From positions 1 through 46,529 of the forward strand of contig JACOWW010000004.1 in the NCBI GenBank assembly GCA_016176605.1: a DNA stretch of 46,529 bases. Reading direction: 5' to 3'. Position 1 is the stretch's first letter; every line of letters starts with the position of its first letter. Positions 1-46,529 of this stretch are shown one piece after another. The DNA comes from Candidatus Saccharimonadota bacterium. GTDB lineage: Bacteria > Patescibacteriota > Saccharimonadia > Saccharimonadales > UBA10212. A model generated the notes under the pieces. That model searched no databases, was not told the DNA's origin, and saw only the letters and a list, made by a program, of their open reading frames with translations. The translations under genes were made by a program, and so were the position numbers.

Positions 1-1
1 C

Positions 2-394
2 GGCTGGACAGGGCTAAACTCGGTCAAACATATCCCAACTTACCTAAACAGCAAAAACATAGACCTGGCCCAGTGGCAGGAGGCTGATAGTTTGGCGACT
101 GATATTAACCGTGCCACCGGCGACAGACGGCCGCAGGCCATGCGCAGCGGTACCAGTGAATATCTTATCTATCACCCTAATGCGGCCTCGGCCGGTAGTA
201 GCCCGAGCCTTAATAAAAAGAAAGCGGCAGGGATCCGACTGAACCTGACGGCGGCTAGTGGGACATTTAACGTAGAGTGGTTCCGAGCATCAGACGGCCT
301 AACCCAGTCTGGCGGTACGGTTAGCGGCGGTGCCAGCCGCGATTTTACAGCGCCTTGGACGGGCCAGGATGTGGTGCTTTACATCAAAAAGTAA
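2..394 (+). CDS. C-terminal part of a glycoside-hydrolase-like protein (Collagen_bind_2-like domain), 5' truncated
   Basis: The reading frame is open from the window edge to the TAA, so only the last 130 residues are visible. The end has the pattern YLIYHPNA - LNLTAASGTFNVEWF - GGTVSGG - FTAPWTGQDVVLYIKK. This is typical of the small beta-sandwich domain that ends many DUF4038/apiosidase-like glycoside hydrolases (Pfam Collagen_bind_2). By family knowledge the catalytic domain would lie upstream, outside the window, and the protein would act on surface or extracellular polysaccharide. Its substrate cannot be told from this fragment. A copy of the 75-bp palindromic repeat follows 11 bases after the stop. 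Confidence 0.7.
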   Translation, partial: GWTGLNSVKHIPTYLNSKNIDLAQWQEADSLATDINRATGDRRPQAMRSGTSEYLIYHPNAASAGSSPSLNKKKAAGIRLNLTAASGTFNVEWFRASDGLTQSGGTVSGGASRDFTAPWTGQDVVLYIKK

Positions 395-405
395 AGCTTA
401 ACAAG

Positions 406-485
406 CTTGCCCCGCACCAAATCCTGAGCGGAGTAGTCCCGACTTAACGTCGGGATTATGAAGCTTCAAGATTTTGGTGCTGGGG
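406..485 (-). repeat. 75-bp palindromic repeat, copy A
   Basis: Outer arms CCCCGCACCAAATC and GATTTTGGTGCTGGGG enclose conserved CCTGAG/TTCAAG blocks and an inner hairpin (GTCCCGAC/GTCGGGAT at 436-443 and 449-456). The closest relative is copy D at 33855-33936, which shares the same inner hairpin. It lies downstream of the first gene and could act as a terminator or processing site. Confidence 0.8.
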
Positions 486-590
486 TTGGCTCCGATGCTT
501 AAGAAAATAGGGGTTCGCTTAGCAGTCCTAGGAGTGCACTCAGCAGAAAGTCAGTTTTATACGAAGTGCTCGCTCCATGCGAACTTGGCT

Positions 591-1412
591 CTAAATCAGT
601 TTTGCCAGCTCATACCATTGGTGGAGAGAAAGTTCTTGGGCGCGAGCGGCGGGGGCAATACCAGCGTTTCTAAGTAGTTCATCTGCTTGATCTTTGCTGA
701 TGCCAAGTCCGCCACTTAAAGAACTGCGCAGTTTTTTGCGCCGTTCGGAAAAACCAGCCCTAACAACTCTAAAAAACTTCTTCAATTCTCTTTTACCAGC
801 CCTATTTACAGGGTTCAACCCTGTAAATAACAATTCATGGCGGTGCTTGAGAATGACTACTTGGGAATCGACTTTGGGCGGCGGCGAGAAAAGCTTAGCC
901 GGCACAATCCGGCCAAGCTCTGATTCGTAATATAGCTGGACGCTAACAGAAAGTAAGCTCATCTGGCCCGGCTTGGCGGCAATCCTTGCCGCCACTTCCT
1001 TTTGGACGAGCAGTACCATAAGCAAAGGCGGGTTTACAGACTCGGCAAGAAACCTCAGCAAATTGCTGGTTAAATAATATGGAATGTTGGCAACGACTTT
1101 ATACCCAGCCGGCAACCGGGTTAAATCAAACTCTAAAATATCCCCCACCACCACCTCCAATCTGTGTTTCCAAGGTTCGACCTTGGAAATGGGGGGAATG
1201 TGGTACGGTAGGTTTTTTGCCAGGGATTTGTCTTTTTCGACAGCTACAACATGGGCGCCACGAGCCAGTAATTTCTTGGTCAGCGTGCCGGTGCCCGGCC
1301 CGATTTCTAAAACTGTATCCTTACGTGAAAGGACGGACCTTTCACAAATGTAGTTAAGGGTGTCTTCGTCATGCAGCCAATGCTGCCCCAGCTTCTTCTT
1401 TGCCAATACCAT
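591..1412 (-). CDS. rsmA: 16S rRNA (adenine1518-N6/adenine1519-N6)-dimethyltransferase RsmA/KsgA
   Basis: RsmA uses S-adenosylmethionine to dimethylate two adjacent adenines in the 3'-terminal hairpin of 16S rRNA, a late 30S assembly step. The 273-aa length is normal. Visible family motifs are GQHWL (residues 9-13), the SAM-binding EIGPGTGTLT (36-45) and the catalytic NIPYY (109-113), followed by FSPPPKVDS and the C-terminal helical domain. A TAGAAT box lies 6 nt before the ATG, so the transcript is probably leaderless. Two perfect palindromes sit inside the gene, at 804-828 (12-bp arms, around FTGLNPVNR) and 1167-1189 (10-bp arms, around ISKVEPWK). Both encode loops that look longer than usual for the family, and the frame is kept. 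Confidence 0.95.
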   Translation of the reverse strand: MVLAKKKLGQHWLHDEDTLNYICERSVLSRKDTVLEIGPGTGTLTKKLLARGAHVVAVEKDKSLAKNLPYHIPPISKVEPWKHRLEVVVGDILEFDLTRLPAGYKVVANIPYYLTSNLLRFLAESVNPPLLMVLLVQKEVAARIAAKPGQMSLLSVSVQLYYESELGRIVPAKLFSPPPKVDSQVVILKHRHELLFTGLNPVNRAGKRELKKFFRVVRAGFSERRKKLRSSLSGGLGISKDQADELLRNAGIAPAARAQELSLHQWYELAKLI

Positions 1413-1459
1413 ACCAAAATTCTACCTTAGATGATAATCTTAAGCATAAGGAGAATATT

Positions 1460-2062
1460 ATGAAGAGAAGTGCAAAAGGTTTCACAATGGTAGAAGTCTT
1501 ACTGGCGTTAATTTTTATCACATTGGTAAGTTTTGTAGGATGGTATGTTTGGAAAAGCACCAAAGAAACAAAAACCTCTTTAAGTAACTCCGGGGGATCC
1601 GATAATATTAGTACTGCACCTGCGAAAGAGAAAAAATATTTAGAGGTAAAGGAGGATGGAGTTAAATTCGAACTCACAGATAAAATCGAAGACGCATATT
1701 ATTATTACAACCAAGATGCAGGTGCATATATCTCTTTGAAGCGTTATGACAACGTACAAGGTTTCGAGGGTTGTACAGCCAAGGGCGGAACTGATAGCGA
1801 AGGCAGCGGTCTGGCTCATTTATCATCCGCTAAGGTAGGCGACGATAACTTTGGATCTCAGTTTACTGAAGCAGAGCTAGCAGATCGGGTCGAGAGCCGT
1901 GGTAAAAAAATCGGAGAAACTTATTACTGGTTAGAGTCAAATTCACAAGCCCCCTGCTGGGACTTTGATAATATTCCAGAGGATGACAAAAGAGTCCAAG
2001 AAATGATCAAATTCAGGAGCGAATTAGTCGGTCAAGGTAAAACGATAACTATATCAAAATAA
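1460..2062 (+). CDS. type IV pilin-like protein (prepilin N-methylation motif)
   Basis: The start at 1460 is chosen because an AAGGAG ribosome-binding site precedes it and the product then begins with a class III prepilin leader: a short basic leader, then GFTMVEVLLALIFITLVSFVGW. Cleavage would fall after the Gly of KGF, giving Phe+1 and Glu+5, followed by the hydrophobic helix used for pilus assembly. The remaining 165 or so residues are polar with few cysteines and are not recognised. The protein is probably a minor pilin or pseudopilin used by the pilB/pilC machinery at the far end of the window. The gene overlaps no neighbour and converges with the lysozyme gene. Confidence 0.75.
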   Translation: MKRSAKGFTMVEVLLALIFITLVSFVGWYVWKSTKETKTSLSNSGGSDNISTAPAKEKKYLEVKEDGVKFELTDKIEDAYYYYNQDAGAYISLKRYDNVQGFEGCTAKGGTDSEGSGLAHLSSAKVGDDNFGSQFTEAELADRVESRGKKIGETYYWLESNSQAPCWDFDNIPEDDKRVQEMIKFRSELVGQGKTITISK

Positions 2063-2065
2063 TTT

Positions 2066-3283
2066 TTACCAGTAGTGGTTGCGCTGCCAAAAATTGTAGC
2101 TGCCGGCCCAACCACCGTAACGGCTGGCGTAGCCGCTGCACCAGCGCAGTTGCGTGACCGGGTTGGTTTGCCAATCGCTACCGGCACTAGCCATCTTGCT
2201 GCCCGGCAAAGCTTGGCAGAGGCCATAGGCGCCAGAGGCGTTGGCGGCACTCGGCCGCCAGTTAGATTCACGGCTGATGATATAGTTGGCGTAAGCATGA
2301 TCGCCGGGCGCGATACCAGCTGCCGACATCAGGTCGGTTTTATCACTCGGCACAGCCACGGTGCTGCCGCGGGCAATTATCTGCGGTACCGGGTCTTGCA
2401 GTTTAACTTCATGCAAAACCTGGCGCGATATCTCCTTGTCTGATAAATCGGTCTGAAGGATATATGTAATAACCTTTTTTCCCGGTGAGCCCTTCTGACG
2501 CACAACTGTCGTACCGAAACTTAAAGACGGGTCATTAACAACTTTTTCAGGCGGCGGTATTGGTTCTTCTGAGGTCACAATTTTAGCATCTTTTTTGAGT
2601 ACGAACACCGGCAGATTGGGTGTGATGGGCGTTTTTTCTTCCGGCTGGACGCTTTCGCCTTCTTGCAATTCGATTTGTTTTTCGGCTAAGAATTCCTTGA
2701 TGGTTTTTGCCTGGGTGTACGCAGTTAAATGAGCACCGTAAAGATTAAGGTCGACTGGTGTGGCCCTGGATATAATCACTTTTTCACCTATCACGCCTTC
2801 GCGCAGTGAGCCTTGGTCAAAACTGGCAAGGTCTTCGGACTGCAGCGCCAATCCGGCGTTTTGGGCAACCACACGGGGACTTTTTTGAGCAGTTAGCGTA
2901 ACAGCCCTATTGCCTTTGTCTACCACAGTCACCGGCCGGGCGCGGTAGATGTTCACACGGAAATTGTCTTCGGGGATTGGCGTATCAAGGCTGGGCTCAA
3001 CAACATCTTCAGCTATCAGATTCAGCGGTAGTTTGCCGATCATTTCGCCAACCGTTTTAGCTTTGGTGTCTATGACTTGGCGGTCGCCTTTATCGAATAG
3101 AAAAACAACGTGGGCATCGCTGGGCCGAAGTGTCTTGCCGCTGCCGCCCAGTAAGGCGGCGCCAACAATGATAAAGCCTAAAACTAAACCAAATATCGGG
3201 ACGATGTAAGGGCGCTCCTTGATATGACGCTTGCCGGTTTCGTGGGCTGATTTATAGTGTTTGGCAACTTTCTTACGTATCAT
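2066..3283 (-). CDS. RpfB-like cell-wall lysozyme: TM anchor, DUF348-like repeats, G5 domain, transglycosylase/lysozyme domain
   Basis: The 405-aa product has a basic N-terminus and one membrane segment (about residues 27-48), then two DUF348/YabE-like segments (AHVVFLFDKGDRQVIDTKAKTVGE and related), a G5-like domain (KVITYILQTDLS...GSTVAVPS) and a C-terminal lysozyme-like domain with catalytic-type Glu339 in ISRESNW, then GAYGLCQALPGSKM and a Trp/Tyr-rich end. This is the domain order of actinobacterial RpfB, which cleaves peptidoglycan outside the membrane. A role in wall remodelling or in attack on a host or neighbour wall is inference. TATAAT lies about 13 nt before the ATG, so the leader is very short. 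Confidence 0.85.
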   Translation of the reverse strand: MIRKKVAKHYKSAHETGKRHIKERPYIVPIFGLVLGFIIVGAALLGGSGKTLRPSDAHVVFLFDKGDRQVIDTKAKTVGEMIGKLPLNLIAEDVVEPSLDTPIPEDNFRVNIYRARPVTVVDKGNRAVTLTAQKSPRVVAQNAGLALQSEDLASFDQGSLREGVIGEKVIISRATPVDLNLYGAHLTAYTQAKTIKEFLAEKQIELQEGESVQPEEKTPITPNLPVFVLKKDAKIVTSEEPIPPPEKVVNDPSLSFGTTVVRQKGSPGKKVITYILQTDLSDKEISRQVLHEVKLQDPVPQIIARGSTVAVPSDKTDLMSAAGIAPGDHAYANYIISRESNWRPSAANASGAYGLCQALPGSKMASAGSDWQTNPVTQLRWCSGYASRYGGWAGSYNFWQRNHYW

Positions 3284-3317
3284 GATGGAAGGTACTTAAT
3301 TATAGCTTTCTTTTCCC

Positions 3318-5645
3318 TCATAATTTTTCCAATGGAGCAAAGGCAATATTTAATTTCTTAGTCCCCCTGCCCTTAAAATAAATGGTGGCTGTTTCACCCT
3401 CTAGTTCTAGTACCGTACCCCTGCCAAAAATTTGGTGTTTCACGCCGTCGCCTTCGACTAGGTCCATTACATAATGTGGTTCCTCATTGTCGTTTGGCAG
3501 CAGCATCTTGCCCACCGAAGCTTTAGCGTAGGCGGGTTCCAGTGCGGGGGCAGCTGAGGTGATGGCTTCGACATCGGCCAAAAAACGGCTGGGTAGATTA
3601 GCGCCGCGGCCGCCGAACAGCGTGCGCGAAATTGCATAAATCAAAAATAGTTCTTCGCGGGCGCGGGTCATGCCGACGTACATCAGCCGCCGTTCTTCTT
3701 CCATTTCGCTGGCATCATACAGGGCGCGACTGTGCGGCAAGACATTCTCTTCCAGGCCGGTGATAAAGACCACCGGAAATTCCAGTCCTTTGGCAGAGTG
3801 CAGAGTCATCAAAATCACGGCGTCGGAACTTAGATCAGCCTGATCAATGTCAGACACCAGTGCAACTTCTTCCAAAAAGCCGTCCAATCCGGCGTCTTGG
3901 AACTGGTTAGCCACACTAAGGAGTTCCTTGACGTTTTCAATTCTGGCCTCCCCTTGCGGCGTGCCGTCTTGCAGATAATGCAGATAGTCAAGCCGCCGCA
4001 TTAGTGACTCGATGGTGCGGGCCGGAGTCAGTTCGTCCACTTGGGCATGAAAGTCGGCGATTATGGCCGCCAAGTTGGCGAATCCGGCACGGGCTCTTTG
4101 CGTCAGCTCATCATTTTCACTTATTCTTTTCAGCGCTTCAAGCTGCGAGTAACCATTTTTGATTCGCCATTGATGGAAACCTAGAAGTGACTTAGCGCCC
4201 AGGCCGCGCGTTGGCACGTTAACAATGCGCTCGAAACTGACCGAGTCTTCCGGTTGGTAAATCAAGCGCAAATAAGCCATGATGTCTTTGATTTCTTTGC
4301 GCTCATAAAAACGCACGCCGCCGACAATACGATAAGGGATACCATAGCGAACAAAAACTTCTTCTATCGGGCGGCTTTGGGCGTTAGTGCGATACAGTAC
4401 GGCATAGTCGCGGTACTTACGAGCCTTTATGTCAACGCTGGCCCGGACGCGGCCGACAATGGCTTCGGCCTCGGCGCGCTCGCTGCCGACTTGTAAAATT
4501 TGCACCGGTGAGCCGCCGGCGGCGGCCGTCCATAACTTCTTGTTACTGCGGCTTTTATTTTGACTGATAACATTATGCGCTGCGTCCAATATGTTTTTAG
4601 TGCTGCGGTAGTTTTGCTCCAATTTGATAACGGCGCAGCCGGAAAAATCGTTTTCGAAATTTAATATGTTGCGGTAATCGGCGCCGCGCCAGGAATAGAT
4701 GCTTTGCCAGTCATCACCAACTACAGCGACATTTTTATGCGGCCCGGTCAGCAGCTTAACCAACTGATACTGTGCGGAGTTGGTGTCTTGGTACTCATCA
4801 ACCAAGATATAGCGAAATTGGACCTGCCATTTTTGGCGAATATCCCTTTGGCTTTTTAGCAATTTGACGGCCCGGCCGATGAGATCGTCAAAATCCAGAG
4901 AATTATTTTCTTTCAACAAATTTTCATAGGCCACAAAGACTTTGGCGGCAACTTTTCCGGCGGGGCTGGCGGCCGTTTCGGCAAATTCGGCCGGACCGAC
5001 CATTTCATTTTTGGCGCTGCTGATAAGCGACGCCAGTAGCCGCGCCGGGTATTTATTCTCATCTACACTCAAGTTTTTGGCGGCTTGTTTGACGGCGGCC
5101 AAGCGGTCAGCTTCGTCCCAAATCACAAAGTTGCTTGGTATACCAATAGCTTTGCCGTCCTGGCGAAGTATTCTTACGCAAATGCTATGAAAAGTCCCCA
5201 TAAAGGGCATCCACAAGCCACGTCCCGTGCCAGCCTGCCAGCCCCGACTAGTCGGGGCTGCACCGCTAGCACTCCGGGCGGATTGCGGCGTCAAAGGCTG
5301 CGCTTCTCCTTCACCGTATTGCATATACGGCTCAGTTTGATGCTCGCCTTTTCTTTGCACTCCATCCCGGGACGTGGCTTGTGGCGACATACTTAGTAAC
5401 TGTTGCAGGCGGGTGCGCATTTCGCCGGCGGCTTTGTTGGTAAAAGTTACTGCCAAAATATTAAAAGGCGTAGCCCTATGGCTAGCCAGCAGGTAGGCGA
5501 TGCGGTGCGTTAGTGTCTTGGTCTTGCCACTGCCGGCGCCGGCTAAAATCAGCAACGGCCCTTCAGTAGTTTTAATCGCCCTGGCCTGCTCCGGATTCAA
5601 ACCCTCCAATAAAAAATCAGTCCCCGCTACTCCTTGCGACATCAT
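3318..5645 (-). CDS. uvrD: UvrD/PcrA superfamily 1 DNA helicase with in-frame palindromic insertion
   Basis: ATP-dependent 3'-5' helicase of DNA repair and replication restart. Motifs appear in order: LAGAGSGKT (36-42, Walker A), VTFTNKAAGEM, GTFHSICVRIL, DEYQDTN, GDDWQSIYSWRGAD, EQNYRS, TLHSAKGLEFPVVF, EEERRLMYVGMTRA. The C-terminus carries a Tudor-like PcrA tail. Residues 88-145, just before GTFHS, are absent from ordinary UvrD proteins. They correspond exactly to a 174-bp palindromic element at 5211-5384 (58 codons, frame kept). A second, REP-like insertion near the C-terminus reads AYAKASVGK (3511-3536). TACAAT lies 6 nt before the second ATG, so translation may start at 5642 on a leaderless mRNA. 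Confidence 0.95.
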   Translation of the reverse strand: MMSQGVAGTDFLLEGLNPEQARAIKTTEGPLLILAGAGSGKTKTLTHRIAYLLASHRATPFNILAVTFTNKAAGEMRTRLQQLLSMSPQATSRDGVQRKGEHQTEPYMQYGEGEAQPLTPQSARSASGAAPTSRGWQAGTGRGLWMPFMGTFHSICVRILRQDGKAIGIPSNFVIWDEADRLAAVKQAAKNLSVDENKYPARLLASLISSAKNEMVGPAEFAETAASPAGKVAAKVFVAYENLLKENNSLDFDDLIGRAVKLLKSQRDIRQKWQVQFRYILVDEYQDTNSAQYQLVKLLTGPHKNVAVVGDDWQSIYSWRGADYRNILNFENDFSGCAVIKLEQNYRSTKNILDAAHNVISQNKSRSNKKLWTAAAGGSPVQILQVGSERAEAEAIVGRVRASVDIKARKYRDYAVLYRTNAQSRPIEEVFVRYGIPYRIVGGVRFYERKEIKDIMAYLRLIYQPEDSVSFERIVNVPTRGLGAKSLLGFHQWRIKNGYSQLEALKRISENDELTQRARAGFANLAAIIADFHAQVDELTPARTIESLMRRLDYLHYLQDGTPQGEARIENVKELLSVANQFQDAGLDGFLEEVALVSDIDQADLSSDAVILMTLHSAKGLEFPVVFITGLEENVLPHSRALYDASEMEEERRLMYVGMTRAREELFLIYAISRTLFGGRGANLPSRFLADVEAITSAAPALEPAYAKASVGKMLLPNDNEEPHYVMDLVEGDGVKHQIFGRGTVLELEGETATIYFKGRGTKKLNIAFAPLEKL
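3511..3536. repeat. REP-like palindrome inside uvrD
   Basis: The palindrome has arms CCCACCGAAGCTT and GCGTAGGCGGG and encodes AYAKASVGK in the helicase. Related sequence occurs at 31599-31622, about 22657-22684 and about 13381-13406. Confidence 0.7.
5211..5384 (-). repeat. large palindromic element (174 bp) inserted in frame in uvrD
   Basis: Perfect 17-bp terminal inverted repeats (CCACAAGCCACGTCCCG at 5211-5227; its complement at 5368-5384) bound 174 bp, exactly 58 codons. The core, read on the uvrD coding strand, contains ACTGAGCCGTATATGCAA and a CCGTAT/ATACGG hairpin, followed by GTGAAGGAG and CGCAGCC. The same core appears at 36413-36594, where the hairpin is GCGTAT/ATACGC, a compensatory change. 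An inner CAGCCCCGAC/GTCGGGGCTG hairpin lies near 5238-5261. Confidence 0.85.
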
Positions 5646-5806
5646 CTAATTGTACCAAAGAGAAATATTCAATGTTCAAGTGTCAATGTTCAATGAATGC
5701 TTTTAATGTTTGTAATGATTCAATGTATTTAAACCATTGCTACATTGCTTGTTCATTGAGCAATGAACAGTAAGTAAAAAACTCTTTGTTTTTTGTTCTT
5801 TGCCTA
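5646..5806. repeat. AT-rich degenerate short-period repeat tract
   Basis: The spacer is mostly variations of TCAATGTTCAATG and TTTGTTCTTTG. Similar tracts occur at about 9352-9425, 9780-9815, 23155-23250, 31424-31508, 43200-43280 and 45104-45180. No gene is visible here. Confidence 0.5.
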
Positions 5807-7084
5807 TTAAAGGGGTTTGATGGTGCCGAGCATCATCTTTATGAGGTCACTATTTTTCATGGTGCTGTCTTTGATCCGCGCGACAACGTACGTTTTATCC
5901 GTCAGATTTTTAGTGTAGATATCACCCAGCACACCGCCTTCGGTATTTTTGATGTTGGTTTGGATAATCGTGTCATCGCTAAGTTTGACAACGTTATTGG
6001 CTGGACCTTGGTCGCAGGCAACTGTGCCCGGGCTGTCCACACCGTCAGCTGTAGTGTATTTCAGAACGCCGTAATAGTATTTACCATCGGCGGTACCGGT
6101 ACACCACTGCAGAAAGTCGTAGTACAGTGCGGTATTAGCGGGTCTGGCTGTCGACAGATATTTGGCCGAAGTTACTGCCAGTTGTACGTCTTTGTTATCA
6201 GCAAAGTCCACCAAAAAAGCGTAGTTTTGGTCCGGTTTGACATCGGCCTTGCGCTGGGTAAATCCCTTGTCCGCAGTGGCAGTCGGCTTGCCCCAGGCGC
6301 TCGGATAAGCAAAAGTCAGGTTAGCCTCTAGCAGCTTGGTTGCTGTGAAGCCGGCGGGTATGGTTGTTTGGCTAGTAATCGGCGGGGTCACAGTTTCTAC
6401 CGGTTGTTCCTTTTTAAAAATATGGAAGGGTAAATTAATATTGCTAAGTATCAAACCCTTGTCAATGGCCGCGTAAACACCCGCCAAAGCCACCGCAACT
6501 GCCGCGAAGATTAAAAATATTTTTAAGCCAGAACCCCGGTGGTTTGAGCCCTTGTGGTTTTTGGGCGGACTGCTGTGGCTGCCAAAAACAGCCGGCTTTG
6601 GCGATGTTGTTACCTGACTATCGCTAATTTCGTGAATTGATTTTGGCGAAGCAGCAGTGTTAATTCCGGTCAGGTCGGAAACGGGCATATAAGGGGCGCG
6701 CTGGGCAGCAGAATCTTGGTCGCTGCCGGGTTTGAAAGGGGGTGACATTTGCGGTTCCCCTTCCAAGATTGCCGGTGAATCTGTTTGCCGAGTTGGCTGG
6801 CGGGCCTCTTTGGTGGATGAAGAAGGTTCAGAGAACACCACACCAGCCAAGCTGTTTGCATCAAGTTTACCGATCGTCTTAAGCGCCGGTTGGCTTTTGT
6901 CTGAGTCACCATCAACACTAACAGTAATCTTAGAACCGCTGGAACGGGTGACATCCCGGGCTTTTACCATTGGATCGGGCATTGTCGGCTGATGGCCAGT
7001 AATTATCGGTCTTGCCGATGGTGATGCACCGTAAGTATGCGGTTTATTGACATCAAAAACTGTCGGTCGGTCATTGGAGTCCAT
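5807..7084 (-). CDS. single-pass membrane protein with PsbP-like extracytoplasmic domain, function unknown
   Basis: The 425-aa product has a proline/serine-rich, probably disordered cytoplasmic N-terminus of about 195 residues, then one membrane helix (LKIFLIFAAVAVALAGVYAAI), then a folded extracytoplasmic part of about 190 residues. That part begins with LEANLTFAYPSAWG, reminiscent of PsbP/DUF1795-type beta domains found on lipoproteins; this resemblance is inference. It contains two cysteines. The ATG follows the last base of the tpiA stop codon directly, so the gene is the third member of a pgk-tpiA transcription unit. No link to glycolysis is evident from the protein itself. Confidence 0.7.
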   Translation of the reverse strand: MDSNDRPTVFDVNKPHTYGASPSARPIITGHQPTMPDPMVKARDVTRSSGSKITVSVDGDSDKSQPALKTIGKLDANSLAGVVFSEPSSSTKEARQPTRQTDSPAILEGEPQMSPPFKPGSDQDSAAQRAPYMPVSDLTGINTAASPKSIHEISDSQVTTSPKPAVFGSHSSPPKNHKGSNHRGSGLKIFLIFAAVAVALAGVYAAIDKGLILSNINLPFHIFKKEQPVETVTPPITSQTTIPAGFTATKLLEANLTFAYPSAWGKPTATADKGFTQRKADVKPDQNYAFLVDFADNKDVQLAVTSAKYLSTARPANTALYYDFLQWCTGTADGKYYYGVLKYTTADGVDSPGTVACDQGPANNVVKLSDDTIIQTNIKNTEGGVLGDIYTKNLTDKTYVVARIKDSTMKNSDLIKMMLGTIKPL

Positions 7085-7927
7085 TTATTCCCCCTCTTTG
7101 CCGGCTTCATTGTCGCGCGGCCAGGTACCGCCTGGTGCCTGGCGCTGGGGGGTGCCGTCTGGTACCCCCCGCTGCCAGCGGTGTGCTGACTCTACTATAC
7201 CTGCGAAGGTTTCGTAGTTCAAACTGCTACGGCCGACCAAGAAGCCATCGACACCGGGGACTGATAGTATTCCCTGGACTACTTCCGGCGCCACGTCACC
7301 ACCGTACAACACACGTAAGTTTTTAGCTGCTTTTTCATTAAACACGTCCCTCACATAACCGCGAACGTAGTCGACCGCCGTTTGTATGAGGCTGGGCTTA
7401 GCAGCGACGTGGCCGATAGCCCACACCGGTTCGTAAGCAATAACTATGCTGCCAGCTTCGTGAGCAGTCAGGTTGCTAAGCGCGGTCATGAGCTGATCAT
7501 GCAAAACCTGTTTGGTTTCGCCCTCGTCACGCTCATGTTTGGTTTCGCCGATGCACAAGATCGGCGTGATCTCGTTGCGAATAGCTGCCGCTACCTTATC
7601 GCGGATCATCGGTAAATCTTCTGAAAATACATGCCGCCGTTCGCTATGACCGACAATCCCGTAATGTACCAGTTCGCGCAGCATGGTAAAGCTAACTTCG
7701 CCGGTAAAAGCACCTTCGTCATGAAAATAGGCGTTTTGGGAAGCCAGGCGGAACTTGCGCCGGTCAATTTGTAACGAAAGGGGCTGCAGTACTAACATGC
7801 TAGGCGCCAAAACCACCTCTATGTTGCGACGGATCTTAATCCGCTCTTGCAACCTATGTACCAGCAAACTGGCCTGGCTAGCGTTCAGATGCATTTTCCA
7901 ATTGCCTACGATTAAAAGTCTGCGCAT
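7085..7927 (-). CDS. tpiA: triosephosphate isomerase
   Basis: Interconverts dihydroxyacetone phosphate and glyceraldehyde 3-phosphate in glycolysis. The catalytic set is complete: GNWKMH (Lys11), GHSERR (His) and YEPVWAIG (Glu), plus the phosphate-binding VLYGGDV and GFLVGRSSL. Family members are near 250 aa; this one is 280 because of a tail after SAHRWQ (GVPDGTPQRQAPGG...) made from a GGTACC/CCAGG-rich palindromic stretch at about 7117-7170. The tail is therefore probably repeat-derived and not part of the fold. The gene lies downstream of pgk, the usual pairing, and is followed without a gap by a membrane-protein gene. Confidence 0.96.
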   Translation of the reverse strand: MRRLLIVGNWKMHLNASQASLLVHRLQERIKIRRNIEVVLAPSMLVLQPLSLQIDRRKFRLASQNAYFHDEGAFTGEVSFTMLRELVHYGIVGHSERRHVFSEDLPMIRDKVAAAIRNEITPILCIGETKHERDEGETKQVLHDQLMTALSNLTAHEAGSIVIAYEPVWAIGHVAAKPSLIQTAVDYVRGYVRDVFNEKAAKNLRVLYGGDVAPEVVQGILSVPGVDGFLVGRSSLNYETFAGIVESAHRWQRGVPDGTPQRQAPGGTWPRDNEAGKEGE

Positions 7928-8004
7928 ACCACCCTTGTTATATTCACTTATGCTTATTGTACACGAGTATCAACCGTCGACGTAAGCATCTTTATCCACT
8001 ACAT

Positions 8005-8030
8005 GAAAATGCCCCGATCGGGGCATTTTC
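8005..8030 (-). terminator. hairpin after pgk
   Basis: GAAAATGCCCCGA and TCGGGGCATTTTC form a perfect 13-bp hairpin 16 bases beyond the pgk stop codon. The stem ends in A/T pairs that resemble an intrinsic terminator with a short U run. It may reduce read-through into tpiA. Confidence 0.65.
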
Positions 8031-8045
8031 TGTAAGTTAAGTCTT

Positions 8046-9338
8046 TTATATCTTATCTAATAGTGCCTTTACGCCTGGCAAAGGTTTGTCGGCCATTAAG
8101 TCCAAAGAGGCACCGCCGCCAGTTGAAACGTGGTTAAAATCCTCCAGTAGGCCTTCGGCTTTGATGTAAGCAACAGTGTCGCCGCCGCCGACAAGGCTAA
8201 AAGGTTTACTCTGGTGTCGATTGGAAACACCAATCATGGCTTCCGCCAAAGCATGTGTGCCATGGGCGAAGGGATCTTGGGCGCCAGCAATTCCCTTGGT
8301 CTCGGTCACGCCGGCGGTACCGCCCCAAACTACAGTCTTGGACATTTTAATTGCACCAGCAACCTGCGCCGCGCTTATCGGACCGATGTCCAGTATTAAT
8401 TCGTCAGACGCAACGCTGTGCGCGCTCTGGAGCGGCTTTTTAGGATAGGCTTCTATGTCAGCCAAAGTGTGGCTGGTTAGGTCTACAGCTCTGGTCAGCA
8501 AGCGGCCGTCCATTGACTTCGAAACTACAGCGTCGATTGGTATAAAAAAGTTAAAGTTACGGTGTTTTTCTTCGGCCCTGGCTTTTTGCAATACTTTTCT
8601 CGTTTGCGGTATAACGTCTGGTTCATAAATGCTTTTACCGATTTTTAGACCTTCGGCCAACAAAAAATTATTGGCCAGCGCGCCGACCACTGCCACAGCG
8701 TCGGCCACTTTTATAAATTCATTCAGTACCTCGACTTTGTCGCTGATTTTAGCTCCGCCGACTACTGCTACGAACGGCCGCTGGGGGCTATGCATGACTT
8801 TTGTTATTACGTCTACTTCTTTCTCAAGTAGCAAACCGGCAACTGATGGCAGGAGCTTGGTTATGGCGTCGGTGCTGGCGTGGGCGCGGTGTACAACGCC
8901 AAAACCGTCTTGGACAAAAGCTTCAGCTTTGCTGGCTTCGACTAGAGCTTCAGCAAAGCTCGGGTCGTTTTTCTCTTCTTCCGCGTGGAAACGCAAGTTT
9001 TCCAATAGCGTGATTTTACCGGCGGCTTTGGCTTGTGGGCCAATGCAGTCCATCGCAAAAGCGACTGGTTGGCCCAAAAGCTGGCTAAGCCGCTTGACTA
9101 CCGGCAGTAAGCTGAGGTCGGGATTTGGCCTGCCATCCGGACGCCCCAAGTGGGAAATAATAATCAAGGCCGCCGGCTTTTGGCTAAGTATATATTCAAT
9201 TGTCGGCAACGATTGGCGGACTCGGTAATCATCAGTTACACGGCTGTCTTTGATCGGCACACTGAAATCTGCCCGCAAAAGCACCCGTTTGCCCGCCAGG
9301 TTGATATCCCGAACAGTTTTTTTATTAAACCCACCCAT
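8046..9338 (-). CDS. pgk: phosphoglycerate kinase
   Basis: Transfers phosphate from 1,3-bisphosphoglycerate to ADP in lower glycolysis. The 430-aa product shows RADFSVPI, the substrate loop ISHLGRPDG, VLLENLRFH-type sequence, VVGGAKISDKV, the nucleotide-binding hinge and the C-terminal GGGDTVAYI and STGGGASLDLM motifs. It is slightly longer than the usual 390-400 aa. The gene has an AAGGA ribosome-binding site and is first in the pgk-tpiA-membrane protein unit. An AT-rich repeat tract precedes it at 9352-9425. Confidence 0.96.
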   Translation of the reverse strand: MGGFNKKTVRDINLAGKRVLLRADFSVPIKDSRVTDDYRVRQSLPTIEYILSQKPAALIIISHLGRPDGRPNPDLSLLPVVKRLSQLLGQPVAFAMDCIGPQAKAAGKITLLENLRFHAEEEKNDPSFAEALVEASKAEAFVQDGFGVVHRAHASTDAITKLLPSVAGLLLEKEVDVITKVMHSPQRPFVAVVGGAKISDKVEVLNEFIKVADAVAVVGALANNFLLAEGLKIGKSIYEPDVIPQTRKVLQKARAEEKHRNFNFFIPIDAVVSKSMDGRLLTRAVDLTSHTLADIEAYPKKPLQSAHSVASDELILDIGPISAAQVAGAIKMSKTVVWGGTAGVTETKGIAGAQDPFAHGTHALAEAMIGVSNRHQSKPFSLVGGGDTVAYIKAEGLLEDFNHVSTGGGASLDLMADKPLPGVKALLDKI

Positions 9339-9459
9339 AAAATCCTTCTTAGATATTCGATGTTAGAAGTTCGAGTTTCGATATTATTTTCTAACGTCCA
9401 ACATCTAATGTCCAACGTCTAATTTTAAGTATGGCTGAAATGGTATTCTTGAGCAAATT

Positions 9460-9590
9460 TGGTGACCCCAGGGGGAGTCGACTCACCCATATTTTCCTGC
9501 TGGAAAATTGGTCGAGCCCTCCTCGCCGCCGCCGCGGCTCCGGCCTTGCAAACTGCCACTGGCAGTTTTCACCCCGTTGCCGTATTCTTT
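9460..9590 (-). repeat. tRNA-3'-end-associated structured element, copy 1
   Basis: On the minus strand this ends in TGGGGTCACCA, the exact 3' terminus of the adjacent tRNA-Glu, preceded by a T-arm-like GAGTCGACTC. It also holds hairpins TTTTCC/GGAAAA and AAACTGCC/GGCAGTTT around a CCACTGG-type loop. Copy 2 at 31108-31280 has the same order of parts with different stem sequences. No protein-coding gene is visible between 9339 and 9642. Confidence 0.5.
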
Positions 9591-9642
9591 TAACAGATAC
9601 GGGAACATGTTAGAATACAGCTTGACATAAAATATGCTTGAG

Positions 9643-9718
9643 GGCCCCATCGTCTAGTGGCCTAGGACACCAGGTTTTCATCCTGGCAACACGGGTTCGA
9701 TTCCCGTTGGGGTCACCA
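9643..9718 (+). tRNA. tRNA-Glu(TTC)
   Basis: Cloverleaf with acceptor GGCCCCA/TGGGGTC (one G-U pair), anticodon stem CCAGG/CCTGG with loop TTTTCAT (anticodon TTC), T-loop TTCGATT and encoded CCA. A possible promoter upstream is TTTAAC (9589-9594), 16 nt, TAGAAT (9611-9616). Confidence 0.97.
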
Positions 9719-9747
9719 AGCGTATTTTATTTTTTTAACATAAAAAA

Positions 9748-9776
9748 CCTCAGGTTCCCCACCAAATTACCTGAGG
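9748..9776 (+). terminator. hairpin downstream of tRNA-Glu
   Basis: CCTCAGGT and ACCTGAGG form an 8-bp stem with a 13-nt loop, preceded by AAAAAA and followed by CTCTTATGTTT. It lies 30 bases past the tRNA 3' end. Confidence 0.55.
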
Positions 9777-9880
9777 CTCTTATGTTTATTGTTTTCTGTT
9801 TATTGTTCTTTGTTCCGAGAGCGGTCAGTCACGATTACTCTACTTAAACGCTAGCACATTTTCACCCTTTTGACCAGTGT

Positions 9881-10060
9881 TTATCCACACCGTTACATTT
9901 GCAGGCGTTCCCGTAATCTGATTGCGGACTACTCTCACCCTGAAATGTAACGGTGCAAAGCACCTGCCTTTATATGCAAGCAGTTTTTGCAAGCCCCGCC
10001 CTTTTGTTTAAAAAGAGCTGGGCTTGCAAGGGGAGCTAATGCTCCCCTGCAAAGATATTT
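9881..10060. other. multi-hairpin non-coding region with a consensus DnaA box
   Basis: There is no gene between tRNA-Glu and 10140. The region contains TTATCCACA (9881-9889, identical to the DnaA-box consensus), a 13-bp inverted repeat CACCGTTACATTT (9888-9900) with its complement at 9943-9955, a 10-bp pair TTGCAAGCCC (9987-9996)/GGGCTTGCAA (10020-10029), and a GGGGAGC/GCTCCCC hairpin (10030-10047). It could be an undescribed RNA or stacked palindromic repeats. No other DnaA-box cluster or dnaA gene is near, so an origin is not supported. Confidence 0.45.
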
Positions 10061-10064
10061 TTGT

Positions 10065-10141
10065 CTTGCCCCGTACTAAAACCTGAGCAAGAAGAGGGAG
10101 AATATCCCTATTTCGAACATCAAGTTTTTAGTGCGTGGGTT
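10065..10141 (-). repeat. 75-bp palindromic repeat, copy B
   Basis: The outer arms (CGTACTAAAACCTGAG / CATCAAGTTTTTAGTGCG) enclose the inner hairpin AGGGAGAATATCCCT shared with copy C. The first bases of the stop codon of the downstream-ending LPxTG gene overlap its edge. Confidence 0.8.
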
Positions 10142-11234
10142 AGGCACCGAAGCGGCGGCCCCACATGTAGTGGATGGCGCCAGCTAGGGTGCTAACTCCG
10201 GCGAACAGACCAGCAATACCGGCAGGACCGGTAACAGGTAAGGCTTTGCCTACCTGGGGAACTGGGGGTGTAGGTGCGGGAGGTGTAACTGGGGGTTTTA
10301 CGGGAGGTGTAACTGGAGGTGTGGTAATGGTTACGGACTTCGTGCAAACAGAAGTTTTTTCTGTACCGCCAACATCAAAGGCCAATGTAGCATTGATGGT
10401 AAATGTACCATCAGCGCCATAGGTGTGGCTAGCAGAAGTAGTGTTAACAGTGTCTTTGTTGCCATCACCCCAGTCGAATGTAGTGCTCTTGAAAGTAGCG
10501 CCGCCAGTAGCAGTAAAGGCGACATTAGCGTCAACCTTGCGGCCACTGATAGTGGTGTTCAAAGCATCACACTTGAAAGCAGGCTTCTCCTCAGTCGGCA
10601 TTTTAACCTTAGCTCGGATTGTTACCCAGCCGCTAAATTGAGCGCAACCAGGAACGCGCCCGTCAATGGCATTAAAGCCGATCAAAGCGCCGCCGTCAGT
10701 TACAACACTGTCGCTTATCGCAACATTGTTCAGTGCGTTAGTTGTGATCCTTGCAGAACCAGGAATGTACTCTATGTTGAAAGGACGCTCACCGGTGAAG
10801 TCAACTGTATCAGCTACGACACGAGGATTAGCATTGTCAGATGTAATGTAACCGGCAGCAAAAGTAGCAGTTTTGGCTGTCTTAGGCAGTAAGATTTTTA
10901 CTTTAGTGTTTGTAGAAACTAAATTGAGGTTAGCTTTGGCATTGTTGTGAAAGTAAACGCGCAGAACAACTTCATCGTTGTCTTTAACGTTAATCTTATC
11001 AACATTATTGCCAGCTGCAGTTGTTACTTTACCATCCAGGAAGGGGCGCTCATCACCCGCAACCGGATTGTTTGTTATCGAATTAAACGTAATGTAAGGA
11101 GCCGCGTTTTCCCAGGTAAATGTCGGGCGGTCAGCGGGGCTGAACCCAGCCAACGCTTTGCCAACAAAAACCATAGACACGCCGGCTACTAGGGCAAGGG
11201 CAATTAGCCCTTGCTTAAGACCAAATTTACGCAT
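10140..11234 (-). CDS. LPxTG-anchored surface protein with PKD domain
   Basis: A signal peptide (GLIALALVAGVSMVFVGKALA) is followed by about 200 residues of extracellular sequence (ENAAPYITFNSITNNP...), a PKD-type domain (SGRKVDANVAFTATGGATFK...FDWGDGNKDTV...HTYGADGTF), a proline/threonine wall-spanning linker (TPPVKPPVTPPAPTPPVP) and LPVTG at 332-336 with a hydrophobic segment and an Arg-rich end. This is a complete sortase A sorting signal, so covalent anchoring to the wall or an outer surface is expected; no sortase gene is in the window. The gene has a good AAGGAG ribosome-binding site and a small GTCCG/CGGAC hairpin in its leader. The ligand is unknown. Confidence 0.85.
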   Translation of the reverse strand: MRKFGLKQGLIALALVAGVSMVFVGKALAGFSPADRPTFTWENAAPYITFNSITNNPVAGDERPFLDGKVTTAAGNNVDKINVKDNDEVVLRVYFHNNAKANLNLVSTNTKVKILLPKTAKTATFAAGYITSDNANPRVVADTVDFTGERPFNIEYIPGSARITTNALNNVAISDSVVTDGGALIGFNAIDGRVPGCAQFSGWVTIRAKVKMPTEEKPAFKCDALNTTISGRKVDANVAFTATGGATFKSTTFDWGDGNKDTVNTTSASHTYGADGTFTINATLAFDVGGTEKTSVCTKSVTITTPPVTPPVKPPVTPPAPTPPVPQVGKALPVTGPAGIAGLFAGVSTLAGAIHYMWGRRFGA

Positions 11235-11410
11235 TGGTTCTCCTTTCTGTCCGTCTTGCGGACAAAAGTTTAAAAAAACTTAATTTATTTTATGAGCTGC
11301 ATCTAACAATTACTGTCAAAAATCTACACCTACATTTATAGTTCGCCGAAATTAATTGTTAATGTCCGCTCTGCTTCATCCGCCAGCTGGCGGAAGCAGG
11401 TTTAGTGCAC

Positions 11411-11427
11411 CAAGTCGGATCATGAGA
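11411..11427 (+). repeat. left arm of 17-bp inverted repeat around a GC-rich gene
   Basis: CAAGTCGGATCATGAGA here is exactly complementary to 13525-13541. Similarity continues inward for a few bases (AGTCATT versus GCTCATT). The two arms enclose the GC-rich secreted-protein gene and its hairpins. Confidence 0.75.
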
Positions 11428-11561
11428 AGTCATTGAGAGTCGAGGGAAAGCGGAGCAGTTAAGCTCGACGCTATCCCTCTGACTTGCCCAGCACTTTTCG
11501 AGAAAAGTGCTGTGGTGCTGGATGATACCGCCTTAGGCGTATCAGAACCCTTCGCTCGGGC

Positions 11562-11593
11562 GTTCAGGGGCCAGCCGAAGCCGGCCCCTGAAC
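11562..11593 (-). terminator. strong hairpin after the GC-rich secreted-protein gene
   Basis: GTTCAGGGGCC and GGCCCCTGAAC pair over 11 bp, 36 bases beyond the stop codon. Further hairpins follow at 11523-11542 (GATACCGCC/GGCGTATC) and near 11490-11512 (AGCACTTTTC/GAAAAGTGCT). No long T run is present. Confidence 0.5.
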
Positions 11594-11629
11594 TATGTCA
11601 CCTCCTTTTTACCGAGTGGTGCCAGCTGC

Positions 11630-13210
11630 TTAGTCGGGCGGCGGCTGGCAGGACGCCGTGTTCGCCGGATCCTGGCAGGATCCGGTCGTTCCGCCAGGCG
11701 GCGCCGAGCTCTCACTCGGCGGCGTCGGCGGAGCCAGCGGCCCCTGCGTCGGCGCCGGAGTCGGTGGGACCTGCTCCCCGCACTTGTCGCAAGGCGGGGG
11801 TGGAGGTGGCGGCTTCTCCGGCGGCGGAGGTTGTTTTGGCGGGCTCACCGTCCGATTTACGAAGACGAACGTAAGACCGCCGACCGGAACGCTGACCGTG
11901 ATACAGGTCTGGTCTGGCGTTTGGCCCTGCGCGTTCGTTTCGCAGACCGTGTGAGACGACCCCACGGGGAACTCCCCGAGGAAGTAGGTGATCCCGTCGT
12001 TGGGAACACCAAACGTCCTCGTGTTGTCCATCGTGTACCCGAAGGTCACGCGGAAGGACACGTTCCCCGTCGTCTCTACGCCATCGCGGAAGGTTCGCTT
12101 GGCGATAAAGAGACGCCCCACCTGAACTGGCACCAGCCGGTTGACGATCGTTACGCGGTTCAACCCGCGCTTGATCTTCACCGACTGGCATCCCGGCGTG
12201 ATCCAGCCAGCGACCGGGTCCTCGCAGACCCGGACCCGCATCCCCGCAGGGAAGAGAACGTCCTTCCCGTGGTTGCGGACCCAAAGGGTTTGGCCGCCCA
12301 GAATCCGGTAGCCCAGGGTAAGCTTGGGACTCACCCGGACGAACACCCTGAAAGGACCGCCCTTCGTGGGCGGGTCGGTGACCTTCTTGATCTGCAAGCG
12401 GCCGAACTTCTTGACCTTCTTGGCCGCCTTGCAGATTACCTTCACCGCCGTGGCCGCCTTGGCCTTGGCCCGTGCCGAAGCACCGGGGCCGGTAGCCTTG
12501 GCCGCCGCGATCGCCGAGGCCGTGGCCTTGGCGATCACCACTGCGCCCGGGCAGTTCACCCGGACGTAGGTGGTACTTATCGCCTTGGCCTTCGCCTTCG
12601 CCTTCGGCTGCTTTGTCGGCTGAACTGGCTTCGGCCGCGGTGGCTGCTGTTTCTGGGTCGGAGGCAGCCAGACCCAGAACCACCCGGGCCCCTTACCGGG
12701 GTTCGAGCAGTTGGCCTGGCCGAGCGTGTTAAGCGGCACCTCGACACGCCGCCAACCCGGCTTCGCGACAAGTGAGTACCCATCCGGGAACTTGGCGCGG
12801 AGAGCACGGCCGCGGACGGCCATCTTGTCGCCCGGCTTCTTGACGCGGTTCTTGGCATCAAAGAGCACGCCCGGGTTGCAGCCCTTGTTATCGGTCTGAA
12901 CCATGGAGCGCGACAACGTCGCCATCTGGACGTCGGCGAAGAACGCCTCCAGAGTGGTGTTGACATTGTCGATGCCGTAGTAGTGCTCCAGCTGTGCCCG
13001 AATACCGTATTGCTTCAGGTTCTGAAGCATCTGGCGTCCATTGGCAGCCGGACCGCCGCACCAGCCCCGCCAGGCCGGCACGCTAACGGTCTTCGGGACC
13101 GCCACCGTTGCGACCTTGTCGGCCGCTGCGCTCGCGTTGCCCGCAAACGCTAACAGACCCCAGACCACCCCGAGGGTGGCGAGGCCCATGATTTTGTACA
13201 ACTTGGCCAT
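11630..13210 (-). CDS. GC-rich secreted protein with two tandem SpaA/Cna-B-like beta domains
   Basis: The start at 13210 has an AAAGGGGTG site and gives a clean signal peptide (KIMGLATLGVVWGLLAFAGNASA|AA). A Cys-containing N-terminal domain is followed by a Lys/Ala-rich low-complexity linker (KAKAKAKAISTTY; KATGPGASARAKAKAATA). Two repeats of about 90 residues come next, each starting GRL-IxK and ending VCE...C..V....G...V.FVNR, as in prealbumin-like adhesin domains. The end is proline-rich with CDKCG. GC content and codon choice (GCC, CTG, CGG) are far above the neighbouring genes. The gene has its own strong hairpin in the leader (13243-13267) and is bracketed by a 17-bp inverted repeat, which suggests transfer. 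Adhesion or surface structure is inference. Confidence 0.75.
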   Translation of the reverse strand: MAKLYKIMGLATLGVVWGLLAFAGNASAAADKVATVAVPKTVSVPAWRGWCGGPAANGRQMLQNLKQYGIRAQLEHYYGIDNVNTTLEAFFADVQMATLSRSMVQTDNKGCNPGVLFDAKNRVKKPGDKMAVRGRALRAKFPDGYSLVAKPGWRRVEVPLNTLGQANCSNPGKGPGWFWVWLPPTQKQQPPRPKPVQPTKQPKAKAKAKAISTTYVRVNCPGAVVIAKATASAIAAAKATGPGASARAKAKAATAVKVICKAAKKVKKFGRLQIKKVTDPPTKGGPFRVFVRVSPKLTLGYRILGGQTLWVRNHGKDVLFPAGMRVRVCEDPVAGWITPGCQSVKIKRGLNRVTIVNRLVPVQVGRLFIAKRTFRDGVETTGNVSFRVTFGYTMDNTRTFGVPNDGITYFLGEFPVGSSHTVCETNAQGQTPDQTCITVSVPVGGLTFVFVNRTVSPPKQPPPPEKPPPPPPPCDKCGEQVPPTPAPTQGPLAPPTPPSESSAPPGGTTGSCQDPANTASCQPPPD

Positions 13211-13242
13211 TTGATCACCCCTTTCAGAGTGGTCGATGACAA

Positions 13243-13267
13243 CCGCGCCGGAGGCCACCCGGCGCGG
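13243..13267 (-). promoter_or_regulatory. leader hairpin of the GC-rich secreted-protein gene
   Basis: CCGCGCCGG and CCGGCGCGG pair over 9 bp with a 7-nt loop, 33 bases before the ATG. It probably stabilises the mRNA 5' end or regulates it. Confidence 0.5.
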
Positions 13268-13524
13268 ACCTTTATCGCTCAGTCAAAGTTACAGTCGAGC
13301 GGAGGAGCTAAACGATAATCAAATTACCATCTAGATCCTCCGCTCCTGCTGACCGAGCTAAAACTAATTGAGCGAAGAGTTCCCGCCTACGCATAAAGCT
13401 GCGGCGGACTAACCGGGATAAATCTCGGCTAGCATTAAATCCAGCAAATGTTCCGCAATACAAAAAGGAGCTGCCAGAGGCAACTCAACCAATAGAATGC
13501 GGAACAGAGCTTTCGTTAATGAGC

Positions 13525-13541
13525 TCTCATGATCCGACTTG
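13525..13541 (-). repeat. right arm of 17-bp inverted repeat around a GC-rich gene
   Basis: TCTCATGATCCGACTTG is the exact complement of 11411-11427, about 2.1 kb away. Confidence 0.75.
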
Positions 13542-13617
13542 TTAAATCACCAATTGGTGAATTGCACCCCACCCGCCCAAGACTTTTGGCGCCGATGCGG
13601 CAGCCTTTCGAGATTCC

Positions 13618-13693
13618 CTTGCCCAGCTGTAATTCCTGATAAGTCAAGAGGGAGAATATCCCTATTTGACTAGTCAAGATATTACGGCTGTGG
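13618..13693 (-). repeat. 75-bp palindromic repeat, copy C
   Basis: The core AGAGGGAGAATATCCCTATTT is nearly identical to copy B, while the outer arms differ (CAGCTGTAATTCCTGA / TCAAGATATTACGGCTG) yet still pair. This indicates that pairing of the arms, not their sequence, is conserved. Confidence 0.75.
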
Positions 13694-13842
13694 TCCACCT
13701 CTTCGCCCTGGAAGCGAGGATGCGCAAATAATATCATATGCAGTCAATATTGTCAATAAGCAAAAGCATAATTATAAATTAAGCACAAGCCCAGTAGTAA
13801 ATAACGAGATTATCCCGAATCCCACAAGCTGTTAAATAGCGC

Positions 13843-15249
13843 TCAAGCAGGAGGGCTCAAAGTGGAGCTTTGCACCTGTTTCAAGGGGAACCGAAAGCCG
13901 AAAGTACTGCCCTTACCTTCTTCGCTTTGGAATAAGATTGTGCCGCCTTGAGCATCTATGACTTTCTTGGCCATGAATAGCCCCAGGCCGGTGCCATCTG
14001 GCCGTATCTTCCTAGCATTGTCCGCCCGATAAAACTTGGCGAACAGATGCGGCTGAACCTCTTTGGGAACACCTACCCCTGTATCGGTTACAGTAAAGTT
14101 CACGTTCTCATCTATCGCTTGAAGTACCGCGGTCACAGTTCCGCCGTCCGAGGTGTAGTGAAGGGCATTATCTAAGAAATTCATGACTACCTGGCGTAAT
14201 TTATTCTCGTCCAGCATAAGAGTCGGAAAGCTTGATGGTTTTTGATAGATAAGTTTGATTTTATGATGAGCCGCTGTTTCCTGCAGTTGAGCTATCTCCC
14301 CCTCTACTAGCCCAGAGAGGTCAGTTGGTTTATTTTCGATGATTAATCTGCCCGATTGCAGCCGCGAAACATTCAAAAGGTCGGCTATCAGATAGACCAT
14401 TTTCTGGGCACCGTCGTAGGCCCGTTTTATCATGGTTTTTTCCTGCTCCGTGACCGGACCAACATCACCCTCTAAAACCATGCTTAGATACCCCTTAATG
14501 GCCGTCAGAGGCGTCCGCAGTTGATGGCTGGCCATTGAGATAAACTCGTCCTTGGACTTATCCAGCTCCTTGAGCTTACGGTTTGACTCCTCTAACTCCT
14601 TGGCTACTCTTTGATTTTCGTCAAATAACAGTTTGTTATCTAGCGCAATGCCTACAGCCTCGCTTAGCCGCTCGTAAAGACCTATATCGTCGAGTTTCGG
14701 AGTTTCCTCGCTTAGACCAATGCCCATCACCCCTACTAAGTTGTTCTGCGCACGCAGCTTGGTTAAATAAAAGCTCTTTATGCCTAAACCGCGCGCTAAG
14801 TCTTGAATAAAGTGGTTCGTCGGATCGGGGTGGATTTCTTGAGTGGCACGTGTAGCATCGATGATGAGGGTCTTTTCATCGCCTAAAAGCCAGGGGGAAT
14901 TTAATGTTATTTCGAGTGTTTCAAACCGAGCTTCAAGGTTATAGGCTCCAACAGCATTATATATGTCTCTATTGACAGACCACCCCTGAAAATGCAGTAT
15001 CTTATCAGATAGTGTGTTCCGGGCCAAAACAGTAACAGCTGTACAACTAAGGCTTTCTTCTATAGCTTGGCAAATCTTGGTGCTCAATTCCTTTAGGCTG
15101 CCGTGCGAATTTAAAACTAGAAGGTCTATGGCTCGTAGCAGTGACAAGGTTCGGTTTGTTGACGCCAACTCCATATTTTTGACGTACATTTCCTGGGTAA
15201 TGTGCGCCAATTGTTCCTTGGAATTATCCTGTATTTGTGCGTCAACCAT
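13843..15249 (-). CDS. cytoplasmic GAF-domain sensor histidine kinase
   Basis: The 468-aa product has an N-terminal coiled coil, a GAF-like domain (about 40-205), a second coiled coil (208-235) and a HisKA domain with SHQLRTPL (phospho-acceptor His242). An HATPase_c domain follows, with N box NFLDNALHYT, G1 DTGVGVP, F box LFAKFYRAD and G2 GTGLGLFMAKK. It has no membrane segment. It is the last gene of a three-gene unit with a multi-pass membrane protein (15584-16405) and a 92-aa protein, so the membrane protein may provide the signal. The likely phosphate receivers are the two single-domain response regulators at 18814 and 19259; this pairing is inferred from proximity only. Confidence 0.9.
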   Translation of the reverse strand: MVDAQIQDNSKEQLAHITQEMYVKNMELASTNRTLSLLRAIDLLVLNSHGSLKELSTKICQAIEESLSCTAVTVLARNTLSDKILHFQGWSVNRDIYNAVGAYNLEARFETLEITLNSPWLLGDEKTLIIDATRATQEIHPDPTNHFIQDLARGLGIKSFYLTKLRAQNNLVGVMGIGLSEETPKLDDIGLYERLSEAVGIALDNKLLFDENQRVAKELEESNRKLKELDKSKDEFISMASHQLRTPLTAIKGYLSMVLEGDVGPVTEQEKTMIKRAYDGAQKMVYLIADLLNVSRLQSGRLIIENKPTDLSGLVEGEIAQLQETAAHHKIKLIYQKPSSFPTLMLDENKLRQVVMNFLDNALHYTSDGGTVTAVLQAIDENVNFTVTDTGVGVPKEVQPHLFAKFYRADNARKIRPDGTGLGLFMAKKVIDAQGGTILFQSEEGKGSTFGFRFPLKQVQSSTLSPPA

Positions 15250-15303
15250 TAAAATACTTCCGGCATATCTTATGCATTACGCTTAAGTATAGATTAGTTT
15301 CAA

Positions 15304-15582
15304 TTAACGGAGCAAGCTTGGGACTTCTTGAGATGGAAGTTTCGCCAGAAAGCTTCGTGCGGCTTCTTTACAAACTTCCACAGAAGTCTGCCCGAAGATG
15401 TCTTTATATTGTCCAACTAGGTGGTCTAAAATAGTTGTTTTATCGCCGTTAAAGCTAACTCTGTGACTGCTCTTATCAACTTGTAGGCCACTTACTTTCT
15501 GGGCTTGTTCCAAAGCTAACGGCCCAATAATATTCGCCTGTTCTTCAATAATCTTTTCAGCTGCCTGTTCGTATACGTCCAT
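15304..15582 (-). CDS. conserved-looking 92-aa protein of a sensor operon, function unknown
   Basis: I do not recognise this family. The protein is a small soluble alpha-rich polypeptide (EKIIEEQANIIGPLALEQA...HLVGQYKDIFGQTSVEVCKEAARSFL) with one cysteine. Its start is one base beyond the stop codon of the membrane-protein gene, and the histidine-kinase gene starts 54 bases after its end, so all three are almost certainly cotranscribed. An adaptor between membrane sensor and kinase is a reasonable guess from position. Confidence 0.7.
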   Translation of the reverse strand: MDVYEQAAEKIIEEQANIIGPLALEQAQKVSGLQVDKSSHRVSFNGDKTTILDHLVGQYKDIFGQTSVEVCKEAARSFLAKLPSQEVPSLLR

Positions 15583-15583
15583 C

Positions 15584-16405
15584 TTATTGTTCCTCGTGCC
15601 GCTTCTTAAGTCTCAGTGAATTTAATCCCAAGGCCATTATAGTAATTGAGGTCGCAAATAGCAGATCGTCTATCCCGCCATTATAGTACGTTCCTGCCGC
15701 GGCCTGATAGAGAAAGAGGTATTCGGTAAAATATTCAAACGCTAGGGCAAAAATTAGAAGCAAAATGCGACTCCGCATTACGCCTCCTAAAAATTTCCTA
15801 GACAGCTGAAATGTCAGCAACACAATTGACAAATATATGGCATCGCCAAAGGGGGTACTAAAGCTCAAGAAAGTGGCAATACTATTTGAAACACCTGAAA
15901 AGTCAAACTGTAAATCTCTTATGAATAAAAAGTATGAAGCAGCGAGTGCAAGAACTGGGATAATAATAACAGAGAGTCTCCCCTTTAAAGTATGCAAGGA
16001 AAACTTTGAGCCGGCTACTTTGAACAAAGACAGTGAGCCAAGTATATAAAAAATTATGATTGAGAAATAGCCCAGATCTGCTAATGATGGAAACGGTACC
16101 TCAACTTTGGCGATAATATTGTAATAGCTGAAAACAATCTGGCCAAAAGCCAAGCTCAGTAAACCAAGCGAGAAGAAACTGATACCACGACCGACTATAC
16201 TCTTAAAACCGCCCCAGCTTTTGGCTATATTCAGGCCGTTTAGACCGCCTAGAACCGCTACAAGGGCGTAAGCAAAACCGTAGTAATAGTTTTGGGGATC
16301 GGATTGCAGATGTCTGATATTAATTTCAGCCCACCAGCCTACGAAAAACAAGTAGAGTACCAGTAAGAAATACGTTAGTTTACTACGAAAGAAGCCAGTA
16401 AACAT
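15584..16405 (-). CDS. multi-pass membrane protein, probable sensor of the histidine-kinase operon
   Basis: The 273-aa product has about eight hydrophobic helices separated by short loops. The segment VPFPSLADLGYFSIIIFYILG resembles a motif of the membrane module attached to many actinobacterial GGDEF/EAL signalling proteins (family memory, not searched). Here the module stands alone and the kinase is encoded two genes downstream. A TAAACT box 6 nt before the ATG suggests a leaderless operon start. Confidence 0.7.
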   Translation of the reverse strand: MFTGFFRSKLTYFLLVLYLFFVGWWAEINIRHLQSDPQNYYYGFAYALVAVLGGLNGLNIAKSWGGFKSIVGRGISFFSLGLLSLAFGQIVFSYYNIIAKVEVPFPSLADLGYFSIIIFYILGSLSLFKVAGSKFSLHTLKGRLSVIIIPVLALAASYFLFIRDLQFDFSGVSNSIATFLSFSTPFGDAIYLSIVLLTFQLSRKFLGGVMRSRILLLIFALAFEYFTEYLFLYQAAAGTYYNGGIDDLLFATSITIMALGLNSLRLKKRHEEQ

Positions 16406-16438
16406 AAACCCAGTTTAGCACAAGTTAGACCACCCTAT

Positions 16439-17299
16439 TCAATCTCTAGGCAGCAAGCCCCATAGGTTGCTTTCGATATATACTGCCCGACCGTCAGCTT
16501 TGTTAACATACCATGTACCAGTTTCACGACATTCCCAAACTTCGCCAACTTGCCCAATCTCAGTCTGTGGAGTTTGTTCCGCTACTTTCATTTTAATTAG
16601 ACCTGGGTCAGTTAGCTGGTACCAGCACTCAGGCTGATATTGAAAACGGAAATTATTAAATTCTTCTAGACTTGCGAGTACTACTATAGCCTTAGGATCT
16701 ATGCGTAAAGGGCGCATATTTTTTCGAGCTAACGAGCGTAGCCAACCATCAATCGGTAAGTTATCTTCTTGACGTTTTAATTCTATATATTTAGCAAAGC
16801 CCGGGTCGCCATTTTTTGCCTTGTAAGCCCCATATCCGCTAGGACGAAAGTCGCTAATAATATATTCAATGCCCTTTATAGCTGCGACTTCTTTAATCTT
16901 AGTCACTAATACATCTGTTAGGCTCTTGCCTTGGGCATCAGGCCTGATACTTACAGACATAAGTACTATAGCGTTACCATCCGGCTGGTAGGTGTTGGCA
17001 TAAGTCATATCATTGCCAGCTATCTCACCCCAAGTAGGCAGACTTTCGGGATTACCATCCCACACAACCCGATTAGTCGAAAAGGAGGCTAAGGGTCGTG
17101 AATTTTCGTCACACAACAGAATTTGGCCAGCAGAAAATATCGTTGCTTGCTCGTCAAACTGTTCCGGTGTAAATCTTAACCAAGGGGCCCAGTTCGGGAC
17201 TTCTAATACATCATATATTTCCTGTCCACGGCCTAAAGTACTTTCAAACCTAAATTCACTTGGGGGTTGTGACGTTAAATGTTCTAAACTCGTGTTCAT
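16439..17299 (-). CDS. GNAT-like acyltransferase, substrate unknown
   Basis: Residues about 110-150 read VLMSVSIRPDAQGKSLTDVLVTKIKEVAAIKGIEY, matching the beta4-P-loop-alpha3 part of GNAT N-acetyltransferases, where Q/R-x-x-G-x-A/S binds acetyl-CoA. The rest (286 aa in all) is larger than a minimal GNAT domain, and the substrate site is not recognisable. TATAAA lies 5 nt before the ATG. Nearby is an arginine decarboxylase, so agmatine or another polyamine is a possible substrate; this is inference from position only. Confidence 0.65.
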   Translation of the reverse strand: MNTSLEHLTSQPPSEFRFESTLGRGQEIYDVLEVPNWAPWLRFTPEQFDEQATIFSAGQILLCDENSRPLASFSTNRVVWDGNPESLPTWGEIAGNDMTYANTYQPDGNAIVLMSVSIRPDAQGKSLTDVLVTKIKEVAAIKGIEYIISDFRPSGYGAYKAKNGDPGFAKYIELKRQEDNLPIDGWLRSLARKNMRPLRIDPKAIVVLASLEEFNNFRFQYQPECWYQLTDPGLIKMKVAEQTPQTEIGQVGEVWECRETGTWYVNKADGRAVYIESNLWGLLPRD

Positions 17300-17327
17300 A
17301 CTAATTTATATAATAACTTAAATCTGC

Positions 17328-17378
17328 AGGAGGCCGGAGAGAGACACGCTCACGCGCGCCATCATCTCCGGTCCTCCT
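17328..17378 (-). terminator. long GC-rich hairpin at the end of the membrane-protein gene
   Basis: AGGAGGCCGGAGA (17328-17340) pairs with TCTCCGGTCCTCCT (17365-17378) around a GCGCGCGTGAGC loop region, starting right at the stop codon. Confidence 0.6.
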
Positions 17379-17962
17379 TAATGCGGCATCTCCCGCCTAG
17401 CGAACAGGGTTGCTGCAATAAGTCCCTGTGCTACCAGGAGGTAAACAGGGAACGCTACAGAGGCGAAATTGTATTCCGCCACTGCGGCCACACCCAGTGC
17501 GGCAGCCACAGCATCCGCTGTCCAGACAGCCAAAGACTCAGTACGGGGCTGCCTGTAGGCTTCTCGGAGGGTTGGCCAGGCGGCAGCGGCATCAGCCGCG
17601 ACCGCGACCGCGGCGGCGACCGTTACCGGCAGACCGAAGATCTGCCAGGCCACGATCGTGGCTACCGCCGCTAAGCCCAGAAACCAGTCGTACCACTCTC
17701 CCCCTTGCTTCCCCCACTTGGGAACCAAGGAGAGAACAAAGACCGCCACAGTAAGCCCAACGTACACCAGGCTCACGTAGGCGCCAGCGCCGGCGCCACC
17801 TTCAAGAGCCGAACCGGCTCCGAGGGTGGCGATCAGCGCCCAAACGCCCCAACTGACCCTATGGGGCCGCGTTCTTCCTTTTTTGACGATGTCGTAAACG
17901 TAGTAGCTGGCAGCAAGAGCTGCCAGCACCGCGCCTACGATCCCGAGGATCTCTCGATCCAT
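17378..17962 (-). CDS. GC-rich multi-pass membrane protein, possibly PQ-loop-like
   Basis: The 194-aa product is alanine/valine-rich with six or seven hydrophobic helices. Two similar segments, YDIVKKGRTRPHRVSWGVWALIATLG and LREAYRQPRTESLAVWTADAVAAALG, suggest an internal duplication like that of PQ-loop/SemiSWEET transporters; this is inference. A strong AAGGAGGTGGTGA ribosome-binding site and a long terminal hairpin flank it. Codon use is very GC-rich, like the gene at 11630-13210 and unlike all neighbours, which suggests recent acquisition. It sits between the GNAT gene and the arginine decarboxylase gene, so export or uptake of an arginine or agmatine-like compound is conceivable but unproven. 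Confidence 0.7.
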   Translation of the reverse strand: MDREILGIVGAVLAALAASYYVYDIVKKGRTRPHRVSWGVWALIATLGAGSALEGGAGAGAYVSLVYVGLTVAVFVLSLVPKWGKQGGEWYDWFLGLAAVATIVAWQIFGLPVTVAAAVAVAADAAAAWPTLREAYRQPRTESLAVWTADAVAAALGVAAVAEYNFASVAFPVYLLVAQGLIAATLFARREMPH

Positions 17963-18069
17963 CGGTCACCACCTCCTTGGTAGCATTATGCACACCAAAG
18001 CATACTATATCATTTTTTTATAAAATTGGAAGTCAAGCTTTTGTTTTCCAAGCCCTAGCTTCACACGGA

Positions 18070-18660
18070 TTACCAAGCCGGCATGTTAGCTGTGGCTGGT
18101 TCCCAGCCCTCAGACCGATAAGCCGCTACAACCAAAGCACATACTGGTACATCAACGCAGGTTATGCCTGCGACTTTCATACACATTTCCCCTAAATCTG
18201 TATTCCTGTTACGTTGTAAATCTTCAAGGCTGGCTTCAATATCGCGGCGAACTGTCTTTTCGCTTGAGCCTTCATGTTCTACAAAAAGCCCCATGCCAGT
18301 TTTTTGGTCTTGAACCCAGCCAATTCCAGCCCACGCTTCATCGTTTGGCGTAGTAATTCTCTTATCGGCTTTCACAACATACAGCTTGTCACCCCATTTC
18401 CCAGGCTGATCTGCGATTGGACCATCAGCAACTTTTATCTCTGCCCCCGGCGGGATAATTGAACTTAGTTGTATAAGATTATAATTTGCCACTCCCGCTT
18501 CGTGCAAAGCTGTGTCAAAAGCAGATAGCGCTGTGTGACCCCTCCCCGTTCCGGATGCAACTTGTATGACCAAGCTCCCTACCTTGCTGGGCAAATTCTC
18601 ATCATCACGCCAGGCGAGATCAAGTTCTGACATACGCTCGGCAGGTCTAGTTTGCTTCAT
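18070..18660 (-). CDS. pyruvoyl-dependent arginine decarboxylase
   Basis: Converts arginine to agmatine and CO2 with a self-generated pyruvoyl group. The 196-aa protein shows GTGRGHTALSAFDTALHEAG, then NYNLIQLSSIIPPGAE. The SS pair (Ser66-Ser67) is where the family self-cleaves, leaving pyruvate on the new alpha chain. Downstream GIGW...GLFVEHEG and an acidic helix fit the rest of the fold. In other bacteria the enzyme serves polyamine synthesis or acid resistance. It is divergent from two response-regulator genes across a symmetric palindrome. An AAGGAA site lies before the ATG. Confidence 0.88.
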   Translation of the reverse strand: MKQTRPAERMSELDLAWRDDENLPSKVGSLVIQVASGTGRGHTALSAFDTALHEAGVANYNLIQLSSIIPPGAEIKVADGPIADQPGKWGDKLYVVKADKRITTPNDEAWAGIGWVQDQKTGMGLFVEHEGSSEKTVRRDIEASLEDLQRNRNTDLGEMCMKVAGITCVDVPVCALVVAAYRSEGWEPATANMPAW

Positions 18661-18710
18661 GATGTTAGTTCCTTGCTGTTCTAGAAAGATATTTTTCAGT
18701 TCTGTTGAGG

Positions 18711-18770
18711 ACTATAAAACGCACGTTTTAGCCTAAAGTATTTAACTTGGGCTAAAACGTGCGTTAATAT
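18711..18770. promoter_or_regulatory. divergent promoters interleaved with a 16-bp palindrome
   Basis: AACGCACGTTTTAGCC (18718-18733) and its exact complement (18750-18765) are separated by 16 nt. On the plus strand TTAACT (18742-18747), 17 nt, TAATAT (18765-18770) form a good promoter for the response regulators. On the minus strand a weaker ACTTTA (18739-18734), 17 nt, TATAGT (18716-18711) faces the decarboxylase. Each palindrome arm occupies one promoter spacer, as expected for a shared operator. Confidence 0.6.
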
Positions 18771-18813
18771 ACTAAAGAACGTCTACGCTAAACTTTAGCA
18801 CATCATAATTCTT

Positions 18814-19221
18814 ATGTCAACTCAAAACTATAAAAAACCTGCAGTTAAAATCGCTGTCATTGAAGACGACCAGCCAATCAGGGAAATGTATGCCATGAAG
18901 CTGCGTACCAGTGGCTTTGAGGTTGCGGTCGCCGAAGATGGCCAACAGGGTTTAAGCCTGGCAAAAAAGTTTCTGCCAGATCTCATACTGTTAGATTTGC
19001 GTATGCCCATTATGGATGGGACTGAGATGTTAAAGCAGCTACGCGCAGAGAACTGGGGCCAAAAGATACTGGTTATTATCCTGACCAATATTAGCCCAGA
19101 TGAAACTCCTATGGATTTAAGGCTGTTGAAAGTGGAAAAGTATATCGTCAAGGCTCATTATACGCCCCGTCAGGTGCTCGATGAGGTAATGGCGGTCCTG
19201 CGTCGCTACGGCAAAATCTAG
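18814..19221 (+). CDS. single-domain response regulator (receiver only)
   Basis: The 135-aa product is one CheY-like receiver domain with acidic pocket EDD (residues 17-19), phospho-acceptor Asp61 (LLDLRMP), Thr in ILTN and Lys in YIVKAH. There is no DNA-binding output domain, so it probably acts by protein contact or as a relay. It is the first of two adjacent receivers, followed 37 bases later by the second, and its promoter overlaps a long palindrome shared with the divergent arginine decarboxylase gene. Confidence 0.9.
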   Translation: MSTQNYKKPAVKIAVIEDDQPIREMYAMKLRTSGFEVAVAEDGQQGLSLAKKFLPDLILLDLRMPIMDGTEMLKQLRAENWGQKILVIILTNISPDETPMDLRLLKVEKYIVKAHYTPRQVLDEVMAVLRRYGKI

Positions 19222-19258
19222 ACGATAGGCATTTTTTGGGTGTAGTATAGAAGGCAAG

Positions 19259-19657
19259 ATGGCAAAGATAGCGATTATCGAAGACGACCTGGCGATAGCC
19301 CAGATGTATCGCCTCAAGTTTGAGGCCGAAGGCTATGAGGCCGAAATTGCTGAAAACGGCCGACTGGGATTGATACTGTGCGAACAGATGAAGCCCGATA
19401 TCGTACTACTGGACCTGATGATGCCGGAGATGAACGGCGATGAGATGCTGGAAAAAATGCGCCAAACCGATTGGGGTAAAAATATTAAGGTTATTATTTT
19501 AACTAACGTCGGCGAACAGGAAGCGCCAGAGGCGCTGAAGAAGCTCAACGTCAGTGCTTTTATTGTTAAAGCTGATATGACGCCGCGCCAGGTCGCCGAT
19601 ATTGTAAAATCACACTTATTACCACCCGCCCAGGGGCCAGCTGCCGTAATCGCTTAA
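19259..19657 (+). CDS. second single-domain response regulator
   Basis: The 132-aa receiver has EDD (8-10), Asp52 in LLDLMMP, ILTNV and FIVKAD. It is clearly paralogous to the preceding receiver and probably arose by tandem duplication. TATAGA lies 7 nt before the ATG, so it may have its own leaderless transcript, although AGAAGG could also serve as a ribosome-binding site. Two receivers with one nearby kinase suggest a branched or phosphate-sink arrangement; this is inference. Confidence 0.9.
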   Translation: MAKIAIIEDDLAIAQMYRLKFEAEGYEAEIAENGRLGLILCEQMKPDIVLLDLMMPEMNGDEMLEKMRQTDWGKNIKVIILTNVGEQEAPEALKKLNVSAFIVKADMTPRQVADIVKSHLLPPAQGPAAVIA

Positions 19658-19697
19658 AGATTCGCTTACTCAAAGAAAAATTAGTTATTATTGACTT

Positions 19698-21101
19698 ATG
19701 AGAATTGGGATTGTTGGCTGGGGGGTAGAAACTCAAAGTGCTTACCGCTACTTTGGGCCTGAGCACGAGTATCTGATTGTTAACGAACACCCGCGTGATG
19801 ATTTTCCGCCCGAGTCGGATAAAGTTAAGATCCAGTTTTTGAAAGATGAAAAGCCGCCCGGTATCACCAGCAATGTTATGGACCTGAGCTATTTGGATGG
19901 CATCGAAAAATGTGACAAAATTATCTATTCTGTCACTTCGGTTAAAAATCTGGAGCAAAAATTTGGCGACGATAGGGATTTTTGGCAAAAGACTTACACT
20001 GTTTGGCATATTTTCTTCAAAGAAGTAAGAACCAAAAATCTCATTGGTGTTACTGGCACCAAAGGCAAGGGCACCACATCGACCCTGATATACGAGATGC
20101 TAAAGGCCACCCTTCGACAAAGCTCAGGGCCTTCGGGCGGACCTAAAGTTTATTTAGCCGGCAATATAGGGACTAGCGTCTTGGACATCTTAGGCGCCGT
20201 CCAAGAAGGCGATTGGGTAGTTTTAGAGATGACCAACTACCAACTTTACAAGTTCCCCTACAGCCCCCATATCGCAGTTTCTCTTATGATTACAAAGGAG
20301 CATCAGGACTGGCATGAAGATATGGATGAATATATCGCCGCCAAGACTAACCTCTTCGCCCATCAAAAAAAGGACGACATCGCCATTTATTTTGCTGGTA
20401 ACGAATACTCTCAACAGATCGCTGGCAGCTCGCCCGGCATAAAAATCCCCTACTTTGCCAAGCCTGGAGCAGTCGCTAAAGATGAAGGGGTAATTGTTAT
20501 TGGCGATCCGGAAACGGAAATTATTAAAACCGATGAAGTTAAACTCATCGGCGAGCACAATTTAGAAAACATTTGCGCGGCGCTAACCACCGTATGGTTT
20601 ACTCTGAGCGAAGTCGAAGGGCAAATCAAGTTGGAAGCCATCCGCAAAGTCTTATCAACTTTCAGCGGCTTGGAACACCGGTTGGAGTTCGTGCGGGAAG
20701 TAGATGAGGTTAAATATTATGATGATTCGTTTGGAACTACACCAGATACAGCTATCGTAGCGCTGCAGGCGTTCGTAGAGCCAAAGATTATTATCTTGGG
20801 CGGGCACGATAAGGGCTTGCCATTTGATGAGTTAGTGAATGAAGTAATCAAACAACGCGTCCGTAAAGTGATTGCCGTCGGTGACACAGGGGAAAAGATC
20901 ACCAAATCATTAATGGACAAGGGTTACAAAGATATCGTAACCGGGCTTAAAACCATGCCAGAAATAGTCGCGGCCGCTCGCGAAGCCGCCCAGCCGGGTG
21001 ACGTAGTCTTGCTTTCTGCCGGCACTTCTAGTTTCGGTTTGTTTAAAGATTACAAGGACCGCGGTGAGCAGTTTAAGACAGCTGTTGCAGCACTCGTTTA
21101 A
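19698..21101 (+). CDS. murD: UDP-N-acetylmuramoyl-L-alanine:D-glutamate ligase (MurD-like)
   Basis: ATP-dependent Mur ligase that adds D-glutamate to UDP-MurNAc-L-Ala. The 467-aa product has an N-terminal Rossmann-like domain (GIVGWGVETQSA), the ATP-binding GVTGTKGKGTTST, MITKEHQDWHEDMDEY and the carbamylated-Lys region, GEHNLENICAA, FSGLEHRLEFV, YYDDSFGTTPDT and IILGGHDKG. Assignment to MurD over other Mur ligases rests on this pattern and on the convergent glutamate racemase gene, whose 3' end overlaps by 29 bases. Two REP-like insertions keep the frame: TLRQSSGPSGG (20108-20140) and TLSEVEG (20603-20621). Confidence 0.88.
   Translation: MRIGIVGWGVETQSAYRYFGPEHEYLIVNEHPRDDFPPESDKVKIQFLKDEKPPGITSNVMDLSYLDGIEKCDKIIYSVTSVKNLEQKFGDDRDFWQKTYTVWHIFFKEVRTKNLIGVTGTKGKGTTSTLIYEMLKATLRQSSGPSGGPKVYLAGNIGTSVLDILGAVQEGDWVVLEMTNYQLYKFPYSPHIAVSLMITKEHQDWHEDMDEYIAAKTNLFAHQKKDDIAIYFAGNEYSQQIAGSSPGIKIPYFAKPGAVAKDEGVIVIGDPETEIIKTDEVKLIGEHNLENICAALTTVWFTLSEVEGQIKLEAIRKVLSTFSGLEHRLEFVREVDEVKYYDDSFGTTPDTAIVALQAFVEPKIIILGGHDKGLPFDELVNEVIKQRVRKVIAVGDTGEKITKSLMDKGYKDIVTGLKTMPEIVAAAREAAQPGDVVLLSAGTSSFGLFKDYKDRGEQFKTAVAALV
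20108..20140. repeat. REP-like insertion in murD
   Basis: CCTTCGACAAAGCTCAGGG followed by CCTTCGGGCGG, the type of sequence widely dispersed in bacterial intergenic DNA, is here read as RQSSGPSGG. Confidence 0.6.
20603..20621. repeat. REP-like insertion in murD (LSEVEG)
   Basis: CTCTGAGCGAAGTCGAAGG encodes LSEVEG. The related sequence at 41993-42046 lies between recX and recA. Confidence 0.6.
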
Positions 21102-21783
21102 GTTGGGCTACCACCGCTCTTTCGGGTTGTATGACCTTAGCCCTGTTTTTTGAGTAATCCTCGATTAGCTGTTCAATCCAGTGGTAGTGGGTACAGCCCA
21201 GCACGATTTGGTCAGCTCCTGCATCACAAACTTCGCTAACTATTTTTGCGATTTTTTCGCGGTCTACTCTGTTATTTTCTATCATATAGGTCCAATCGCT
21301 GCAGTCTGGTTCGAGAACTTTTACATTCTTGGCAAATTCTTCCTTGAGCCACTTGTAGCGATGGCTAGAAAGCGTGCGAGGCGTAGCGCAAACAGCAATT
21401 ACGCCTGTCTTACTGACCGCGGCAGCCGGTTTAACCATCGGTTCCATACCCACTATAGGTAGTGAAAATTCAGCTCTTAACCGATCCGCCAGATTGGTTG
21501 TTACAGTGTTGCAAGCAATGACGATCACTTTGCAGTTTTCATCAACAAAACTCTGGAAAATCGGTTTTACGAACGAATAAATTTCTTCGACGCTCCGCGT
21601 TCCATATGGTACATGCTGTGTATCATCTTTATAAACAATTTCCAGCTCCGGCAGCTCATTTTGGATAGCCTTAACTATTGATAAACCGCCGACCCCTGAA
21701 TCAAAAACTCCTATCTTAATTTTTTGCATCCCAGCACCAGAATCTTGATATTTCGAAATAGAATTACTCATTCTCTTCTTCAT
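21073..21783 (-). CDS. murI: glutamate racemase
   Basis: Makes D-glutamate for peptidoglycan, the substrate of the adjacent murD product. Motifs: GVFDSGVGGLSIV (substrate loop with Asp/Ser), VPYGTRS, VIACNTVTTN (first catalytic Cys), PIVGMEPMVKPA and LGCTHY (second catalytic Cys and His). The ATG given directly follows the folD stop codon. However, the first 18 residues are encoded by palindromic copy E, and the conserved protein starts at MQKIKIGVFDSG (21729), which may be the true start. The C-terminus overlaps the end of murD. Confidence 0.95.
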   Translation of the reverse strand: MKKRMSNSISKYQDSGAGMQKIKIGVFDSGVGGLSIVKAIQNELPELEIVYKDDTQHVPYGTRSVEEIYSFVKPIFQSFVDENCKVIVIACNTVTTNLADRLRAEFSLPIVGMEPMVKPAAAVSKTGVIAVCATPRTLSSHRYKWLKEEFAKNVKVLEPDCSDWTYMIENNRVDREKIAKIVSEVCDAGADQIVLGCTHYHWIEQLIEDYSKNRAKVIQPERAVVAQLKRVLQQLS

Positions 21784-21805
21784 TCAGGACTTGGTGCGGG
21801 ACAAG
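21730..21805 (+). repeat. 75-bp palindromic repeat, copy E
   Basis: CCCAGCACCAGAATCTTGAT and TCAGGACTTGGTGCGGGACA form the arms. The repeat covers the folD stop codon and the 5' end of murI. Confidence 0.8.
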
Positions 21806-22596
21806 TCTCGGGTGGCTCGGATAACATTTTCGAAGAGGGCGCAGACGGTCAGGGGGCCGACACCGCCTTTGGCTGGTGTAATGGTTAAGTCATCGCGTTT
21901 ATACACCTCTGGGCTAAGATCACCAACGGTTTTGCCTTCTTCGCTAGCTACACCGGCGTCTACGACTACAGCGCCCTGTTTAATCATGTCCGAGTAAAGT
22001 ACGGCCGGGCTACCAGTGGCCGTAATAATAATATCCGCTTGCAAGGCTCGGCCTTGCAAACCGGAGGTGCTACGGTCAATTACTTCGACGTCGTAGCCGG
22101 AACTTCTTAAAATTTTCTCCAATGGCTCACCGACCAGCTTGCCACGGCCGATAAGTAATATCTGTTTACCGGCCAGTTCAACATTGTAGCCATGCAACAG
22201 CCAAAGGATGGCCATTGGTGTTGCCGGTTCGAATTTGGCATTTTTGCCCAGGGCATCGACGTCTTTTTGAGACGCAACCATATTGACGATTTCGTCGGTT
22301 TGGGATGGATCTGACAGAGGTAACTGAACAATTATACCGTGTACTAACTTGTCATTACTTAACAGGTTAAGTAATTTTGGCACGTCCTTCTGATTTGGAG
22401 TATGCAGTTCTACTTGAATACCAATATCAGCCCCATACTTCTTCTTCAAGCGTACGTAAGTGTTAATCACCGGATCGTCTTTGACTTGAACGATAGCTAG
22501 CTTTGGAGAGATTTTTTGGGCTCGAAGCCGCCGGACATCCTTCGCTTGCCGCTCTTTAATAAACCCGGCTAATTCTTTACCATCTAGCAGTTTCAT
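21784..22596 (-). CDS. folD: bifunctional methylenetetrahydrofolate dehydrogenase/cyclohydrolase
   Basis: Interconverts 5,10-methylene- and 10-formyl-tetrahydrofolate with NADP. Family motifs in the 270-aa product: VKDDPVINTYVRLKKKYGADIG (catalytic Tyr and Lys), HGIIVQLPLSD, KDVDALG, LIGRGKLVGEPLEKIL, ADIIITATGSP and the end ITPAKGGVGPLTVCALFENV. The dinucleotide-loop sequence GRGKLVGEP differs slightly from the usual GRSxxVGxP. The last residues (DLSRTKS) come from palindromic copy E. TAATAT sits 7 nt before the ATG. It shares one-carbon metabolism with glyA further along. Confidence 0.95.
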   Translation of the reverse strand: MKLLDGKELAGFIKERQAKDVRRLRAQKISPKLAIVQVKDDPVINTYVRLKKKYGADIGIQVELHTPNQKDVPKLLNLLSNDKLVHGIIVQLPLSDPSQTDEIVNMVASQKDVDALGKNAKFEPATPMAILWLLHGYNVELAGKQILLIGRGKLVGEPLEKILRSSGYDVEVIDRSTSGLQGRALQADIIITATGSPAVLYSDMIKQGAVVVDAGVASEEGKTVGDLSPEVYKRDDLTITPAKGGVGPLTVCALFENVIRATRDLSRTKS

Positions 22597-22644
22597 CTTC
22601 TTAATATTAGCAGTAAAACCAGCCTATTTGTGACTGGTTCATTG

Positions 22645-22655
22645 TGGAGGGCCCA
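22645..22655 (-). repeat. duplicate of the tRNA-Lys 3' end
   Basis: TGGAGGGCCCA is identical to the 3' end of tRNA-Lys at 22720-22730, in the same orientation and 75 bp further downstream. A REP-like CTCCTTCGC/CTACGGCGGG palindrome follows it. Confidence 0.6.
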
Positions 22656-22702
22656 GCCTCCTTCGCTAAAACTACGGCGGGCAGGCTTAATTAAGAATAT
22701 AC

Positions 22703-22814
22703 TTTTAAACGAATCCTCTTGGAGGGCCCACTGGGACTCGAACCCAGGACACCCTGCTTAAGAGGCAGGTGCTCTAACCAACTGAGCTATGGGCCCGAGT
22801 TGATTCGTTTAAAA
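22703..22814 (-). other. 13-bp inverted repeat flanking tRNA-Lys
   Basis: TTTTAAACGAATC (22703-22715) and GATTCGTTTAAAA (22802-22814) are exact complements on either side of the tRNA, so the precursor can form a helix extending the acceptor stem. The right arm also encodes the end of the GIY-YIG protein. Confidence 0.6.
22720..22796 (-). tRNA. tRNA-Lys(CTT)
   Basis: Acceptor GGGCCCA/TGGGCCC, anticodon stem CCTGC/GCAGG with loop CTCTTAA (anticodon CTT), T-arm CTGGG-TTCGAGT-CCCAG, discriminator T and encoded CCA. The GIY-YIG gene upstream runs into its first 10 bases. Confidence 0.96.
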
Positions 22815-23038
22815 AGCGCACGTCTCGCACTTCCACTATTTTTAACTTGCCTTTCTCTCAAGCGCGCTGCTTCCAAAGATTGGTACGCTTCATAATATAT
22901 CAGGTCTAGTGGCATTCTACTTTTTGTTGATGCAACAAGTCCTTTTTGATGCTCAAAGACTCTCCTTTGTAGATCATCAGTTGACCCAAAATAGTGTTTA
23001 TTATCTCTTATGGATTTGAGTATGTAAAAGTAGTTCAT
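22787..23038 (-). CDS. small GIY-YIG nuclease-domain protein
   Basis: The 83-aa product begins MNYFYILKSIRDNKHYFGSTDDLQRRVFEHQKG, a variant of the GIY-YIG catalytic pattern (FYI...YFG, then the Arg helix) seen in the UPF0213/YhbQ-like single-domain nucleases common in CPR genomes. It ends YEAYQSLEAARLRERQVKNSGSARRALFKR, also typical. The catalytic Glu seen in longer GIY-YIG enzymes is not evident. The stop codon TAG lies inside the 5' end of tRNA-Lys, and a severed tRNA 5' half lies just upstream, so the gene appears to have landed between two tRNA genes. Confidence 0.85.
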   Translation of the reverse strand: MNYFYILKSIRDNKHYFGSTDDLQRRVFEHQKGLVASTKSRMPLDLIYYEAYQSLEAARLRERQVKNSGSARRALFKRINSGP

Positions 23039-23111
23039 ATTTTAGAGGCCGTTGCCCCGCCTGCCATGCTGCCCACCTGTCTAGACACGGCGGACAGGGC
23101 ACAGCGGGCAG

Positions 23112-23136
23112 GTCTAACCAGCTGAGCTACAGGCCC
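23112..23136 (-). pseudogene. truncated tRNA: 5' half only
   Basis: The minus strand reads GGGCCTGTAGCTCAGCTGG then TTAGAC: acceptor strand, D-arm and first base of the anticodon stem of an Ile/Ala/Lys-type tRNA. It then changes abruptly into a CCTGCCCGCTGTG...GGCAGG palindrome and the GIY-YIG gene. No matching 3' half is present. Confidence 0.75.
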
Positions 23137-23154
23137 ACAACCCGCCTAAGGCGA

Positions 23155-23267
23155 GCAATTTTCAATTCACAATTATCAATTTTCAAAGAATTATCAATGG
23201 TCAATGATCAATGAAAAATTAATGATAGATGACAAATGTAAAATGTTAAATGCTCACTGCTGTGAGC
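23155..23267 (-). repeat. inter-tRNA spacer cassette: hairpin plus AT-rich tract
   Basis: Downstream of tRNA-Arg(TCG) comes the hairpin GCTCAC-TGCT-GTGAGC (23252-23267), a likely terminator, then about 100 bp of repeated CAATGATCAATG-like sequence. The same arrangement follows tRNA-Gly at 31424-31526. Confidence 0.6.
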
Positions 23268-23268
23268 T

Positions 23269-23345
23269 TGGTACCCGCGGAGGGATTCGAACCCCCGACA
23301 CCCGGTTCCGAAGACCGGTGCTCTAATCCGCTGAGCTACGCGGGC
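23269..23345 (-). tRNA. tRNA-Arg(TCG)
   Basis: Acceptor GCCCGCG/CGCGGGT, anticodon stem CCGGT/ACCGG with loop CTTCGGA (anticodon TCG), T-loop TTCGAAT and encoded CCA. Confidence 0.96.
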
Positions 23346-23431
23346 ATGCTCTGGAAAGATTATATCAGCCCAGTAGTAAGTCCGCCTCAGGAGGATCTAC
23401 TACCGGGTCAGTTTTTGAAGATTCGCTGGGG

Positions 23432-25600
23432 TTACTGGGTGTACTTCGGCTTTTTATGCCAGAGCTTTAGAGAAGGTAATCCTTTACCTTTGTGCCATCT
23501 CCAGCCTAGCCACGCACCGACAACGAGCGCAACAGCGGCTGTGCTAGCACCAATAATTACTTTGGTGTTGCTTTTGGCAGCTTTGGCAGCTGTAATGGCA
23601 AAACTGGCGTCTGGGCTGCGCGTTTGAGTGGCGTCGCCTAAAGTCGCAACCGCATAGGCCTTATGATCACCAAGCGCAAGTTTATTCTGTCCCAAGTTCA
23701 TCGTCCAAACAGCTTTTGTGGCACTAACATTTTTCAAAGCAACTGTGAAGGTTTGCGAAGTGGATTTAACAAATACATCGACTTTAGTAGGTAAAGCTGT
23801 ACCTGCTGCTACGTTAACTTCCCCGCCAATAGCCACTTCGGCATCAGCTGAAGACTGGCTGGTGCCGGCGGCTGTGGGGGCCGGCAATATTTGGGAGTCT
23901 ATTGGAATGAACTGGCTCTCTAGATCAGACGGTGGCATGGCTGCTAATATCCCCAACAAGGCTGGGTCACTAGCGATTTTAGTCGGGTTAATGCACTTAT
24001 CGTAAACTGCCTTGCGGTCGTTTTGGCTCATATTGGCAGTGCCGGCCATGACAGCCGCCAGCTTATCGCCTCCAACTGCCGTTTCTATACAGCTGAGCTT
24101 AGAACTGGATATCGCCACCTGAGGACTGGTTGGTGCAAAGGCCATAGTATTATTACCCGCCGAACTGGCAGGTGAGACACCGTAGCAGGAACGCAGCTTG
24201 CCAATGTCGTCAGCGTTCCAACTAGTAACAATGCCTGGGTTTATCTGACTCACCCTGATACCGTGAGTTTGAGCTACTAGATCGGCACACTGGTTTTGTT
24301 TGCTGTTTGGGTCAAAGGGCTGGGTGGGGTCTGGCGGTGTTAACATTGGCGGGGTATAGCCTCTATCTTTAGCGTACTGGCTGAAACAACTCTCTCCTTG
24401 CTGCTGCTGGGCTGCCGTAGGCGATTGGCCGCGTGAAATAGCCGCTATAGTAGCTTCGCTCATACCGGCTTTTATGATGCAGGCTTTAACTTCAGAAGGT
24501 AGCTGGGGCGGAGCGCCCGGTTTGTCACCAGGATTTTGACTGCTGAGTGCCACGCCCGGTAATGGGCCGCCGCGGCCGGCTTGGTTGTTCGGGTCAATAA
24601 AGCCTATCTGTTGGCCGGACGTTGCGGTGGCGAAACACCTAGATTGTACTTGCGAAATTAGTTCTGGCACTGGGCTGCCAAAGCGATCACCCATAATTGA
24701 CTTAGCGCAAGCTAGTGCTGGTGAATCAGCTTGGAAAGCCGGCGGCGGCGCTATGGGGATGTTGGCAAATAGTGGTTGGCTGCCTTGGTTGCCTGAAGGG
24801 CCGCTCGTCCCCCCTTGTCTGCCAGGGCCCTGGTTGCCGGAAGATCCGCTATAACTAACCTGTGCGCTAAAACAGCTTTGGGCTTTGGCAATTTGATCGC
24901 CGGTCGGGTGAAAACCACCAGCTTGGAACTGGGCGTAGGCCTCAGCTCCAAGTAGTCTCTCCATACAGTTACCGGAATCACTTTTAGTAAAGGTTGGCGG
25001 TGGCGCAACATACTGGCTGCCACCGGATTGGGAACTACTGTCGGTACTTCCCTGGTATTGTTCGGCTCCACCAGTATTAGGGGTAGTATTGGTACCTGTA
25101 CTGCCGCCTGAAGGCTGCGAGGTGCCGGCTGCCGGTTGGCAGTTGGGTGGTGTGCCGCTATAGCCTGATGGACAGGTGGTGGGCATGGTATATGTTGATG
25201 TGCCGCTGCCCGAGGATCCCGACGAAGTTGTGCTGTCAGTAGAAGATCCGGGTGATGGCGAAGTATATGTTGGCGTAGATCCACTAGGATAGGTTGTATC
25301 GGTCGGTGCGGTCGGTGCGGTATAGGTAGAGTCAGCCGGTGGTTGACAGTTGGGCGGAGTACCGGTATAAGGCGCCGGGCAGGTAGTGGGCATGGTGTAG
25401 CCCTCAGTCGGCGAATAGATGGTAGATTCGCCCAAAATGGCTGTCAGTCCATTTTGGGTAACTGCCGACACTACTCGACTAGGTTGACGGTCTTTATATG
25501 CAGAAACTGCTACTACGGAAATAAGGAAACCTAAGAACGCCAATGGCACTGCTACTATCCCCATTTTTAGGGCTAGCTTTGTTTTATTGAACCGGCTCAT
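23432..25600 (-). CDS. large surface protein with five Cys-bounded helical modules, function unknown
   Basis: The 722-aa product has an N-terminal hydrophobic anchor or signal (residues 12-34). A Pro/Ser/Thr-rich region contains two copies of YTMPTTCP..Y.GTPPNCQP. Then come five modules of about 30-40 residues, each beginning and ending with cysteine: CMERLLGAEAYAQF...CF, CAKSIMGDRFG...CF, CIIKAGMSEATI...CF, CADLVAQTHGI...CY, CIETAVGGDKLA...CI. An Ig-like beta domain and a C-terminal membrane helix with a basic tail follow. The paired cysteines suggest one disulfide per module outside the membrane. I do not recognise the modules. It has an AGGAAA ribosome-binding site. Confidence 0.75.
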   Translation of the reverse strand: MSRFNKTKLALKMGIVAVPLAFLGFLISVVAVSAYKDRQPSRVVSAVTQNGLTAILGESTIYSPTEGYTMPTTCPAPYTGTPPNCQPPADSTYTAPTAPTDTTYPSGSTPTYTSPSPGSSTDSTTSSGSSGSGTSTYTMPTTCPSGYSGTPPNCQPAAGTSQPSGGSTGTNTTPNTGGAEQYQGSTDSSSQSGGSQYVAPPPTFTKSDSGNCMERLLGAEAYAQFQAGGFHPTGDQIAKAQSCFSAQVSYSGSSGNQGPGRQGGTSGPSGNQGSQPLFANIPIAPPPAFQADSPALACAKSIMGDRFGSPVPELISQVQSRCFATATSGQQIGFIDPNNQAGRGGPLPGVALSSQNPGDKPGAPPQLPSEVKACIIKAGMSEATIAAISRGQSPTAAQQQQGESCFSQYAKDRGYTPPMLTPPDPTQPFDPNSKQNQCADLVAQTHGIRVSQINPGIVTSWNADDIGKLRSCYGVSPASSAGNNTMAFAPTSPQVAISSSKLSCIETAVGGDKLAAVMAGTANMSQNDRKAVYDKCINPTKIASDPALLGILAAMPPSDLESQFIPIDSQILPAPTAAGTSQSSADAEVAIGGEVNVAAGTALPTKVDVFVKSTSQTFTVALKNVSATKAVWTMNLGQNKLALGDHKAYAVATLGDATQTRSPDASFAITAAKAAKSNTKVIIGASTAAVALVVGAWLGWRWHKGKGLPSLKLWHKKPKYTQ

Positions 25601-25698
25601 ACTTTTTATTTCCTCTAAACTGTTAATGTTTAATGCCTGCTTGTATATTATGCCTTAAAGAGGCCTAGCGCAAGCTTTTTTCAGAATTTAGGGATCTT

Positions 25699-26247
25699 TT
25701 AGGTTTTACGTGTAGAGTCGTCTATATTATCCGGGGCATTTATACGACGCTGGTTTTGCTCGGTTTGGCTGAGTGTCACTTGTAAGATTTGTAGAACGCT
25801 TTTGGCGTGTTCGCGGCTCATGCCAACTTTGGCCACGACCGAAGGCTGGCTGCCGGGACCGGTGTTTTGCATAAAATTCATCACTACACCATAGTTGTTT
25901 ACCACCACATCAACAATGTCCGTAAATAGCACGTGGCTGTCGGTGCCAGCATTCTGATTATTGGAGATGTCGCTCACCATATGAATCACTGGTATCTTAG
26001 CCATGCTGTAACCGGCTATTTCCCAGAGTTTAACCGCTTCGTCGTCTTTAACGCCAAAATGACTGAGTAGCAACAAAAAAACGTCTTCGGTGGGCCGCGA
26101 TTGACCCAGTTCGAAACTAGCTAGTTGGCGGACGTCAATTTCTACAGCGCCTGAAGCCTCGGCCAGCGATTCGTTGGCAGAAATGCGCAGCTCTTTAAGT
26201 TTTTTGCCCAAGGGTTTATAGGGAGTCTCAGATTTGGGTTTGTCCAT
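25699..26247 (-). CDS. XRE-type HTH regulator with DUF3467-like C-terminal domain
   Basis: Residues about 11-70 form an XRE helix-turn-helix (LGKKLKELRISANESLAEASGAVEIDVRQLASFELGQSRPTEDVFLLL). The C-terminal part, DIVDVVVNNYGVVMNFMQ...VAKVGMSREHAKSVLQILQVTLSQTEQ, resembles DUF3467, a small domain usually found alone. The combination suggests a DNA-binding regulator with a DUF3467 sensing or oligomerisation module. An extended -10 (TGTTATAAT; hexamer 26261-26256) lies 8 nt before the ATG. The gene is divergent from murB across a structured 170-bp region that may contain its operator. Confidence 0.8.
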   Translation of the reverse strand: MDKPKSETPYKPLGKKLKELRISANESLAEASGAVEIDVRQLASFELGQSRPTEDVFLLLLSHFGVKDDEAVKLWEIAGYSMAKIPVIHMVSDISNNQNAGTDSHVLFTDIVDVVVNNYGVVMNFMQNTGPGSQPSVVAKVGMSREHAKSVLQILQVTLSQTEQNQRRINAPDNIDDSTRKT

Positions 26248-26286
26248 CTGGATTAATTATAACATTGACCGAGCGCGCCCGGTATA

Positions 26287-26447
26287 CCTAGTAGTGAGCT
26301 TTCGAGATTATTCGACTGCCCCTGTTAATTTCAGCTCGTTGGCAAAGTTATCAACAGGTGTAAGACAGTACACATAAGATAGCACTCATGTCGAATAAGA
26401 TTTTGTCGGTCGACGAGCTGACTCGAAAGTCTACTACTGGGTATAAT
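26287..26447. promoter_or_regulatory. structured divergent control region and murB promoter
   Basis: Outer imperfect arms (26287-26306 and 26422-26440, sharing TTTCGAG/CTCGAAA and AGTAGT/ACTACT), TTATTCGAC (26308-26316)/GTCGAATAA (26390-26398), CCTGTT/AACAGG and CAGCTCGT/ACGAGCTG. The last pair crosses the others, so a pseudoknot is possible. CTGACT (26418-26423), 18 nt, TATAAT (26442-26447) is the murB promoter, with the ATG 8 nt after the -10. Confidence 0.5.
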
Positions 26448-26455
26448 AGGAGTCG

Positions 26456-27592
26456 ATGCAGATTGTGGAAAATGTCAGCTTGCGCGAACACAGCGCCATG
26501 CGTCTGGGGGGCAAGGCCCGTTTTTATTGCGAAATTCATAGTGAAGATGATTTAAAAAAGGCCGTTGACTTTGCCAAGCAAAAAAATCTGCCGGTCATTG
26601 TGGTTGGGCAAGGCAGCAATATTGTCTGGCGCGATGAAGGTTTTGACGGACTACTGATTGCCAACCGCATCACTGGCCGCAAGGTTTTGGCCGAAGACAA
26701 AAAAAACGTCACTGTTTGGATTGGCGCCGGCGAGGATTGGGATGAAGTCGTCGAGTGGACGGTTAAAAAAAACCTATCGGGTATTGAATTTTTATCGGCC
26801 ATTCCCGGCCTCGCCGGCGCGGCGCCGGTACAGAACATCGGCGCCTACGGCGCCGAAATCGCCCAAACACTGGTTGAATTAAGCGCTTTTAATATCCTCA
26901 GCGGTGACTTTTTGACTATCAAAAAACAGGCTTGCGGTTTTGCCTATCGCACCAGCCGTTTTAAAACTGCCGACAAAGGCCACTACATCATCACTTCGAT
27001 AACTCTGAAACTAAGCAAGAGCCCGCCGACACCGCCGTTTTACGAAAGTCTGGCAAAATATTTCACCCGCCAAAATTTCAAAGAAACTTCAGACGGGCAA
27101 GCCAGCCACGCCCGAGAATATACTCCAAAAATGATCCGCGAGGCAGTCATCGCCATCCGAGCCGTTAAGTTACCAAGCCCGACCAAAGTGGCTAATAATG
27201 GTTCGTTTTTTACCAACCCAATTATCGACAAAAGCCAGTTTGAAAAATTACAAAAAAAATATCCGGGTATCAAGGGCTGGCCCCAGCACCAAAATCTTGA
27301 TGCTCCAAATAGAGGTACTCCCTCTCTTGCCGCTTCAGGACTTGGTGCTGGGCAAGCACACGAGCTAAAAATGATCAAAATTTCGGCCGGCTGGCTGTTG
27401 GAGGAAGCCGGTTTTAAAGGTGTGCACGATAAACAAACAGGTATGGCTACCTGGCCGGCTCAAGCGCTAGTTTTAGTTAACGAACACGCCAAGAATACGG
27501 CTGATTTACTTATCTTTAAACAGAAAATCCAAACAAAAATCCATGAAATGTTCGGCATCGTGCTAGAACAAGAACCAGAACTCTTGCCTTAA
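26456..27592 (+). CDS. murB: UDP-N-acetylenolpyruvoylglucosamine reductase with in-frame palindromic insertion
   Basis: FAD/NADPH reductase making UDP-MurNAc from the MurA product. Motifs: AMRLGGKARF, VVGQGSNIVWRDEGFDG (FAD), IEFLSAIPGLAGAAPVQNIGAYGAEI, FAYRTSRFK, VANNGSFFTNPII (catalytic Ser region), KISAGWLLEEAGFKG and a final Glu-rich end. At 378 aa it is longer than most. Residues 276-300 (QHQNLDAPNRGTPSLAASGLGAGQA) are exactly copy F of the 75-bp palindrome, 25 codons inserted between GWP-type sequence and KISAGW with the frame kept. The 3' end overlaps the convergent NUDIX gene by 4 bases. Confidence 0.95.
   Translation: MQIVENVSLREHSAMRLGGKARFYCEIHSEDDLKKAVDFAKQKNLPVIVVGQGSNIVWRDEGFDGLLIANRITGRKVLAEDKKNVTVWIGAGEDWDEVVEWTVKKNLSGIEFLSAIPGLAGAAPVQNIGAYGAEIAQTLVELSAFNILSGDFLTIKKQACGFAYRTSRFKTADKGHYIITSITLKLSKSPPTPPFYESLAKYFTRQNFKETSDGQASHAREYTPKMIREAVIAIRAVKLPSPTKVANNGSFFTNPIIDKSQFEKLQKKYPGIKGWPQHQNLDAPNRGTPSLAASGLGAGQAHELKMIKISAGWLLEEAGFKGVHDKQTGMATWPAQALVLVNEHAKNTADLLIFKQKIQTKIHEMFGIVLEQEPELLP
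27282..27356 (+). repeat. 75-bp palindromic repeat, copy F, in frame in murB
   Basis: CCCAGCACCAAAATCTTGAT and TCAGGACTTGGTGCTGGGCA form the arms around AGAGGTACTCCCTCT. At 75 bp it adds 25 codons. Confidence 0.85.
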
Positions 27593-28059
27593 TCAGTACG
27601 TAATATTATATGGTTGGCCCCAAGCAGCGAAAAGGTTACTTTTGAACGAGTATTCACGTTCTTTAAGGCCTCCCTGACCTGCGGGACGGTTTTTAGCGGG
27701 AGTTTATTCAACGGGAAAAACGACAGATCGTTACACTTAGTTGGTTCCTGGATGGATGGTTTGCCGGTCCAGCGACTTGCTCGAAAAATATAGCCAAAAT
27801 AGGGTGATTCCGGCGTGGAAAAATTTTGGTAGACATGAATCAGTTTAAGGCCAAAGGCTTTGGTTTTTAGTCCCGCCTCTTCTTTAAGTTCCCTTACGCA
27901 GCATTCTTTAAGAGTTTCGCCAGCCTCTACGTGGCCGCTCGGAAGGTCCCAGTAGCCATCTAAGTAGCCGGTTTGGAAGCGACGCAACAGCAAAACTTCT
28001 CTATCTTTTAAAACTGTGATGTAAACAGCCGGTACAACCTTTAAACGTTCTTTAGTCAT
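27589..28059 (-). CDS. NUDIX hydrolase
   Basis: The 156-aa product contains a full Nudix box, GHVEAGETLKECCVRELKEEAGL, which binds Mg2+ and hydrolyses nucleoside diphosphate-linked compounds. The N-terminal PAVYITVLKDREVLLLRRFQTGYLDGYWDLPSG is typical of MutT-like housecleaning enzymes. The substrate cannot be read from the sequence. Its ATG directly follows the glyA stop codon, so the two are cotranscribed. Confidence 0.9.
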   Translation of the reverse strand: MTKERLKVVPAVYITVLKDREVLLLRRFQTGYLDGYWDLPSGHVEAGETLKECCVRELKEEAGLKTKAFGLKLIHVYQNFSTPESPYFGYIFRASRWTGKPSIQEPTKCNDLSFFPLNKLPLKTVPQVREALKNVNTRSKVTFSLLGANHIILRTD

Positions 28060-29340
28060 CTAGGTTTTGTCGCTGGGTAGCGGGAATTGCAGGCAGAACT
28101 CCTTTACTTCGCTACTCAAAGCAGCAAGTTTCTTGTTATTGCGGCGGTTTTTAATGGCTTGGTGCATCCACTCGGCAATCAGGACCATATCTTTCTCTTT
28201 TAGCCCACGCGTTGTGATAGCTGGCGTACCGAGACGAATGCCGCTCGGCTTATAGGGTGGTAAGGGGTCGTCTGGGATAATTTGTTTATTTAACGTCAAT
28301 CCTATTTCATCTAAAGTTTCTTCTGCTACCTTACCGTCTATACCAAAAGTTGCCACGACATCTGCAACCATCATATGGTTATCGGTTCCATTAGTAATAA
28401 GTTTAAAGCCGCGTTTCATAAGCTCATCAGCTAATTTTTTTGAATTTTTCAGAATTTGCCTTGCGTAAACTTTAAATTCAGGTTTCATTGCCTCATCGAA
28501 AGCAACTGCCTTGGCGGCAATTGTATGCATATGCGGGCCACCTTGAATACCAGGAAAAACCGTTCTGTCAATAAGAGTTGGAAGGTTTTTTAATTTTTTG
28601 TCTATCGGTTGAAAAGGGTTAGAGACCGTACCTTGAGACAAAATCATGCCGCCGCGAGGGCCGCGCAGTGTTTTGTGTGTAGTTGTAGTAATGATATGGA
28701 AGCCAAAGTCAAACGGATTAGGCAGTACACCAGCCGCGATCAGGCCGGCGATGTGGGCCATGTCCGCCATAAGGACAGCGTTGACTTCTTTGCCGATTTG
28801 CGCGAATTTGGCGTAATCCAAAGAGCGCGGGTAGCTTGAAAAGCCAGCAATGATAATTTTAGGCTTAGTCTTTTTGGCAGTAGCCAGCATTTCATTGTAG
28901 CCAATTTCGCCAGTTTCGATATCTTTAATGCCATAGCGCACAAAATTAAAAAGTTTGGCGCTAATTGTGCCGGGGCGGCCATGTGTCAAGTGCCCGCCGT
29001 GGCTAAGTTCCATACCCATGATAGTATCACCCGGATCACACCAAGCGTGGTAGACGGCTTCATTGGCTGGCGCCCCAGAATGGCTCTGGACGTTGGCGTG
29101 GTCAGCGCCAAACAGGGATTTAGCGCGGTTGATAGCCAATTGCTCGACCTTATCGGTGTTGATTTGGCCGCCGTAATAACGTTTGCCCGGAAAGCCTTCG
29201 GAATATTTGTTAGTAAAAACACTGCCCATGGCATTTAGCACGTCGCGGCTAACATAGTTTTCGCTGGGGATTAGTTCTAGCCCCTCGCTCTGCCGTTTTT
29301 CCTCGGCGGCGATTAATTTTTCTACCTTTTTGTCGTCCAT
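28060..29340 (-). CDS. glyA: serine hydroxymethyltransferase
   Basis: PLP enzyme that converts serine and tetrahydrofolate to glycine and methylene-tetrahydrofolate, feeding FolD. The 426-aa product contains ELIPSENYVS, NKYSEGFPGKRYYGG, NVQSHSGAPANEAVY, MELSHGGHLTHG and the PLP lysine in TTTTHKTLRGPRGG, then GGPHMHTIAAKAVAF and the C-terminal GIRLGTPAITTRGL. An AGGAG ribosome-binding site precedes it, and NUDIX follows in the same unit. The upstream spacer holds a perfect 34-bp palindrome shared with the divergent murA fusion gene. Confidence 0.97.
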   Translation of the reverse strand: MDDKKVEKLIAAEEKRQSEGLELIPSENYVSRDVLNAMGSVFTNKYSEGFPGKRYYGGQINTDKVEQLAINRAKSLFGADHANVQSHSGAPANEAVYHAWCDPGDTIMGMELSHGGHLTHGRPGTISAKLFNFVRYGIKDIETGEIGYNEMLATAKKTKPKIIIAGFSSYPRSLDYAKFAQIGKEVNAVLMADMAHIAGLIAAGVLPNPFDFGFHIITTTTHKTLRGPRGGMILSQGTVSNPFQPIDKKLKNLPTLIDRTVFPGIQGGPHMHTIAAKAVAFDEAMKPEFKVYARQILKNSKKLADELMKRGFKLITNGTDNHMMVADVVATFGIDGKVAEETLDEIGLTLNKQIIPDDPLPPYKPSGIRLGTPAITTRGLKEKDMVLIAEWMHQAIKNRRNNKKLAALSSEVKEFCLQFPLPSDKT

Positions 29341-29460
29341 AGTAAACTCCTAAAATCTTTAATATTTGGCGGAAAGATTTTTAGGTAGCTAAATCATGAC
29401 CTAATTTTAGCACTTGCTTGCTCGACAAAACGTTGTTATTTATTCGAAATATTCCTACTT

Positions 29461-29494
29461 GTAACAGAAATCAGCGATCGCTGATTTCTGTTAC
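29461..29494. promoter_or_regulatory. perfect 34-bp palindrome between glyA and the murA fusion
   Basis: The half-site GTAACAGAAATCAGCGA is followed immediately by its exact complement, with no spacer and a central GCGATCGC. It lies 120 nt before glyA and 66 nt before murA, in a divergent spacer, so an operator or cruciform site fits better than a terminator. Confidence 0.55.
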
Positions 29495-29521
29495 ATCCCG
29501 ATAAGCATCCTAAAAAATTAC

Positions 29522-29549
29522 TTGACGCTTATATCATTAGTGATATGAT
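29522..29549 (+). promoter_or_regulatory. promoter of the XRE-murA fusion with overlapping palindrome
   Basis: TTGACG (29522-29527), 16 nt, TATGAT (29544-29549). The inverted pair ATATCA-TTAG-TGATAT (29531-29546) overlaps the spacer and -10, a plausible site for the protein's own HTH domain. The leader is at most about 5 nt. Confidence 0.55.
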
Positions 29550-29560
29550 TATATGGTTTT

Positions 29561-31084
29561 ATGCACGAAACCAACCAGAAAATTGGCCGTTTAATTTACC
29601 AGGTGCGCCAGGAAAGGGGCCTCACCCAGACCGCTTTTGCCAAAAAACTTGGCACTAGCCAATCGGCTGTCAACCGCATTGAACACGGTAGACAAAACCT
29701 AAGTCTGGACACATTGGGCCGAATCAGCGACGTTTTGCATCGGCCAATAGTGACGCTAGGCAGCGAAGGTGTAAACCTTCGGGTAGAAGGCGGTCATGAA
29801 CTTAAAGGCGAAATCACACTCAAAACCAGTAAGAACGCAGCGGTGGCAATTATTTGTGCCAGTCTACTCAACAAAGGCACCACCCGGCTTAAAAATATTC
29901 CGCGGATCGAGGAAGTCAACCGCATTATTGAAGTTTTGGTCAGTATTGGCGCGTCCATCCGTTGGACTAGCGAGAGCGATCTGGAAATTAAAGTTCCGAC
30001 TAAGCTTGATTTAGAAAATATCGACAAACAGGCAGCCCGTAAAACGCGAATCGTTATTTTGTTAGCCGGCGCACTGATGCATGATTACAGCGAATTTAAA
30101 ATCCCTTACGCCGGCGGCTGCGAAATTGGTAAGCGCACGATACTGCCTCATATCTATGCTCTCGAGGAGTTTGGTACACACATTGAAGCCCACAAGGGCA
30201 ACTACCATATTAGTGTCCGGCGGCAACTGCCGCACCGGCCAGTAGTGCTTTATGAATCAGGCGATACAACCACCGAAAATACTATTTTGGCCGCCACACG
30301 TATGGATGGCGAAACGGTCATCAAGATGGCCAGTGCCAATTATGCAATCCAGGATCTTTGTTTCTTCCTGCAAAAATTGGGCGTTAAAATTGAGGGTATT
30401 GGTACAACAACGCTGCGTATTAAAGGTGTAAAAAATATCCGTAAAAATATCACCTATTCACCTAGCGAGGATCCGGTCGAAGCTATGACTTTCATGGCCG
30501 CAGCCGTCACGACTAACTCGTCTATTACTATCAAACGGGCGCCAATTGAGTTTCTGGAACTGGAACTTTTGAAACTGGAAAAAATGGGGCTTAAGTTTAG
30601 CTTATCCGATATTTATAAGGCCGAAAATGGTTTCACCGACCTGGTAGATATTAAGATTTATAAACATAACGGTAATTTGGTGGCACCGGAAGATAAGATT
30701 TATGGCCGGCCTTACCCGGGATTAAATATCGACCACGTGCCATATTTTGTGCCAATAGTGGCCAGCGCCAAAGGCCGCAGTCTAATCCACGACTGGGTTT
30801 ATGAAAATCGAGCCTTAATGTATACGGACATGACAAAAATTGGCGTAGACCTAGAATTAGCCGACCCGCACCGCGTATTTATAAATGGACCCACCAATTG
30901 GCGGGCGGCCGACATTGTGGCGCCGAGTGGGCTGCGGCCAGCGGCGATTATATTAATTGGCATGTTAGCTGCACCTGGTGTTTCTGTGCTGCGCAATGTT
31001 TATACCATCAACCGCGGCTACGAGGAATTAGCCGCTCGACTTAATGACCTCGGCGCTCATATCTCCATCATGCACGAGCTATAA
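29561..31084 (+). CDS. murA: UDP-N-acetylglucosamine 1-carboxyvinyltransferase fused to an N-terminal XRE DNA-binding domain
   Basis: MurA transfers enolpyruvate from PEP to UDP-GlcNAc, the first committed step of peptidoglycan synthesis. The 507-aa product starts with about 64 residues of an XRE helix-turn-helix (IGRLIYQVRQERGLTQTAFAKKLGTSQSAVNRIEHGRQNLSLDTLGRI), then a full EPSP-synthase-like MurA. Visible MurA residues are KTSKNAAVAI (Lys91/Asn92), AGGCEIGKR (Cys187, the fosfomycin-target Cys), ESGDTTTENTILAA, PSEDPVEAMTF, YPGLNIDHVPYFVP and NRGYEELAARLNDLGA. Ordinary MurA is about 420 aa with no HTH. A palindrome overlaps its promoter, so autoregulation by the enzyme is plausible. A small palindrome (29764-29781) encodes the domain junction. 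Confidence 0.93.
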   Translation: MHETNQKIGRLIYQVRQERGLTQTAFAKKLGTSQSAVNRIEHGRQNLSLDTLGRISDVLHRPIVTLGSEGVNLRVEGGHELKGEITLKTSKNAAVAIICASLLNKGTTRLKNIPRIEEVNRIIEVLVSIGASIRWTSESDLEIKVPTKLDLENIDKQAARKTRIVILLAGALMHDYSEFKIPYAGGCEIGKRTILPHIYALEEFGTHIEAHKGNYHISVRRQLPHRPVVLYESGDTTTENTILAATRMDGETVIKMASANYAIQDLCFFLQKLGVKIEGIGTTTLRIKGVKNIRKNITYSPSEDPVEAMTFMAAAVTTNSSITIKRAPIEFLELELLKLEKMGLKFSLSDIYKAENGFTDLVDIKIYKHNGNLVAPEDKIYGRPYPGLNIDHVPYFVPIVASAKGRSLIHDWVYENRALMYTDMTKIGVDLELADPHRVFINGPTNWRAADIVAPSGLRPAAIILIGMLAAPGVSVLRNVYTINRGYEELAARLNDLGAHISIMHEL

Positions 31085-31107
31085 ATACTTAACAAGTCAA
31101 GTGTTTT

Positions 31108-31280
31108 TGGTGCCCCGGGCAGGGTGAACGCACATCTGCGCTCGTATTTTTGCGGGCAGGATTCGAGTTATTATTGTCTGGCCAAATTTCAGTTTGGCCT
31201 TCGCTCTAACAGAGCTCCAAAGGAAAACTCAAACAGCCACTGGCTGTTCTCGCCTATCGGTTCTCATCCTGCCCTAGAAA
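31108..31280 (-). repeat. tRNA-3'-end-associated structured element, copy 2
   Basis: TGGTGCCCCGGGCAGG (31108-31123) repeats the 3' end of tRNA-Arg(TCT) (31325-31340) with one mismatch, 217 bp downstream on the same strand. Between them are hairpins GGCCAAA/TTTGGCC, GCTCT/AGAGC and AACAGCC-ACT-GGCTGTT and another T-arm-like GGGCAGGATTCGAG. Parts and order match copy 1 at 9460-9590. Confidence 0.55.
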
Positions 31281-31324
31281 TAAAAGTGATGGCAAGACAA
31301 TCATAATGATTATCATGCCATCGC

Positions 31325-31400
31325 TGGTACCCCGGGCAGGATTCGAACCTGCGGCCTTGAGCTTAGAAGTCTCCTGCTCTATCCACTGAGCTACCGGGGC
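31325..31400 (-). tRNA. tRNA-Arg(TCT)
   Basis: Acceptor GCCCCGG/CCGGGGT, D-stem GCTC/GAGC, anticodon loop CTTCTAA (anticodon TCT), T-arm GCAGG-TTCGAAT-CCTGC and encoded CCA. The anticodon stem GGAGA/GCTCA has only three Watson-Crick pairs, weaker than normal. Confidence 0.9.
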
Positions 31401-31402
31401 GC

Positions 31403-31526
31403 AAGCCCGCTTACAAGCGGGCAATTATCAATTTACAATTCACAATTTTCAATGATTTATCAATGATCAATGAAAAATCAATGATAAAGGAAAAATGTGA
31501 AATGTCAAATGCTCGCCTAGGCGAGC
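31403..31526 (-). repeat. inter-tRNA spacer cassette between tRNA-Gly and tRNA-Arg(TCT)
   Basis: Downstream of tRNA-Gly: perfect palindrome GCTCGCCTAGGCGAGC (31511-31526), an AT-rich CAATGATCAATG tract, then GCCCGCTTACAAGCGGGC before the next tRNA. It matches 23137-23267 in plan and partly in sequence. Confidence 0.6.
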
Positions 31527-31527
31527 A

Positions 31528-31602
31528 TGGTGCGGGTGGAGGGAGTCGAACCCTCGTATCCAGGTTGGAAACCTGAAGTAATAGCCGTTATACCACACCC
31601 GC
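31528..31602 (-). tRNA. tRNA-Gly(TCC)
   Basis: Acceptor GCGGGTG/CACCCGC, anticodon stem TCAGG/CCTGG with loop TTTCCAA (anticodon TCC), T-loop TTCGACT and encoded CCA. A REP-like palindrome (31599-31622) overlaps the first bases. Confidence 0.95.
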
Positions 31603-31622
31603 CTACGCTAAAGCTACGGCGG
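31599..31622. repeat. REP-like palindrome at the tRNA-Gly 5' end
   Basis: CCGCCTACGC-TAAA-GCTACGGCGG, the same type as the one inside uvrD. Confidence 0.65.
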
Positions 31623-31736
31623 ACAAGCCCGCTAACTCCTTAACTATAACAAATTTACAGATTAAATAGCATAGGTAATTTTACATTGTTCTATTGTTTA
31701 TAATTTTTTGATAATTAGCTAGAATGATAAGTAAGT

Positions 31737-31910
31737 ATGGGTCCTCCCTTGGCTGAAGGTGGTAAATCAATAGCGGTATTGACTACAGATCAAGAGAAAG
31801 TAATTATACCCGACATCCCTCTTGATCCTAATAGACCAGGTCAACTCCTCCTTTGGAAAGCCATTGAGGTAGTTCCCGTAACAGAAGGGCCGATTGTTTC
31901 GGAGAGATAA
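31737..31910 (+). CDS. possible 57-aa protein, function unknown
   Basis: An ATG-to-TAA frame encodes a peptide beginning MGPPLAEGGKSIAVLTTDQEK and containing IIPDIPLDPNRPGQLLLWKAIEVVPVTEG. Codon use is protein-like and the spacer otherwise holds nothing. TAGAAT (31721-31726) lies about 10 nt upstream. I do not recognise it; it has no signal peptide or membrane helix. The 31623-31736 stretch before it is AT-rich with no other feature. Confidence 0.4.
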   Translation: MGPPLAEGGKSIAVLTTDQEKVIIPDIPLDPNRPGQLLLWKAIEVVPVTEGPIVSER

Positions 31911-31965
31911 TTTTTCTACTTTAGTAGTTTAAACTGTTTGTTAATGCTATAATCACCCCCGTTAA

Positions 31966-32043
31966 GGCGAATGTAGCTCAGTTGGTTAGAGCGTCTGCCT
32001 GTGGCGCAGAAAGTCGTGGGTTCGAATCCCATCATTCGCCCCA
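31966..32043 (+). tRNA. tRNA-His(GTG)
   Basis: An eight-base-pair acceptor GGCGAATG/CATTCGCC includes the encoded G-1:C73 pair typical of tRNA-His; anticodon stem TCTGC/GCAGA with loop CTGTGGC (anticodon GTG), encoded CCA. TATAAT at 31948-31953 is a likely -10. Confidence 0.97.
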
Positions 32044-32058
32044 TTTTTTGTTAGCTGT

Positions 32059-32712
32059 TCACGCTATGGATTGGGCTAAGTTAAGGGTTAAGACTACCCC
32101 GACAGGCACGGCTACGTTGTCCAAGCCAATAACCGCCAAGTTCTCTACCGCAGCTAAAAGCGGCGGTAGAGCGGCTAACAAAATCACGTAGCGGTTGAAC
32201 GGGATTATTTCGTGAGTAAACAGTAGCCCAGTGCCCAAAATAATAAGTGAAACGTAGCTAAAAGTCATAGTGCCAATTACAGTCTTTAGCTGATGAAAAA
32301 CTTTGTAAGAATATCTTTTGCCATAAGCCGTGCCAACTATAGCCGCCAAACCATCGGCCAATGCCATATTAAGAACCGCAACGGCGAAAAAGACTTTGTT
32401 ATTTGTTAAAAGCGCGGTGGCTAAAACCCCAACGGGAAATAAGATTCCACCGTATGTACTGCGCGCTACATCGCCGCTCATATGTATGGTTTTTACTCTC
32501 TGATTAATTAGCACCACGATAAGCATTGCTAAACTAATGAGTTCAATACTGCGCCAGCTAATTAGCCACGGCCAAAAAGCAATAAATGCACCGGCGCTGA
32601 TATGGACGAATTTGCGTAAGTATTCACCGCGAAGGATTTTTTGTTTATACAGAATTTCTTCGGCAACCAAAATAGCAAAAATTCCACTTAGGCAGATAAT
32701 AAGCGGGAGCAT
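32059..32712 (-). CDS. CTP-dependent polyprenol/dolichol/phytol kinase-like membrane protein
   Basis: The 217-aa product has about six or seven membrane helices and shows the pattern of the SEC59/VTE5/DGK1 family: LRKFVHISAGAF near the N-terminus, ARSTYGGILFPVGV, ALADGLAAIVGTAYGKR and ENLAVIGLDNVAVPV near the end. Family members phosphorylate lipid alcohols with CTP. In this organism the product could be a polyprenyl or isoprenoid phosphate used as a lipid carrier or membrane precursor, which is inference. The gene lies between tRNA-His and tRNA-Pro(CGG), converging with the former. Confidence 0.8.
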   Translation of the reverse strand: MLPLIICLSGIFAILVAEEILYKQKILRGEYLRKFVHISAGAFIAFWPWLISWRSIELISLAMLIVVLINQRVKTIHMSGDVARSTYGGILFPVGVLATALLTNNKVFFAVAVLNMALADGLAAIVGTAYGKRYSYKVFHQLKTVIGTMTFSYVSLIILGTGLLFTHEIIPFNRYVILLAALPPLLAAVENLAVIGLDNVAVPVGVVLTLNLAQSIA

Positions 32713-32778
32713 TATAAAACCAATTGTACCCCAAATTGGTTTACCATGAGCGAGTCCGCTTTAGGCGGACGAGTCGAA

Positions 32779-32855
32779 TGGTCGGGGTGGCGGGATTTGA
32801 ACCCACGACCTCACCGTCCCGAACGGTGCGCGCTACCAGGCTGCGCCACACCCCG
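32779..32855 (-). tRNA. tRNA-Pro(CGG)
   Basis: Acceptor CGGGGTG/CACCCCG, anticodon stem CACCG/CGGTG with loop TTCGGGA (anticodon CGG), T-loop TTCAAAT and encoded CCA. Confidence 0.96.
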
Positions 32856-32861
32856 TAACCA

Positions 32862-32965
32862 ACTTTGAAGGACAACCTACGGTTTTCCTTCAACACTGCT
32901 ACCGGAATAAATCCGGTTTCGCTTGAAGCGAATCGCAGCTACTACCTTTCCCTTGTAAAAAGGGA
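32862..32965 (-). ncRNA. structured element upstream of tRNA-Pro(CGG), copy 1
   Basis: Minus-strand hairpins in order: TTCGCTT-CA-AGCGAA, CCGG-ATTTATT-CCGG and TTGAAGGA...TCCTTCAA, ending 7 bases before the tRNA. Copy 2 at 35047-35150 keeps the order, the ATTTATT loop and TTGAAGGAAAACC, but the second stem is TTTGG/CCAAA. Change on both sides of a stem supports a conserved RNA fold. Confidence 0.6.
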
Positions 32966-33027
32966 TTAGAACATGGGAATTATAGCAACGGTTTGCTGTT
33001 TTGGATATGAGCTGATATAAACCAAGC

Positions 33028-33873
33028 ATGTCGGCGGGCACATTCTTTAAACACATAAGACAGTCTTTCAGTGGCGCCTGGATGGTTGTTAGACGAAGCT
33101 TCAAAAGCTTAAAATCGCACCCCCAGATGCTAATTTATCCTTATAGCGCCATTATTTTTATACTCTTAACCTCGCCAATTGTCGGCCGGTTTGTATTTTC
33201 CGTGTGGCGCCGGGTCCAGCAGCCAGAGGTCATAGACCAAGTAGCCAAGGCTGCGCCGAACGAACTGCTGGTGCAGCTAGGTTTAGTCACTTTTTCGGTT
33301 TTTTACACTTTTTTTGTGACGTCTTACTTTACCTGTATGATTTCCGCCGCTACCTTGGCCCAGCTGGAAGGAAAGCCAACTTCCCTGTTTTATGGCCTGA
33401 GGGTTGTAGCCAGAAGGTTTTTTCGAGTTAGTAAATTCGCCCTTTTGACGATTTTCTTCTTGCCGATGGGGATTATCGCCCAGCGCCGGAAATTGACTGG
33501 TCCAAGGGGTATATTTGAGGTTATCAGCAGCTCTTTTTCACTAAGTTTGTCCCAGCTGGCACCAGCCATTGTGACAGGCCAAAAAGGCGTCTATGAAACA
33601 CTCAGGCATTCGGTTGATACGCTTGGCCAACTTTGGAAGGAAAGTTTGGTGATCCGGCTTGGCACTTTCTTGGCTATTTTGTTGTTAGGATCAGTAAGTT
33701 TCCTGCCAAAACTTATAGAAAGCTGGTGGTTTGATGGACGGACTGCCCATGCCATCGGTTGGATTGTGACCGTTCTTCTAGGTGCCAGCAGCTACGTGCT
33801 ACTTAAGGTTATTAGCACTGTTTTCACGACTAGCCTTTACTTCGAAGCTAAAAACCCCAACACCAAAACTTGA
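33028..33873 (+). CDS. DUF6159-like integral membrane protein
   Basis: The 281-aa product has a pattern of N-terminal SGAWMVVRRSFKSLKSHPQMLIYPYSAIIFILL, then FTCMISAATLAQLEGKPTSLFYGLRVVARRFFRV and three further membrane regions. This matches my recollection of DUF6159, an uncharacterised family of 5-6 TM proteins; function is unknown. TATAAA lies 6 nt before the ATG, suggesting a leaderless mRNA. The last codons (KNPNTKT) and the stop are formed by palindromic copy D. Confidence 0.75.
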   Translation: MSAGTFFKHIRQSFSGAWMVVRRSFKSLKSHPQMLIYPYSAIIFILLTSPIVGRFVFSVWRRVQQPEVIDQVAKAAPNELLVQLGLVTFSVFYTFFVTSYFTCMISAATLAQLEGKPTSLFYGLRVVARRFFRVSKFALLTIFFLPMGIIAQRRKLTGPRGIFEVISSSFSLSLSQLAPAIVTGQKGVYETLRHSVDTLGQLWKESLVIRLGTFLAILLLGSVSFLPKLIESWWFDGRTAHAIGWIVTVLLGASSYVLLKVISTVFTTSLYFEAKNPNTKT

Positions 33874-33936
33874 TGCTTCATAATCCCGACATATCGTCGG
33901 GGACTACTTGAGCTCAGGTTTTGGTGCGGGGCCAAG
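33855..33936 (+). repeat. 75-bp palindromic repeat, copy D
   Basis: CACCAAAACTTGATGCTTCA and CTCAGGTTTTGGTGCGGGG flank CCCGAC/GTCGGG. It supplies the C-terminal codons and stop of the preceding gene. A further GTACCAGATGGTACC palindrome follows. Confidence 0.8.
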
Positions 33937-33996
33937 TACCAGATGGTACCTGGCGGGGCAGGTAAAAAATAAAACAGAAGGAGTTTTCTTACTTTT

Positions 33997-34956
33997 CTAA
34001 ATCAACTCAGTTAAGGCAATAGATCTCAGAGCCGTCAGCGTTTCCGGCTCGGTTCTTAAATGACCAGCTCGAACTATTTGCAGATTCAATTTTTCTCCGT
34101 ATGCACTTGCCAAATCAATTGCCGAAACCGGCGGCGTACACATGTCAAATCGGCCTTGAATAACATAGCATGGGATGTGATTAATCTTTCGGATATTTTT
34201 TATAATGTAATTCTCAGGCACAAAGCAACCGTTTTTAAAATAGTGGCTTTCCATTTTAGAAATCGCCAGATTGTAATCCGGATCGTCAAATACTTCTCTT
34301 TCTGTCGCTGACAGATCGTAACTAAGCGATATAGTGCTGGATTCCCACAGGTTCCATTCGGCTGCGTATTTTAAGGCTGTCTTTTTATCTTTAGACTGAA
34401 TCTTAGCAGCATAAAAATCTATAACTTTTTTGCTGCTAGTCCGTTTCCTTGGCGGCACTAAACTAATAAATCTTGTCCAAGCTTCAGGAAAAGTGTGTTT
34501 CGGTACTCCTTGATAAAGATAATCAATCTCCGACTGTCGCAATAAAAAGATTCCCCACATCATCATCTTTTCTACGCGACGGGGGTAAGCAATTGCATAA
34601 AGCATTGTTAACGTAGAGCCCCAAGAGCCGCCAGAAATATAAGCCTTATCTATCCCTAAGTGCTCGCGCAATTTCTCAATGTCTGAAATTAAATGTTGAG
34701 TTGTATTATCGCTGATATCTGCGAAGGGTTTACTTTTCCCACAGCCTCGCTGGTCATGAAAGATCACGCGATGCTTGTTAGGGTTGTACAAAAGCTTATG
34801 TTTTTCATTAAAGCCAGCCCCCGGGCCGCCGTGCAGATGTAGTATGGGAAATCCTCTAGGATTTCCCCAATCTTCCCAATAGATTTCATGACCATCGCCC
34901 ACACTAAGATGGCCATTCTTTCTAACATAGGGGTCAATTGTCTTAGCTTTTGCCAT
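33997..34956 (-). CDS. pip: proline iminopeptidase (alpha/beta hydrolase)
   Basis: Releases N-terminal proline from peptides. The 319-aa product shows HLHGGPGAG (oxyanion loop), HDQRGCGKSKP, the nucleophile elbow GGSWGSTL, the Asp in GRFDMCTP and the His in RAGHLRTEPE, i.e. a full triad. The start at 34956 has an AGGAG site whose first base is the last base of the CCA of tRNA-Pro(TGG), so pip is evidently cotranscribed with that tRNA and freed by 3' processing. A 10-bp palindrome (34846-34867) encodes NPRGFPI just before HGGPG. Confidence 0.92.
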   Translation of the reverse strand: MAKAKTIDPYVRKNGHLSVGDGHEIYWEDWGNPRGFPILHLHGGPGAGFNEKHKLLYNPNKHRVIFHDQRGCGKSKPFADISDNTTQHLISDIEKLREHLGIDKAYISGGSWGSTLTMLYAIAYPRRVEKMMMWGIFLLRQSEIDYLYQGVPKHTFPEAWTRFISLVPPRKRTSSKKVIDFYAAKIQSKDKKTALKYAAEWNLWESSTISLSYDLSATEREVFDDPDYNLAISKMESHYFKNGCFVPENYIIKNIRKINHIPCYVIQGRFDMCTPPVSAIDLASAYGEKLNLQIVRAGHLRTEPETLTALRSIALTELI

Positions 34957-34964
34957 ATTTCTCC

Positions 34965-35043
34965 TGGTCGGGGATGCCGGATTCGAACCGGCGACCTCGC
35001 GCTCCCAAAGCGCGCGCGCTAATCCAGACTGCGCCAATCCCCG
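34965..35043 (-). tRNA. tRNA-Pro(TGG)
   Basis: Acceptor CGGGGAT/ATCCCCG, anticodon stem CGCGC/GCGCG with loop TTTGGGA (anticodon TGG), T-arm GCCGG-TTCGAAT-CCGGC and encoded CCA. The CCA abuts the pip ribosome-binding site. Confidence 0.96.
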
Positions 35044-35046
35044 TCC

Positions 35047-35150
35047 AACAATTTGAAAGACAAGCTGTGGTTTTCCTTCAACGCCGCTTTTGGAATAAAT
35101 CCAAATCCACCTAAGGCGAACCACGGTTACTACTTTTCACTTAAAACCTA
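35047..35150 (-). ncRNA. structured element upstream of tRNA-Pro(TGG), copy 2
   Basis: Minus-strand hairpins TTCGCC-TTA-GGTGGA, TTTGG-ATTTATT-CCAAA and TTGAAGGA...TCTTTCAA, followed within 5 bases by the tRNA. It is homologous to 32862-32965 with compensatory stem changes. Confidence 0.6.
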
Positions 35151-35181
35151 AAGAACAGAGGTATTATAACAGGAAAACACC

Positions 35182-35844
35182 TTAAGTTTGGAGTTCTTTC
35201 CAAAGAATGGGCTTTATTTTTTCGGCTAGCCAGGCATGACCGGCGCTGTTGGGGTGAAGGCCGTCACTGTAAATAAAAAAGCGGACCCAGCTTTCTTGAA
35301 TCGCCTGTTCGAACAGCGGCAATGTTTGGGCTCCATTTTGGGCCGCTACCCCCATAAAAACTTTTTCAAATTCCTTTATACGATTATTAACAAAATAAGC
35401 GGCCGGTGCGGCAGTAGAACCAGAAAATGGAGAAGTTTTGGTTTCGTCAACCGGCGTAAAACCATAGGCTATTACCGAAGCGCCGGCTTCCGAAAAGACA
35501 GCCAAGATTTTTTCAATATTTTGCTTATACGTGACAATGTCTACTAAATGCGACCCTTGCCCGTCAGTATTTTTTGAATCGTTGACACCAACTGAGAGTA
35601 ATACAATTAGCTTGCGGCCGCTTTTGGCTCTAGCCGACAATTCATTTTGAGCATGTTTAAGCAACATGGCTGAAGTCGCACCCGAAACCCCTAGATTGTA
35701 TATCTCGTGTCCCACACCTTCGGCAGGTCCGCTGGGCGCATAAGCCTGTTTATGCAACTCTGCCTTTATTATGTCTGGTGCGCCGCCGACCTCACCGCCA
35801 ACGCCATAAACCACACTCGCCCCAAAAAACAAAATCTGCGCCAT
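35182..35844 (-). CDS. SGNH/GDSL-family hydrolase
   Basis: The 220-aa esterase-like product has all four SGNH blocks: GASVVYG (nucleophile Ser), LGVSGATS (Gly), SVGVNDS (Asn) and the C-terminal SDGLHPNSAGH (Asp/His). No signal peptide is seen, so it is probably cytoplasmic. Its substrate (acyl ester, lysophospholipid or sugar acetyl group) cannot be inferred. It starts 4 bases after the histidine-phosphatase gene ends, so the two form a unit. Confidence 0.88.
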   Translation of the reverse strand: MAQILFFGASVVYGVGGEVGGAPDIIKAELHKQAYAPSGPAEGVGHEIYNLGVSGATSAMLLKHAQNELSARAKSGRKLIVLLSVGVNDSKNTDGQGSHLVDIVTYKQNIEKILAVFSEAGASVIAYGFTPVDETKTSPFSGSTAAPAAYFVNNRIKEFEKVFMGVAAQNGAQTLPLFEQAIQESWVRFFIYSDGLHPNSAGHAWLAEKIKPILWKELQT

Positions 35845-35848
35845 AGCT

Positions 35849-36382
35849 TTATTCTAACTCATATTCCCAACCAGGCTGCCAGACAAATTTTTGAACGACA
35901 GCCTCATCGAGTGGCATTTCATTTATCCAGTGATCGAGAGCGTAGTGCGTGGCACGGTGACCGATTAGTAAGACTTTTCTACCTTGCCATTTTTGTGACA
36001 GATCGCCTAAAAAGCTCCACATTCTTTCTGCGGTTTGCTCGTAGCTTTCCCCACTCGGGAAGGGTTCAGTAATTCTTCTAGGACGTTCGACTTCAATAAA
36101 ACTGCTCGGCTTTCCAGTAAAATCACCATAGTTGCATTCGCGCAGTCGCCAATCCATAAATATTTTTAAAGGGTTATCGTCAAATGCTATAGTTGCTGTC
36201 TTATAAGCCCGCTGAAGGTCGGAACAAAAAACAGCATCAAAGTCATCTAATTTCCGCCGTTCACCTAGTTCTTTGGCCTGCTGAATTCCAAGCTCTGAAA
36301 GTTCTACATCATTCCAGCCAGATGCTCTTTTCGCCTCATTATCAACCGTTGTGGCATGTGGCTCAAAAACAATCTTGATCAT
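35849..36382 (-). CDS. histidine phosphatase superfamily protein with altered RHG motif
   Basis: The 177-aa product has the phosphoglycerate-mutase-like order: catalytic His near the N-terminus, SELGIQQAKELGERR, VFCSDLQRAYKTA, RECNYGDFTGK, FPSGESYEQTAERM and LLIGHRATHYAL. The usual RHG is replaced by EPHATT, so the His is kept but the Arg before it is Pro. A subfamily with this sequence exists to my recollection; activity is therefore likely but the substrate is unknown. A large palindromic element separates it from rny upstream. Confidence 0.85.
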   Translation of the reverse strand: MIKIVFEPHATTVDNEAKRASGWNDVELSELGIQQAKELGERRKLDDFDAVFCSDLQRAYKTATIAFDDNPLKIFMDWRLRECNYGDFTGKPSSFIEVERPRRITEPFPSGESYEQTAERMWSFLGDLSQKWQGRKVLLIGHRATHYALDHWINEMPLDEAVVQKFVWQPGWEYELE

Positions 36383-36412
36383 ATAATTATTATTTCATTA
36401 TTTTTTACTTAT

Positions 36413-36594
36413 CGCCAACAAGTAGCTACGCGTTTGGATGAAGCGCAAGGCGCAGGCGAGAAACGGACTGAGGCGTATATGCAATACGCTGAAGGAGTAT
36501 CGCAGCCTGCAACGCTGCGATTCGCCAAAAGCGCCGGCGCGATGCTACCGGCTCCGCCGGTGGGCAGGCCGGCGCGGCGCGTAGCTACTTGGCG
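36413..36594 (+). repeat. large palindromic element (182 bp) at the end of rny
   Basis: Arms CGCCAACAAGTAGCTACGCG (36413-36432) and CGCGTAGCTACTTGGCG (36578-36594) pair apart from a 3-nt insertion. The core matches the uvrD insertion: ACTGAGGCGTATATGCAA, hairpin GCGTAT/ATACGC, CTGAAGGAG and CGCAGCC. The right arm contains the rny stop codon and its last codons. Confidence 0.8.
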
Positions 36595-38099
36595 AATTCG
36601 ATGGCGCGGGTTTCTCTAATGACGTTGACTTTAATGGTGCCTGGATACTGCATAGTCGATTCAATCTTGTTGGCAATGTCCCGCGCCAGTCTTATAGCTT
36701 GTAAGTCATCAATTGATTTGGGCTGGACAATTACCCGTATTTCGCGGCCAGCGCTGATGGCATAAACCTTGTCAACACCGTCAAAACTACTAGCGGTGTT
36801 TTCTAGGTCTTTCAAACGCTCGACAAAATTCTCGGCGCTGATGTTGCGAGCACCTGGCCGGGCGCCGGAAATGGCATCTGCCACCCGTACCACCAAAGCT
36901 TCAACCGTTGTGGCCTCGACGTCGTCGTGGTGAGCCTCCGCGGCGTGAGCAACTTCTTCGGGTGCACCGTACTTACGCAGCATCTCACCACTGATATGAT
37001 GATGTTTACCCTCGACTTTGTGCGACAGCGCCTTACCAATATCGTGCATTAGCGCCGCGTACTTGGCTATCTTGACATTAGCGCCTATTTCTTCTGCCAG
37101 TACGCCGGCTAGCTGGGCCATTTCGACGCTGTGTTTAAGGACATTCTGACCATAGCTAGTACGATACTTAAGTTCACCCAGCAGCTGCAATATTTCTTTT
37201 GGAACACCAACTATACCGACCTCACGGGCGGCATCTTCACCGGCGCGCACGACATCTTTTTGAACCTGGGCTTGGGATTTTTCAACCACTTCTTCAATGC
37301 GGCCCGGGTGCACACGGCCGTCTTTGAGCAACATCTCCATGGCTTGGCGGGCCACCTCGCGGCGCACTGGGTCAAAACCGGAAAGCACGACCATGCCCGG
37401 AGTTTCGTCCACTAAAATATCAACGCCAGTGGCCCGCTGCAGAGCCTGAATGTTGCGGCCTTCTTTGCCAATAATCCGGCCTTTCATCTCTTCGTCCTCA
37501 AGTTTGACGGAGGTAACCGTGCGTTCGGCGGTTACTTCACTAGCCATGCGCTCCATAGCCGTAACTAAAGCTACACCAGCAAGTTCTTCGGCGTTTTCTT
37601 TGGCTTCGTTTTGCAATTTAGCGACCAAACCTTCCAGATCGTGGTGGATATCTCGTTCCGTCGTCTGCATCAGTTTTTCGGTCGCCTCGGCTTTGGTTAG
37701 TTTAGCGATTTTCTCGAGCTTGTCCTGTTGTTTTTTGCGAATATCGCGAATTTCGTTTTTGAGAGCCTCGACTTCGTCTTCGGCCTTACGCAAGCTTTGA
37801 GAGCGTTTATCCAGCTCATCGAGTTTTTTATCGAGTGCTTCCTGGCGCTCCAGCAAACGGTTCTCTAAATCTTTTAGTTCGCCTCGGCGTTTTTGCTCGT
37901 CTTTACGGGCTTCATCAACCCGTCTATCGGCTTCCTCTTGGGCTTTGCGAACTAGCGTTTCGGCTTCTTTTTTGGCTTTTTGTAATTCTTTTTTGGCTTC
38001 TTCGGCAACTTTGCCCTGGCTGCGGCGATGGTAGTAAGTCGCGCCACCGCCACCAACTAAAAGACCGGCTATTGCCAGCACAATAGTAAGTATAATCAT
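36585..38099 (-). CDS. rny: ribonuclease Y
   Basis: Membrane-anchored endoribonuclease that starts mRNA decay in many bacteria. The 504-aa product has an N-terminal TM helix (IILTIVLAIAGLLVGGGG), a coiled coil of about 150 residues, a KH domain (MKGRIIGKEGRNIQALQRATGVD), an HD domain (LKHSVEMAQLAG...ALMHDIGKAL...HAAEAHHDD) and the conserved end VIRETRAIEFAK. An AAGGAGG site precedes the ATG. The 183-bp spacer upstream (38100-38282) shows no gene; an AT-rich region near 38230-38250 may hold the promoter. The stop codon is in the arm of a palindromic element. Confidence 0.97.
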   Translation of the reverse strand: MIILTIVLAIAGLLVGGGGATYYHRRSQGKVAEEAKKELQKAKKEAETLVRKAQEEADRRVDEARKDEQKRRGELKDLENRLLERQEALDKKLDELDKRSQSLRKAEDEVEALKNEIRDIRKKQQDKLEKIAKLTKAEATEKLMQTTERDIHHDLEGLVAKLQNEAKENAEELAGVALVTAMERMASEVTAERTVTSVKLEDEEMKGRIIGKEGRNIQALQRATGVDILVDETPGMVVLSGFDPVRREVARQAMEMLLKDGRVHPGRIEEVVEKSQAQVQKDVVRAGEDAAREVGIVGVPKEILQLLGELKYRTSYGQNVLKHSVEMAQLAGVLAEEIGANVKIAKYAALMHDIGKALSHKVEGKHHHISGEMLRKYGAPEEVAHAAEAHHDDVEATTVEALVVRVADAISGARPGARNISAENFVERLKDLENTASSFDGVDKVYAISAGREIRVIVQPKSIDDLQAIRLARDIANKIESTMQYPGTIKVNVIRETRAIEFAK

Positions 38100-38282
38100 G
38101 CGTCCTCCTTAGGACCGATACGTTTGTCTACCTTGCGATCACTATCACTTCATTAGCTCGGCTAGATTAAACGTGAGGGTTCAAAAAAATTAATTTATTC
38201 TTGAATGGATAATCCCAAAACAAACAGAAAATCCTACATATAATATAAAACCGGCGGATAAAATTAGCAAATGGCCTGTGGA

Positions 38283-38747
38283 TTATTTTCGTGGTGGCGT
38301 AGTTGCGGCCGGGCGGTCGTAATATGGCAAAGCAATTCTGTCTTTTTTGCCAGCTAACAAATCTTTAATGCCGCTTTCAATCCATTTTTCACCGTGTTTA
38401 GCCACTATCGGAATAGCCTGGGCATAAGCCAGGGCATTGGCCACCGACAGGCTAATCCGTAGGCCCGTGAAACTGCCAGGCCCCTTAAAACAAACAATTC
38501 CCTCGATTTGCTGCAAGGATAATCCTTGTAGCATAAGCAGTTTGTTTATCTGTTTGTGTATTGTTTCTGCTAGTTCCCGGTGGGCCTGCCATTTTTTTTC
38601 ACCCAACTTCTTTTGGCCATCATATAAATATAGCTCTGCTTCCGGCTTATCTGTCCTCAGTCCTAGAATTACTGTGCCCCGCTCTTTTTCAGGGTGGAAC
38701 AGTCTGTAATCAGATTGTGGAATGCCTCGAAAAGGTACGTGGGTCAC
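38283..38747 (-). CDS. tsaB: short TsaB, tRNA t6A threonylcarbamoyl-transfer complex subunit
   Basis: TsaB is the non-catalytic ASKHA-fold partner in t6A37 tRNA modification. Diagnostic sequence: GIVCFKGPGSFTGLRISLSVANALAYA. At 154 aa it lacks most of the C-terminal half of standard TsaB (about 220-230 aa), as in other CPR proteins known to me. The ATG overlaps the tsaE stop codon (ATGA), which supports this start even though the first 25 residues precede the usual ILGLRTD beginning. A 9-bp palindrome (38512-38530) encodes LQGLSLQ. Confidence 0.85.
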   Translation of the reverse strand: MTHVPFRGIPQSDYRLFHPEKERGTVILGLRTDKPEAELYLYDGQKKLGEKKWQAHRELAETIHKQINKLLMLQGLSLQQIEGIVCFKGPGSFTGLRISLSVANALAYAQAIPIVAKHGEKWIESGIKDLLAGKKDRIALPYYDRPAATTPPRK

Positions 38748-39253
38748 GGTTTGATCTCTGTCCAGTTAGTTTCCAGCTGCCCCATCAGGCCAATTTTAGA
38801 TTCGGGATAACTAATGGTTATTTTTCGCACGTTGGGATCGTTTGCTGTTGGCATAAACTTAATGATCAAATGCTTTTTGGGCAAGATATTTTGAACAATA
38901 TCACTCCATTCCATAACTGTGACCACATTTGGGTCTTGTAAGGATTCTGCCAGCTCGTCGCTCATAATCCCAGCTTCGCTTAATCGGTAAAAATCATAGT
39001 GATGAACTTGTTTATTGCCTTTCAGTTGATAGATTCTGTTGAGGGTGAAGGATGGGCTGGTGACTGTGTCTTTACTGCCCAGTCCGCGAGCCAAGCCTTT
39101 GACAAAGGTTGTTTTGCCGCCGCCCAAGTCTGATCGTAATTCGATGATTTCAGGGCTTTTTATCAGGCGACCCAGCAGCTGCCCTAGCCGCTGCGTATCG
39201 TCGGAGCTTGTGGACACGGTTTGCCAGATCATTGCGGTACTCATACGCTGCAT
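38744..39253 (-). CDS. tsaE: TsaE, ATPase of t6A tRNA modification
   Basis: P-loop ATPase that works with TsaB/TsaD in threonylcarbamoyladenosine synthesis. Motifs: SDLGGGKTTFVKGLARGLG (Walker A), TSPSFTLNRIY and HYDFYRL with MEWSDIV. The 5' end overlaps the upstream surface-protein gene out of frame by 104 bases. Starting at the Met before IWQTVS (39232) still leaves an 83-base overlap, and the conserved core needs about that start, so the overlap appears real. Translation is coupled to tsaB downstream. Confidence 0.92.
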   Translation of the reverse strand: MQRMSTAMIWQTVSTSSDDTQRLGQLLGRLIKSPEIIELRSDLGGGKTTFVKGLARGLGSKDTVTSPSFTLNRIYQLKGNKQVHHYDFYRLSEAGIMSDELAESLQDPNVVTVMEWSDIVQNILPKKHLIIKFMPTANDPNVRKITISYPESKIGLMGQLETNWTEIKP

Positions 39254-40625
39254 ATGCTAGCGCGGCAGTGCCTACGCCCGCAAGTATCAGCGGGTGCAGC
39301 GGACTGGAATTTTTGGTTGGCTGGATGGGAGTAGGTGAACTATTGGCAGTCGTAGAGGCAGCTTTTACTTTTGGTTTCGCCGCTTTTTTTGTTGACGACG
39401 ATTTCGAGCTACCGCTAGATTTTTTTGCCGTGGACGCGGCACTTGTTGTTCCGACTGAAAGCTTTTTAACGCTCAGCGGCTGGTTGATAATGTTGGCCTC
39501 GCTGGCGGTCGGAGTTGTAGTCCAATACCATTTGCCATTAGCCAGCGCCCAGCTTTGCCCATCAGGCGCTTTGAGGTAGGCATCGGCCTGGCTGATTATA
39601 TTGCCCGCGGGGTCTAGCAAGCGGGCTTCGCTGCCGCTATTAGACAAACTCAGGTTGGTATCGACGGAATGAAAAGCTGTGAAACTTTTAGGCGCCAGGC
39701 TCGTGCCGGCTGGAAAACTGTAGGTATGCAGGCTAGTTGTACCTGTTTGCAGTTTGAAACCCGTTAAATCAAAGACTGCGTCGTTGGAGTTATAAAGTTC
39801 GATAAATTCATCTTCGCTATCGGTTTGCGGTTCGACCGGGTTTGGCAGCAGTTCATTAATTTGCGGCGCGGCCAGTCCAACATCGGCCGGCGGCAGCGCG
39901 CCAGCTATCGGAGTTTCTTCAGAATCATCAGCCAGGCTGACAATTGTTGCCGGCGGCGCGGTACCGGCTATCAGGCCAATAGTTGATACTGGGCTAGATA
40001 GGCTGGCAATCGTAACGTTTAGCTGGCAGCTATTAATTGGGTCAATATCGGCCGGCTGCCAAAGGTATGGCGCGCCGATGCTGGGATTTTGATAGCGGTA
40101 AAAGGCTCCGCTGGGCGCCGAAGCACCGCTGGGAACTTTGCTTATCATACCCTCGGCGGCGTTGACGCTAGAACTCCAGGAAACCGAGTCGCCGGCAGTT
40201 TGTACCAACGAGCTGCCGCTCAAAGAATTTTGCACCACCTGCAAGAAACCGCCGGAATCATTCAAGTTCAGCGATAGCTTAGCGGTAACTGCCGCACCGC
40301 AGGTATTGCCGCCGCTTGCGGACAGCAAGATGTATTGACCATTGGCCAAACTGCCGGCGGGCAGCTGCTGGGAATTACTAGTTACCCCAGCCGCCAGCGG
40401 ATTAACATTGTTGAATACATACAGCCAGTATTTACCCAGATCCGGAATTGCCCCGCCCGTGTTATTTTGCAGCATGACAAATTCGTTGCCAGTAATTTTT
40501 ATTTCAGCCATGCTCAAACCAGCAGGCACAGCCAGTGCCGGCGGGCTGGCAGCCAATACAGACGCAGGAATTAATCCCCAAAGCATAAGTAGTATAGCCA
40601 CGCCATATTTCTTCATTGCGTCCAA
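39150..40625 (-). CDS. secreted protein with lamin-tail (LTD) domains and C-terminal membrane anchor
   Basis: A signal peptide (YGVAILLMLWGLIPASVLA) is followed by two beta-rich domains. The second, PQINELLPNP...DEFIELYNSNDAVFDLTGFKLQTG...YSFPAGTSLAPKSFTAFHS, is a clear lamin-tail domain. The first (AEIKITGNEFVMLQNNTGG...LGKYWLYVFN) looks like a degenerate one. A Ser/Lys/Thr-rich linker precedes a membrane helix (PLILAGVGTAALAYAAYEY) and a basic end. LTDs in bacteria are found on surface and nuclease-associated proteins; the role here is unknown. TAATAA lies about 9 nt before the ATG. Confidence 0.82.
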   Translation of the reverse strand: MDAMKKYGVAILLMLWGLIPASVLAASPPALAVPAGLSMAEIKITGNEFVMLQNNTGGAIPDLGKYWLYVFNNVNPLAAGVTSNSQQLPAGSLANGQYILLSASGGNTCGAAVTAKLSLNLNDSGGFLQVVQNSLSGSSLVQTAGDSVSWSSSVNAAEGMISKVPSGASAPSGAFYRYQNPSIGAPYLWQPADIDPINSCQLNVTIASLSSPVSTIGLIAGTAPPATIVSLADDSEETPIAGALPPADVGLAAPQINELLPNPVEPQTDSEDEFIELYNSNDAVFDLTGFKLQTGTTSLHTYSFPAGTSLAPKSFTAFHSVDTNLSLSNSGSEARLLDPAGNIISQADAYLKAPDGQSWALANGKWYWTTTPTASEANIINQPLSVKKLSVGTTSAASTAKKSSGSSKSSSTKKAAKPKVKAASTTANSSPTPIQPTKNSSPLHPLILAGVGTAALAYAAYEYRNDLANRVHKLRRYAAARAAAGSPDKKP

Positions 40626-40719
40626 TTATTACATTGACGTTTGCTTAGTAAAATTGCTCAAGCTTCAAAATCCGTTGTAGATTTAACCAATGCGGTTCAG
40701 CATAAGTATTTTGACCCCC

Positions 40720-40744
40720 GTGTGATAGGTTCAACCTATCACAC
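40720..40744. promoter_or_regulatory. 11-bp perfect hairpin between divergent genes
   Basis: GTGTGATAGGT-TCA-ACCTATCACAC, with weaker outer pairing AGCATAAGTATT/AATGCTTATT. It lies between the LTD gene and the PRC-barrel gene, both of which start away from it. Confidence 0.45.
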
Positions 40745-40823
40745 TAATGCTTATTCCATAAGGGTCGTTTAAGGGTTTCTTTGTACCTACAATCACTAGC
40801 ATTTTAGAGTTATACTTAAGGAT

Positions 40824-41360
40824 ATGCTGCTCATGAGTAAGAGTTTATATAACCGGCCAGTGGTGAGCTTACAGCACGGGGCGCCAATTGCTGTGGCTGT
40901 GGAGCCGATTATCAACCCGCACAACCTAAAAATACTGGGCTGGTGGTGCAAAACGCGTGGCGCAACCAAGCAGCAAGTACTGCTATCGGAAGATGTTCGG
41001 GAAGTCATGCCGCAAGGGATTGCCGTTAATGACGAAGGTGTGCTAAGCCACAGCGACGACCTGGTCCGCCATAACGAAATATTAACGATTCACTTTCAAC
41101 TGCTGGACAAAACAGTGAAAACCAAAAGGCATAAGCTTGGTAGGGTCAGCGATTTTGCTTACGAAAACAGCGGGATGCTGGTCCAAAAACTTTACGTTGC
41201 CAGGCCGCTAACCAAACTGTTGGCCAAGGAAGATACTTTGATTGTTGACCGCAACCAGATTATAGAAGTAACTGACCATTATATTTTGGTGCGTGATACA
41301 GATATAAAAGTCACCGAAGAAGAACTGGCACCAGCTATTGAAGCCGCCCCTGCCGCGTAG
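40824..41360 (+). CDS. PRC-barrel domain protein
   Basis: The 178-aa product appears to contain two PRC-barrel-like beta units: SLYNRPVVSLQHGAPIAVAVEPIINPHNLKILGWWCK and KLGRVSDFAYENSGMLVQKLYV. The second has the G-x-V-x-D core seen in RimM C-termini, H subunits and YlmC/YmxH. An Ala/Glu-rich tail follows. PRC barrels act as protein or RNA docking modules; the specific role is unknown. TATACT (40811-40816) lies 7 nt before the ATG. Confidence 0.78.
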   Translation: MLLMSKSLYNRPVVSLQHGAPIAVAVEPIINPHNLKILGWWCKTRGATKQQVLLSEDVREVMPQGIAVNDEGVLSHSDDLVRHNEILTIHFQLLDKTVKTKRHKLGRVSDFAYENSGMLVQKLYVARPLTKLLAKEDTLIVDRNQIIEVTDHYILVRDTDIKVTEEELAPAIEAAPAA

Positions 41361-41373
41361 TGGGGAATTACCA

Positions 41374-41985
41374 CTATTCTTCGGGGTCGTTTTTAGCGAG
41401 ACATTCTTTAATTAGGTTCCAGGAGAATCCTTGACTTGTTAAGTATTTTGTAAGTTTTTGGGGGTCATTTTTATAGCGGGTGAGCTTTTGTTTTTTGGCG
41501 ATCACCGCTTTGAGGCGGGCGACTTCATCGTTTTCCCCGCCTCGCATAATTTCATCAACCAGTTCCCCACTAAGGCCTTTTTTGAATAACTCGGATTTTA
41601 TGGCGAGGTCGCTCTTGCCGCGGCGTTTCTGCAATTCTACTAGCCAGACTGCAAATTTTGCATCGTCAAGATAACTTTTAGCACTAAATTCTTCGACCAA
41701 GGAGTTGATTATTTCCGGTTCGGCTTTTTTGCGGTACAGATAGTCACGCAATTCGCGCGTGGAGCGCGGCCGATTGAGCAGCCATTCCAGCGTTCGGGCG
41801 CGCAGTTTGCCATCGGCCGAGATTTTTTTGAACTTTTTTTCGGCCGCTTGGTCAATTTCATCGCCATTTTTAAGTTTTTCGCGCAGAAGTTCGTCTAAAC
41901 TAAGCGAAAAACTGTACTTGCCGTCCAAAAAAATACTCACCCGCTCCGGATTTCTAACCTGTGGCCGTATAGCAGTTATTCTCAT
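41374..41985 (-). CDS. recX: RecX regulatory protein
   Basis: RecX binds RecA filaments and modulates their growth. The 203-aa product has the tandem three-helix repeats of the family, including TLEWLLNRPRSTRELRDYLYRKKAEPEIINSLVEEF and the characteristic YLDDAKFAVWLVELQKRRGKSDLAIKSELFKKGL. It lies directly downstream of recA, separated by 95 bp that contain a REP-like sequence. Confidence 0.9.
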   Translation of the reverse strand: MRITAIRPQVRNPERVSIFLDGKYSFSLSLDELLREKLKNGDEIDQAAEKKFKKISADGKLRARTLEWLLNRPRSTRELRDYLYRKKAEPEIINSLVEEFSAKSYLDDAKFAVWLVELQKRRGKSDLAIKSELFKKGLSGELVDEIMRGGENDEVARLKAVIAKKQKLTRYKNDPQKLTKYLTSQGFSWNLIKECLAKNDPEE

Positions 41986-41992
41986 TTTCGGT

Positions 41993-42046
41993 CACCCTGA
42001 GTAAAGCGAAACTCTGAGCTGGTCGAAGAGTGAACGAAGTCGAAAG
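41993..42046. repeat. REP-like sequence between recA and recX
   Basis: GGTCACCCTGAGTAAAGCGAA...GTCGAAGAGTGAACGAAGTCGAAAGG, of the same type as the insertions in murD. It may form a hairpin in the recA-recX transcript. Confidence 0.55.
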
Positions 42047-42080
42047 GCTGCCTGATAGCAGTAATCTTCATAAAGGATTA

Positions 42081-43115
42081 TTATTCGGTTTTTTCGGCGG
42101 CGGTGCGGGTTTGTTCGACAATACTAGCAAAGACTTTGGGGTTTTCACGAAGGTATTTTTTGGCGGCTTCGCGGCCTTGGGCGAATTTTTCGCCTTTGTA
42201 TTCGTACCAAGCACCGCTTTTGACAACGATTTCGTGGGCAGCGGCTAAATCAAGCACGTCGCCCTCGCGACTAATGCCTTGGTTGTACATAATGTCAAAT
42301 TCGGCTTCACGGAATGGCGGCGCAACCTTGTTTTTCACTACTTTAACACGCACCCGGCTGCCGATAACTTCTTCGGCCGTTTTGATTTGGGAAATACGGC
42401 GGATGTCCATACGAACACTGGAATAAAACTTTAAGGCCATACCTCCGGTAGTTGTCTCGGGGTTGCCAAACATGATACCGATTTTCATGCGTAACTGGTT
42501 AACGAATACGACTGTGCTTTTGGTGCGGGAAATTATGCCGGTTAATTTCCGCAGGGCCTGGCTCATTAAACGGGCCTGCAGGCCCATGTGGGCGTCGCCC
42601 ATGTCGCCTTCGATCTCGGCTTGTGGTACTAATGCCGCCACTGAATCCACAACGATAATATCGACGGCATTGGAACGAACCAACGTTTCAACGACCTCTA
42701 ATGCCTGTTCACCACTATCTGGTTGGGATAGTAATAGATTATCGGTATCTACGCCAATGCGCTTGGCGTAAGCCGGATCAAGGGCATGCTCGGCATCGAC
42801 ATAGGCTGCCGTGCCGCCGGCTTTTTGGACTTCGGCCACAGCATGCAGGCAAACTGTGGTTTTACCCGACGCTTCCGGCCCGAAAATTTCGATGACTCGG
42901 CCTTTGGGAATACCGCCGCCCAAGGCTATATCTAAGCTTAGCGCGCCAGTGGGAATAGTTTCGACACTAACTTTATGGGCATCACCCAAGCGCATAATTG
43001 AACCGGCGCCGAACTGCTTTTCAATAGTATCAACCGCCAGCTTTAAGGCCTGCGCTTTCCCGCTGCTAACCTTTTCAACCTCTTTTTTATCATCCTTCGT
43101 TTTGACCTTAGCCAT
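42081..43115 (-). CDS. recA: RecA recombinase
   Basis: Forms filaments on single-stranded DNA and drives strand exchange and the SOS response. The 344-aa product contains GPEASGKTT (Walker A), [36 protein letters not shown] (Walker B), [32 protein letters not shown] and the C-terminal [17 protein letters not shown]. There is no intein or insertion, and unlike several neighbours the gene contains no palindrome. AGGAGA precedes the ATG. No clear LexA box was seen upstream. Confidence 0.98.
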
Positions 43116-43307
43116 CTACTCTCCTAATTAAATCCTTGGTAACTGTTTAACTAATTATAGCAACACAGTATAACAACTCCTGAAGTTTGAAAATTGCTCT
43201 CGCTTAAAAAGCATCAAATTAGGAATTGGGAAATAGTAAACCGGCAAGTGCTAATTACTAGTTACTATTTGCTAGTTTCTGTGACCGAAGGTCAGTATAC
43301 TAAGCGT

Positions 43308-45101
43308 ATGCGGATTAATGATGCGTTAGTGCTTGATTTACTGAGAACTAACCGTAAAGTTAACGAAGAACAGATAAAAACTCTGTTAGACCAGCAGCGC
43401 AGCGAAAAGAAGCCGCTCCAAGATATAGTTATCACCAGCAACCTGATTACCGAAAAAGAGCTGACCCAGGAATACGCCGAGCGAACAGAGGTGCCTTTTG
43501 TCGAAATAGTCCCGAAAGATTTGCGCAAAGACATCCTTAAGCTAATCCCCGAACACATTGCCCGCCAATACAATGTCGTGTTGTTTGACGTCCGTGAAGA
43601 CGGCAGCAAACTACTGGCCATGGAGGACCCCGACGATGTCCAAGCCTTGAACTTCCTGCAAAAGCAACTTGGCACTAATATTCGTGTCTACGTGGCCACG
43701 CGCAGCAATATTTTGGCGGCACTGGACCAATACCGCGGCAACATTAGCAGCGAACTGACTCAGGTTATAGAGACCGATACTACTCCAACCGTCGCTGAGG
43801 CCGAAGAAGAGGTCAAGGCCGAAGACCTGGCCGAAGACAGTCCGATTGCTCAGACCGTAAATCTAATTATTCAAGACGCCGTAAAACAAGGGGCCAGCGA
43901 CATCCATATCGAACCCCGCGAAGGCAATGTATCTATCCGCTACCGGATAGACGGACAACTGCGCGAAACCAACAAATTACCCAAAAAACTTATGCTCTCG
44001 CTTGTCAGCCGCATTAAGATTTTAAGCAACCTAAAGATTGACGAGAGGCGTGCCCCTCAAGACGGCCGGTTTAAGATAGACGTTGGCAGCGGCCAGTATG
44101 CGCTTAGAGTAAGTACTTTGCCCATCGCCGAGGGCGAGAAAGTCGTGATGAGGATTTTAGATGAATCCAGCAAAGCTTCCACGCTGGAAGAGCTGGGCGT
44201 CTGGGGTTCCAGCCTGGAACGGCTGGAACAGGCTCTAACCCGGCCGCACGGCATGATTTTATTTACAGGTCCGACCGGTTCTGGTAAAAGCACTAGTTTG
44301 TTTAGCATACTGTCACGGCTAAATCAGCCATCGGTTAACATTAGTACGGTCGAAGACCCTATTGAATACAAAATTCCCGGCGTTAACCAAGTACAGGTGA
44401 ATCCAGTCGCCGGCATGACTTTTGCCAATGGCTTGCGGGCCTTACTTCGCCAGGACCCCAACATCATAATGGTCGGCGAAATCCGCGACTCCGAAACTGC
44501 CAATCTGGCCGTGCAGGCGGCATTAACTGGGCACTTGGTATTTTCCACGCTCCACACCAACAATGCCGCGACCTGCCTGCCGCGTCTACTAGATATGGGG
44601 ATTGAGCCATTTTTGATCGCCAGCACTGTCCGGGCGGTGGTAGCTCAGCGCTTAGTGCGCAAACTAGTTCCGGAAGGGGTTGAGCCGTACAAGCCTGATG
44701 AGGCTACAACAAAGAGGATACAGACGGCCTTTGGTATCAACGACGCGGCCGCTATGATGCATATTCATAAACTCGAGGTGCAGGCCATCAGCAGCCGCGT
44801 CGGCGTTTCTGGGACCGGTGGTCAAGAACCGTCAACCACCGAGCAAAGTTTTGAACGCTTGTGGCGCCTGAAAAGTGATAGCGGGAGCAGTAGTTCTTTC
44901 CACGGCCGGCTGGGCATTTATGAAGTACTAGCCACCAGCCCGGAAATTCAGAAAATGATAGTCGCCGGCAGTACCAGCGAACTGTTGCAAGAACAGGCTG
45001 TCAAAGAAGGAATGATAACCATGCAAACCGACGGCTTGATAAAATCCCTCCGCGGCCAAACGACACTTGAAGAAGTAATGCGCGTAACCATCGAAAGATA
45101 A
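43308..45101 (+). CDS. pilB: type IV pilus assembly ATPase PilB (GspE family)
   Basis: Hexameric ATPase that powers pilin polymerisation. The start at 43308 is chosen because upstream codons are only a translated AT-rich repeat and because TATACT (43296-43301) is 6 nt before this ATG. The 597-aa product has the N-terminal MshEN/N1-like domain (LLRTNRKVNEEQIKTLLDQQ...VPFVEIVPKDL), then DIHIEPREGNVSIRYRIDG, Walker A FTGPTGSGKSTSL, the Asp box TVEDPIEY, MVGEIRDSETANLA (Walker B) and the His box GHLVFSTLHTN. The CxxC zinc motif common in GspE/PilB is absent. pilC follows after 97 bp. Confidence 0.95.
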   Translation: MRINDALVLDLLRTNRKVNEEQIKTLLDQQRSEKKPLQDIVITSNLITEKELTQEYAERTEVPFVEIVPKDLRKDILKLIPEHIARQYNVVLFDVREDGSKLLAMEDPDDVQALNFLQKQLGTNIRVYVATRSNILAALDQYRGNISSELTQVIETDTTPTVAEAEEEVKAEDLAEDSPIAQTVNLIIQDAVKQGASDIHIEPREGNVSIRYRIDGQLRETNKLPKKLMLSLVSRIKILSNLKIDERRAPQDGRFKIDVGSGQYALRVSTLPIAEGEKVVMRILDESSKASTLEELGVWGSSLERLEQALTRPHGMILFTGPTGSGKSTSLFSILSRLNQPSVNISTVEDPIEYKIPGVNQVQVNPVAGMTFANGLRALLRQDPNIIMVGEIRDSETANLAVQAALTGHLVFSTLHTNNAATCLPRLLDMGIEPFLIASTVRAVVAQRLVRKLVPEGVEPYKPDEATTKRIQTAFGINDAAAMMHIHKLEVQAISSRVGVSGTGGQEPSTTEQSFERLWRLKSDSGSSSSFHGRLGIYEVLATSPEIQKMIVAGSTSELLQEQAVKEGMITMQTDGLIKSLRGQTTLEEVMRVTIER

Positions 45102-45103
45102 AT

Positions 45104-45180
45104 GAGCAAAGAGCAAAGAGCAAAGAGCAAAGAGCAATCCAGCCTCAACTGTTCATTGTTTTCTGTTTTTTGTTCATTGA
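45104..45180. repeat. tandem heptamer repeat and AT-rich tract
   Basis: GAGCAAA is repeated about five times (45104-45136), followed by TGTTCATTGTTTTCTG-type sequence, between pilB and pilC. Confidence 0.7.
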
Positions 45181-45198
45181 AGCAACCGGAGGTTGCGC

Positions 45199-46473
45199 GT
45201 GGCTGAGTTCAATTACACGGCGATTGCCCGCGACGGCCAGCAATTAACGGGAGTGTTAAATGCTGCCAACCGCCAAGCGGCTATTGCCGCTATTCATCAA
45301 CAAGGCGCCAAGCCGATCATTGTTTCTGAAGCCAAGGCAAAAAAACGGGGCTTTTCATTTCGCAAAAAGGTTAAGATAAAAGATCTGGTAATTTTTACAC
45401 GCGAGTTATCAACAATGATAAACGCCGGCGTGCCTCTGCCGAGGGGCCTAGATACTTTAGCCAATCAGACCGAAAATAAGTACTTTAAAGGAGTCGTAAA
45501 TTCTATCAACCATGATGTTGAAAGCGGATTACCGCTAGCTGAAGCTATGGCCAAATTCCCGGGTGTGTTTAGCGATGTTTATATAAATATGGTGCGCGCT
45601 GGAGAGGCCGGCGGTATTTTAGACGATATTATGAAGCGGCTGGCGCTGCAGGTCGAAAAGGATTCAGCCATCCGGCACAAGATCAAATCGGCCATGGCTT
45701 ATCCCGTCGTCATCCTGACCATTACGGTTGTTGCCTTCTTTGGCATCATGTTATTTATCCTGCCTAAAATCGGCAAAATCCTGCACGACCTAGCCGGCCC
45801 GGACGCACAGTTCCCTATTTATACAAAAATAATGCTTGGCATCAGCAGCTTTTTGACTAGCCACAGCGTCCTACACTCTATTCCCCTGCTTAACAAAATA
45901 CCGCTGATAGGCTCGCTGCCTAATGCCGCGGTGCTTTTTGCGCTGATGGCAGTAGGGGTTGTCTACTTGCGGCGTTATATTCATACCCCTGACGGACAAT
46001 ACAAGTTCCACGCCCTGCTGCTGCGCGTGCCGGTGCTTAAAAACGTGCTGATTAAGATAGCCATAGCCCGCTTCGCCAGGACATTTTCTTCTTTGATGAG
46101 TTCCGGTGTAACCGTACTGGAAGCACTGGAGGTAACCGGCAAGGCTATTGGAAATCGTGTAATTCAAAAACAGCTTGAGCTCGTCGCGGCTGAGGTCAGG
46201 AATGGACAGTCACTGGGTAAACAGATATTGGGGGCACCATACTTTCCGCCAATTTTGGGCCAGATGATTATTGTGGGCGAAGAAACCGGTAAAATTGACG
46301 AAATCTTGCTCAAGGTGGCCGAGTTTTACGAAGAGGAGGTTGACACTGTTATTGACGGTCTGGCTAGTATCATCGAACCAGTGATGATAGTTCTGCTGGG
46401 TGCGATTGTTGGTTTGATCGCTGCTTCGGTTATGGGTCCGATAGCTAGCCTATCCCAAAACATAGGAGGTTAA
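45199..46473 (+). CDS. pilC: type IV pilus inner-membrane platform protein PilC (GspF family)
   Basis: Platform on which PilB acts. The GTG at 45199 has a GGAGG site 6 nt upstream; a TTG two codons earlier is less likely. The 424-aa product has the family's two T2SSF domains (LVIFTRELSTMINAGVPLPRGLDTLANQ and RFARTFSSLMSSGVTVLEALEVTGKAIGN) and three TM regions: MAYPVVILTITVVAFFGIMLFILP, AVLFALMAVGVVYL and VMIVLLGAIVGLIAASVMGPI. The invariant-type VRAGEAGG and VGEETGK sequences are present. A partner pilin is at 1460-2062. The last 56 bases of the window hold no visible feature. Confidence 0.95.
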   Translation: MAEFNYTAIARDGQQLTGVLNAANRQAAIAAIHQQGAKPIIVSEAKAKKRGFSFRKKVKIKDLVIFTRELSTMINAGVPLPRGLDTLANQTENKYFKGVVNSINHDVESGLPLAEAMAKFPGVFSDVYINMVRAGEAGGILDDIMKRLALQVEKDSAIRHKIKSAMAYPVVILTITVVAFFGIMLFILPKIGKILHDLAGPDAQFPIYTKIMLGISSFLTSHSVLHSIPLLNKIPLIGSLPNAAVLFALMAVGVVYLRRYIHTPDGQYKFHALLLRVPVLKNVLIKIAIARFARTFSSLMSSGVTVLEALEVTGKAIGNRVIQKQLELVAAEVRNGQSLGKQILGAPYFPPILGQMIIVGEETGKIDEILLKVAEFYEEEVDTVIDGLASIIEPVMIVLLGAIVGLIAASVMGPIASLSQNIGG

Positions 46474-46529
46474 AAATAGGGTAATAGAGCTATAGGATTT
46501 GAGAGGATTTGAGTTACTTCTCCACACCC

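Follow-up and report, generated by a model that had tools for sequence, protein, structure and literature searches.

The uvrD helicase gene of a Saccharibacteria genome is interrupted by a 174-bp palindrome that keeps its reading frame open and is very probably a mobile coding palindrome. With good probability, the insert is a single copy of a dispersed, non-autonomous palindromic element that occurs in Saccharibacteria and other Patescibacteria. The element is a new family, for which we found no relation to a known one. It was noticed in a window of 46,529 nucleotides (the whole stretch of DNA that was analysed, positions 1 to 46,529 of contig JACOWW010000004.1), where the original prediction had described the insert and a related copy. 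That prediction did not extend to the size of the family, to an outer stem that differs between loci or to antisense copies at stop codons.

A palindromic insert in the uvrD helicase gene

The 775-aa gene product gave Pfam matches to UvrD-helicase and UvrD_C, and its match to the PcrA family was below cut-off. The sense strand of the element is the uvrD coding strand, which is the minus strand of the window. The parts are listed by position in the window.

3318–5645, minus strand: uvrD/pcrA helicase gene (775 aa); the element encodes residues 88–145
5211–5384, minus strand: element copy in uvrD with outer stem (inverted repeats, open frame, fold, empty in relatives)
5220–5378, minus strand: conserved body, match to covariance model R1 of 156 positions (153 bits, E 1.7e-37; the copy is in the training set)
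5368–5384, minus strand: 5' arm of outer stem P1 in sense orientation, CCACAAGCCACGTCCCG, perfect complement of 5211–5227
5211–5227, minus strand: 3' arm of P1, CGGGACGTGGCTTGTGG, inverted repeat
5314–5330, minus strand: terminal hairpin of arm A, CCGTAT-ATGCA-ATACGG (inverted repeats, fold)
5226–5273, minus strand: arm B, second branch of the three-way junction (fold and R1 match)

As predicted, the element ends in perfect 17-bp inverted repeats (5211–5227 and 5368–5384), its 174 bp make 58 codons through which the uvrD frame is open, and it lies between LLSMS and MPFMGTFHS of the protein. The insert folds at −105.8 kcal/mol (z = −8.1 against shuffled sequence). In an alignment of UvrD with relatives, the closest named of which are Candidatus Saccharibacteria, the segment was absent from 27 proteins that run continuously across the site (LLG....NR.FMPFMGTFHS). 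A homologous segment throughout the relatives, which would have spoken against an insertion, was thus not found. UvrD of another member of the order (G048) contains an element copy near the same place. The net gain over the relatives is 52 codons (156 nt) and not the full 58, because the 17-bp arms partly replace or reuse host sequence; the CGTGGCTT part of the P1 3' arm aligns with the host codons R-G-F/L of relatives.

Insert-encoded peptides would be of the DGVQ...GEHQTEPYMQYGEGEAQ type, and the UvrD insert is predicted to be disordered: AlphaFold modelled residues 88–142 as coil with a pLDDT of 23–32 between ordered flanks. A different kind of insert was seen in UvrD of two other Saccharibacteria (L224, 1480–4722; L227, 1423–4764). 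It is intein-like, has about 300 residues and is located between DDWQ and SIYS or SIYG, with Cys first and VVHN or AVHN last.

Family size and distribution

We searched with R1, a covariance model of 156 positions and 51 pairs built from 17 aligned copies of the first searches. Exactly two copies were found in the window (E = 2e-40 and 2e-37). Both belong to the 17 training sequences, so that the independent evidence is the family elsewhere. A plain DNA search of the same genome had already found further copies, and R1 detected 19 in this 728-kb Saccharibacteria genome (G000). Within the order, 46 of 61 sampled genomes carry the element, including all 16 of the same family, with up to about 38 copies per genome among the relatives. 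Across the phylum it occurs in at least 39 of 380 sampled genomes, a lower bound because few candidates per genome were scored. The covariance-model search proposed for the genome and its relatives thus returned 19 copies in the former and hundreds in the latter, and the possibility that the core has no further copies can be dropped. The UvrD loci of named Saccharibacteria and other members of the Candidate Phyla Radiation (CPR) gave one borderline match (E 0.01) and none that was convincing.

Outside the phylum, 32 genomes yielded weak matches only, with E ≤ 0.01 in two Clostridia; the best were in one Clostridium and one Eubacteriales genome. They are located in rRNA/tRNA operon spacers or at a locus without such genes. 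The weak matches L287 and L291–L297 fall in 23S-5S, pre-16S and tRNA spacers of the two Clostridia, and those with annotated neighbours are in sense orientation. These spacer sequences may be distant relatives of the element. Rfam returned nothing except tRNA for 11 loci at E ≤ 1, and for the window and loci together tRNA and rRNA only, with one sub-threshold sRNA match elsewhere. Searches of phage, plasmid and viral contig (IMG/VR) sequences gave no match. No description of the family was found in the literature, of which our coverage is incomplete.

Fold and covariation

Three stems meet in the consensus, a three-way junction: the outer stem P1, arm B, and the long arm A, which is capped by the CCGTAT hairpin. 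In the 112 distinct copies analysed, pairing is intact in 94.9% of pair cells, and for 49 of the 51 pairs both sides have changed. The covariation score was 0.731 in an alignment that was fitted to the model, which favours the score; shuffles scored 0.244, and sliding the partners gave no more than 0.10. An unfitted alignment gave the same picture (47 of 55 pairs). The compensatory change that had been noticed between the two core hairpins of the window (CCGTAT/ATACGG versus GCGTAT/ATACGC) is real. Orthologous copies also display double changes in situ, seven in S6 (G000/G002) and ten in L095/L168. Cells with G-T outnumber those with A-C (204 versus 66, leaving out three pairs, two of which are conserved wobbles), which indicates that the sense strand is the folded strand.

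Covariation of this kind could be mostly mutational if template switching homogenised the arms and so kept the fold without selection on function. Such switching has been described for RNA hairpins (PMC8794818) and proposed for the coding palindromes of Nematomorpha (PMC6649704), and this explanation fits the perfect arms as well as the host coding ends that are copied in inverted form. A strand-symmetric DNA process, however, would not give G-T over A-C at three to one. The consensus also contains two conserved G-U pairs and unpaired positions that never vary, which point to selection or to recognition of one strand. We therefore regard a mostly mutational origin as rather unlikely; template switching may act together with selection.

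The outer stem and copies between genes

The second copy in the window is intergenic and abuts rny, the gene of RNase Y.

36413–36594, plus strand: second copy, intergenic, antisense to and abutting rny (fold; R1 match 36425–36582, 164.5 bits)
36578–36591, plus strand: 3' arm of its P1, holding the rny stop codon (36585–36587) and last lysine codon
36419–36432, plus strand: 5' arm of its P1, CAAGTAGCTACGCG, inverted copy of the rny 3' end

This copy had been predicted at 36413–36594 with other arms and the same core, and both features were confirmed; it folds at −105 kcal/mol (z = −6.3 against shuffled sequence). In element-free relatives the last codons of rny are GCC AAG TAG or synonymous ones; in the window copy, the far arm contains that end in inverted form. 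Elsewhere in the window (7115–7175), the triosephosphate isomerase gene contains two in-frame GC-rich hairpins at its 3' end. They encode a C-terminal tail of repetitive sequence and may be a further palindromic insertion.

Pairing in P1 reaches about 10 bp past the model and then falls to background level, and no pairing is seen when P1 arms are taken from different copies. Between non-syntenic copies with a core identity of at least 0.70, mean P1 identity was 0.32 (271 pairs), whereas between syntenic copies it was 0.35–0.80 (p = 5e-5); one non-syntenic pair, L106/L134, is an exception and has a common P1. P1 is thus unrelated between loci and kept between orthologues, so it was seemingly set at insertion. 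That it was then maintained by selection or template switching is the simplest reading. In a within-genome donor test P1 did not track arm A; neither did arm B, which makes the test weak. Since arm B retains almost no common ancestry between paralogous copies, the P1 result may partly reflect loss of signal.

Many copies outside genes abut gene 3' ends. A stop codon lies inside the outer part of P1 for 23 of 31 antisense neighbours, compared with 5 of 19 sense neighbours. In 18 of the 23 antisense cases, all three nucleotides of the stop codon pair with the far arm, and the pairing takes in about 5 coding nucleotides on average. The outer stem might be built from the target, by copying a host flank, including coding and stop codons, in inverted form to the other side, possibly templated by hairpin RNA or single-stranded DNA. 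Each copy would then possess a target-specific palindrome of about 15 bp. We think this origin unlikely as matters stand; if true, a target-built P1 would mark insertions in a manner that differs from target-site duplication.

The position of these copies also bears on whether resident elements have been domesticated as regulatory RNAs or transcription terminators, with the copies in genes as accidents. The non-genic copies do sit at gene 3' ends, with the stop codon in P1 for most antisense neighbours (23/31), and their structure is kept in orthologues. Being antisense to the preceding gene, however, they present its transcript with the less favourable strand. As many as 29 of 109 copies are inside genes, and few sites are common to different species. 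A resident regulatory role is consequently improbable as an explanation of the family.

Copies inside genes

Gene context was read for 109 full copies, with in-gene status assigned by ORF continuity, which is partly circular. A long sense ORF spans 31 of the 109; we read 26 of these as gene-internal and five as N-terminal or in pilin-like genes, the true start codons of the latter five being uncertain. With three antisense copies (two, from different families, in the tRNA-guanine transglycosylase gene, the third in an alkyltransferase-like gene), the in-frame internal copies number 29. A single frame is used by 24 of the 26 sense internal copies. The peptide of frame s0 is hydrophilic (GRAVY −0.74, compared with about 0 to +0.3 for the antisense frames), and it is open in only 29% of copies outside genes, whereas every copy found inside a gene keeps the frame of its host open. 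Among 14 doubtful neighbours that we inspected, none was a split gene.

Host functions were assigned from Pfam matches and from reading of the sequences, and several Pfam domain matches are interrupted by the element. DNA repair and replication genes account for 12 of the 29 hosts (four MutM, two UvrD, two UDG, and one each of UvrC, RarA, DnaG and the alkyltransferase-like gene). Clean empty sites were found in relatives for MurE, Der, a Mur ligase and MutM. By hand count the net gains are 156 nt in UvrD, 171 in MurE, 174 in Der, 165 in the Mur ligase and 171 in MutM. Because the frames are open, the insert would be translated, and it is presumably tolerated as a surface loop.

The two antisense copies in tRNA-guanine transglycosylase (L115 and L087) are at corresponding positions in genomes of two families. 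Two copies (L113 and L128), in genomes of different families, occupy the same methyltransferase locus at positions some 170 nt apart, one within the gene and the other just downstream. At L142, three copies are fused near the N-termini of consecutive pilin-like (type IV prepilin) genes of one genome (G006).

The in-gene copies could instead belong to an RNA-level element that is removed from the mRNA, like a small intron (self-splicing or processed), or skipped in it, like a ribosome-bypass hairpin. This would agree with the strongly conserved fold, the G-U pairs on the sense strand, the nearly constant sense orientation in genes and the possible relatives in sense orientation in rRNA/tRNA operon spacers of two Clostridia. 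An element of this kind is nevertheless very improbable, given that the frame is open in all in-gene copies while s0 is open in only 29% of the non-genic ones, that the three antisense in-gene copies are still in frame, that no out-of-frame split gene occurred among the 14 doubtful sites and that an Rfam intron or ribozyme match is absent. An ancestral, lineage-specific UvrD domain, to which the G048 copy near the same place might point, is refuted by the empty sites of 27 relatives and by the same fold dispersed in other genes and between genes.

A candidate mobiliser

For the coding palindrome, new copies would arise by DNA transposition in trans, with the single-stranded sense strand as the recognised form. 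The best candidate mobiliser would be a REP-associated (Y1/HUH) tyrosine transposase (RAYT), which leaves no target duplication. P1 would form, or become perfect, separately at every site. Template switching on the hairpin is the favoured route, one host flank being copied in inverted form to the opposite side. Template switching as the step that forms P1 has, in our judgement, slightly less than an even chance of being correct, and the RAYT step, put forward tentatively, somewhat less.

A RAYT-type Y1_Tnp match above cut-off was obtained in 21 of 61 genomes, all 21 of which have copies, compared with 25 carriers among the 40 genomes without one (Fisher p = 0.001, a test that ignores phylogeny). 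The RAYT-type protein matched NCBIfam REP_Tyr_transpos at E 4e-12, below the family cut-off. A RAYT gene is flanked by copies in G048 (L180) and has one copy beside it in G011 (L186). Overall the linkage is modest: by our own count, a copy lies no more than 2 kb from about 5 of the 36 RAYT genes. A Y1 transposase was not found in G000, which is 89% complete, so the RAYT link is suggestive only. No genome contains near-identical copies (highest core identity about 0.81), and recent transposition was therefore not seen. Replication-strand bias was absent in G048 (16 leading, 22 lagging; hand count). A reverse transcriptase was rejected as mobiliser, being present in 3 of 21 relatives and not in G000.

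Comparison with known systems

Until now, protein-coding palindromes were known chiefly from Rickettsiales. The present family is larger, apparently unrelated and strongly conserved in structure, and it behaves in the same way in the CPR, whose genomes are otherwise streamlined. Selfish DNA can thus add disordered loops to essential proteins, and hundreds of natural insertions could reveal what makes an insert tolerable. The family also offers a clear example of covariation whose origin may in part be mutational. CPR proteins with such inserts risk being mistaken for novel domains.

A group I or II intron or known ribozyme is not indicated (only tRNA matched in Rfam at 11 loci, E ≤ 1). MITEs, which have conserved terminal inverted repeats and target-site duplications, differ from the element, whose outer arms are different at every locus and whose MurE site has no apparent duplication. 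The enterobacterial RU-1, RU-2 and RU-3 are MITE-like, 103–168 bp long, found within genes and contribute amino acids (PMC2759123); compared by description, they are likewise small mobile sequences in genes, in an unrelated host group. Intragenic REPs are often located in replication and repair genes including the UvrD/Rep helicase (PMC3733652). Our element resembles REPs and REPINs in being palindromic, mostly downstream of genes and found in repair and replication hosts, and in the RAYT-type proteins of relatives. Unlike REPs (20–40 bp with a GTAG or CGTC tag), it has about 156 nt and no such tag at its consensus ends, and RAYT is absent from many carrier genomes. In the mitochondrial coding palindromes of Nematomorpha, perfect inverted repeats have arms that change together (PMC6649704); there both arms encode conserved protein, whereas here the palindrome is an insertion.

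The closest likeness in behaviour is to the Rickettsia (RPE) and Wolbachia palindromic elements, which are dispersed, about 100–150 bp long and located in ORFs with the frame intact, at solvent-exposed positions and in recurrent host genes (PMC3767692). The RPE-like behaviour that had been proposed was borne out in the in-frame insertion into tolerated loops, mostly in one frame, and in the predicted disorder of the peptide. The present element is likewise a dispersed palindrome (19 copies in G000), slightly longer with its body of 156 nt plus outer stem. Its 29 internal in-frame copies left their hosts undestroyed, with empty sites in relatives, and AlphaFold predicts a disordered insert peptide between ordered flanks. 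This likeness refers to RPE behaviour as described and carries no claim of membership. The element differs from RPEs in its phylum, its longer three-way junction, its strong covariation and its locus-specific outer stem.
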